A stretch of DNA of 29,872 bases from a virus. Shown here piece after piece: positions 1-29,872 of this stretch. Both the position numbers and the translations under genes were made by a program. The notes under the pieces are model-generated. The model did not search any database. It saw only the letters and a list, made by a program, of their open reading frames with translations, and was not told the DNA's origin. Where the stretch lies: positions 1 through 29,872 of IMG/VR virus record IMGVR_UViG_3300027142_000039. One strand, written 5' to 3'. Every line of letters begins with the position of its first letter. Positions within the stretch are counted from its first letter, which is position 1.

Positions 1-1293
1 TTAGAGGCCGAGCAAGCTGCCTCGGCAGCACCTACACCTGATCCCATTCCTGCAATGGAAAACACCACCCCTGATCTGGCAGTGGTGCGGGCCGAAGCCG
101 CTGAGGCTGAGCGCTCCCGCATCGCTGGCATTTCTGCACTGACCGAAAAGCACGGTATGGCCGATCTCGGCCGCCAGCTGATCGAGTCTGGTCGTTCTAT
201 CGACGAGGCTCGCGCTGCTGTGCTCGACAACCTCGACATCAAACAGGAGCCTGTGAACATGAGCGCCGCTGAAATCGGCCTGACTGAGAAGGAGAGCCGC
301 AGCTTCTCTTTCATGCGTGCCATTAACTATCTGGCCAACCCGACCGACCGCGCCGCTCGCGAGGCTGCTGCGTTCGAGATCGAGGCATCTGAAGCTGCTG
401 CTGCGAAGCTCGGCCGTCAGTCCCGCGGCATCACAATCCCCCAGGATGTGCTGCGCCGTGACCTGAACGTTGGCGCTGCAACCGCTGGCGGCAACCTGGT
501 TGCCACTGAGCTGGATGCTGGCAGCTTCATCGATCTGCTGCGCAACGCCTCCGCTCTGGATCAGGCCGGCGCCACTGTGCTGACCGGTCTCACCGGCAAC
601 GTGGCCATTCCCCGTCAATCCGGCGCTGGCACTGCTTACTGGGTTGCTGAGTCCGGTGCCCCCACCGAATCCCAGCAGACCGTGGATCAGGTGAGCCTGA
701 CTCCTAAGACTGTGGCCGCCTTCACTGACTACAGCCGCCGCCTGATGATCCAGTCCTCCATCGATGTGGAGAACATGGTGCGCACCGACCTGGCTCGTGT
801 GCTCGCACTCAAGATCGACCTGGCTGGTCTCTATGGCACCGGCTCCAACGGCGAGCCCCTCGGCCTGAAGCTCACCACCGGCATCGGCACCGAGGACTTC
901 GCCGCTGACACCCCTACCTTCGCTGAGGTGGTGGCACTGGAAAGCGACGTGGCAACCGCCAACGCCCTGCTCGGCAGCCCCGTCTACCTGATGAACGCTG
1001 CCATGCGCGGCGGCCTCAAGACCAAGGCCAAGGACGCAGGTTCCGGCCTGTTCGTCATGGAAGGCAACGAGGTGAACGGCTATCAAGGCGTGCTGTCCAA
1101 CCAAGTTGCTTCTGGTGATCTGTGGTTCGGCAACTTCGCTGACCTGATCATCGGCTACTTCTCCGGCCTGGATCTGATGGTGGACCCCTACACCAACAGC
1201 ACCTCTGGCACCGTGCGCGTGGTTGCCATGCAGGATGTGGACATTGCCGTCCGTCACCCTGAATCCTTCAGCCGCGGCAACAACACCCTCTGA
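1..1293 (+). CDS. Prohead protease (C-terminal part) fused to HK97-fold major capsid protein, 5' partial
   Basis: The frame is open from base 1 with no stop, so the gene starts upstream. Codons 19-85 (Ala/Glu-rich, with ERSRIAGI and GRQLIESGRSIDEARAAVL) look like the C-terminal tail of ClpP/S49-type prohead proteases. The rest, from MSAAEIGL (ATG 259), is an HK97-type capsid subunit: a charged N-terminal delta-like region, then TAGGNLVATEL, the YWVAESGAP segment, LYGTGSNGEPLGL and a C-terminal MQDVDIAVRHPESF, all typical of the family. An AGGAG at 244-248 lies about 10 nt before ATG 259, so free capsid protein may also be made by internal initiation. The capsid protein forms the procapsid shell and the protease removes the delta domain. 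The capsid identity is secure; the protease part rests on the short visible tail. Confidence 0.88.
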   Translation, partial: LEAEQAASAAPTPDPIPAMENTTPDLAVVRAEAAEAERSRIAGISALTEKHGMADLGRQLIESGRSIDEARAAVLDNLDIKQEPVNMSAAEIGLTEKESRSFSFMRAINYLANPTDRAAREAAAFEIEASEAAAAKLGRQSRGITIPQDVLRRDLNVGAATAGGNLVATELDAGSFIDLLRNASALDQAGATVLTGLTGNVAIPRQSGAGTAYWVAESGAPTESQQTVDQVSLTPKTVAAFTDYSRRLMIQSSIDVENMVRTDLARVLALKIDLAGLYGTGSNGEPLGLKLTTGIGTEDFAADTPTFAEVVALESDVATANALLGSPVYLMNAAMRGGLKTKAKDAGSGLFVMEGNEVNGYQGVLSNQVASGDLWFGNFADLIIGYFSGLDLMVDPYTNSTSGTVRVVAMQDVDIAVRHPESFSRGNNTL

Positions 1294-1295
1294 TC

Positions 1296-1502
1296 ATGTT
1301 GATCAAGGTCTTACGGCAAACGATGCTGGCGGGCCGGGTGGTGAAAGTCGGGGAAGTCCTAGAGGCTTCCCCCTCTGACGCCAAACTCCTGATCGGTATC
1401 GGCAAAGCTGTTGAGGCTGTCGCCTCTGTAGTAGACGCAGTTGAGACAATCGCTCAACCTGCACCTAAACCAACCACCCCCCGACGGAGGGCAAAATCAT
1501 GA
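1296..1502 (+). CDS. Small head-region protein, unknown function
   Basis: A 68-residue protein starting 2 nt after the capsid stop and overlapping the next gene by ATGA. It opens with MLIKVLRQTMLAGRVVKVGE, followed by a short acidic/hydrophobic stretch (ASPSDAKLLIGIGKA), an Ala/Val-rich linker and a basic Pro-rich tail (PTTPRRRAKS). Small proteins with a 'VKVGEVLELSEADAKLLIGLGKA'-like core are common directly behind phage capsid genes, as I recall, but have no agreed function. Position suggests a head or connector role (inference). No membrane segment or signal peptide is seen. Confidence 0.7.
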   Translation: MLIKVLRQTMLAGRVVKVGEVLEASPSDAKLLIGIGKAVEAVASVVDAVETIAQPAPKPTTPRRRAKS

Positions 1503-1888
1503 CCATCCACAACCTCGGATCTAAGACCGATCTGCTCGAGCTGCACAACAACGCAGTCGTTGCATCCACCGGCGCTGGCACCCCCGCCAACGTTGATCTC
1601 GTGGACTATGAGGGCGACGTTGCCTTCATCATCGATGCAGCTGCTGCCGGCTCTGGCGTCACCCTGACCGCCAAGATCCAGCACAGCAACACCACCACCT
1701 CCGGCGATTTCGTGGATGTGACCGGTGGCGGCTTCACCGCTGCTGCTGCTAACACCGCATTCCAAGAGAAGATCTACCTGAACAGCAACGATCTGCGTCG
1801 CTACGTTCGCGTGCTCTTCACTGTGACCGGCGGCACCGGCACCGGCGCCGTTTCCGTGGTGGCTCTTGGCTCTAAGAAGTACAGCTGA
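1499..1888 (+). CDS. Putative head decoration/structural protein
   Basis: 129 residues, rich in Gly, Ala, Thr and Val with alternating beta-strand pattern and no charged clusters, as in small virion beta proteins. It includes a DLVDYEGDVAFIIDA strand pair and ends LRRYVRVLFTVTGGTGTGAVSVVALGSKKY, a pattern I associate with phage structural proteins encoded just after the capsid. It sits between a small head protein and the head-tail joining protein, inside the same operon (4-nt overlap upstream, 2-nt gap downstream). A capsid-decorating role is inferred from place and composition; a minor connector protein is the alternative. Confidence 0.65.
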   Translation: MTIHNLGSKTDLLELHNNAVVASTGAGTPANVDLVDYEGDVAFIIDAAAAGSGVTLTAKIQHSNTTTSGDFVDVTGGGFTAAAANTAFQEKIYLNSNDLRRYVRVLFTVTGGTGTGAVSVVALGSKKYS

Positions 1889-1890
1889 GC

Positions 1891-2169
1891 ATGGCGTTCA
1901 CTGAGGATCTGGATGTGTTCCTCGCAGACTTCGGCGTCAGCTGCACTGCTGGCGCCGTTACTGCGAAGGGAATCCTGGACATGCCAAGCCAGGTGATCAG
2001 CAATGGAATGGTGCTTAGCACTGACTACACGCTGACGGCCAGAACCTCAAACTTCGGCAGTCTCATCCGCGGCGATTCGATCACTGTGGATGGGGCTGCT
2101 TATACCGTCAGAGAGACCATGCTCATGGATGACGGCAAATTCGTACAACTCGGATTGCAGAAGACATGA
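1891..2169 (+). CDS. Head-tail joining protein (lambda gpFII-like)
   Basis: 92 residues. The pattern is DLDVFLADFGV near the N terminus, a middle ILDMPSQV strand, LTARTSNFGSLIRGDSITVDGAAYTVRE and a final strand with DDGKFVQLGLQK. This matches the gpFII-like head-tail attachment fold, in which a 'xxGDxxTVxGxxYxVRE' segment precedes the last strand. Such proteins seal the connector and provide the surface for tail docking. It overlaps the next gene by ATGA (2166-2169). Family assignment is by pattern only; length and place fit well. Confidence 0.7.
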   Translation: MAFTEDLDVFLADFGVSCTAGAVTAKGILDMPSQVISNGMVLSTDYTLTARTSNFGSLIRGDSITVDGAAYTVRETMLMDDGKFVQLGLQKT

Positions 2170-2804
2170 GCGGTCCATTCAAGGTCAACACCAGAAGCCA
2201 ATGGGCAGCGCTGAATCCTGTGCTGATGGCAGGAGAGCCTGGCCTTGAGAGTGATACGCAGAATCTGAAGATCGGCAATGGTCTGACGCCATGGAGCAAG
2301 CTGCCGTACCACGGCTGCCCTGGGTACTGGGGATCGTTCTGGGATACGACCTCACAAGTTGCGGCGGCGATCAACACTGCCTATCCGATTTTTTTACGAC
2401 AGGTTGATCTGACAAGCCGTGGCGTAAGAATCGTCTCGGACAGCCGGATCACGGTTGACCATCCGGGAATCTATAGCTTCACGTTCTCGATCCAGTTCAG
2501 CAATAGTGACGCGCAGATCCATGATGTGAACGTCTGGTTGCGCAAGAACGACAGCGGTAGCAGTGGTGATGTGCCTGCAAGCGACAGCAAATTCAGTGTC
2601 ATTTCCAGCCATGGAGGCGTGGAAGGCAACGTTATCGGCACCGTGAACTTTGTGCTGGGCTTGGTAGGTGGTGACTACATTGAGCTGATGTGGATGACCA
2701 GCAATGTGGCAGCCTATATAAATGCCGATCCGGCATCAAGTAGCCCGGCACATCCCAGCATCCCCGGCATCATCTGCACATTGGTGCAGGTTGCCTCGGC
2801 ATAA
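2166..2804 (+). CDS. Virion protein with Mtd-type N-terminal domain and jelly-roll-like C terminus
   Basis: 212 residues. Residues 1-50 (SQWAALNPVLMAGEPGLESD, then LKIGNGLTPWSKLPY) are the short N-terminal module found on phage receptor-binding proteins (Mtd/hyaluronidase-type). The same module opens the tail fibre at 10591. Residues about 60-212 are beta-rich (DHPGIYSFTFSIQFSNS, VWLRKNDSG, GGDYIELMWM) and recall C1q/TNF-like trimeric jelly rolls of phage adhesins. Its place between head-tail joining and tail terminator genes is unusual for a fibre; it may be a head fibre or a collar-bound adhesin (inference). It is joined upstream by ATGA and is 2 nt from the next gene. Confidence 0.7.
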   Translation: MSGPFKVNTRSQWAALNPVLMAGEPGLESDTQNLKIGNGLTPWSKLPYHGCPGYWGSFWDTTSQVAAAINTAYPIFLRQVDLTSRGVRIVSDSRITVDHPGIYSFTFSIQFSNSDAQIHDVNVWLRKNDSGSSGDVPASDSKFSVISSHGGVEGNVIGTVNFVLGLVGGDYIELMWMTSNVAAYINADPASSSPAHPSIPGIICTLVQVASA

Positions 2805-2806
2805 CC

Positions 2807-3235
2807 ATGACTACCAAGCGCGAACAGGTACTGACGGCGATCCGCACGGCGCTCACCGGAACAACTGGCGTTAGCACCAGGATCTATCGCAGCAGGGTGG
2901 AACCACTGAGCCGCGGCGAAAGCCCGGCACTTGTGATCGAGCCGATCTCGGATACAGCGCAGCAGAACACCAGCTTGCCCACGCTGGATTGGAGCCTGAC
3001 CGTGCGGATCGCGGTGATCGTGCGTGGCACGGTGCCGGATCAGACGGCTGATCCGATCATTGAGAGCCTGCACGCCAAGATGATGGCCGATCTTACGCTC
3101 GGCGGATATGCGATTGATGTGCAACCGCAATCGGTGAGCTTCGAGATGGTGGAAGCTGATCAACCGGCTGGCGTGATTGGCTGCGAATATCTTGTGCGTT
3201 ATCGCACCTCAGTCACCAATTTGACTATCAGCTGA
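2807..3235 (+). CDS. Tail terminator/completion protein (lambda gpU/Gp37-like)
   Basis: 142 residues with an alpha-beta pattern: an N-terminal helix (KREQVLTAIRTAL), RIYRSRVEPLSRGESPALVI, a conserved-looking LDWSLTVRIAVIVRG strand, an IIESLHAKMMAD helix, and a final GVIGCEYLVRYRT strand. This order matches the minor tail protein U/tail-terminator family, which forms a hexameric ring that ends tail-tube growth and binds the connector. It lies directly upstream of the major tail protein gene, the standard location. It is the last gene before the only real gap in the structural operon. Confidence 0.75.
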   Translation: MTTKREQVLTAIRTALTGTTGVSTRIYRSRVEPLSRGESPALVIEPISDTAQQNTSLPTLDWSLTVRIAVIVRGTVPDQTADPIIESLHAKMMADLTLGGYAIDVQPQSVSFEMVEADQPAGVIGCEYLVRYRTSVTNLTIS

Positions 3236-3269
3236 GCCGGCTACGATGGGTTGAAAGATTCCATCCGGC
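3236..3269 (+). promoter_or_regulatory. RNA hairpin upstream of the major tail tube gene
   Basis: In a 40-nt gap the arms GCCGG (3236-3240) plus ATGG (3246-3249), with a 5-nt bulge, pair with CCATCCGGC (3261-3269) around an 11-nt loop. There is no T-run after it, so it is not an intrinsic terminator. The tail tube start follows 7 nt later. It may be an mRNA processing or stability element that raises output of an abundant virion protein (inference). Confidence 0.4.
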
Positions 3270-3275
3270 CAAGCC

Positions 3276-4214
3276 ATGCCGCTGCTTTCCCGCCGCCAGC
3301 TGCTGCTGGCCGAAATCGAGACTACCTATGGCGTCGACCCTACGCCAACTGTTGGCGCCAACGCCATCCTGGTGCGCAATATCGAGGTGACGCCCCTCGA
3401 GGCTGACACCGTAAGTCGTGAGCTGATCCGCCCTTACCTCGGCCAATCCGAGCAGCTGCTAGCCCAAACCCGTGTGCTGGTGAACTTTGAAGTGGAGCTT
3501 GCAGGTTCTGGCACTGCTGGCACTGCCCCGGCATATGGCCCGCTGCTGAAAGCATGTTCGTTCACTGAGACCGTATCGGCTAGCACGAGCGTCACCTATA
3601 CGCCGAACAGCAACGCTTCGCCCGGCTCGGTCACGATCTACTTCAACAACGATGGCGTGCTGCACAAGGCCACCGGCTGCCGCGGCACCTTCTCGCTGAA
3701 CTGCACCGTTGGTGAGATCCCCACCATTGCATTCGAGTTCACGGGCATTTACAACGCCCCGACCGCATCGGCTATCAGCAGCCCCACCTACGCCAATCAA
3801 GCTGATCCGGTGGTGTTCAAGCAGGGCAACACCACTGGCTTCGAGGTGTTCAGCTATGCCGGTTGCCTTCAGAGCTTCACGATGGAACTGGCCAATGAGC
3901 TGGTCTATCGCGAGCTGGTGGGCTGCACCAAGGAAGTGATCATCACCAACCGCGCCCCTGCTGGTGAGGTGATGATTGAGGCCGTCTCGGTCAGCGCTCA
4001 CAACTTCTTTAACGATGCCACCGGCAGCAGCACTGGAAACCTGACCTTCCAGCACGGCCAGACCGCTGGCAATATCGTGACCTTCACCGCTGATCAGATC
4101 GATCTGGGCAACCCGTCCTATAGCGATGAAGACGGCATCCAGATGCTGACCCTGCCATACATTGCCACCCCGACCGATTCGGGCAATGATGAGATGGAGA
4201 TTGTCTTCACCTGA
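3276..4214 (+). CDS. Major tail tube protein
   Basis: 312 residues, typical in size for a siphovirus tail tube protein with an extra domain. It begins with SRRQLLLAEIETTYGVDPTP, the common opening of this family (a helix and 'E..YGvdptP'), then IEVTPLEADTVSRELIRPYLG. The body is beta-rich and closes on residues near IVTFTADQIDLGNPSYSDEDGI, which resembles the last strands of tube proteins. It polymerises in hexameric rings around the tape measure. It is followed by the G/GT chaperones and tape measure, the conserved tail order. A hairpin sits just before its start. Confidence 0.85.
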   Translation: MPLLSRRQLLLAEIETTYGVDPTPTVGANAILVRNIEVTPLEADTVSRELIRPYLGQSEQLLAQTRVLVNFEVELAGSGTAGTAPAYGPLLKACSFTETVSASTSVTYTPNSNASPGSVTIYFNNDGVLHKATGCRGTFSLNCTVGEIPTIAFEFTGIYNAPTASAISSPTYANQADPVVFKQGNTTGFEVFSYAGCLQSFTMELANELVYRELVGCTKEVIITNRAPAGEVMIEAVSVSAHNFFNDATGSSTGNLTFQHGQTAGNIVTFTADQIDLGNPSYSDEDGIQMLTLPYIATPTDSGNDEMEIVFT

Positions 4215-4219
4215 TCCGC

Positions 4220-4600
4220 GTGGCATTTGTCCTTAAGCAGTCAGACTCCTATACCTGGCCGGTGAGCATCAAGCTCCCGGCCAATGGGGGGAAGCGAGAG
4301 CGGCAGACCTTTGATGCTGAGTTCAAGCGGCTGGCACAAAGCCGCATCAACGAGATTCAGCGCGAGGTGCAGCTGCGCGTTAAGGCCAACGAAAAGGGTG
4401 AAGACACTGGCGAGGGCGTCAGTGATCAGAGCATTGCCGATGAGATCCTGGTTGGCTGGGATGGAATCATCGATGGCGATGGTGAGCCCGTGCCCTTCAG
4501 CAATGCGGTAAAGGCGCAACTGCTGGATGTGCCAATGATGGCCGGCGCTTTGGTTGCCGCCTACTTTGAGTCGCTGGTGGAGCAGAAGAGAAAAAACTGA
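4220..4600 (+). CDS. Tail assembly chaperone, G-type (zero-frame product)
   Basis: 126 residues from a GTG start 5 nt after the tail tube stop. The N-terminal strand MAFVLKQSDSYTWPVSIKLP and the long charged helix (QTFDAEFKRLAQSRINEIQREVQ) fit tail chaperones of the lambda gpG type. These bind the tape measure and tail tube subunits during assembly and are absent from the finished tail. The last codons are AGA AAA AAC TGA, which contain the slippery heptamer for a -1 shift (4591-4597). Identity rests on position, frameshift and size, as these proteins diverge strongly. Confidence 0.85.
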   Translation: MAFVLKQSDSYTWPVSIKLPANGGKRERQTFDAEFKRLAQSRINEIQREVQLRVKANEKGEDTGEGVSDQSIADEILVGWDGIIDGDGEPVPFSNAVKAQLLDVPMMAGALVAAYFESLVEQKRKN

Positions 4601-4629
4601 TCGGGGCCGCTGAGCATTGGCTAGGCGGC
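4591..4629 (+). promoter_or_regulatory. Programmed -1 ribosomal frameshift signal (slippery site plus hairpin)
   Basis: A AAA AAC at 4591-4597 is phased exactly as X XXY YYZ to the zero frame and stands directly before the TGA. After an 8-nt spacer a hairpin forms: GCCGC (4606-4610) with GCGGC (4625-4629), a T-G wobble, one mismatch, then AGC (4613-4615) with GCT (4620-4622) and loop ATTG. The frame entered is open until 4920. These three elements make a canonical G/GT recoding site. Confidence 0.88.
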
Positions 4630-4920
4630 ATGGAGGTTGACGACACAGCAAAGGATGCAGCTGTGTTCGGCATCGAACCACCACCGAGCAAGGCGGCCGT
4701 CAACTTTGAGGTGGAGCCAGAAGCATGGGCAGCCGTGCGTGTGTTCCTAAAGGTGCAGACGCAATGGCGTACTGATTCCGGCACCATGATCGGCCTCGAC
4801 TATGGCGCCGTGCGGTGGGTGTTTGATCTACTGCAGATCGTTGATCCAGCCGAGGTTCTAGGTGATCTGCAGATCATCGAGGCTACAGTGGTTGCAGCAG
4901 TCAACAAGCGCAAGAAATAG
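4597..4920 (+). CDS. T domain of the GT tail assembly chaperone (read by -1 frameshift)
   Basis: After the slip, decoding continues at CTG 4597 (LIGAAEHWLGGMEVDDTA and on) to the stop at 4918-4920. This gives a G-T fusion of 233 residues encoded over 4220-4920. The 107-residue extension has AAEHW near the junction, then TMIGLDYGAVRWVFDLLQI, a pattern seen in the downstream T partner (DUF1799-like) of tail chaperones. An ATG at 4630 could give a free 96-residue protein, but it lies within the predicted hairpin region, has no clear ribosome site, and the residues before it (4597-4629) look conserved. GT is thought to recruit tail tube subunits to the tape measure. Confidence 0.82.
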   Translation: MIGAAEHWLGGMEVDDTAKDAAVFGIEPPPSKAAVNFEVEPEAWAAVRVFLKVQTQWRTDSGTMIGLDYGAVRWVFDLLQIVDPAEVLGDLQIIEATVVAAVNKRKK

Positions 4921-4922
4921 CC

Positions 4923-6845
4923 ATGGCGCTGGACATGACAACTGCCCTGACGATCAGGGCCAAGGTTGACGGTCTGGCCCAGATTGATGGTTTGACTCGT
5001 TCGCTTGACAAGGCAAACAATCAGGCCGGCGGCTTGAGTGGTGCGTTCAACAAGCTTGGCGGCATGGCCAAAAATGCCGGCATTGCCATCGCCGGTCTTG
5101 GTGCTGCTGCAGTTGGCGGCCTTGCAGTGCTTGGCAAGAATGCGATTGATGCAGCAGACAACCTCAACGATCTGAGCCAACGCACTGGTGTTGGCGTTGA
5201 AGCGCTAAGCAAGTTTGGAGCCGCAGCGGAAGATAGTGGCAGCAGCTTGGATGAAGTTGCCAAAGCCATGGGCAAGCTCTCCAAAGGGATTGTTGACCCA
5301 ACTTCTAAAGCCAACGAAGCGCTCAGATCTATTGGGATTAGTTCGACGGACGCAAGCGGCAAGATTCGCAGCGTTGACGCGGTGATGCTCGACATTGCCG
5401 ATAAGTTCAGCAAGCTGCCAGATGGTGCGCAAAAGACTGCATTGGCGATGGAGATCTTCGGCAAATCAGGCGCCAACCTGATTCCGATGTTGAACGGTGG
5501 CCGCGAAGCCATGAGCCAATACTCAGCCACTATCACCACTGAGATGGCGCAGGCTGCTGACAAGTTCAACGATGCAATCAATGCAATCATGCGTGAACTG
5601 GCAGGGCCATTTAATCAAGCCATCACGGCTGCTTTGCCTTACATCACGCAGATGGCGCAGCAGCTTGGTGCAGCATTGCCTGGCGCAATCGCAGCCTTGG
5701 TTCCTGTGCTGACAGGCTTCCTTGGCACACTGGCTCAGATCGGCCAGTGGTTCGCCACGCTGACGCCGCAACAGCAGGGGTTCATTGCTGGCGCAGCTGC
5801 GCTCACGGTCGCCTTTGTTGCACTGGCGCCTGCAATCACGGCGATCATCACGGTGTTCACTGCACTTGGCCCGCTTATTGCCGGTATCGCGGCAGCGATT
5901 GTCGGAATCCCTGCTGTGATTGCCGGCTGGGCTGGTGCGATCGCCCCCCTTGTCGCTGGATTGACTGGTCTTGGCCAGGTTCTTATTGCGGTATTTACTG
6001 GCCCAGTTGGATGGGTGACACTTGCTGTTGCTGCTGGCATAGCCATCTATGCCTTCCGCGATAAAATTATCGACGCTTTCAAAGGCATTGGCATAGTCTT
6101 TGTCGAAATAGCTGGCTTATATAAGAAAGTCTTTATTGAGCCAGTCTTAAAGTTGGGCCAAGTTGTTATTGATTTTTATCTCAAGCCTTGGCTTAAGATA
6201 TTTGACCTTATCAAAAAGCCCTTTGAAATGGGCCTTAATTTCTTCAAAGATAAGTTCGTCGGACCGATCCAAAGGATTGCGTCTTCTATGGTTGACTCGC
6301 TAAAGAGTGCCTTTAAGCGAGTCACTGACTTCATCATTGCACCATTCAAGGCTGCTGCTGATGTTGTCAAGGGCGTGTTCAACACTCTTATTGGCATTGT
6401 CGAGAAAGGCATCAACTCGGCAATCGCTGGGATTAACAAGCTAATTCAAGCGGCCAACAAGGTGCCCGGAGTTAGCATCCCAACAATTAGCAATGTGACG
6501 TTGCCACGCTTCGCAGAGGGTGGCGTCGTTAATGGCCCTACTTTGGCAATGGTTGGCGAGGGAGGAGAGCCTGAATATATTGTGCCGCAGTCTAAGGCTG
6601 GCAAATTTGCGGCCAACTGGATGGCTGGTATGCGTGGCCCTGCTGCCATCCCGCGCTTTGCCGAGGGTGGCGTGGTGGTGCCGAGCAATGCGCAGATCAA
6701 TGTTCAAACTGGTCCCGTGACACAAATGGATGGGACCAATTACGTCACTGTGTCTGATATGGAAAAAGCCATGCAATCAATGGCCGTGTCAATTTATAGC
6801 AGTGTCAGATCTTCCGGTGGCCGTAGATACGCAGGAGTGCGATGA
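4923..6845 (+). CDS. Tail tape measure protein
   Basis: 640 residues; by position and features the tape measure, whose length sets tail length. The N-terminal 60 residues are helical with IDGLTRSLDKANNQAGGLSG, then a glycine-rich hydrophobic stretch (IAIAGLGAAAVGGLAVLG). Residues about 75-200 hold ALSKFGAAAEDSG and ALAMEIFGKSGANLIPML, hallmarks of this family. Long hydrophobic membrane-like segments follow (about 280-375), likely for DNA passage into the cell. The C terminus carries two copies of PRFAEGGVV, each before a short domain; the first leads into GPTLAMVGEGGEPEYIVPQS, a known tape-measure tail motif. At 640 residues it implies a rather short tail (inference). It overlaps the next gene by ATGA. 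Confidence 0.92.
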   Translation: MALDMTTALTIRAKVDGLAQIDGLTRSLDKANNQAGGLSGAFNKLGGMAKNAGIAIAGLGAAAVGGLAVLGKNAIDAADNLNDLSQRTGVGVEALSKFGAAAEDSGSSLDEVAKAMGKLSKGIVDPTSKANEALRSIGISSTDASGKIRSVDAVMLDIADKFSKLPDGAQKTALAMEIFGKSGANLIPMLNGGREAMSQYSATITTEMAQAADKFNDAINAIMRELAGPFNQAITAALPYITQMAQQLGAALPGAIAALVPVLTGFLGTLAQIGQWFATLTPQQQGFIAGAAALTVAFVALAPAITAIITVFTALGPLIAGIAAAIVGIPAVIAGWAGAIAPLVAGLTGLGQVLIAVFTGPVGWVTLAVAAGIAIYAFRDKIIDAFKGIGIVFVEIAGLYKKVFIEPVLKLGQVVIDFYLKPWLKIFDLIKKPFEMGLNFFKDKFVGPIQRIASSMVDSLKSAFKRVTDFIIAPFKAAADVVKGVFNTLIGIVEKGINSAIAGINKLIQAANKVPGVSIPTISNVTLPRFAEGGVVNGPTLAMVGEGGEPEYIVPQSKAGKFAANWMAGMRGPAAIPRFAEGGVVVPSNAQINVQTGPVTQMDGTNYVTVSDMEKAMQSMAVSIYSSVRSSGGRRYAGVR

Positions 6846-7309
6846 AAACCAATAGAAGCCAGGCGCTTTATATGCGCATTTTCGATAGCACCAACACCTA
6901 CCACAGGTGGCAATCCTTCTATGTCAATCAATCAGTGACATGGGACGGCGCGTCATGGTCTTATCATCCATTTGTAATCAATGCCTTTACCGGCAGCGCA
7001 GGCGCCCCTGGGTCAAACTTGTCCATTGAAATTCCGGCCACAAAGCAGGCGGTTGAAGCTTTCAACTACGGTCTTGGCTTGAATTGGTTGTGTGAAGTCA
7101 AGCTATATGAATTTGATGCCAAGCTGACCCAAGCTGCTCCGCCAGCTGGTCAAACGTTGATTGCGTCGGTGATTGGAGAAATCATTGCTGTCTCCGGTAG
7201 CTTCACGCTGCTTGAGGTTACTCTTGGCTCAGGCCTTGCACCTATAGGAGCTCAAGTGCCGCCACGCAACTACACGACTGCCTTGGTCGGCACTCCGCTG
7301 AAAATATGA
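6842..7309 (+). CDS. Minor tail protein (distal tail/DUF1833- or gpL-like position)
   Basis: 155 residues, beta-rich, starting RSQALYMRIFDSTNTYHRW. The middle part (AFTGSAGAPGSNLSIEIPAT) and the end (IIAVSGSFTLLEVTLGSGLAPIGAQVPPR) recall small tail-tip proteins that read 'lP.r..t..lvG.pl', sited between tape measure and the J-like hub. In lambda this slot is held by M and L; many other phages carry DUF1833 proteins here. No cysteine cluster like that of gpL's iron-sulphur site is seen. It is joined to neighbours by 4-nt overlaps on both sides. The role is inferred from place. Confidence 0.65.
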   Translation: MKTNRSQALYMRIFDSTNTYHRWQSFYVNQSVTWDGASWSYHPFVINAFTGSAGAPGSNLSIEIPATKQAVEAFNYGLGLNWLCEVKLYEFDAKLTQAAPPAGQTLIASVIGEIIAVSGSFTLLEVTLGSGLAPIGAQVPPRNYTTALVGTPLKI

Positions 7310-9714
7310 GCACCTTCAACGAGCCGCTTAGTATCATTCGCGCGCAGGATAATCTAGGCGTTGTACCGCTGCAGGATGACGCAGCCAAGGGTGCAACAAG
7401 CCTAGATGTCGAGCAAAGTGCCATTGTTCTTGGCGAGCCAATCCCTATTGTGTTTTGCCGGCGCATAGACGGCATCGGTGGAGTCTTGGTGAGTCCACAA
7501 GCTACAGAGGCTGGATACTCAAACGATCCGAGCACAAATGAATTGACCGTCAATCTTGAGTTAGTTCTAAGTGAAGGTGAGTTACCACTGCTGCAGATTC
7601 GCGATGTTTTCCAGCGTGCCTGCCGTGTTGGCACTTGGGCTCAGGCCTATGATGCACGCGCAGGCAACTGGAATCCTGGCAACACAACTACGATTGTTTC
7701 TGGCACAACGCCATGGAACTGCCCTGTGTATTGCGGCACTAGCGGTAGCTACGAGAATATAACAACGCTGAGTTACACAAACACGCACGCCGATGAAGAC
7801 GATACATGGAGCAAACAGGTTCATGCCTTTGTCCGGCAGGGCTTGCAGCTAACAAGGATTATTGATAATACGTACGGGCCCAGCAATAACTTTATAGATC
7901 TTGCGTTGTATTTGCTAGACGCCACGAATCGGGTGCCGTCATCTTTGATCGACAGTGCGGCAATGCTTACGGCTGCACAGTTTACCGAAGAGAATGGACT
8001 GTATTTCAATGGAGTGCTGCGACAATCTCAAAATCTAGAAGATTGGCTGTTTGAGACGAGCATTGGTTTTTTGCTCCGCCCAAGTGAGCGCAATGGTAAA
8101 AAAATTCTTAAGCCGCGTCTGCCGATCAATCAAGATTACACAATAAAAACAACTGCCATCACGCCCGTTTTTGGATTTACTGAAGAGCACATTATCCCTG
8201 GCAGTTTTGAGATTGACTATGTGCCATTGAGCGACCGTATTCCGACATGTTTTGTTGTGCTTTGGCGTCAGCAGCCTGACGACGACATTGGCATCATCAG
8301 AAATACTGAAGTGCGTTTTAACGGTGAGGCTTTATTTGGTCCATACGAACAGCAAGATCTAAGTGCGTTCTGCACCTCTGAAGACCATGCCGTCAAGGTT
8401 GGAGCTTATTATGCAGCACGAAGAAAGTACATCACTCATAGCCTGCGGATTAGCGTTTTGCCCGATGCGTTTAATAGCACGCTTGAGATTGGTGACATTG
8501 TGCGCGTTCAGTTGCGACGCGAAACTGATTCCAGCGAGTATGCGCTGCATGATTACTTCTACGAAGTAGACAGAATCAATAAGAACACCGGAGGTAGCAT
8601 CGATTTGGATCTAACGCATTTCCCAATCGATGAGCAAAACCGTAGCCTAGTGGCATTGCAGGTGGCACAAGCGGTTGGCGTTGGCTACACGATGCCAACA
8701 GGTCGCACAAACTTTGATTGCGACATCTCTGGCAGGCGTACAAATAGCAATCCAATCACTGAGCTTGTCGACCCAAATCCGCCAGCGATACCAAGTCCAG
8801 ATAACTTCGAATACAATTTGCCGGCTGTCACAGTCGTTTCGGATACTTCCGCTGTTCAAGTTGGTGGTCAAACAGTCCCTAGTACCAGGAACGAAATTTT
8901 TGCTCGTACTGGTGGGGCATTGCCGTTAGGTGGCGTCAATAATCCAGACGACGACATTACAGAAGAAGCGCCCGAAATCACAGGGCAAACGGGCGATTTT
9001 GATCGGCCCGTTAATGGCGATACACTTGAAACAGCACCCAACTGCCCGAATGGGCGAGCGACTTGGTACAAGCGGCCTAAGGACGGGGGTGATCGCACTC
9101 AGTTGCAGCAAGATGATTTAACTGGCAATAACACCAGCACTTACACCGTAACGACTTCTGATATTGATAACATCATTGAAGTTGATACTCAGTGCCCTGA
9201 TCCCAGCTCACCTGATGGTTACGGAACACCTCTAACGCAAACGACAGGGCCAGTTGAGGCGAACTACAATTTTTATAACTACGTTCGTTGGACAGGGACA
9301 AAAACAACGCCATCCGGCACAACTGCATACACGTCTGCGTGGCTAAACATTTCCGCTGGAAATATGGCAGCAACCATAAGCGGTGTTTGGGGCTGTGTCG
9401 GCAATGTTCCGCTTGCAGTCAACGAAGGGACGACATGCCCAGCTGTTGGACCAGTCAACTGGAGAGCATCTGTCTACACAACTAATAAAAATACAAATCC
9501 AACAGGTCTATATGGAATTGGAGACTTGTCCTACTACGACAAACTTGCTGCATTTAACTCAAGCCCATGCTCTAGTCCTACAACAGGTTTCGGCTGGAGC
9601 GGCACCGTAACAGGTCGCACGCTGTCAGTGGCTGGCAAATGGGAGTTCAGCGTCAACGGCAGCACTGTTGCAGCAGAATGGGAAGGTCGCACAGATCAAA
9701 GTGAGGGCGAGTGA
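7306..9714 (+). CDS. Tail hub/tip attachment protein (lambda J-like)
   Basis: 802 residues. The N-terminal 450 residues include LGEPIPIVFCRRIDGIGGVLVSPQATE (the usual hub opening read here in parts), a long central FNGVLRQSQNLEDWLFET segment and LRISVLPDAFNSTLEIGDIVRVQL, matching baseplate-hub/phage-tail-protein domains of J-type. Residues about 470-530 are a Pro/Asn-rich linker. The remainder is an Ig-like domain (EITGQTGDFDRPVNGDTLE to VDTQCPDPSS) and a final cysteine-containing beta domain ending GKWEFSVNGSTVAAEWEG. The C-terminal part probably touches the receptor or carries fibres. Base composition here is more AT-rich than in the head genes. Confidence 0.8.
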   Translation: MSTFNEPLSIIRAQDNLGVVPLQDDAAKGATSLDVEQSAIVLGEPIPIVFCRRIDGIGGVLVSPQATEAGYSNDPSTNELTVNLELVLSEGELPLLQIRDVFQRACRVGTWAQAYDARAGNWNPGNTTTIVSGTTPWNCPVYCGTSGSYENITTLSYTNTHADEDDTWSKQVHAFVRQGLQLTRIIDNTYGPSNNFIDLALYLLDATNRVPSSLIDSAAMLTAAQFTEENGLYFNGVLRQSQNLEDWLFETSIGFLLRPSERNGKKILKPRLPINQDYTIKTTAITPVFGFTEEHIIPGSFEIDYVPLSDRIPTCFVVLWRQQPDDDIGIIRNTEVRFNGEALFGPYEQQDLSAFCTSEDHAVKVGAYYAARRKYITHSLRISVLPDAFNSTLEIGDIVRVQLRRETDSSEYALHDYFYEVDRINKNTGGSIDLDLTHFPIDEQNRSLVALQVAQAVGVGYTMPTGRTNFDCDISGRRTNSNPITELVDPNPPAIPSPDNFEYNLPAVTVVSDTSAVQVGGQTVPSTRNEIFARTGGALPLGGVNNPDDDITEEAPEITGQTGDFDRPVNGDTLETAPNCPNGRATWYKRPKDGGDRTQLQQDDLTGNNTSTYTVTTSDIDNIIEVDTQCPDPSSPDGYGTPLTQTTGPVEANYNFYNYVRWTGTKTTPSGTTAYTSAWLNISAGNMAATISGVWGCVGNVPLAVNEGTTCPAVGPVNWRASVYTTNKNTNPTGLYGIGDLSYYDKLAAFNSSPCSSPTTGFGWSGTVTGRTLSVAGKWEFSVNGSTVAAEWEGRTDQSEGE

Positions 9715-10082
9715 TGGCTGATTTTCCTGCATTGAATCCGTCATCACGAATTTTCACGCCAGGCGTGAAAGCCCATCAGACCTTGGGTGCTATGACTGGC
9801 GATTCGGTTTCTGTTGTTAATTCAAACGCGTCCACTGGTTGGCGCCTACGGCTCAGTTTCAATGCTTTATCGATTGCTGAGCATTTTGAAATAACTAGTC
9901 ACTATATGCTACATGGCCGTTTTGAGCCATTTGCCCTGCCTGCGATTGTTACTGTTGGATCAGATATGACATTTCCATCCGGCTATGCTTGGCTGTATGT
10001 GAGTGCGCCTGAGACAAGCTATTCAGCCACTAGCACATCAGTTAGCGTTGAGCTAGAGCTGCTGCCCCCGTACACCATATGA
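9714..10082 (+). CDS. Small tail protein, tandem member 1
   Basis: 122 residues. The ATG at 9714 overlaps the hub stop (TGATG) and is preferred to a GTG one codon earlier. It reads as a compact beta/alpha protein: STGWRLRLSFNALSIAEHFEI, then HYMLHGRFEPFALPAIVTVG and a final ETSYSATSTSVSVELELL strand. It shares its layout with the next gene: an 'R-L-R' strand, a helix, a 'H(Y/F)' turn and '(P/R)F(A/D)LP'. Both are probably related tail-tip proteins, perhaps adaptors between hub and fibre (inference). I do not recognise a named family. Confidence 0.68.
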   Translation: MADFPALNPSSRIFTPGVKAHQTLGAMTGDSVSVVNSNASTGWRLRLSFNALSIAEHFEITSHYMLHGRFEPFALPAIVTVGSDMTFPSGYAWLYVSAPETSYSATSTSVSVELELLPPYTI

Positions 10083-10594
10083 CGACATTCCCTGAGCTGT
10101 GCCCGAATAGTATCGAGTTTGATCTGGGCCAAGCCAATATCAGCGAGGAGGCCACTTACGCTGGGCCTATTAGGTTTCGTCATTCGGCGCGAATCAACAA
10201 TCAAATACTCAGGCTGAGGTATGAGTATCTCAATCAAGCCGAAATAGCGCAACTGCGCACGCATTTCTACGAAAACCAATCATCAATAAATAGGTTCGAC
10301 TTACCCATCGCCATATGGGGCGGCCTGAGTGTTGTGCCATCTACAGCTCTGTGCAATTATCTGGCACCTTTTGAAGAGGAGCAATTAGGCACTCGTTACA
10401 ATGTCACGATAGAACTGAGAATTGTTGATAGTATCATCAATCTGTATATCTTGCAGTGTGGTTCGACGGCTGCCAGAAATGTTGAAGCCGTAACGACATT
10501 CGCATTTGTCGGCTATGCGCCTTTCATCTTGAATGGCGGAAATGCAAGCGTTGCGGCTACATTGGTCCTAAATGGCGGCGGTGCCAGCTTGTGA
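10079..10594 (+). CDS. Small tail protein, tandem member 2
   Basis: 171 residues, ATGA-overlapping with the preceding gene. The core (INNQILRLRYEYLNQAEIAQ, then THFYENQSSINRFDLPIAIWGG) lines up with the core of the 9714 protein, followed by a final beta strand (YNVTIELRIVDS). It then adds about 45 residues with a repeated 'LNGG' element (FILNGGNASVAATLVLNGGGAS), likely a linker or trimer tip. The pair looks like an old gene duplication. It is linked to the tail fibre gene by a 4-nt overlap, supporting a fibre-adaptor role (inference). Confidence 0.66.
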   Translation: MTTFPELCPNSIEFDLGQANISEEATYAGPIRFRHSARINNQILRLRYEYLNQAEIAQLRTHFYENQSSINRFDLPIAIWGGLSVVPSTALCNYLAPFEEEQLGTRYNVTIELRIVDSIINLYILQCGSTAARNVEAVTTFAFVGYAPFILNGGNASVAATLVLNGGGASL

Positions 10595-12270
10595 CGACCC
10601 CAACCACAATTCAAGTAAAGCTGCAGATTCGGGCTGATACGGCTGCTAACTGGGCAGCCGTAAACCCGGTACTGCTCGCCAACGAGCTGGGACTAGAGTC
10701 GGACACCAAGAAATTCAAAGTCGGCAATGGCTCCAGTGCATGGAACAGCCTTGCCCACTTCCCGTCGATTGTTTCAGGTGGCACGGTCCTCGGCAACCTA
10801 GAAATCGGCACCACTGGCACGCTGACGTTTGAAGGCAGCACTGCCGATGGCTTTGAAACCACACTTGGCGTGGTCGATCCGACTGCAGACCGCACGATTC
10901 TGCTGCCGAACCAGAGCGGAACTGTGGTTGTCGGCGGAAACGCCAGCATCACAAACGCAGATATTGCCACCAATGCTGAAATTGCTGTTGGCAAGCTTGC
11001 TGATGGCGCTGCCCGCCAATTGCTGCAGACTGATGCCGCTGGCACGGGCGTTGAATGGACAGATAATGTCGACATTCCCGGCACGCTCGATGTAACCGGA
11101 GCTGCAACATTTGACGCTGCTGTAACTGTTGCAGGTGACCTTACTGTTAACGGTACGACTACAACGATCAGCACTCAAAACCTGCTGGTCGAAGATAAAA
11201 ACATCATCATCGGGGACGTTGCTACTCCGACAGACACAACAGCCGACGGCGGTGGCATCACGCTTAAAGGCGCCACCGATAAAACAATCAACTGGGTCGA
11301 TTCCACGGATGCATGGACTAGTAGCGAGCGATTCAGTGTGCCGCTTGGTAGCGCATCTGCACCATCGCTGACATTTACTGGTGATCCCAATACCGGCATT
11401 TATTCACCTGGCGCAGATCAAGTAGCCATCAGCACTAGCTCCTCTGAGCGCATTCGCATCGGAGCAAATGGTGAGATCGGATTGGGTGGTGCTAACTACG
11501 GCACCAACGGGCAAGTTCTGACGAGTTCTGGAACTGGCGCTGCGCCGACTTGGACAACTCCATCGGCAGGCAACACTGACAAGATTGAGGAAGGCAACAC
11601 ATCCGCCGAAGTGATTGATACCGGCAGCGATGGCCGGTTTGTGGTGACGACGGAAGGGACGGAGAGGCTTCGCATCGCCAGCACTGGAGCCCTCGGTCTT
11701 TCCGGCGCTAACTATGGTTCATCCGGTCAAGTTCTAACGTCGCAAGGTTCTGGTGCAGCTCCGCAGTGGGCGACGCCTTCTGGAGGTTTAACATTACTTT
11801 CAACAATCACCGCAAGTGCAGTAAATACAGTTGATTTTACAAGCGGATTCAGCTCCTCGTACATTGACTATTTTATAAGCATCGACAACTTTTCGCAGAA
11901 TAGCGGAGAGCTGCACTTCTTCGTTTCTACTGATGGTGGTTCTAGCTACGTTAACACCGGTTATCGCAATGCTGGGGCGGTTATTTCCCAAAGCGCAATA
12001 TTTTCACAAGTCAATGGACAACTGAAGATCACAAGCTGGACTGGCGTAAACAGTGAAGGAATCTTCAGAGTCTCTCTTTATGGTGCTTATGCTACAACAA
12101 GAAAGTTAGTAGTTTCGGATTCTTCATTCAATCTTAGCGGATCAATAGTGTATGGCAGGTACACGACATCTGTTGACACAACATCGGTTGTAAATGCTTT
12201 TAGGATAAAGGCCGAAGGTACTGGTAATATTACCGGCACCTTTAGGCTTTTTGGCGTCACCAAAATCTAA
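10591..12270 (+). CDS. Tail fibre protein
   Basis: 559 residues from a GTG start overlapping the upstream stop. Residues 1-55 (NWAAVNPVLLANELGLESDT, KVGNGSSAWNSLAHF) are an Mtd-type N-terminal module shared with the 2166 gene. Residues 60-420 are a repetitive fibrous shaft: GNASITNADIATNAEIAVG, FTGDPNTGIYSPGADQVAIS, and two copies of a GANYGxxGQVLTS...GAAPxWxTPS unit. Residues from about 400 form a beta-rich head ending ITGTFRLFGVTKI, probably the receptor-binding tip. The tip region is AT-richer than the shaft, which suggests exchange by recombination. The gene is followed by its probable chaperone. Confidence 0.85.
   Translation: MTTPTTIQVKLQIRADTAANWAAVNPVLLANELGLESDTKKFKVGNGSSAWNSLAHFPSIVSGGTVLGNLEIGTTGTLTFEGSTADGFETTLGVVDPTADRTILLPNQSGTVVVGGNASITNADIATNAEIAVGKLADGAARQLLQTDAAGTGVEWTDNVDIPGTLDVTGAATFDAAVTVAGDLTVNGTTTTISTQNLLVEDKNIIIGDVATPTDTTADGGGITLKGATDKTINWVDSTDAWTSSERFSVPLGSASAPSLTFTGDPNTGIYSPGADQVAISTSSSERIRIGANGEIGLGGANYGTNGQVLTSSGTGAAPTWTTPSAGNTDKIEEGNTSAEVIDTGSDGRFVVTTEGTERLRIASTGALGLSGANYGSSGQVLTSQGSGAAPQWATPSGGLTLLSTITASAVNTVDFTSGFSSSYIDYFISIDNFSQNSGELHFFVSTDGGSSYVNTGYRNAGAVISQSAIFSQVNGQLKITSWTGVNSEGIFRVSLYGAYATTRKLVVSDSSFNLSGSIVYGRYTTSVDTTSVVNAFRIKAEGTGNITGTFRLFGVTKI
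11485..11786 (+). repeat. Two-copy fibre-shaft repeat within the tail fibre gene
   Basis: Copy 1 (about 11485-11571) encodes GANYGTNGQVLTSSGTGAAP then TWTTPSAG; copy 2 (about 11701-11786) encodes GANYGSSGQVLTSQGSGAAP then QWATPSGG. Each is preceded by a related ERLRIAS/ERIRIGANG strand. Such units are common in phage fibre shafts and favour recombination between fibres. Confidence 0.75.
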
Positions 12271-12275
12271 GGAGG
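12269..12275 (+). promoter_or_regulatory. Strong Shine-Dalgarno site for the tail-fibre chaperone
   Basis: AAGGAGG lies 10 nt before ATG 12286, overlapping the tail fibre stop. It is the best ribosome site seen in the structural operon, where most starts depend on stop-start overlap. AGGA (12270-12273) and TCCT (12279-12282) could form a weak hairpin over it. Confidence 0.75.
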
Positions 12276-12285
12276 CAATCCTAAA

Positions 12286-12567
12286 ATGACCTTATACCAC
12301 GCAACAGAAAACGGCATCATTCCATTTACTCAGGAGGAAGAAGCGCAAGCTCTTATTGAGCAGCAAGAGTATTTAGCAAAAGAAGTCACAAAAAAAGCAT
12401 CTTCTATTCGCGAAGAACGCAATCGTCTACTTACTGAAAGCGATTGGCGGGCACTAGCTGACCAAACACTCACTGACGAATGGCGTGACTACCGGCAAGC
12501 ACTTCGGGACATAAGCTCTCAAGAGGGTTTTCCTGAGTCTGTTGCTTGGCCTCAAAAGCCTGATTAG
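12286..12567 (+). CDS. Tail-fibre assembly chaperone-like protein
   Basis: 93 residues, highly charged and helical. Its second half (IREERNRLLTESDWRALADQ, LTDEWRDYRQALRDI, then a 'FP..VAWPQKP' ending) is the signature of the phage tail assembly chaperone domain (Phage_tail_APC type), usually encoded right after a fibre gene. Here the N-terminal 45 residues (HATENGIIPFTQEEEAQALI) are less typical. It probably helps fold or attach the fibre at 10591. It is the last gene before an intrinsic terminator. Confidence 0.82.
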   Translation: MTLYHATENGIIPFTQEEEAQALIEQQEYLAKEVTKKASSIREERNRLLTESDWRALADQTLTDEWRDYRQALRDISSQEGFPESVAWPQKPD

Positions 12568-12601
12568 TAGTCCCCTTCGATACTGGTTTTGCGCAGCATG
12601 A

Positions 12602-12640
12602 GTCTGGCAGGCACATTCTTTGTCAGCCAGACACGTTTTT
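12602..12640 (+). terminator. Rho-independent terminator ending the structural operon
   Basis: GTCTGGC (12602-12608) pairs with GCCAGAC (12626-12632); after one A-A mismatch GGCA (12610-12613) pairs with TGTC (12621-12624) around a 7-nt loop. ACG and then five T follow. It stands 35 nt after the fibre-chaperone stop, in the longest gene-free gap of the window (12568-12734). Confidence 0.8.
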
Positions 12641-12734
12641 GAGCAAAGCCCCTTCTCCTCTAGTCCTCGTTCACCTAAAGTTGTGGGGCAGCGAGTTTGC
12701 ACCTCCTGCCCCTGGCCACAGTTCCCTAGAAACC

Positions 12735-12896
12735 ATGACCCAAGAAGAATACCGCTCCGAGATCACGCTGAGCGAGCGTGGCAAGGAAGTCATCCGTGTT
12801 GACGAGGAAGGCTTCCACTACAACGGTCAGTTCATTGCTGACGCCGGTGAAGCGCATCGCTTGCTGGTCGAGTTCCTGAAAAAGCACACCGCCTAG
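12735..12896 (+). CDS. Small unknown protein
   Basis: 53 residues: starts MTQEEYRSEITLSERGKEVI and ends EAHRLLVEFLKKHTA. ATG 12735 is chosen because the frame upstream (to about 12639) crosses the terminator and looks non-coding. Codon use resembles neighbouring genes and the protein has a balanced charged composition with a likely C-terminal helix. The central GFHYNGQFIADAGEA suggests a small strand-strand-helix fold. No family recognised. It is the first gene after the terminator and may begin a lysis-region transcript. Confidence 0.6.
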   Translation: MTQEEYRSEITLSERGKEVIRVDEEGFHYNGQFIADAGEAHRLLVEFLKKHTA

Positions 12897-12915
12897 TCAT
12901 TACCACTAATCACCC

Positions 12916-13131
12916 ATGCCCGTAACAACAATCAAACGCTGTCAATCTGAATCCGAGTGGTGGTGGACAGTTGAAGACTGCGCTGCCGAGTACGACGTAG
13001 AGCCTGGCTCTGGCCTCACCATCAAGTATCACGACGACAAGGATCAAGTGGGTGAGACAAAGCTAAGCCTTAGCAAGGAAGACGCTCTTCTCATTCGTGA
13101 TGCAATCAATCAGCTTTATCCGCCCTCTTAG
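12916..13131 (+). CDS. Small unknown protein
   Basis: 71 residues, acidic, with a Trp-rich N-terminal part (SESEWWWTVEDCAAEYDVEP) and a C-terminal helix (SLSKEDALLIRDAINQLYPP). The shape resembles small strand-plus-helix phage proteins, but I recognise no family. The spacing to both neighbours is short (19 nt and 14 nt), without overlap and without a clear Shine-Dalgarno, like the rest of this gene cluster. Confidence 0.62.
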   Translation: MPVTTIKRCQSESEWWWTVEDCAAEYDVEPGSGLTIKYHDDKDQVGETKLSLSKEDALLIRDAINQLYPPS

Positions 13132-13145
13132 CCGCTTCCACTTCT

Positions 13146-13298
13146 ATGTCTGAACTGCAGCACACCGACGATGACCTCGATGAGTTTGCCACCTTTTGGT
13201 GGGGGCCTGAGACCGACAACCTCACGGTCACAGAAGCAATCGAGAACGGTCAGATGACGGCATTTATCCGAGCAGTGTCCACCTGGCTAACTGAGTAG
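13146..13298 (+). CDS. Very small acidic protein
   Basis: 50 residues: MSELQHTDDDLDEFATFWWG, then TEAIENGQMTAFIRAVSTWLTE. Its codons and spacing (14 nt after the preceding stop) fit the neighbours. The composition is acidic with aromatic residues, and it may pack against the other small proteins of this cluster. No function is known to me. Confidence is moderate because of its size. Confidence 0.55.
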   Translation: MSELQHTDDDLDEFATFWWGPETDNLTVTEAIENGQMTAFIRAVSTWLTE

Positions 13299-13315
13299 TC
13301 ACCTTCACTAGGCGG

Positions 13316-13340
13316 GCAACCGGCCTGTTCAACAGGTTGC
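13316..13340 (+). promoter_or_regulatory. Stable hairpin between small genes
   Basis: CCTG (13324-13327) pairs with CAGG (13333-13336) around TTCAA; GCAA (13316-13319) pairs with TTGC (13337-13340), with a 4-nt bulge on the 5' side. No T-run follows, so termination is unlikely; an RNA stability or attenuation role is possible. It lies 36 nt before ATG 13376. Confidence 0.35.
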
Positions 13341-13354
13341 ACCCACCAATAAGC

Positions 13355-13433
13355 TGGAACATCGCCACCTCATCCATGGCTAAAGCCGCGCCTGCACCTG
13401 AACCGACCGTTACGGTTGCTTGGAACATCGCCA
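13355..13433 (+). repeat. 13-bp direct repeat across the start of the 13376 gene
   Basis: TGGAACATCGCCA occurs at 13355-13367 and 13421-13433, 66 nt apart, so both copies are in the same reading frame. The downstream copy encodes WNIA of the gene; the upstream copy lies before its ATG. Confidence 0.6.
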
Positions 13434-13711
13434 ACCTCGAGCGCGAAACCGCCGATGGTTATGTCTACACCGCTCACTACACCGTCGATGCGCATGACGG
13501 CACCTACTCCGCTGGCGCTTATGGCTCCATCGGCTTTGAGCGCCCTGAGAATCTGATCCCGTATGCCGATCTCACCAAGGAGCAGGTGATCGAGTGGGTC
13601 AAGGAAGCCCTCGGCAGCGACAAGGTGCTGGAGATCGGCCAGGCACTGCTGAACCAGATCAACGAGCAGCGCAACCCTACCAAGCAAGCCGGCGTTCCCT
13701 GGGCTAACTGA
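13376..13711 (+). CDS. Conserved-looking unknown protein
   Basis: 111 residues. After an Ala/Pro leader comes VTVAWNIANLERETADGYVY, the beta pattern TAHYTVDAHDGTYSAGAYGS, a loop with FERPENLIPYADLTKEQVIEW and a C-terminal helix ending in IGQALLNQINEQRNPT. Proteins with this 'WN(V/I)..ler...dG.V...h(y/w)' start and 'y..lt.e.vi.WVk..lG' ending occur in cyanophages, as I recall, but their function is unknown. ATG 13376 is preferred to ATG 13337, which would add 13 residues derived partly from a repeat. It overlaps the next start (TGATG). Confidence 0.72.
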   Translation: MAKAAPAPEPTVTVAWNIANLERETADGYVYTAHYTVDAHDGTYSAGAYGSIGFERPENLIPYADLTKEQVIEWVKEALGSDKVLEIGQALLNQINEQRNPTKQAGVPWAN

Positions 13712-13848
13712 TGGCCGTAAAATCCAAAACCGGCACAGCCCGCCTAGATCACCAACCAGGGCCGCCGAAAACTACACGGTCTGGATTCGGCCAGCACTCA
13801 CGCCCACGCCGCCGCGGCAAGAAACCCTTACGCGGTCAGGGTCGGTAA
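13711..13848 (+). CDS. Small basic KTGTARL protein
   Basis: 45 residues, strongly basic: MAVKSKTGTARLDHQPGPPK, then TTRSGFGQHSRPRRRGKKPL and RGQGR. Small proteins with 'KTGTARLxHxPGPPKxTRxGxGQH' are, from memory, recurrent in picocyanobacterial phages close to lysis or structural genes. The charge suggests binding to nucleic acid or membrane lipid, but nothing is proven. The start overlaps the preceding stop by one base. Confidence 0.75.
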   Translation: MAVKSKTGTARLDHQPGPPKTTRSGFGQHSRPRRRGKKPLRGQGR

Positions 13849-13873
13849 GCTGGACAGGTAGCCCCATGGCGCC

Positions 13874-14122
13874 ATGATCGAAGTCATCGCCGCCGTTGCT
13901 GGCGCTTCTATATCAGTTGCCGCCATGGGTGCTGCTGGTTTCAGCCGCAAATCTGATGAGGCCCGCGAGGCCGTAATCCGTCTCACCTCAGCCGTGGAGC
14001 ACATCGCATCACAGCTTGAGGTGCTTCACACTGATATCAAGGAAGATCGCAAAGAGACATTCGGCCGGCTATCGACGGTAGAGCAACGGGTCTCTAGGTT
14101 GGAGGCAGCACCCAACCGCTAG
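13874..14122 (+). CDS. Membrane-anchored coiled-coil protein, holin-like
   Basis: 82 residues. Residues 1-25 (IEVIAAVAGASISVAAMGAA) form one hydrophobic segment; residues 30-82 are an amphipathic coiled coil (LTSAVEHIASQLEVLHTDIK, RLSTVEQRVSRLE). This one-membrane-segment-plus-coil layout resembles XhlA-type haemolysin/holin partners. It lies two genes before the endolysin and 2 nt from another small membrane protein, so the pair may be the holin/antiholin or pinholin of this phage (inference). A structural membrane protein is the alternative. Confidence 0.65.
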   Translation: MIEVIAAVAGASISVAAMGAAGFSRKSDEAREAVIRLTSAVEHIASQLEVLHTDIKEDRKETFGRLSTVEQRVSRLEAAPNR

Positions 14123-14124
14123 CA

Positions 14125-14271
14125 ATGGAACAGGCAACCACTCTTGCCATCGTCGCGATCATCGTCGCCGCTGGCTCTGAAATCATTGCCATCAGCCCTC
14201 TGAAATCCAACAGCTGGCTGCAGCTGCTATTTCAAGCGCTGCGCCTGATGTTCCCAAAGCAGCGCCGCTGA
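14125..14271 (+). CDS. Small membrane protein next to the endolysin
   Basis: 48 residues with a single hydrophobic segment (TTLAIVAIIVAAGSEIIAI), a conserved-looking SPLKSNSWLQLLFQALRL amphipathic helix and a basic tail (PKQRR). Proteins with 'ISPLKSNS.vQL....L' occur in many cyanophages, from memory, without proven function. Its place between a holin-like protein and the endolysin (3-nt gap) makes a lysis role likely. The size is typical of pinholins. Confidence 0.68.
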   Translation: MEQATTLAIVAIIVAAGSEIIAISPLKSNSWLQLLFQALRLMFPKQRR

Positions 14272-14274
14272 ATC

Positions 14275-15357
14275 ATGGCGAACGACGCGCCAATCTCATT
14301 GCAGCAGCTCTTCAAGTATTACAAGGGCCAGCCGCATCAGACCGCCGCGATTCAGCAGCTCGAGTCCGATCTCTCCGCCAACGGCTACAACGCCGCGATG
14401 CGCCGAGACCGCGCATGGTTTCAAACGTGGAGCCAAGACGGCAAGCAAACTGATCTGGCCGCGGCCATCAAGCTGATTAAGGAGTTCGAGGGTTGCCATC
14501 TCTCGGCATACCCCGATCCACTGAGCGGTGGCGATCCGTGGACCATCGGCTATGGCACCACGCGCTACAGCAACGGCAATGCCGTGAAGCGTGGCGACAA
14601 GATCAACGTGATCGAGGCCGATATGCTGCTGCGCCTTGAGATCGACCGCATCACTGACAAGCTCCGCACCACCATCCCGCACTGGAATGTGATGGATGAC
14701 AACCAGCGCTCGGCGCTGGTGAGCTTCGCCTACAACCTCGGCGCTGGCTTCTACGGATCCGCTGGATTCGAGACCATCAGCCGGTGCCTGCGTGAGCGTG
14801 ATTGGGCCGCAGTGCCAGCAGCGCTCGAGTTGTACCGCAACCCTGGCACCCCAGTTGAGGCTGGACTATTGCGCCGCCGCCGCGCTGAGGGCGAGCTATG
14901 GGGCAAGCATCAGGCCGCGGCTGCACCGGAGACCGCCAAGCTGCGCCCCGGCAGCCCATTCACCGCACGGATCACGCCACACATCAGGCTGGGTGAGTTC
15001 GCGCTGGATCAAGAGGCGAGGCGGTTCGAGCATCAGCATCAGGTGGATACGGCCGCTGAGCTGGCTGCCTTCCTAGAGCGTGCTCGGACTCACTTCGGCG
15101 GTAAACCTGTGATCATCACCAGCGGCTATCGCAACCCTCAGATCAACGCCTCAGTGGGAGGCGCAAAAAATAGCGAGCATCTCTACAACGCTCCGGGCGT
15201 CGGTGCTGTTGACTGGCTGATCGAGGGGGTGGACATTAACCGGCTGCAGACTTGGTGCATCGCAAACTGGCCTTACAGCACCGGCAAAGGCGCTCCGCGT
15301 GGCTTCATCCACACCGGCATCAGACAAGGCCGACCGAAGGTGGTCTGGGACTATTGA
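14275..15357 (+). CDS. Bifunctional endolysin: GH24 muramidase plus M15-type peptidase
   Basis: 360 residues with no signal peptide, so release depends on a holin. Residues about 60-210 are a T4/P1-type lysozyme domain: LIKEFEGCHLSAYPDP carries the catalytic Glu72 and Asp81, then PWTIGYGTT with Thr95. Later ALVSFAYNLGAGF and a GLLRRRRAEGELW ending complete GH24. Residues about 225-360 are an M15_3-like peptidase domain, with SGYRNPQINASVGGAKNSEH (His302), GAVDW (Asp313) and FIHTG (His346) as zinc ligands. It would cut both glycan strands and peptide stems. Residues 1-55 hold an additional helical segment of unknown use. Its 3' end overlaps the convergent HNH gene by 7 nt. Confidence 0.9.
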   Translation: MANDAPISLQQLFKYYKGQPHQTAAIQQLESDLSANGYNAAMRRDRAWFQTWSQDGKQTDLAAAIKLIKEFEGCHLSAYPDPLSGGDPWTIGYGTTRYSNGNAVKRGDKINVIEADMLLRLEIDRITDKLRTTIPHWNVMDDNQRSALVSFAYNLGAGFYGSAGFETISRCLRERDWAAVPAALELYRNPGTPVEAGLLRRRRAEGELWGKHQAAAAPETAKLRPGSPFTARITPHIRLGEFALDQEARRFEHQHQVDTAAELAAFLERARTHFGGKPVIITSGYRNPQINASVGGAKNSEHLYNAPGVGAVDWLIEGVDINRLQTWCIANWPYSTGKGAPRGFIHTGIRQGRPKVVWDY

Positions 15358-15824
15358 AGCCATCCCCATTTTTTGCCAGACCGTATATCTCGAACATGTT
15401 CGCGTGATATGCCAAACCTGGCGGCTATTTCTTTTTGTGTTCCATTTGCGGCTCGGATTGCATGTATCTGATCGCGCTTTAGCTTTGAAGTAGGACAACG
15501 CTCACCGCGGTTTGTTGTGCCATGCTTTGAAGCGTCTGCCATGTTTCCTTTGCGCGTATCCCATCGAAGATTGCTTAAGTTATTGTCTGTCCTAATACCA
15601 TTGCCGTGGCAAGCTTCATGCCCATAAGGGCATGGTCCTACAAAGGCTTCAAGCACAAGTCGTTGAACATGCCGCACAGATCCACCCAAGTTGACTTGGT
15701 GATAGCCAGTGTTTGCTACAGAAAGCCGGAGTAGCCGGTTGGTTCGATTGCTCCAAACACGTCCGCGGTTTGAAACTTCGTACTGGCCATCAGAGCCAGG
15801 CACGGGCTGCCATACTTCAAACAT
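15351..15824 (-). CDS. HNH homing endonuclease with NUMOD4 and C-terminal HTH
   Basis: 157 residues. Residues 1-35 (VWQPVPGSDGQYEVSNRGRV) are a NUMOD4 DNA-binding motif. Residues about 50-92 are HNH: the HVQRLVLEAFVGPCP part, ACHGNGIRTDNNLSNLRWDT with His73 and Asn81/82. The usual 'VHRLV' has Gln54 in place of His, so activity is not certain. Residues 112-157 form a small helix-turn-helix (QKEIAARFGISREHVRDIRS). It stands alone on the minus strand between plus-strand genes, convergent with the endolysin, as is common for free-standing mobile endonucleases. The antisense frame does not hold a gene. Confidence 0.9.
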   Translation of the reverse strand: MFEVWQPVPGSDGQYEVSNRGRVWSNRTNRLLRLSVANTGYHQVNLGGSVRHVQRLVLEAFVGPCPYGHEACHGNGIRTDNNLSNLRWDTRKGNMADASKHGTTNRGERCPTSKLKRDQIHAIRAANGTQKEIAARFGISREHVRDIRSGKKWGWLQ

Positions 15825-15900
15825 CGCCTATCGGTGGTAGGTGGTCACGCTCCAGGGGCGGCAACCCGCTGGGGCACCCAAATCCTAACGGTGCAATCGA

Positions 15901-16416
15901 GTGCTCGTTCCTGATCATGAAATCCGGCGGCTGTGCAAGCAGCACGCCATGGTGATGCCGTTCGATGAAGAGCTGCTAAACCCGGCCAGCTTGGATGTGA
16001 CCTTAGGCAGCCGGATCATGATCGAGGTGGCAGAGACGCCTGAGCTGCAGGTGGTCGATATCCTCGGCCATACGGCAGATGATCCATATCTGATCCAGCC
16101 GGGCGAGTTCTTCCTGGCTGAAACCCGTGAGATCTTCAACCTACCGAACCACATCGGCGCTCAGTTCGTGCTCAAGTCCAGCCGCGCACGCGAGGGTTGG
16201 GACCATGCTGAGGCCGGCTGGTGTGATCCGGGATGGTATGGCAGCAGACTCACGATGGAGATTTGCAATCAACGCAGACTGCATCCGCTCGGCATCTGGC
16301 CCGGCATGAAGATCGGGCAGATGAAGTTCATCCTCGTGAGCGGCACTGTGGAGCGCAGCTACGCCGAAACTGGAAGATATAACGCAGACCTGGGCGTCAC
16401 CGCATCCAAGGGCTAG
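15901..16416 (+). CDS. dcd: dCTP deaminase/dUTPase-family protein
   Basis: 171 residues from a GTG start. The opening VPDHEIRRLC, PFDEELLNPASLDVTLGSRI is the family signature. Further matches are LKSSRAREGW (Ser93 and Arg97 by alignment with the E. coli enzyme), the loop AEAGWCDPGWYGS, TMEI with the catalytic Glu120 and WPGMKIGQMKF. It would deaminate dCTP or hydrolyse dUTP, keeping uracil out of phage DNA and feeding dTTP synthesis. The end (GRYNADLGVTASKG) diverges from the usual 'Y.gq..P..S'. It has its own terminator downstream and sits beside the HNH gene. Deaminase versus dUTPase cannot be decided by eye. Confidence 0.87.
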   Translation: MLVPDHEIRRLCKQHAMVMPFDEELLNPASLDVTLGSRIMIEVAETPELQVVDILGHTADDPYLIQPGEFFLAETREIFNLPNHIGAQFVLKSSRAREGWDHAEAGWCDPGWYGSRLTMEICNQRRLHPLGIWPGMKIGQMKFILVSGTVERSYAETGRYNADLGVTASKG

Positions 16417-16442
16417 CGTTCAATCGGAGAGCCAAAGGTCCA

Positions 16443-16655
16443 CTAAGCGCCGGCCTGAGCAACTGGCGCTTTTTTCATGGGATGCACCAACTCACCCATC
16501 CGCAGGCGATAGATCTTGTTTGGCGCTTCGGCGGGATCATCCATTGGGATCATCGTGTAATCATCGCAGCCGTGTGATTCAGCAAAGTGGCTGGCGGCTG
16601 TGTGGCTGGGGAATGGCCCGACGTGCCAGGGGCCGATTCGAAGGATGTATGTCAT
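16443..16655 (-). CDS. Small unknown protein
   Basis: 70 residues from ATG 16655; ATG 16694 would add 13 basic residues with poor support. It begins MTYILRIGPWHVGPFPSHTA and continues ASHFAESHGCDDYTMIPMDD, ending with a basic KKAPVAQAGA tail. The form suggests a compact beta-alpha-beta protein, but no family is recognised. Its last codons run through the hairpin of the dcd terminator, so the two transcripts converge here. Confidence 0.6.
   Translation of the reverse strand: MTYILRIGPWHVGPFPSHTAASHFAESHGCDDYTMIPMDDPAEAPNKIYRLRMGELVHPMKKAPVAQAGA
16445..16475 (+). terminator. Rho-independent terminator after dcd
   Basis: AAGCGCC (16445-16451) pairs with GGCGCTT (16465-16471) around a 13-nt loop, with an unbroken T-run 16470-16475. 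It ends transcripts from the plus-strand dcd gene, 29 nt after its stop. It also codes for the C terminus of the convergent minus-strand gene. Confidence 0.82.
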
Positions 16656-16686
16656 GCGCGAGACCGTAGCGCGAATCCTGCGCTGC

Positions 16687-16713
16687 AATCCCATAGCAAT
16701 TCTGTAATCCCAT
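16687..16713. repeat. Direct repeats AATCCCAT in a divergent promoter region
   Basis: AATCCCAT occurs at 16687-16694 and 16706-16713 (19 nt start to start, nearly two helical turns), between the minus-strand gene ending its 5' side at 16655 and the plus-strand start at 16760. They may be operator half-sites (inference). No clear -35/-10 pair was found. Confidence 0.35.
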
Positions 16714-16759
16714 GAGACTCAGTGGCGACCGCTACCGTTAGCCAAGCGGCGGCCAGCCC

Positions 16760-16942
16760 ATGCGGGCGTTCTACCTAGAGATCTCCGCCAAGCTGATCAT
16801 CCGCTCTGATACGGAGCCGGATGATTTGCCTGCTGATATCTATAGCCATCTGGCTGAGTTCATCCCATCCGATGACGACATTATCGACATCGAGGTGAAC
16901 TGCGTTCCTCTGCCGCCAGACCTTGGATCGCCATCACATTGA
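16760..16942 (+). CDS. Small acidic unknown protein
   Basis: 60 residues: starts MRAFYLEISAKLIIRSDTEP, has a helical DIYSHLAEFIPSDDD, and IIDIEVNCVPLPPDL at the end, a strand-helix-strand arrangement. It is acidic and cytosolic. No family is recognised. Its end overlaps the start of the HNH gene by 20 nt, so the two are probably translated together. Confidence 0.6.
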   Translation: MRAFYLEISAKLIIRSDTEPDDLPADIYSHLAEFIPSDDDIIDIEVNCVPLPPDLGSPSH

Positions 16943-17294
16943 AGAAACGCGCCTGATCACACGGCGATCAGCACGCGATCAGATTCTCCTAGCTTGGAAC
17001 TACCGCTGCGCCTACTGCGGCGATCAGCTGGGCCGCTCGCCAACGCTCGATCACATCATCCCGAAAGCACACGGCGGGCTCACGGTGCGCAGCAACATGG
17101 TTGCCTGCTGCTGGGCGTGCAACTCAAGCAAGGGGCACAAACCATGGGTCGATTGGTATCGCGCCCAGCCCTTCTGGACCACGCTTGGAGAGTGGGCAAT
17201 CGCGCAATGGTTAGGGCAGGATGCGACTGCACACCCACAGCGCGATCAGGCACGTCGCCCAATACTCGACGATGAGGATCAGCACATCGCGTAG
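16923..17294 (+). CDS. HNH endonuclease (zinc-binding, McrA-like)
   Basis: 123 residues if started at TTG 16923. ATT 16938 is another option and no ATG is available before the domain. The core is CAYCG (Cys29, Cys32), TLDHIIPKAHGG (Asp43, His44), SNMVACCWACNSSKG with Asn58 and Cys63/Cys66: a complete HNH fold with a structural zinc. It is followed by WVDWYRAQPFW and a Trp-rich helix. In phages such proteins act in packaging nicking or as selfish endonucleases. It is far from any visible terminase, so the role here is open. It converges with a minus operon, leaving 2 nt between them. Confidence 0.82.
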   Translation: MDRHHIEETRLITRRSARDQILLAWNYRCAYCGDQLGRSPTLDHIIPKAHGGLTVRSNMVACCWACNSSKGHKPWVDWYRAQPFWTTLGEWAIAQWLGQDATAHPQRDQARRPILDDEDQHIA

Positions 17295-17296
17295 CA

Positions 17297-17467
17297 TCAG
17301 CGGGCCAGCAGATGATCGAGATACAGCTCGGCCTGCCATAGGTCGGAGCTATACCGGCAGACACCACCGACGCAGCTGCGGTAGTAGACCTCACCCTGCA
17401 CTGGCATCAGGGTTTCGATGTAGCCGCCGTCTCGGTCAGTGCGGCTGATGACTTCCGTGCCGAACAT
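17297..17467 (-). CDS. Small unknown protein, last gene of the minus operon
   Basis: 56 residues from ATG 17467: FGTEVISRTDRDGGYIETLM, then GEVYYRSCVGGVCRYSSDLW and a QAELYLDHLLAR helix. The frame is open upstream to 17524, but that extension overlaps the preceding gene by 89 nt and looks unlike a protein N terminus. Two cysteines near the middle could bind metal or form a disulphide. No family recognised. Confidence 0.5.
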   Translation of the reverse strand: MFGTEVISRTDRDGGYIETLMPVQGEVYYRSCVGGVCRYSSDLWQAELYLDHLLAR

Positions 17468-17774
17468 ACAACTCGCACCTGGCCGCGTAACGGCCGCCGC
17501 TTCTCTTTGATTCTGGCAACTCAAAAGCGCAGCGCTGCCTGCCCATATCCCACTGCTGACAATCCCAGCACATCAATGGCTCAGCAGGCCGCAACTTGCG
17601 GCGTGCAGCCTGGTAGAACTGCTGCGCCTTCAACAGTGCTGACTGCAGCTGAATGGCGCCGGTATCCATCTCGATCTGATGCTCTGGCTTGGGGCCCAGA
17701 ATCACTCGAGCGTGCCAGGTGCGATCTGAGCGACTGCACAGCAGCAACAATCGGCCGCCGTGCAGGCTGATCAT
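17436..17774 (-). CDS. Cysteine-containing unknown protein (possible zinc finger)
   Basis: 112 residues. The N-terminal half has strands (GRLLLLCSRSDRTWHARVIL) and a helix (QLQSALLKAQQFYQAARRKL). The C-terminal half has CWDCQQWDMGRQRC and then YAARCELY, a C-x2-C...C...C set suitable for one zinc ion. Small proteins with a 'CxxCxxWD...C.F..PE......A..C..Y' ending occur in cyanobacteria and their phages, from memory, as unnamed proteins. It is joined to the upstream gene by ATGA. Confidence 0.6.
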   Translation of the reverse strand: MISLHGGRLLLLCSRSDRTWHARVILGPKPEHQIEMDTGAIQLQSALLKAQQFYQAARRKLRPAEPLMCWDCQQWDMGRQRCAFELPESKRSGGRYAARCELYVRHGSHQPH

Positions 17775-18004
17775 TCAACCTCGCCTGCCGCTGGCTGGTG
17801 ATAGATCCGCTCGAGCAACATGCTGGCCGGCTCGCTTGGCGTATCGGTCACATACGCCGCAACCGGATCAGTGCCATCAGATGCCACATAGATGCAGGGG
17901 TAGCCGTATGGCTTCACCACCACTAGCCCGGTGTTGCGGCTGCGCGTGAGAATCCGAAGCGCAAGGCGCTCGAGGATATTCAGGCCCGGCAGCTGTTGCA
18001 TCAT
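17771..18004 (-). CDS. Small unknown protein
   Basis: 77 residues from ATG 18004 (ATGA overlap with the DUF3310-like gene); ATG 18001 is the next choice. The core is ILERLALRILTRSRNTGLVV, followed by KPYGYPCIYVASDGTDPVAA and YVTDTPSEPASMLLERI: helix, strand, strand, helix. Upstream residues in the open frame (to 18079) look non-coding. No family is recognised. It is part of the ATGA-linked minus operon. Confidence 0.58.
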   Translation of the reverse strand: MMQQLPGLNILERLALRILTRSRNTGLVVVKPYGYPCIYVASDGTDPVAAYVTDTPSEPASMLLERIYHQPAAGEVE

Positions 18005-18222
18005 CCCTCCAGTTTGGCAATCAACCGCTCGATATACCATCTGCACTTGCGGGCATCCTCGAGGGCGTTCCCTTTGCACCAGATGCGCAGCAGATATTTC
18101 AGCGCCTGACCTTGCAGGTAAGCGGGCACCATATGGGGCGCATCGCTTACCGCAGCCTCGATCACATCAATCGCCTCGACTGGGCCGCGGCGGTAGTGCG
18201 GTGGGTTGATCGGGTCGGTCAT
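18001..18222 (-). CDS. DUF3310-like protein
   Basis: 73 residues from ATG 18222. The motif set NPPHYRRGPVEAIDVIEA, YLQGQALKYLLRIWCKGN and ALEDARKCRWYIERLI is that of DUF3310, a phage domain of 60-70 residues found alone or fused in podo- and siphoviruses (for example near T7-type nucleotide metabolism genes). Its biochemical function is not settled. Start choice follows the ATGA link with the gene before it and the family's N terminus 'NPPHY'. Confidence 0.82.
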   Translation of the reverse strand: MTDPINPPHYRRGPVEAIDVIEAAVSDAPHMVPAYLQGQALKYLLRIWCKGNALEDARKCRWYIERLIAKLEG

Positions 18223-18380
18223 GCCACCACCTGCCGCTCGGCGTTCTTCCATTTCTTGCGGTTCACAATGTCGCACACGTGCGGCACGCTGATGTCATAG
18301 GTGAGCGCAATATCAAGCATCGTCTGCCCCTTGGCGTATAGCTCGCGGATCTCAACGGCGTTCTGCGGGGTCAGCTTCAT
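18219..18380 (-). CDS. Small HTH protein
   Basis: 53 residues: KLTPQNAVEIRELYAKGQTM, LDIALTYDISVPHVCDIVNR and KKWKNAERQVVA. This is a single trihelical DNA-binding unit like the C-terminal HTH of homing endonucleases and resolvase-type tails ('t..ei..ly..G.t...IA..y.vs...v..I...k.W'). It may be a small regulator or a detached domain from an endonuclease. It is ATGA-linked on both sides. Confidence 0.7.
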   Translation of the reverse strand: MKLTPQNAVEIRELYAKGQTMLDIALTYDISVPHVCDIVNRKKWKNAERQVVA

Positions 18381-18670
18381 TTCCACTTGTCTCCAAGGAG
18401 CTGCTGGCGACACGCCTCGATGGCTTGCTGCGCATTCTTCTGTGTCATCACTGACTCGGTTGCATCCATGGCACGCACCACGCGATCCAGCAGATTGGGG
18501 TAGTACGTGTCACGGAAATTGGCGGCCAGATCACGGGCGAACTCATCCCAGAGGCCGGTATAGGTGCAACGCAATGGGTGACCGTATGGCAGGTCATCAC
18601 GGCCGCTGCGCTGGTAGAGCGCTTCCATCATGTTGGCGCGTTGCTGATCCAATCGAATGCGGGCGTTCAT
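18377..18670 (-). CDS. Unknown helical protein
   Basis: 97 residues, mostly helical and basic: LDQQRANMMEALYQRSGRDD, then HPLRCTYTGLWDEFARDLAA and a C-terminal QKNAQQAIEACRQQLL helix. The 'hp..gtYTGL(W/Y).EF' phrase recurs in small phage proteins, from memory, without function. ATGA overlaps connect it to the genes before and after. Confidence 0.62.
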   Translation of the reverse strand: MNARIRLDQQRANMMEALYQRSGRDDLPYGHPLRCTYTGLWDEFARDLAANFRDTYYPNLLDRVVRAMDATESVMTQKNAQQAIEACRQQLLGDKWK

Positions 18671-18855
18671 GGTTCAAGTAGCTGGGAGATGTGTTGCAGT
18701 TCAGCGCAGAGCTGCTGAGTTCGGGGTATGGCACGAAGCTGCTGGATTCTGAAATCGATCAGATGCTGCAGGCGCTCACGCTCATCCTGCCGGCCTTGCT
18801 GGTATGCGCCCGAGTCTGTGATCAACTGATTGATGCGGTCGCGGATGGTGCTCAT
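18667..18855 (-). CDS. Small coiled-coil protein
   Basis: 62 residues from ATG 18855: STIRDRINQLITDSGAYQQG, then RQDERERLQHLIDFRIQQLR and a final AELQHISQLLEP helix. Gln/Arg/Leu-rich heptads suggest a helical hairpin or oligomeric coil. The start is supported by ATGA overlap with the upstream gene; residues further up (to 18939) look non-coding. No family is recognised. Confidence 0.6.
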   Translation of the reverse strand: MSTIRDRINQLITDSGAYQQGRQDERERLQHLIDFRIQQLRAIPRTQQLCAELQHISQLLEP

Positions 18856-19082
18856 TCCACCTCCACTGCAGCGGCATCTGGCCAGCGGTTGCGGGCATAT
18901 TTCTGCGCAGCGGCCTTGGATTCGGCACGCGTGTACCAAACGAGCGGCTGGGCGCTCTTGGGGTAGACAATGACTTTGTAATCACGCACACGGGCGTTAT
19001 GGCGTGGCCGGCTGATGCCCTCGCCATAGCTTCCAAGGGTCTCAGGATCAGTGCGCCACTGGAATGCAGCAACCTCAGCCAT
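18852..19082 (-). CDS. Small unknown protein
   Basis: 76 residues: MAEVAAFQWRTDPETLGSYG, a basic HNARVRDYKVIVYPKSAQPL part, then VWYTRAESKAAAQKYARNRW. The last helix resembles small 'A...Ya..rWp.A.v' phage proteins. The centre looks like a beta hairpin. It may bind nucleic acid given its positive charge (weak inference). It overlaps both neighbours (8 nt upstream, ATGA downstream). Confidence 0.58.
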   Translation of the reverse strand: MAEVAAFQWRTDPETLGSYGEGISRPRHNARVRDYKVIVYPKSAQPLVWYTRAESKAAAQKYARNRWPDAAAVEVE

Positions 19083-19248
19083 GGCAGTTCGGATCGGTAA
19101 CGGTTTCAGGGTTCAGCCATTCGATCTGGTTCCACCAAGGGAGCCACGTATCGGCGGCGATCAGTTTGGCCTCGGTGAGGCTATGCGCTGAGATGCACTC
19201 AACGACGTTGGCGGAGCGGATCTGAAAGTAAAAGCGGCGCTCAGTCAT
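19075..19248 (-). CDS. Small unknown protein
   Basis: 57 residues from ATG 19248: MTERRFYFQIRSANVVECIS, then AHSLTEAKLIAADTWLPWWN and a short acidic end. The pattern strand-strand-helix ('a.sl.eAk..a...w..ww..i.WL') resembles the 18852 and 16443 products in architecture. The open frame continues upstream to 19305 but without coding character. Overlaps with both neighbouring genes fit coupled translation. Confidence 0.58.
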   Translation of the reverse strand: MTERRFYFQIRSANVVECISAHSLTEAKLIAADTWLPWWNQIEWLNPETVTDPNCHG

Positions 19249-19372
19249 GGCGCACCACCTGCTGCGTGCCTGAGTGGGTGGGGCTGTGATGTGCGCCGGA
19301 TTCAATGCCGATCATTGCGAACACGGCCGCGGCGATCAGCAGACAGATGGCATTGTTAATGCGGTTAATCAT
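19241..19372 (-). CDS. Tiny membrane protein
   Basis: 43 residues: MINRINNAICLLIAAAVFAM, then IGIESGAHHSPTHSGTQQVV and RHD. One membrane segment spans residues 5-24, followed by a His/Ser/Thr-rich tail. The start is linked by ATGA to the membrane-anchored HTH gene upstream, so the two may be made together at the membrane. No function is known. Confidence 0.55.
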   Translation of the reverse strand: MINRINNAICLLIAAAVFAMIGIESGAHHSPTHSGTQQVVRHD

Positions 19373-19563
19373 GAGGCAAGCGCCCGGCGGACGCGATAGC
19401 GGGACAGATTGAGACGGGCTGCGATCTGCTGCTGGCTGAGGCCAGTGCGTCGCAGGATGCGGATGCGGCGATCATCAGAAGCTGTGATCCAGTCGATCAC
19501 CGCCACTACGAACAGCAGCGGTAGTAGCAGCTTCCAGATCACCAAGAGAGTGGTGGTGATCAT
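19369..19563 (-). CDS. Membrane-anchored helix-turn-helix protein
   Basis: 64 residues from ATG 19563. Residues 1-25 (ITTTLLVIWKLLLPLLFVVA) are a strong membrane segment. Residues 30-64 (DDRRIRILRRTGLSQQQIAA, RLNLSRYRVRRALA) are a compact HTH like those of small recombination or sigma-4-type domains. A regulator tethered to the membrane is rare at this size. It may locate DNA at the membrane or sense its state (inference). It is second in the minus operon, 82 nt after the zinc-ribbon gene; that gap holds a perfect 10-bp palindrome (19606-19615). Confidence 0.72.
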   Translation of the reverse strand: MITTTLLVIWKLLLPLLFVVAVIDWITASDDRRIRILRRTGLSQQQIAARLNLSRYRVRRALAS

Positions 19564-19605
19564 GGGTTGGTTGCGATGCCCTTGCGGGCGTGCCGTTAGT
19601 ATGCC

Positions 19606-19615
19606 CCGCCGGCGG
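19606..19615. promoter_or_regulatory. 10-bp GC palindrome in the gap before the HTH gene
   Basis: CCGCCGGCGG is a perfect inverted repeat in the 82-nt gap between the zinc-ribbon gene stop (19646) and the membrane-HTH start (19563). It could be an operator or an RNA hairpin. No matching -35/-10 pair was found. Confidence 0.3.
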
Positions 19616-19645
19616 TTCACCCTGCTAGGGCCCTGTGACAGTTCT

Positions 19646-19879
19646 TCACACCGCCTGGCTGCCGACCGCCAAATCCACCGGCACGCGCAGCACCGGCACA
19701 CTCTTCTTGGTATCCGGCGTGCGCTGCCAGCCGATCACTGCCACGTGTACCGGTAGTTCCACCGTGTACCAAACGTGCCTGCACTGCACGCACCTCCGCT
19801 GGCGCGTCACTTTGTCCGCTTCCTTCCCGTTCGTGCTAATCGCCCTAATCTCACTGCTACCGCAACGCGGGCACTCCAT
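19646..19879 (-). CDS. NrdR-like zinc-ribbon protein
   Basis: 77 residues from ATG 19879. MECPRCGSSEIRAISTNGKE, then RQRRCVQCRHVWYTVELPV is a CxxC...CxxC zinc ribbon closely resembling the N-terminal domain of the ribonucleotide-reductase repressor NrdR ('MkCPfCg...v.dsr...rRRRC..C..rFtTyE'). The ATP-cone of NrdR is absent; the C-terminal 35 residues are basic and unlike it. A DNA-binding regulator is likely. It is the first gene of the twelve-gene minus operon, and divergent to 19916, so autoregulation is possible. The frame open upstream (to 20041) crosses the divergent gene. Confidence 0.75.
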   Translation of the reverse strand: MECPRCGSSEIRAISTNGKEADKVTRQRRCVQCRHVWYTVELPVHVAVIGWQRTPDTKKSVPVLRVPVDLAVGSQAV

Positions 19880-19883
19880 AGGT

Positions 19884-19895
19884 AACCTGAACCTG
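19884..19895. repeat. Tandem AACCTG repeat in a 36-bp divergent promoter region
   Basis: AACCTGAACCTG at 19884-19895 is flanked by GGT and TACC, in the 36-bp space between the zinc-ribbon gene start (19879, minus) and the start at 19916 (plus). A likely control point for both transcripts (inference). Confidence 0.35.
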
Positions 19896-19915
19896 TACCC
19901 CGTCACTATGGCACA

Positions 19916-20122
19916 ATGAACTTCGGGGAGTGGATGTGCGTGCAGCTCACGCCAGAACAGCAATTTGAGATCGAAAAACAAGCCCGCACCCTCATCGCAA
20001 GCGAGGATGCAGGCTTCATGGCAGCGGCTTTGCTCAAACAAGCCTGCTATCAGCAGCAGCTGCTGCAGCAGGCCGTCAATGAGATCGCACGCCTTGAGTG
20101 CGAGCTAATGGGCCGGCCCTAG
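19916..20122 (+). CDS. Small helical protein
   Basis: 68 residues: MNFGEWMCVQLTPEQQFEIE, KQARTLIASEDAGFMAAALL, then QQQLLQQAVNEIARLE. Mostly helix with a Gln-rich coil. ATG 19934 (MCVQLTPEQQ) is another start; it has GGGGAG before it but only 3 nt away, so 19916 is kept. It is the lone plus-strand gene between two minus operons and its 3' end overlaps the convergent 20119 gene by 4 nt. No family recognised. Confidence 0.55.
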   Translation: MNFGEWMCVQLTPEQQFEIEKQARTLIASEDAGFMAAALLKQACYQQQLLQQAVNEIARLECELMGRP

Positions 20123-20445
20123 AACAGGTCCGGCTCGATCTCAACCACCACCCCATCGGTGGCCGCGGCCAGGCTTTGCGCTGCAGCGGTCACCTGGGCG
20201 GCAGGTGGAACCCAATCACGCGGCGGTTGCGCCACAGCGCTCACATACGCGAGCCCCTTCTGGCTGGTTTTCTTCCAGCCGCTGATCGGCACCTGGACTG
20301 AGCCGTACTGATCAGGCGTCTGGCTCATCACGAAAGCGCAGAACGCGTCAAGCTCATCGACTTTCACGTTCATCATTCCGCTGAAGTCCACCTTGCTATC
20401 AGGCTTGGTGCTCTTGAAGATGCTCAGGTTCAGTTTGAAGCTCAT
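20119..20445 (-). CDS. Unknown protein of the recombination operon
   Basis: 108 residues: KLNLSIFKSTKPDSKVDFSG, MMNVKVDELDAFCAFVMSQT, then SVQVPISGWKKTSQKGLAYV and an Ala/Gln-rich acidic tail ending EIEPDLF. The beta-rich body with an acidic C-terminal tip recalls small single-strand DNA-binding proteins, which often accompany RecT. However, no oligonucleotide-binding motif is clear, so this is only a hypothesis. It is last in the RecE/RecT operon and ATGA-linked to the HTH gene. Confidence 0.62.
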   Translation of the reverse strand: MSFKLNLSIFKSTKPDSKVDFSGMMNVKVDELDAFCAFVMSQTPDQYGSVQVPISGWKKTSQKGLAYVSAVAQPPRDWVPPAAQVTAAAQSLAAATDGVVVEIEPDLF

Positions 20446-20633
20446 GATTGTCCTGGGGTGATGGTGTTGGCCTGTTCGTAGCGCTCCACCTCGGCCAGGG
20501 GATAGAGCACGAATCCGGGCGTCCTGAAATAAGCAGGGCCCTTGCCGGCATCACGCCAACGCTTCAACGTGTCGCGATGCAAGCCCCATCGCTTTGCCAG
20601 CTGGGGCGCAGTCAGATACTCAGAAGAGCTCAT
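20442..20633 (-). CDS. Excisionase-like HTH protein
   Basis: 63 residues from ATG 20633: YLTAPQLAKRWGLHRDTLKR, WRDAGKGPAYFRTPGFVLYP and LAEVERYEQA. It is a winged-HTH of the MerR/excisionase type (HTH_17: 'yltpeelA..lgvs..Tl..Wr..G.gP.y.r.g..v.Y...dle.y'). In phages such proteins are directionality factors or small regulators. No integrase is in the window. It overlaps the 3' end of recT by 14 nt. Confidence 0.82.
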   Translation of the reverse strand: MSSSEYLTAPQLAKRWGLHRDTLKRWRDAGKGPAYFRTPGFVLYPLAEVERYEQANTITPGQS

Positions 20634-21294
20634 CCTGATCGGCCTCCACTGGTGCGGCAACAGGCTCAGGTGCAGGGGCAGGCTGGGCGATGGCAGCATT
20701 CAGATCCGCCACGCTGGTTTCCGTCACGGTGACAGGCTGCACATCGAGCACCTCTTCCTGGCTCTGCATCCCGAGCAACATATCGCTGGCATACAGACGC
20801 CCCCAGAAGGAAGCTGCTCTGTATTGGATCATGATCTCCGGGAAGGTCTGCCACTTTGACCCCTGCTTGGTGGCCCATCCTTCTTTCTTGGCCATCGCCA
20901 TCGTGATGGTGGGGCCTTTAAGCTCCTGGCCGCTGGCGAGATCCTTGGCGACCGCATAGCAGGCAAGGCTGTCACCCTGGCCACTCAGTTCAAAACGCAA
21001 TGGGCTGAACCGGCCGCAGCCATTCACCATTGCAATGATGAAGCTGCTGCTCCAGCTGGGGCGGCCATGAATCACGTGCAGATGCTGCATCGCGAGAAAT
21101 GGGCTGATGCCCATCCGGTTGGCGATCTCAAGCGCCACAAGGCAGTTGGCAAAACCCTGTTGCCCTTGAAACTGAGGTGGGATCAGTGTGCTGCTGGCCA
21201 GGGCCTTAGCGATCCGCTGCGCATCCTCGAATGCTTGGATGCCAGAGAACACTGAGCCCGATGGGCTGGTGGTGATGGCTGATTGTGCGTCCAT
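20620..21294 (-). CDS. recT: RecT-family single-strand annealing protein
   Basis: 224 residues. The core of the family is clear: ALEIANRMGISPFLAMQHLH, VIHGRPSWSSSFIIAMVNGC, GRFSPLRFELSGQGDSLACY, then GPTITMAMAKKEGWATKQGS, KWQTFPEIMIQYRAASFWGR and LLGMQSQEEVLDV. RecT proteins coat single strands left by the partner exonuclease and anneal them, serving phage recombination and repair. The tail after about residue 185 is Ala/Pro-rich and acidic (DQDELF), as in SSB-interacting proteins. It follows the exonuclease gene with no gap. Confidence 0.9.
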   Translation of the reverse strand: MDAQSAITTSPSGSVFSGIQAFEDAQRIAKALASSTLIPPQFQGQQGFANCLVALEIANRMGISPFLAMQHLHVIHGRPSWSSSFIIAMVNGCGRFSPLRFELSGQGDSLACYAVAKDLASGQELKGPTITMAMAKKEGWATKQGSKWQTFPEIMIQYRAASFWGRLYASDMLLGMQSQEEVLDVQPVTVTETSVADLNAAIAQPAPAPEPVAAPVEADQDELF

Positions 21295-22134
21295 TTAATA
21301 GGTCTCGATTTCAGTGTTTGCCTGCTGCTGGCCAGTGGCGCCAGTCATCCAACCCGGCAGGCTGATGGTTTCGATCTGATCGCTGTAGCTCGGCCAGTGA
21401 TCAGCGGCCTTGCATACCGCCAGCTTGGCTAGATCGCGCATTGCCTGATCGTGGCCGCGCTCGATCATCTCCGCATCGGCGGCATAGACAGCAACCGCAT
21501 AGGGAGCCGTCGTCTCGACGCAGATGAAGATGAACTGATCCGGGCGTTTGCCGGTGGCCTGCTCGATGCCGTGCAGATACCAACCGGCCTGCACGTGATA
21601 GCGGTAGTCCGCAATGCTGCGCTTGAAGCCCTGAATGCTGGCGCTCTTGGTGGTCTTGAGATCCACCACGATGCTGGCGTCATCGGTCAACCAATCCGGC
21701 CGGCATTTGCACTCAAGCCCGGTGCTGGCATCAGTCCACATATGAGTGGTCTCCGCCTTACCCGGCAGGCCCAGCAGCATTGCAGCAGCAGGATGGCGCA
21801 TCACTGCGCGACCCATCGCCATCACCTGCGCCGCATCATCGGCGGTGATTACCGTTTTGCGCTTGGCCGCTGCTTCAAACGCTGCCCATTGCTGACGCCC
21901 TTCCTTAGTACGCCGATTGATGTCGCTTGGGGCAACGGCGATTTGATCGTCCCATTTGCTTAGCTCAAGCACGTGCGTATGAAGTGCAGTGCCAAGGCGC
22001 ATGGCTGGCGTTGGCTCAGGCCAAACTCGATCAGGATCTAAAAACCGGGCCCAGTAATGGAGGGGGCTTTTTGCGATCTGATCGAGGCCGGACTTGCTCA
22101 CCGCCCAATGCCGGTGATAGTCGGCGTTCTCCAT
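21295..22134 (-). CDS. RecE-like exonuclease (PD-(D/E)XK, DUF3799 type)
   Basis: 279 residues from ATG 22134; a start at 22206 would add 24 residues with no family character. The N-terminal HRHWAVSKSGLDQIAKSPLH is the 'yh....vS.S.l....ksP.hy' signature. MRLGTALHTHVLE holds His51, ECKCRPDWLT has Asp147, IVVDLKTTKSA holds Asp158 and Lys160, and RYHVQAGWYLHG has Gln182: the full RecE/lambda-exo-like nuclease set. It degrades 5' ends of double-stranded DNA to give single strands for RecT. It heads a minus-strand operon, divergent to the PP-loop gene at 22212. Confidence 0.88.
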   Translation of the reverse strand: MENADYHRHWAVSKSGLDQIAKSPLHYWARFLDPDRVWPEPTPAMRLGTALHTHVLELSKWDDQIAVAPSDINRRTKEGRQQWAAFEAAAKRKTVITADDAAQVMAMGRAVMRHPAAAMLLGLPGKAETTHMWTDASTGLECKCRPDWLTDDASIVVDLKTTKSASIQGFKRSIADYRYHVQAGWYLHGIEQATGKRPDQFIFICVETTAPYAVAVYAADAEMIERGHDQAMRDLAKLAVCKAADHWPSYSDQIETISLPGWMTGATGQQQANTEIETY

Positions 22135-22153
22135 GAGTCGTAGCGAGTTGCCC

Positions 22154-22182
22154 CCAGATGCTAGCACTTGCGGCCAGATGCT
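22154..22182. promoter_or_regulatory. Direct repeats, candidate operator for divergent early promoters
   Basis: CCAGATGCT occurs at 22154-22162 and 22174-22182, 20 bp apart (two helical turns, same DNA face), with CTAGC (22161-22165) and GCTAG (22183-22187) overlapping. They lie in the 77-bp space between the exonuclease start (22134) and the PP-loop gene (22212). Two sites for one regulator is the simplest reading. Confidence 0.45.
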
Positions 22183-22211
22183 GCTAGGTTCGGCAGGCCA
22201 CGGCACGAACC

Positions 22212-23528
22212 ATGCGCCAGTACCTCGAACAATCCGTCTACGACGCCGCTATTGAGCGGCTGGATTTCGTGTTTGCCAACTTCAAGCGCGTCTACGTCTC
22301 CTTCTCTGGCGGCAAGGACAGCGGCGTTCTCCTTAATCTCGTTTGCGACTACATACGAGACAGGCGGCTGTCGGTCAAGGTTGGCGTCCAGATCATGGAC
22401 AACGAAGCCAACTACAACCACAGCGAGGAGTTCATGCATCGCATCCTCGAAGCCAATCGAGACATCCTCGACATCTATTGGTGCTGCCTGCCCATCACGC
22501 TGCCCTGCACCGTCAGCTCTTACGAGATCGATTGGCAGTGCTGGGGCGAGGCTGACCGCCATCGCTGGATTCGCCCCATGCCGCAGCAGGATTACATCGT
22601 CAACCTGCAGAACCATCCATTTGGTGGCCTGTTCATTGAGAACATGGACTACGCCACCTTCTGGGACATGTTCGCTGAGTGGTATAGCCAGGGTGAGCCG
22701 TGCGCAAACCTGATCGGTATCCGCACTGTTGAATCACTCAACCGTTTCAGGGCAATCCTGAACCAAGACAAGGAGACGATGCTTGGCCGGATGTGGACCA
22801 AGAAGAACACAGCCCATACCTACAACTGCTATCCGATCTATGACTGGCGGACAGAGGACATCTGGACCGCTAACGCAAAATTCGGCTGGGACTACAACAA
22901 GCTCTATGACGTGTTCTACATGGCTGGTATCCCCATCAAGAAGATGCGAGTTGCCTCGCCGTTTATGTCAGAGTCCAAATCCAGCCTCGCCATGTATCGG
23001 GTAATCGACCCACAGATCTGGGCGAGGCTTTGCGCCAGAGTCGGCGGTGCCAACTTCATGGCCACCTACGGCAAGCAGCTTGATTACAAATCCTTCAGGT
23101 TGCCCGCTGGCCATACGTGGAAATCCTTTGTCAAGTTTCTGCTCGCTACCCTCCCCGATCAATCAAGCGCAAATTTTAAGCAGCGCTTCATCCAATCAAT
23201 CCGCTACTGGGGCAGGGTGGGGCGCGGTCTTCCTGAATCGATCATTGAAGCTCTTGGCCGTATTGGCATCCGCTTCTACATCAATGGCACCACGCGTCAC
23301 GGCGGCAACAACCTGCGCCGTGTTGTGATCAAGGTACCACCCGATCATCTAGATGATCTGCCATGTCACAACAGCATGGTCACATCGTGGAAGCGCTTTG
23401 CCATCACGGTTCTCAAGAACGACCACACCTGCAAGTACCTCGGCTTGGCGCCAACGCAAGAACAGCAGCGCCGCCAGAAATCAATCCAACGCAAGTACAG
23501 CCAAGTCCTCAACCGCTCCGCCAAATGA
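22212..23528 (+). CDS. PAPS reductase-like PP-loop protein (IbrA/DUF3440-like)
   Basis: 438 residues. The PP-loop SFSGGKDSGVLLNL (residues 30-43) binds ATP or PAPS pyrophosphate. MDNEANYNHSEEFMHRIL, the DIYWCCLPITLPCTVSSYE region and YNCYPIYDWRTEDIWTANAK are typical of IbrA/DUF3440 proteins rather than of sulphate-assimilating CysH, whose C-terminal ECGIH-type cysteine is not seen. The last 70 residues hold VTSWKRFAITVLKNDHTCKY, then LGLAPTQEQQRRQ, a motif shared with the 24730 protein. It overlaps the cupin-ParB gene by ATGA. Such enzymes may adenylate or thiolate a nucleic acid or small molecule (inference); sulphate assimilation is unlikely as no partners are present. Confidence 0.85.
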   Translation: MRQYLEQSVYDAAIERLDFVFANFKRVYVSFSGGKDSGVLLNLVCDYIRDRRLSVKVGVQIMDNEANYNHSEEFMHRILEANRDILDIYWCCLPITLPCTVSSYEIDWQCWGEADRHRWIRPMPQQDYIVNLQNHPFGGLFIENMDYATFWDMFAEWYSQGEPCANLIGIRTVESLNRFRAILNQDKETMLGRMWTKKNTAHTYNCYPIYDWRTEDIWTANAKFGWDYNKLYDVFYMAGIPIKKMRVASPFMSESKSSLAMYRVIDPQIWARLCARVGGANFMATYGKQLDYKSFRLPAGHTWKSFVKFLLATLPDQSSANFKQRFIQSIRYWGRVGRGLPESIIEALGRIGIRFYINGTTRHGGNNLRRVVIKVPPDHLDDLPCHNSMVTSWKRFAITVLKNDHTCKYLGLAPTQEQQRRQKSIQRKYSQVLNRSAK

Positions 23529-24466
23529 AGATCCTGAACGCCACCCAACTACCTGACGACCGCGTTGTGCAATGCCCACGCGGTGGCTTCACCAGCCATC
23601 GCCTTGTCGTTGAAACTGACGGCATGGGCTACAGCATGACCAAAACCGTTATCCACCCTGGCAAGCCCCACCGCTGGCACTACCAGCACCACCTCGAAAC
23701 CTGCTACTGCGTCAGCGGCAAAGGGCTGCTGATCAACGAAGCAACGCAAGAAATCATCGCGGTTGGCCCTGATGTGACCTACGTGCTTGACAAGCACGAT
23801 GCTCACACGTTTGAAGCCTTAGAACCCACAACACTGATCTGTGTTTTCAATCCACCTCTAAAAGGCGACGAACTCCACGATGAGAACGACTCTTACCCTT
23901 GGCGATCCCCGGTCTACTCTGTCCGCAGTATTCCTATCGAGAAAGTTACCGCCAACGATTACAACCCCAACTCTGTGGCGCCGCCTGAAATGGCACTACT
24001 CGAAACATCAATTTGGGAAGATGGCTACACACAGCCTGTCGTTGTTGTGCATGACGCCGAACGCGACTTATATGTGGTCGTTGACGGTTTCCACCGATAC
24101 CTGACGCTGAAGAACAGCCAGCGCATCCGCGAACGTGAAGGCGGCCGCTTGCCCGTGGTTGTGCTCCGCAAAGAGCTGCACGACCGGATGGCATCAACCA
24201 TCCGTCACAACCGCGCTCGTGGTTCGCACAACATCGAGCTGATGAGCGTGATCGTTGCCGAGCTGATCGAAATGGGCAAAGGCGACGCATGGATCTGCAA
24301 TCACATCGGCATGAGCCCTGATGAGCTGCTGCGCCTTAAGCAGGTGACCGGCCTTGCATCCCTGTTCCTTGGTAAAGATTTCAGCAAGGCATGGGACGTT
24401 GAGCAAATCGACAACGTGACGGAGGATCTCGAGCGTGAAGCTGAAGAGGATCTGGTTACCAATTGA
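23525..24466 (+). CDS. Ectoine-synthase-like cupin fused to ParB/IbrB-like domain
   Basis: 313 residues from ATG 23525 (ATGA overlap). Residues 1-125 match ectoine synthase EctC along their length: TDGMGYSMTKTVIHPGK, HYQHHLETCYCVSGKG, TYVLDKHDAHTFEA, LICVFNPPLKGDELHDEN. Glu58, Tyr86 and His94 line up with the iron ligands reported for EctC (Glu57, Tyr85, His93). Residues 128-313 are ParB/IbrB-like: VRSIPIEKVTANDYNPN, a YVVVDGFHRYLTLKN nucleotide-binding loop, RMASTIRHNRARGSHNIE and a helical HTH-like end (WICNHIGMSPDELLRLKQVT). No ectA or ectB is near, so osmolyte synthesis is unlikely; the cupin may act on a base, nucleotide or small ligand. This fusion is the most unusual protein here. Confidence 0.85.
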   Translation: MKILNATQLPDDRVVQCPRGGFTSHRLVVETDGMGYSMTKTVIHPGKPHRWHYQHHLETCYCVSGKGLLINEATQEIIAVGPDVTYVLDKHDAHTFEALEPTTLICVFNPPLKGDELHDENDSYPWRSPVYSVRSIPIEKVTANDYNPNSVAPPEMALLETSIWEDGYTQPVVVVHDAERDLYVVVDGFHRYLTLKNSQRIREREGGRLPVVVLRKELHDRMASTIRHNRARGSHNIELMSVIVAELIEMGKGDAWICNHIGMSPDELLRLKQVTGLASLFLGKDFSKAWDVEQIDNVTEDLEREAEEDLVTN

Positions 24467-24860
24467 TTGCTGGGAAGAGATCGGTTTCAACATGTGGGGC
24501 GAGGTGGCTAATCGCCGCCTCTTCCTGCAACGGGCCGTGATCTTCACCGGCAATCACCGCCTCTACGGGCGCTATATGCAACGGGTCACCGTGGAGTGGC
24601 CCAACAGCTGCATCAATGCACTGACTGACTACAACCTGAACCGCAAGGCATGGATTGGGCACGCAGCCTGTGCTCTCGCCTTGCGATGCCCTGAAGACAT
24701 CACACGACAAGCCTGGGGGCTATTGACCAATGAGCAACGGATTCTGGCGAACCACCAAGCAGACAGAGCCATTCAGTCCTGGGAGATGCGCTACCGAGCG
24801 AGTCTCGGAATACGTGCGGACGTGGCAAGCCCGTTGTTATTCGCAAGAGATCCCAGATGA
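24435..24860 (+). CDS. Conserved partner protein of the IbrA/ParB-like pair
   Basis: 141 residues from GTG 24435, with GGAGG 10 nt upstream, overlapping the cupin-ParB gene by 32 nt. The protein reads IPLDC-like at the start (LPIDCWEEIGFNMWGEV), then FTGNHRLYGRYMQRVTVEWP, NSCINALTDYNLNRKAWIGH and LTNEQRILANHQADRAIQSW. 'WP.SC...LTd...NR.AWIGhAA' is, from memory, recurrent in phages next to PAPS-reductase-like and ParB-like genes. No enzyme motif is clear. It may be a structural or adaptor subunit of the module. Its last 131 nt are shared with the next gene in another frame. Confidence 0.75.
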   Translation: MKLKRIWLPIDCWEEIGFNMWGEVANRRLFLQRAVIFTGNHRLYGRYMQRVTVEWPNSCINALTDYNLNRKAWIGHAACALALRCPEDITRQAWGLLTNEQRILANHQADRAIQSWEMRYRASLGIRADVASPLLFARDPR

Positions 24861-25062
24861 AGTGCCGACCAAGGTGGCAGCATCCGGCCGTGCGCCATCG
24901 TGGCGTGCAGTGGCCGTGGCATTGCTGCAGAACGATCTGCACCTATACCAACTCGGTTATGCACGACCTGCATACCATCAGCAGCGCCGGGCTTTGACCA
25001 TGGCGCAAATCGCCATGCATGGCGAACCTGCAGATGGCACTCAGCTGGAGCTGCCGTTATGA
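24730..25062 (+). CDS. Small partner protein sharing a C-terminal motif with the PP-loop protein
   Basis: 110 residues from ATG 24730: MSNGFWRTTKQTEPFSPGRC, then ATERVSEYVRTWQARCY and IPDEVP. Its centre, PSWRAVAVALLQNDLHLYQL followed by GYARPAYHQQRRA, lines up with the end of the 22212 protein (TSWKRFAITVLKNDHTCKYL, GLAPTQEQQRRQ). This unit may bind the same partner or complex surface. The start lies 131 nt inside the preceding gene, and both frames look coding. It is linked to the helicase gene by ATGA. Function is unknown; a subunit or regulator of the PP-loop enzyme is inferred. Confidence 0.75.
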   Translation: MSNGFWRTTKQTEPFSPGRCATERVSEYVRTWQARCYSQEIPDEVPTKVAASGRAPSWRAVAVALLQNDLHLYQLGYARPAYHQQRRALTMAQIAMHGEPADGTQLELPL

Positions 25063-26426
25063 ACCTTCGCACATATCAGCAGCAAGCCATCGATAATCTA
25101 CGCTCTGCCATGCAGCAGGGCGCCAGGGCACCATTGCTATGCCTACCCACTGGCGGCGGCAAGACGGTCATCCTCGCCACCATCGCCGCACAAGCTGCAG
25201 CACGTGGCCGGCACGTTCTGATCCTTGTGCATCGTCGTGAGCTGATCCACCAAACCGCCATCAAGCTGCAATGGGCCGGCCTCGATCACGGCATCATCGC
25301 CGCTGGCCATCCAGCGTCCAATCACCCGGTGCAGGTGGCATCAGTTCAAACCCTCGTGCGCCGTTTCTCGCGCATGGAATGGCAGCCATCGCTCGTGATC
25401 ATTGATGAAGCCCACCACGCAGCTGCAGGCTCATGGCGCCAGATTCTCGAGCACTGGCCTGATGCCTACCGCTTAGGCGTTACAGCTACCCCATGCCGGC
25501 TCGATGGCCGCGGCCTTAGCGAGGCATTCGATCATCTGGTCATGGGGCCCAGCGTTGCTGATCTTGTGTTCTGGGGATTCCTATCTGCCGCGCGGATCTA
25601 TGCGCCACCTGTCGTTGCTGATCTATCCGGCATCCGGCGCCGTGCTGGTGACTATGCCAACGATCAGGCAGCAGCTGCCATGGATCGCCCCACGGTCACC
25701 GGCGATGCAATCGCTCACTATCAGCGCCTGGCCACTGGGCAGCAGGCCATCGCCTTCTGCTGCAATGTGGCGCACGCCGTCTCAGTGTGTGACGCGTTTA
25801 AGACAGCCGGGATCAGCGCAGCACTGCTGCTGGGCGATACGCAGGATCGTGATGCAGTAGTGGCGCAATATGCCGCTGGCGTGATTCGCGTGCTCGTGAC
25901 CGTGGATGTGGTCTCCGAGGGCTTCGATGTGCCAGCAGCATCGTGCGCGATCCTGCTCAGGCCCACGCAATCACTCGGCCTCTATCTGCAACAGGTGGGC
26001 CGCGTGCTGCGCCCGGCGACAGGCAAGGATGCCGCGATCATCCTCGATCACGTTGGCAACGTGCCGCGCCATGGCTTCCCGGATGATCTGCGCGAGTGGA
26101 GCCTGACCGATGGTGTGGTGAAGCGCAGCCGATCATCTGGTCCCGCAGCGCCAACCGTGCGCACCTGCCAGGTCTGCTTCGCGGCCTTCGCGCCACAGCC
26201 GGCCTGTCCCTGTTGCGGCACACCCGTGCCGATCCAGCCCGCACGTCAGCTGCGCCAGGTGGCCGGTGAGCTGAAGGAGCTTCACCGCGAGGCCGTGCGT
26301 CAGCGTGTGGCTGAGCGCCGCCGTGCCCGCAACCTGCCCGAGCTCATGGCCATCGCACGCCAGCGCGGCTACAGCCCCGCATGGGCGTGGAAGGTCCACA
26401 ATGCGCGGAGCAACGCGCAGCGATGA
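25059..26426 (+). CDS. SF2 DNA helicase with C-terminal zinc ribbon
   Basis: 455 residues from ATG 25059 (ATGA link); the frame upstream to 24900 belongs to other genes. Motifs: Q-like YQQQAIDNL, Walker A LPTGGGKT (29-36), DEAH (116-119), VTATPCR (141-147), SEGFDVP (286-292) and QQVGRVLRP (311-319), all of a RecG/UvsW/RAD3-like SF2 helicase. Residues 370-386 hold CQVC...CPCC, a zinc ribbon, followed by an Arg-rich helical tail. In phages such enzymes act in replication, recombination or branch migration. It sits between the PP-loop module and the methyltransferase in the early operon. Confidence 0.9.
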   Translation: MNLRTYQQQAIDNLRSAMQQGARAPLLCLPTGGGKTVILATIAAQAAARGRHVLILVHRRELIHQTAIKLQWAGLDHGIIAAGHPASNHPVQVASVQTLVRRFSRMEWQPSLVIIDEAHHAAAGSWRQILEHWPDAYRLGVTATPCRLDGRGLSEAFDHLVMGPSVADLVFWGFLSAARIYAPPVVADLSGIRRRAGDYANDQAAAAMDRPTVTGDAIAHYQRLATGQQAIAFCCNVAHAVSVCDAFKTAGISAALLLGDTQDRDAVVAQYAAGVIRVLVTVDVVSEGFDVPAASCAILLRPTQSLGLYLQQVGRVLRPATGKDAAIILDHVGNVPRHGFPDDLREWSLTDGVVKRSRSSGPAAPTVRTCQVCFAAFAPQPACPCCGTPVPIQPARQLRQVAGELKELHREAVRQRVAERRRARNLPELMAIARQRGYSPAWAWKVHNARSNAQR

Positions 26427-27358
26427 CCCTCCGCATCATCGACACCTTCAGCGGGATCGGTGGCTTCTCGCTTGCCGCACGCTGGCTCGGCGGGTTCCAG
26501 ACCGTGCAGTTTGTGGAATGGCAGCCCTATTGCCAGCGCATCCTTGCCCAGCACTTCCCCGACACACCCATCCATGGCGACATCTCAACCTTCTTCCCCG
26601 CAGCGGGAACAGCTGACGTTGTTTGCGGAGGTTTCCCCTGCCAAGACATCAGCACCGCAGGCAAGCAAGCCGGCATCAAACAAGGCACTCGGAGCGGTCT
26701 CTTTTACGAACTCATGCGAGTCGTTCGCACAGTTCGCCCCCGCTACGTCGTCATGGAGAACGTCGCAGCGATCACTTCTAACGGACTGGGAACCGTTCTC
26801 GGAGAACTGGCCGAAGCAGGGTTTGATGCGGAGTGGGCATGTATTCCGGCGAGTGCTGTGGGAGCCTGCCATCAGCGAGACCGCTGGTGGCTCGTTGCCT
26901 ACGCCAACGACAGTGACATCACGGCAGAACAGCAGGAGCACAGACAGCAGCGGCAGGCCACTGTTGCAGATGGCGGTAAAGATCGGGATGCTGCCAACAC
27001 CGAAGGCGGCAGACGGCGAAAGGGGGAGGGACAAGGCGCGAGCCAGGCCGGACACCAAGAGCCGGGAGCTGGCGACCACTGTGCGGGATCGAATGCTGCC
27101 CACCCCAACGGTCAACGACAGCAAGAACAGCACCCTGCCGCCATCGCAGATCGATCGGGATGGCCTCGCTGGGGCAATGCTCCGCGATCCCTCAATTCCG
27201 ACTGGCGAAGCTACCTATCTGAACCCATCCTTCGTCGAGGAGATGATGGGCTATCCAGTCGGGTGGACCGTCTCAAGGCCTTAGGCAATGCAGTGGTGCC
27301 GCAGGTGGCGATGATTCCTCTGCAGCGCGTTCTGGATCATCACCGTGGCCAATGCTGA
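26423..27358 (+). CDS. C5 cytosine DNA methyltransferase
   Basis: 311 residues from ATG 26423 (ATGA link); the upstream frame (to 26381) is not part of the family. Motif I is DTFSGIGGFSLAAR, motif IV GGFPCQDIS with the catalytic Cys73, motif VI MENV (Glu112), motif VIII HQRDRWW (150-156) and motif X LGNAVVPQ. The section between VIII and X (about residues 160-265) is low-complexity, Gln/Gly/Arg-rich, and is exactly where another gene is read in a second frame. It methylates cytosine in a short target site, perhaps to block host restriction. No cognate restriction enzyme is seen. It overlaps the VRR-NUC gene by 14 nt. Confidence 0.92.
   Translation: MTLRIIDTFSGIGGFSLAARWLGGFQTVQFVEWQPYCQRILAQHFPDTPIHGDISTFFPAAGTADVVCGGFPCQDISTAGKQAGIKQGTRSGLFYELMRVVRTVRPRYVVMENVAAITSNGLGTVLGELAEAGFDAEWACIPASAVGACHQRDRWWLVAYANDSDITAEQQEHRQQRQATVADGGKDRDAANTEGGRRRKGEGQGASQAGHQEPGAGDHCAGSNAAHPNGQRQQEQHPAAIADRSGWPRWGNAPRSLNSDWRSYLSEPILRRGDDGLSSRVDRLKALGNAVVPQVAMIPLQRVLDHHRGQC
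26574..27284 (+). CDS. Nested gene inside the methyltransferase gene (LPTP-repeat protein)
   Basis: 236 residues in the +1 frame relative to the methyltransferase, from ATG 26574. The protein is unlike noise: it begins with REQLTLFAEVSPAKTSAPQA, continues SWRTSQRSLLTDWEPFSENW, PKQGLMRSGHVFRRVLWEP, has three LPTP/MLPTP motifs (residues 108, 140, 175) and ends in YLNPSFVEEMMGYPVGWT. Proteins with this layout ('TLF...SPAKTS...SWRTSQ...LPTP...LNP.FVE..MG.P.GWT') are frequent beside phage C5 methyltransferases, from memory, with no known function. Here the whole gene lies within the methyltransferase coding region. It has no strong ribosome site, so translation may depend on the overlapping gene. 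An in-frame start upstream (26460) looks non-homologous. Confidence 0.68.
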   Translation: MATSQPSSPQREQLTLFAEVSPAKTSAPQASKPASNKALGAVSFTNSCESFAQFAPATSSWRTSQRSLLTDWEPFSENWPKQGLMRSGHVFRRVLWEPAISETAGGSLPTPTTVTSRQNSRSTDSSGRPLLQMAVKIGMLPTPKAADGERGRDKARARPDTKSRELATTVRDRMLPTPTVNDSKNSTLPPSQIDRDGLAGAMLRDPSIPTGEATYLNPSFVEEMMGYPVGWTVSRP

Positions 27359-27695
27359 GACCGACCTGCAGCAGCGCATCCGTCTCGCGCTCGGCACGCA
27401 CCCCGATGCCCGGCTCTTCCGCAATCAGGTCGGATCGCTGCCCGATCCGCGCACCGGCCGGCCCGTTCAGTTCGGCCTCGCACGTGGCTCTGCAGATCTG
27501 ATCGGCTGGCGCACCATCACTATCACGCCCGAGATGGTCGGCCAGCGCCTAGCCGTGTTCACCAGTATCGAGGTGAAGACGGAGCGTGGCCGCGTCCGCC
27601 CAGAGCAGCACGCATGGCTCAGCACCGTGCAGCAATCGGGCGGCATCGCAGGGATCGCTCGCTCAGTCCAAGACGCAAACGATCTCGTGAGATAA
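27345..27695 (+). CDS. VRR-NUC domain nuclease
   Basis: 116 residues from GTG 27345, overlapping the methyltransferase by 14 nt. The stand-alone VRR-NUC set is present: an N-terminal helix with Glu6, RLFRNQVG, FGLARGSADLIGW (Asp51) and IEVKTERGRVRPEQHAWLST (Glu76, Lys78, Gln88), then GGIAGIARSVQDA. This is a PD-(D/E)XK nuclease that in phages may cut branched DNA such as Holliday junctions. Size is that of single-domain members. It is part of the early operon between the methyltransferase and primase genes. Confidence 0.9.
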   Translation: MANAETDLQQRIRLALGTHPDARLFRNQVGSLPDPRTGRPVQFGLARGSADLIGWRTITITPEMVGQRLAVFTSIEVKTERGRVRPEQHAWLSTVQQSGGIAGIARSVQDANDLVR

Positions 27696-27751
27696 CTTGC
27701 CAACCTTGCTAACTGTCGCCACACTCTGCCGGCTACCCACCGAGAGCCGTT

Positions 27752-29782
27752 GTGGCCGCCATCGTCGATCAACTCACAGACATCCCTGACTCATGGGCCC
27801 TAGTCGCAGTCGGTAACGACAAGCGCCCATATCAACCCGAATGGCAGAAGCACCCGCTCACTAAGCGCGGCATTGAATCCGAACTAGCCTCCGGCCGTGC
27901 CGTAGCCGTTGGCGTCCTGGCCGGTCCACCATCCGGTGGTCTCCTATTCGTCGATCACGATGGCCTCGGCGCATCCGAGGTGCTCGAATCCATCGGCACA
28001 TCCCTTCGCCAACTCCCCAAATCATGGGCCGTCACCTCTGGCCGTGATGGTCGCCTTCAGATCATCTACCGCGTTCCTGAACCCTTCTGGGATCGAATCA
28101 AGACCACCAAGCTGCGCAGCAGCATCAAAGGCGAGCAGCTGGAACTGCGTTGGACTGGCTGCCAATCCGTCGTTCTCGGCAAGCACCCCATAACCGGTTC
28201 CTACCGCTGGCTCAATGGCCGCGCCCCTGGTGACCTGCCCCTAGCCGAAGCGCCATCAATCCTGCTGCAGCAGATGCAGCGGCCCATCGAAACTCCTCCA
28301 CTCCTGCCCACCTCACCCACAGACGACACCGACCGCGCTCGCCAATACCTCGCCAACATCCCCAGTTCCATCGCTGATGACTACGACGAATGGGTCAAGG
28401 TCGGCATGGCACTGCACTCCATCGGCAACGATGCCCTTCTCGCTGACTGGGCTCAGTGGTCTGCAGCATCCGGCAAGTTCAAGCCCGGCGAATGCGAAGC
28501 CAAATGGGCATCCTTCAAGTCCGACCATGGCGGCGTTGGTATCGGCACCCTCTTCCACCTCGCCGGTGGTATCTCGCCCCGTCAGCAGGCCATCAAGGCG
28601 CTCCAATCCGTCCTGCCCCCTGATGTAGCCGCAACGGCAGGCGGCGCAAAGCCCATCAAGCTCGAAACCAATGAGCTGCTCACCCTCCTGCGCCAGCAGC
28701 TATCAGGTCGCCTGCGCTTCAACATCTACAACCAATCGGTCGAGCTAGACGGCAAAGCCATCACTGATCTCGAGCACTACTACCTCGAACTCGCTCAGCT
28801 CAACATCAAGGTCGGCAAGGAACTTGCAGCTGATGCGCTCGTGTTCGTGGCCAAGGAGAACCAATACGATCCCGTCCGCGACTATCTAGATCGCGTCTCC
28901 GAGCAGGTCGCCCCTGTCTCCATCGATCACCTCAGCACCGCCTACCTGCGCCCCGGTGATCAGCCCGGCACGCTCTATGACGCCATGCTGCGCTGCACCC
29001 TCATCGCAGCCGTGCGCCGCATCTATGAACCCGGCGCCAAGCACGATGCCGCCTGCGTCCTCATGGGTCCACAAGGTTGCGGTAAGTCCACCTTCTGGCG
29101 CAACCTCGGCGGCCCGTTCTTCTCTGATGCCCTAGGCGATATCAACAACAAAGACGATCTCCTCCTAGTCGGCAAGGCATGGATCCACGAATGGGGGGAG
29201 ATCGACCGCATCACCGGCAAGAACCACGCCGGCAAGATCAAAGCCTTCCTATCCCGCCAAACCGATTCCTATCGCGTGCCCTACGGCAAGGCAATGGAGG
29301 ACTTCCCCCGCCGCTCGATCATCGTCGGCTCCACTAACCGCGACACCGGCTTCCTGATCGACGACACCGGTAACCGCCGCTTCTGGGTTATCCCCGTTGA
29401 TGTGCAGGGAATGATCGAGGTGGATGGCCTGCTGCTTGAGCGTGATGCGATCTGGTCCGCAGCCGTCGCCGCATACCGCAACGGTGAGCACAATCACCTA
29501 CCCCGAGAGCAGGAGCGCCAGGTCGCGGAAGCGAACCTTGCCTACCTAGTTGAATCACCTTGGCTCGCTCCGGTGCGTTCGTGGCTTGCATCGCCAAGAA
29601 ACGCCGGAACCCCTATCACCACTGAGATCTTGCTTACTGACGCCATCGGCAAGCCCGTTGAGCGCCAGTCTCGCGCTGATCAGATGCAGATCGCTTCCAT
29701 CCTCCGAGAGCTTGGACTGGTCAAACGACGCAAACTCTGCGATGGGGTCCAGAAGTGGGTCTATTGCCAACCTCACGGCTGA
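27752..29782 (+). CDS. Primase-polymerase/SF3-type helicase (PrimPol, PriCT, VirE-like)
   Basis: 676 residues from GTG 27752. Residues about 10-170 are an archaeo-eukaryotic primase domain (bifunctional primase/polymerase): LFVDHDG (66-71) gives the metal-binding Asp pair, and TSGRDGRLQIIYRVP and QSVVLGKHPITG match later motifs. Residues 205-272 (DDYDEWVKVGMALHSIG, then GVGIGTLFHLAGG) are PriCT_2. Residues about 370-600 are a VirE/D5-type ATPase: Walker A GPQGCGKST (439-447), acidic HEWGEID (479-484), IIVGSTNR sensor and GNRRFWVIPV. It would prime and unwind at the phage origin. The end is complete. It is the last gene of the early operon visible here. Confidence 0.9.
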   Translation: MAAIVDQLTDIPDSWALVAVGNDKRPYQPEWQKHPLTKRGIESELASGRAVAVGVLAGPPSGGLLFVDHDGLGASEVLESIGTSLRQLPKSWAVTSGRDGRLQIIYRVPEPFWDRIKTTKLRSSIKGEQLELRWTGCQSVVLGKHPITGSYRWLNGRAPGDLPLAEAPSILLQQMQRPIETPPLLPTSPTDDTDRARQYLANIPSSIADDYDEWVKVGMALHSIGNDALLADWAQWSAASGKFKPGECEAKWASFKSDHGGVGIGTLFHLAGGISPRQQAIKALQSVLPPDVAATAGGAKPIKLETNELLTLLRQQLSGRLRFNIYNQSVELDGKAITDLEHYYLELAQLNIKVGKELAADALVFVAKENQYDPVRDYLDRVSEQVAPVSIDHLSTAYLRPGDQPGTLYDAMLRCTLIAAVRRIYEPGAKHDAACVLMGPQGCGKSTFWRNLGGPFFSDALGDINNKDDLLLVGKAWIHEWGEIDRITGKNHAGKIKAFLSRQTDSYRVPYGKAMEDFPRRSIIVGSTNRDTGFLIDDTGNRRFWVIPVDVQGMIEVDGLLLERDAIWSAAVAAYRNGEHNHLPREQERQVAEANLAYLVESPWLAPVRSWLASPRNAGTPITTEILLTDAIGKPVERQSRADQMQIASILRELGLVKRRKLCDGVQKWVYCQPHG

Positions 29783-29844
29783 GGTAGGCAACCCCAGATC
29801 CATTGCGTTGCATGGCGTCTTCTACCCTCTCCTACCTTCTATCC

Positions 29845-29865
29845 TTATATAAAGAGTATATATAA
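29845..29865. repeat. AT-rich inverted repeat at the window end
   Basis: TTATATA (29845-29851) and TATATAA (29859-29865) form a 7-bp AT-only inverted repeat, just after the primase-helicase gene, in a region much more AT-rich than its surroundings. It may be part of an origin or promoter (TATAAAT at 29861-29867). Too little sequence is visible to decide. Confidence 0.3.
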
Positions 29866-29872
29866 ATAGAGG

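Follow-up and report, generated by a model that had tools for sequence, protein, structure and literature searches.

The window analysed here, the whole 29,872-nt stretch of DNA taken from virus record IMGVR_UViG_3300027142_000039, carries an overlapping pair of open reading frames, G and T, between the genes for the tail tube and the tape measure protein. When region 3276-6845 was compared by blastn with annotated phages, only S-CBS1 (two records) and S-LBS1 matched, and on this ground the host is probably a Synechococcus-like, aquatic bacterium. The features of the locus are as follows.

3276..4214, + strand: tail tube protein gene, upstream neighbour (PF18906 Phage_tube_2, E 1.7e-22)
4220..4600, + strand: G-type tail assembly chaperone, 126 aa, GTG start (PF08748 Phage_TAC_4, phrog_569)
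4579..4582, + strand: GGAG, Shine-Dalgarno-like candidate stimulator 8 nt before the heptamer (weak, tentative)
4591..4597, + strand: slippery heptamer A_AAA_AAC, in the frame of ORF 4220-4600
4591..4920, + strand: -1 frame region with T-type DUF1799 extension (PF08809, E 3.5e-12; phrog_680, E 8.3e-25)
4598..4600, + strand: zero-frame stop TGA touching the heptamer (read from the sequence; TGA in 29 and TAA in 24 of the 53 distinct rows of the codon-usage comparison below)
4606..4629, + strand: possible stimulatory hairpin (predicted fold)
4630..4632, + strand: in-frame ATG, candidate start of a separate gene (absent in 28 of 79 relatives among the best 80 of 328)
4923..6845, + strand: tape measure protein gene, downstream neighbour (phrog_3981, E 9.8e-68; PF10145, E 2.3e-13)

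The G part falls within a family of tail assembly chaperones. Its ORF matches Phage_TAC_4 (PF08748) over the cut-off (E 1.6e-5) as well as phrog_569 (E 4.1e-20), and the predicted G fold (mean pLDDT 79.8) finds its best match among the viral predicted structures of BFVD in an entry without a protein name (E 5.7e-7), with additional matches to Serratia phage Scapp proteins named as tape measure chaperones (E 1.3e-3 and 3.7e-3). Sequence and fold searches of the PDB returned nothing useful for the G part or the T part, and NCBIfam held no model matching the fusion. The PHROG families matched by the chaperone parts (569, 680 and 17368) carry the label 'tail length tape measure protein', which is likely to propagate in annotation. 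In S-LBS1 the G chaperone gene (L083:3731-4111) is annotated as the ATPase of a cobalamin/siderophore transporter, and in S-CBS1 the G gene (L082:3982-4305) is annotated from an internal start, 54 bases past the start of the match.

The G ORF ends AGA AAA AAC and is then closed by TGA. The first-pass annotation of this DNA had described an A_AAA_AAC heptamer in the correct phase directly before the stop, followed by an 8-nt spacer, and a new frame open to position 4920 that carries the T-type domain, and all of these elements were confirmed: the heptamer occupies 4591-4597 and the TGA 4598-4600 in the G frame, the spacer corresponds to 4598-4605, and the -1 frame runs open from the slip for 109 codons to the TAG at 4918-4920 and encodes a DUF1799 domain (PF08809, E 3.5e-12). 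The bare 7-mer is present twice in the window, both strands counted, against 1.49 occurrences expected; a motif expected about 1.5 times per such window is unremarkable alone. Among the 14 in-frame XXXYYYZ heptamers in 24 selected ORFs (of 170 listed), only that at 4591-4597 touches a stop, and its -1 opening of 109 codons compares with 67 for the next longest.

A scan of IMG/VR identified 328 relatives, the best 80 of which were kept for comparison. One of these loci (L061) ends before the stop, leaving 79 assessable, and the T frame of another (L028) runs off its contig. Within this best 80 of 328, every one of the 79 assessable relatives shares with the window a G gene whose last bases, immediately 5' of a TGA or TAA, are A_AAA_AAC, and the -1 frame stays open for 109 or 110 codons in the window and its close relatives (L028, off its contig, excepted). 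Comparison of the site in related phages had been proposed at the outset as a check on the frameshift signal; no loss of the heptamer was found in the 79 assessable relatives (best 80 of 328) or in the 12 named phages introduced below (12/12).

Codon usage was examined in the window and 77 of the 80 loci (that is, without L028, L042 and L061), which comprise 53 distinct rows. Codon 125 is AAA in 53 of 53, whereas lysine elsewhere in the G gene is encoded by AAG 337 times and by AAA 70 times; codon 126 is AAC in 53 of 53, whereas asparagine elsewhere in the gene is AAT 97 times and AAC 69 times; and codon 124 ends in A in all 53. Since AAA and AAC are fixed in a gene that elsewhere prefers AAG and AAT, the comparison indicates that the base sequence of the heptamer is kept, and not the protein alone. 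These silent sites bear directly on the proposal that the heptamer has been retained merely because Lys-Asn suits the C-terminus of G. That proposal accords with an alignment of the window and the 12 named phages, in which Asn126 and Trp80 are the only invariant G residues, but the silent sites are fixed too, and many relatives keep the slippery pattern with GGA (Gly), rather than a lysine codon, in the preceding position. We attach next to no probability to it.

The first-pass annotation had further anticipated that the ATG at 4630 would be called by automatic annotation and hide the fusion. The ATG is indeed present, and in GenBank S-CBS1, S-CBS3 and S-LBS1 are each annotated with two ORFs, behind which the predicted fusion is concealed. 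Taken at face value, such records would make T a separate gene, started at ATG4630 or nearby and translationally coupled to the G stop, with no fusion formed; a weak AGG-type sequence just 5' of ATG4630 is in keeping with this, as is a GTG located three codons before the ATG position, in the -1 frame, in 12 of the 28 relatives that lack the ATG (best 80 of 328). However, ATG4630 is missing altogether from these 28 of the 79 assessable relatives (best 80 of 328), and the codons of 4600-4629 that precede it are constrained at the amino-acid level in the -1 frame. The latter was assessed on the 78 rows used for codon usage, from which six with 110 codons were dropped to leave 72 (47 distinct): uncorrected pN/pS of 4600-4629 was 0.127 in the -1 frame versus 1.63 and 0.81 in the other frames. 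These substitution patterns place the stretch before ATG4630 under constraint at the level of the protein read in the -1 frame. The predicted T model places a helix at T residues 2-9, which are encoded upstream of ATG4630 (mean pLDDT of residues 1-10, 89), and the profile phrog_17368 crosses the junction, matching the joined protein over residues 100-232 (E 2.7e-9). A separate T gene would also give no reason for the fixed silent sites of the heptamer. Because the -1 frame is selected before ATG4630 and the ATG is lost in 28 of 79 relatives, a fusion is favoured over a separate start, which we consider very unlikely; the -1 frame appears to be translated through the junction, without a conserved start of its own.

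The site recurs well beyond the close relatives. Twelve named phages were chosen among the listed matches of two protein searches and represent eight host genera (Synechococcus, Rhodobacter, Rhodovulum, Aeromonas, Escherichia, Pseudomonas, Vibrio and Cronobacter). In each of the 12 the stop of G is immediately preceded by A_AAA_AAC or G_GGA_AAC, and their -1 frames stay open for 103 to 122 codons; their T parts share 23-56% identity with the DUF1799 part of the window, as measured by alignment and not by a Pfam scan of each. Viral loci close to phage HK639, itself included, have a stop-adjacent A_AAA_AAC in 80 of 80 cases (60 distinct sequences). At 40 loci in bacterial genomes the heptamer is R_RRA_AAC in 39 and A_AAA_AAG in one, adjoining the stop in 36 and lying 3 to 27 nt before it in the remaining four. 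Profile searches with PF08809 in 3, 398 and 369 genomes, partly the same genomes, gave 40 loci, 39 of them assessable; nine matching places without a locus were left out, L249 has no upstream ORF on its contig, and L246 was counted although it falls below the Pfam cut-off. In this second survey 37 of 39 loci carry R_RRA_AAC and two A_AAA_AAG, with 29 heptamers adjacent to the stop and ten located 3 to 105 nt before it. With the six shared loci counted once, the two surveys combine to 73 bacterial DUF1799 loci, some of them near-identical (such as L243 and L244), of which 71 have R_RRA_AAC, two have the AAG form and 61 are stop-adjacent. The A_AAA_AAG heptamers belong to two distinct DUF1799 loci, L127 (= L215) and L237, where 15 and 18 nt separate them from the stop; most AAC sites adjoin the stop, but two AAG loci are too small a sample for judging a link. 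The lambda G family PF06894, intended as a contrast for stop distance, had no member in the 369 genomes.

The recurrence of G_GGA_AAC at the homologous place is also relevant to the notion that the A6 run makes RNA polymerase slip, and not the ribosome. Six A residues at 4591-4596 are indeed fixed in the close relatives (best 80 of 328), but six is short for polymerase slippage, and the homologous sites are often G_GGA_AAC, which contains no run longer than three and fits tandem tRNA re-pairing. In view of this recurrence, an origin at the level of transcription seems extremely improbable.

The locus is thus read as a tail assembly chaperone pair of the lambda G/GT type, and very probably is one, its fusion being predicted from comparative data to arise by tandem -1 slippage. 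The majority of ribosomes would terminate at TGA4600 and produce the 126-aa G-type chaperone. A minority, with tRNA-Lys on AAA and tRNA-Asn on AAC, would slip one base back on A_AAA_AAC, re-pairing from AAA-AAC to AAA-AAA, and would then read CTG and the following codons (4597-4917) as far as TAG4920, yielding a fusion of 233 aa that carries DUF1799 at its C-terminal end. If the two parts act as in lambda, G would hold the tape measure protein and T would bring the tail-tube subunits. We infer the occurrence of slippage and its low efficiency, perhaps a few per cent, as well as the role of the adjacent stop and the protein contacts.

With regard to stimulatory elements, a hairpin had been assigned to 4606-4629, and in the predicted fold it can form, with a stem of 4606-4611/4624-4629, inner pairs 4613-4615/4620-4622 and a loop at 4616-4619. 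In the window it has a folding energy of -16.9 kcal/mol (z -2.27), and three of 200 dinucleotide shuffles equal or exceed that stability. We compared 80 rows, namely the window, 78 loci and S-CBS1, of which 46 are distinct, and all 46 are predicted to fold into a hairpin after the spacer, eight of them in a shifted register. The silent sites of the three 5'-arm codons (4606-4614) are nearly invariant, and 52 of 53 rows have at position 4626 a C or a T, either of which can pair with G4609. Slid versions of the hairpin pair in 18 to 46% of cells, below the actual structure, but better pairing than slid versions is to be expected because the structure was taken from these very sequences. Measured against shuffled partners the pairing is no better (85.0% of cells versus 84.8%), none of the 10 pairs shows compensatory changes in the 46 distinct rows, and RNAalifold recovered no consensus helix at the hairpin position. 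In a codon-preserving control the window hairpin gave P 0.20, a fifth of the synonymous randomisations being as stable, and over the 46 rows the mean z was -1.07, with 13 of 46 below -1.64. Its stability is largely explained by the codons. As a proven stimulator the hairpin was rejected, given the lack of compensatory changes and of an RNAalifold helix and the non-significant codon-preserving control in the window; over the related rows the codon-preserving signal is weak, and stimulation by the hairpin is plausible. As regards the tentative GGAG element at 4579-4582, its GAG codon 121 is free of silent changes in all 53 distinct rows, and in 17 of 78 rows a T replaces the G that precedes this codon.

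Frameshifted G/GT pairs of the lambda type are a kind long known and familiar in tailed phages. The lambda heptamer is G_GGA_AAG, and the lambda protein families differ from those of the window. The likeness lies in a tape measure chaperone pair with a -1 frameshift, here predicted, near the 3' end of G; unlike in lambda, the T part of the window is DUF1799 and the stop touches the heptamer. In lambda itself low-level -1 frameshifting near the G 3' end gives the two products at 30:1 (PMC5009743, excerpt), and measurements on two genes of an HK97-like chaperone cluster gave frameshifting of 6 and 7% (PMC3711429, excerpt). Sites resembling that of the window have been predicted elsewhere. In the excerpted account of Burkholderia phage KL1 gp18/gp19 (PMC3483164), the G gene has a predicted GGGAAAC immediately followed by its TGA, and a stem-loop may form farther downstream, as in the window, but KL1 is from another phage group and has an extra gene between the pair and the tape measure gene. 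Likewise, according to an excerpt on Acinetobacter phage Loki gp12/gp13 (PMC5313236), AAAAAAC adjoins the stop of the first chaperone gene and a -1 fusion is predicted, so that in Loki as in the window the fusion is known by prediction only; Loki differs in its host and in having another gene between the chaperones and the tape measure gene. Genes 49/50 of Rhodobacter phage RcapMu share with the window a heptamer before TGA and a DUF1799 ORF in the -1 frame, beside which record JN190960 flags a 'potential -1 frameshift' at the same place, although RcapMu is a Mu-like phage with G_GGA_AAC instead of A_AAA_AAC and a G identity of 28%. The Synechococcus phages S-CBS1, S-CBS3 and S-LBS1 have A_AAA_AAC and TGA at the corresponding position before the tape measure gene; their records list the pair as two genes. 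Neither 'frameshift' nor 'chaperone' came up when the S-LBS1 paper (PMC6157547) was searched for these terms, in the portion of text covered, and in the open-access literature we found in print neither a frameshift site for this cyanophage group nor a DUF1799-wide rule. The fusion prediction corrects the annotation of this aquatic Synechococcus phage group, in which the fusion is hidden behind separate gene calls, and DUF1799 likely gains a job as the T part of a tail chaperone.

The adjacency of heptamer and stop (61 of 73 bacterial loci) may be mechanistic, or may merely reflect that G needs no further extension. Under the first reading, DUF1799-type chaperones from cyanophages to proteobacterial phages would use a distinct, stop-coupled R_RRA_AAC signal in which the stop itself contributes to the slip: if termination is slow, the two tRNAs occupying the E and P sites would have time to shift, and release-factor activity rather than the hairpin would set the G:GT ratio. 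We regard this stronger proposal as doubtful. Stop adjacency is not universal, since in PaMx73 the heptamer is situated 43 codons before the stop (PMC4378225, excerpt). The preference for AAC next to a stop, set against the AAG site that is the stronger in E. coli, raises the question of termination competing with slippage.

Two further observations concern the remainder of the window. ORF 23363-24466 encodes a cupin domain resembling that of ectoine synthase (PF06339, E 6.6e-36) and, after it, a ParB_N-like stretch below the Pfam cut-off, and adjoins a DUF3440/PAPS-reductase gene (22212-23528), which looks an unusual combination for a phage; because the listed ORF overlaps its neighbour, its true start is probably later. 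In addition, 2166-2804 and 10591-12270 encode fibre-like proteins in different gene blocks that have an Mtd_N domain (PF18454) in common, with 50% identity over 44 residues, and in S-CBS1 a gene annotated mtd lies upstream of the tail genes.
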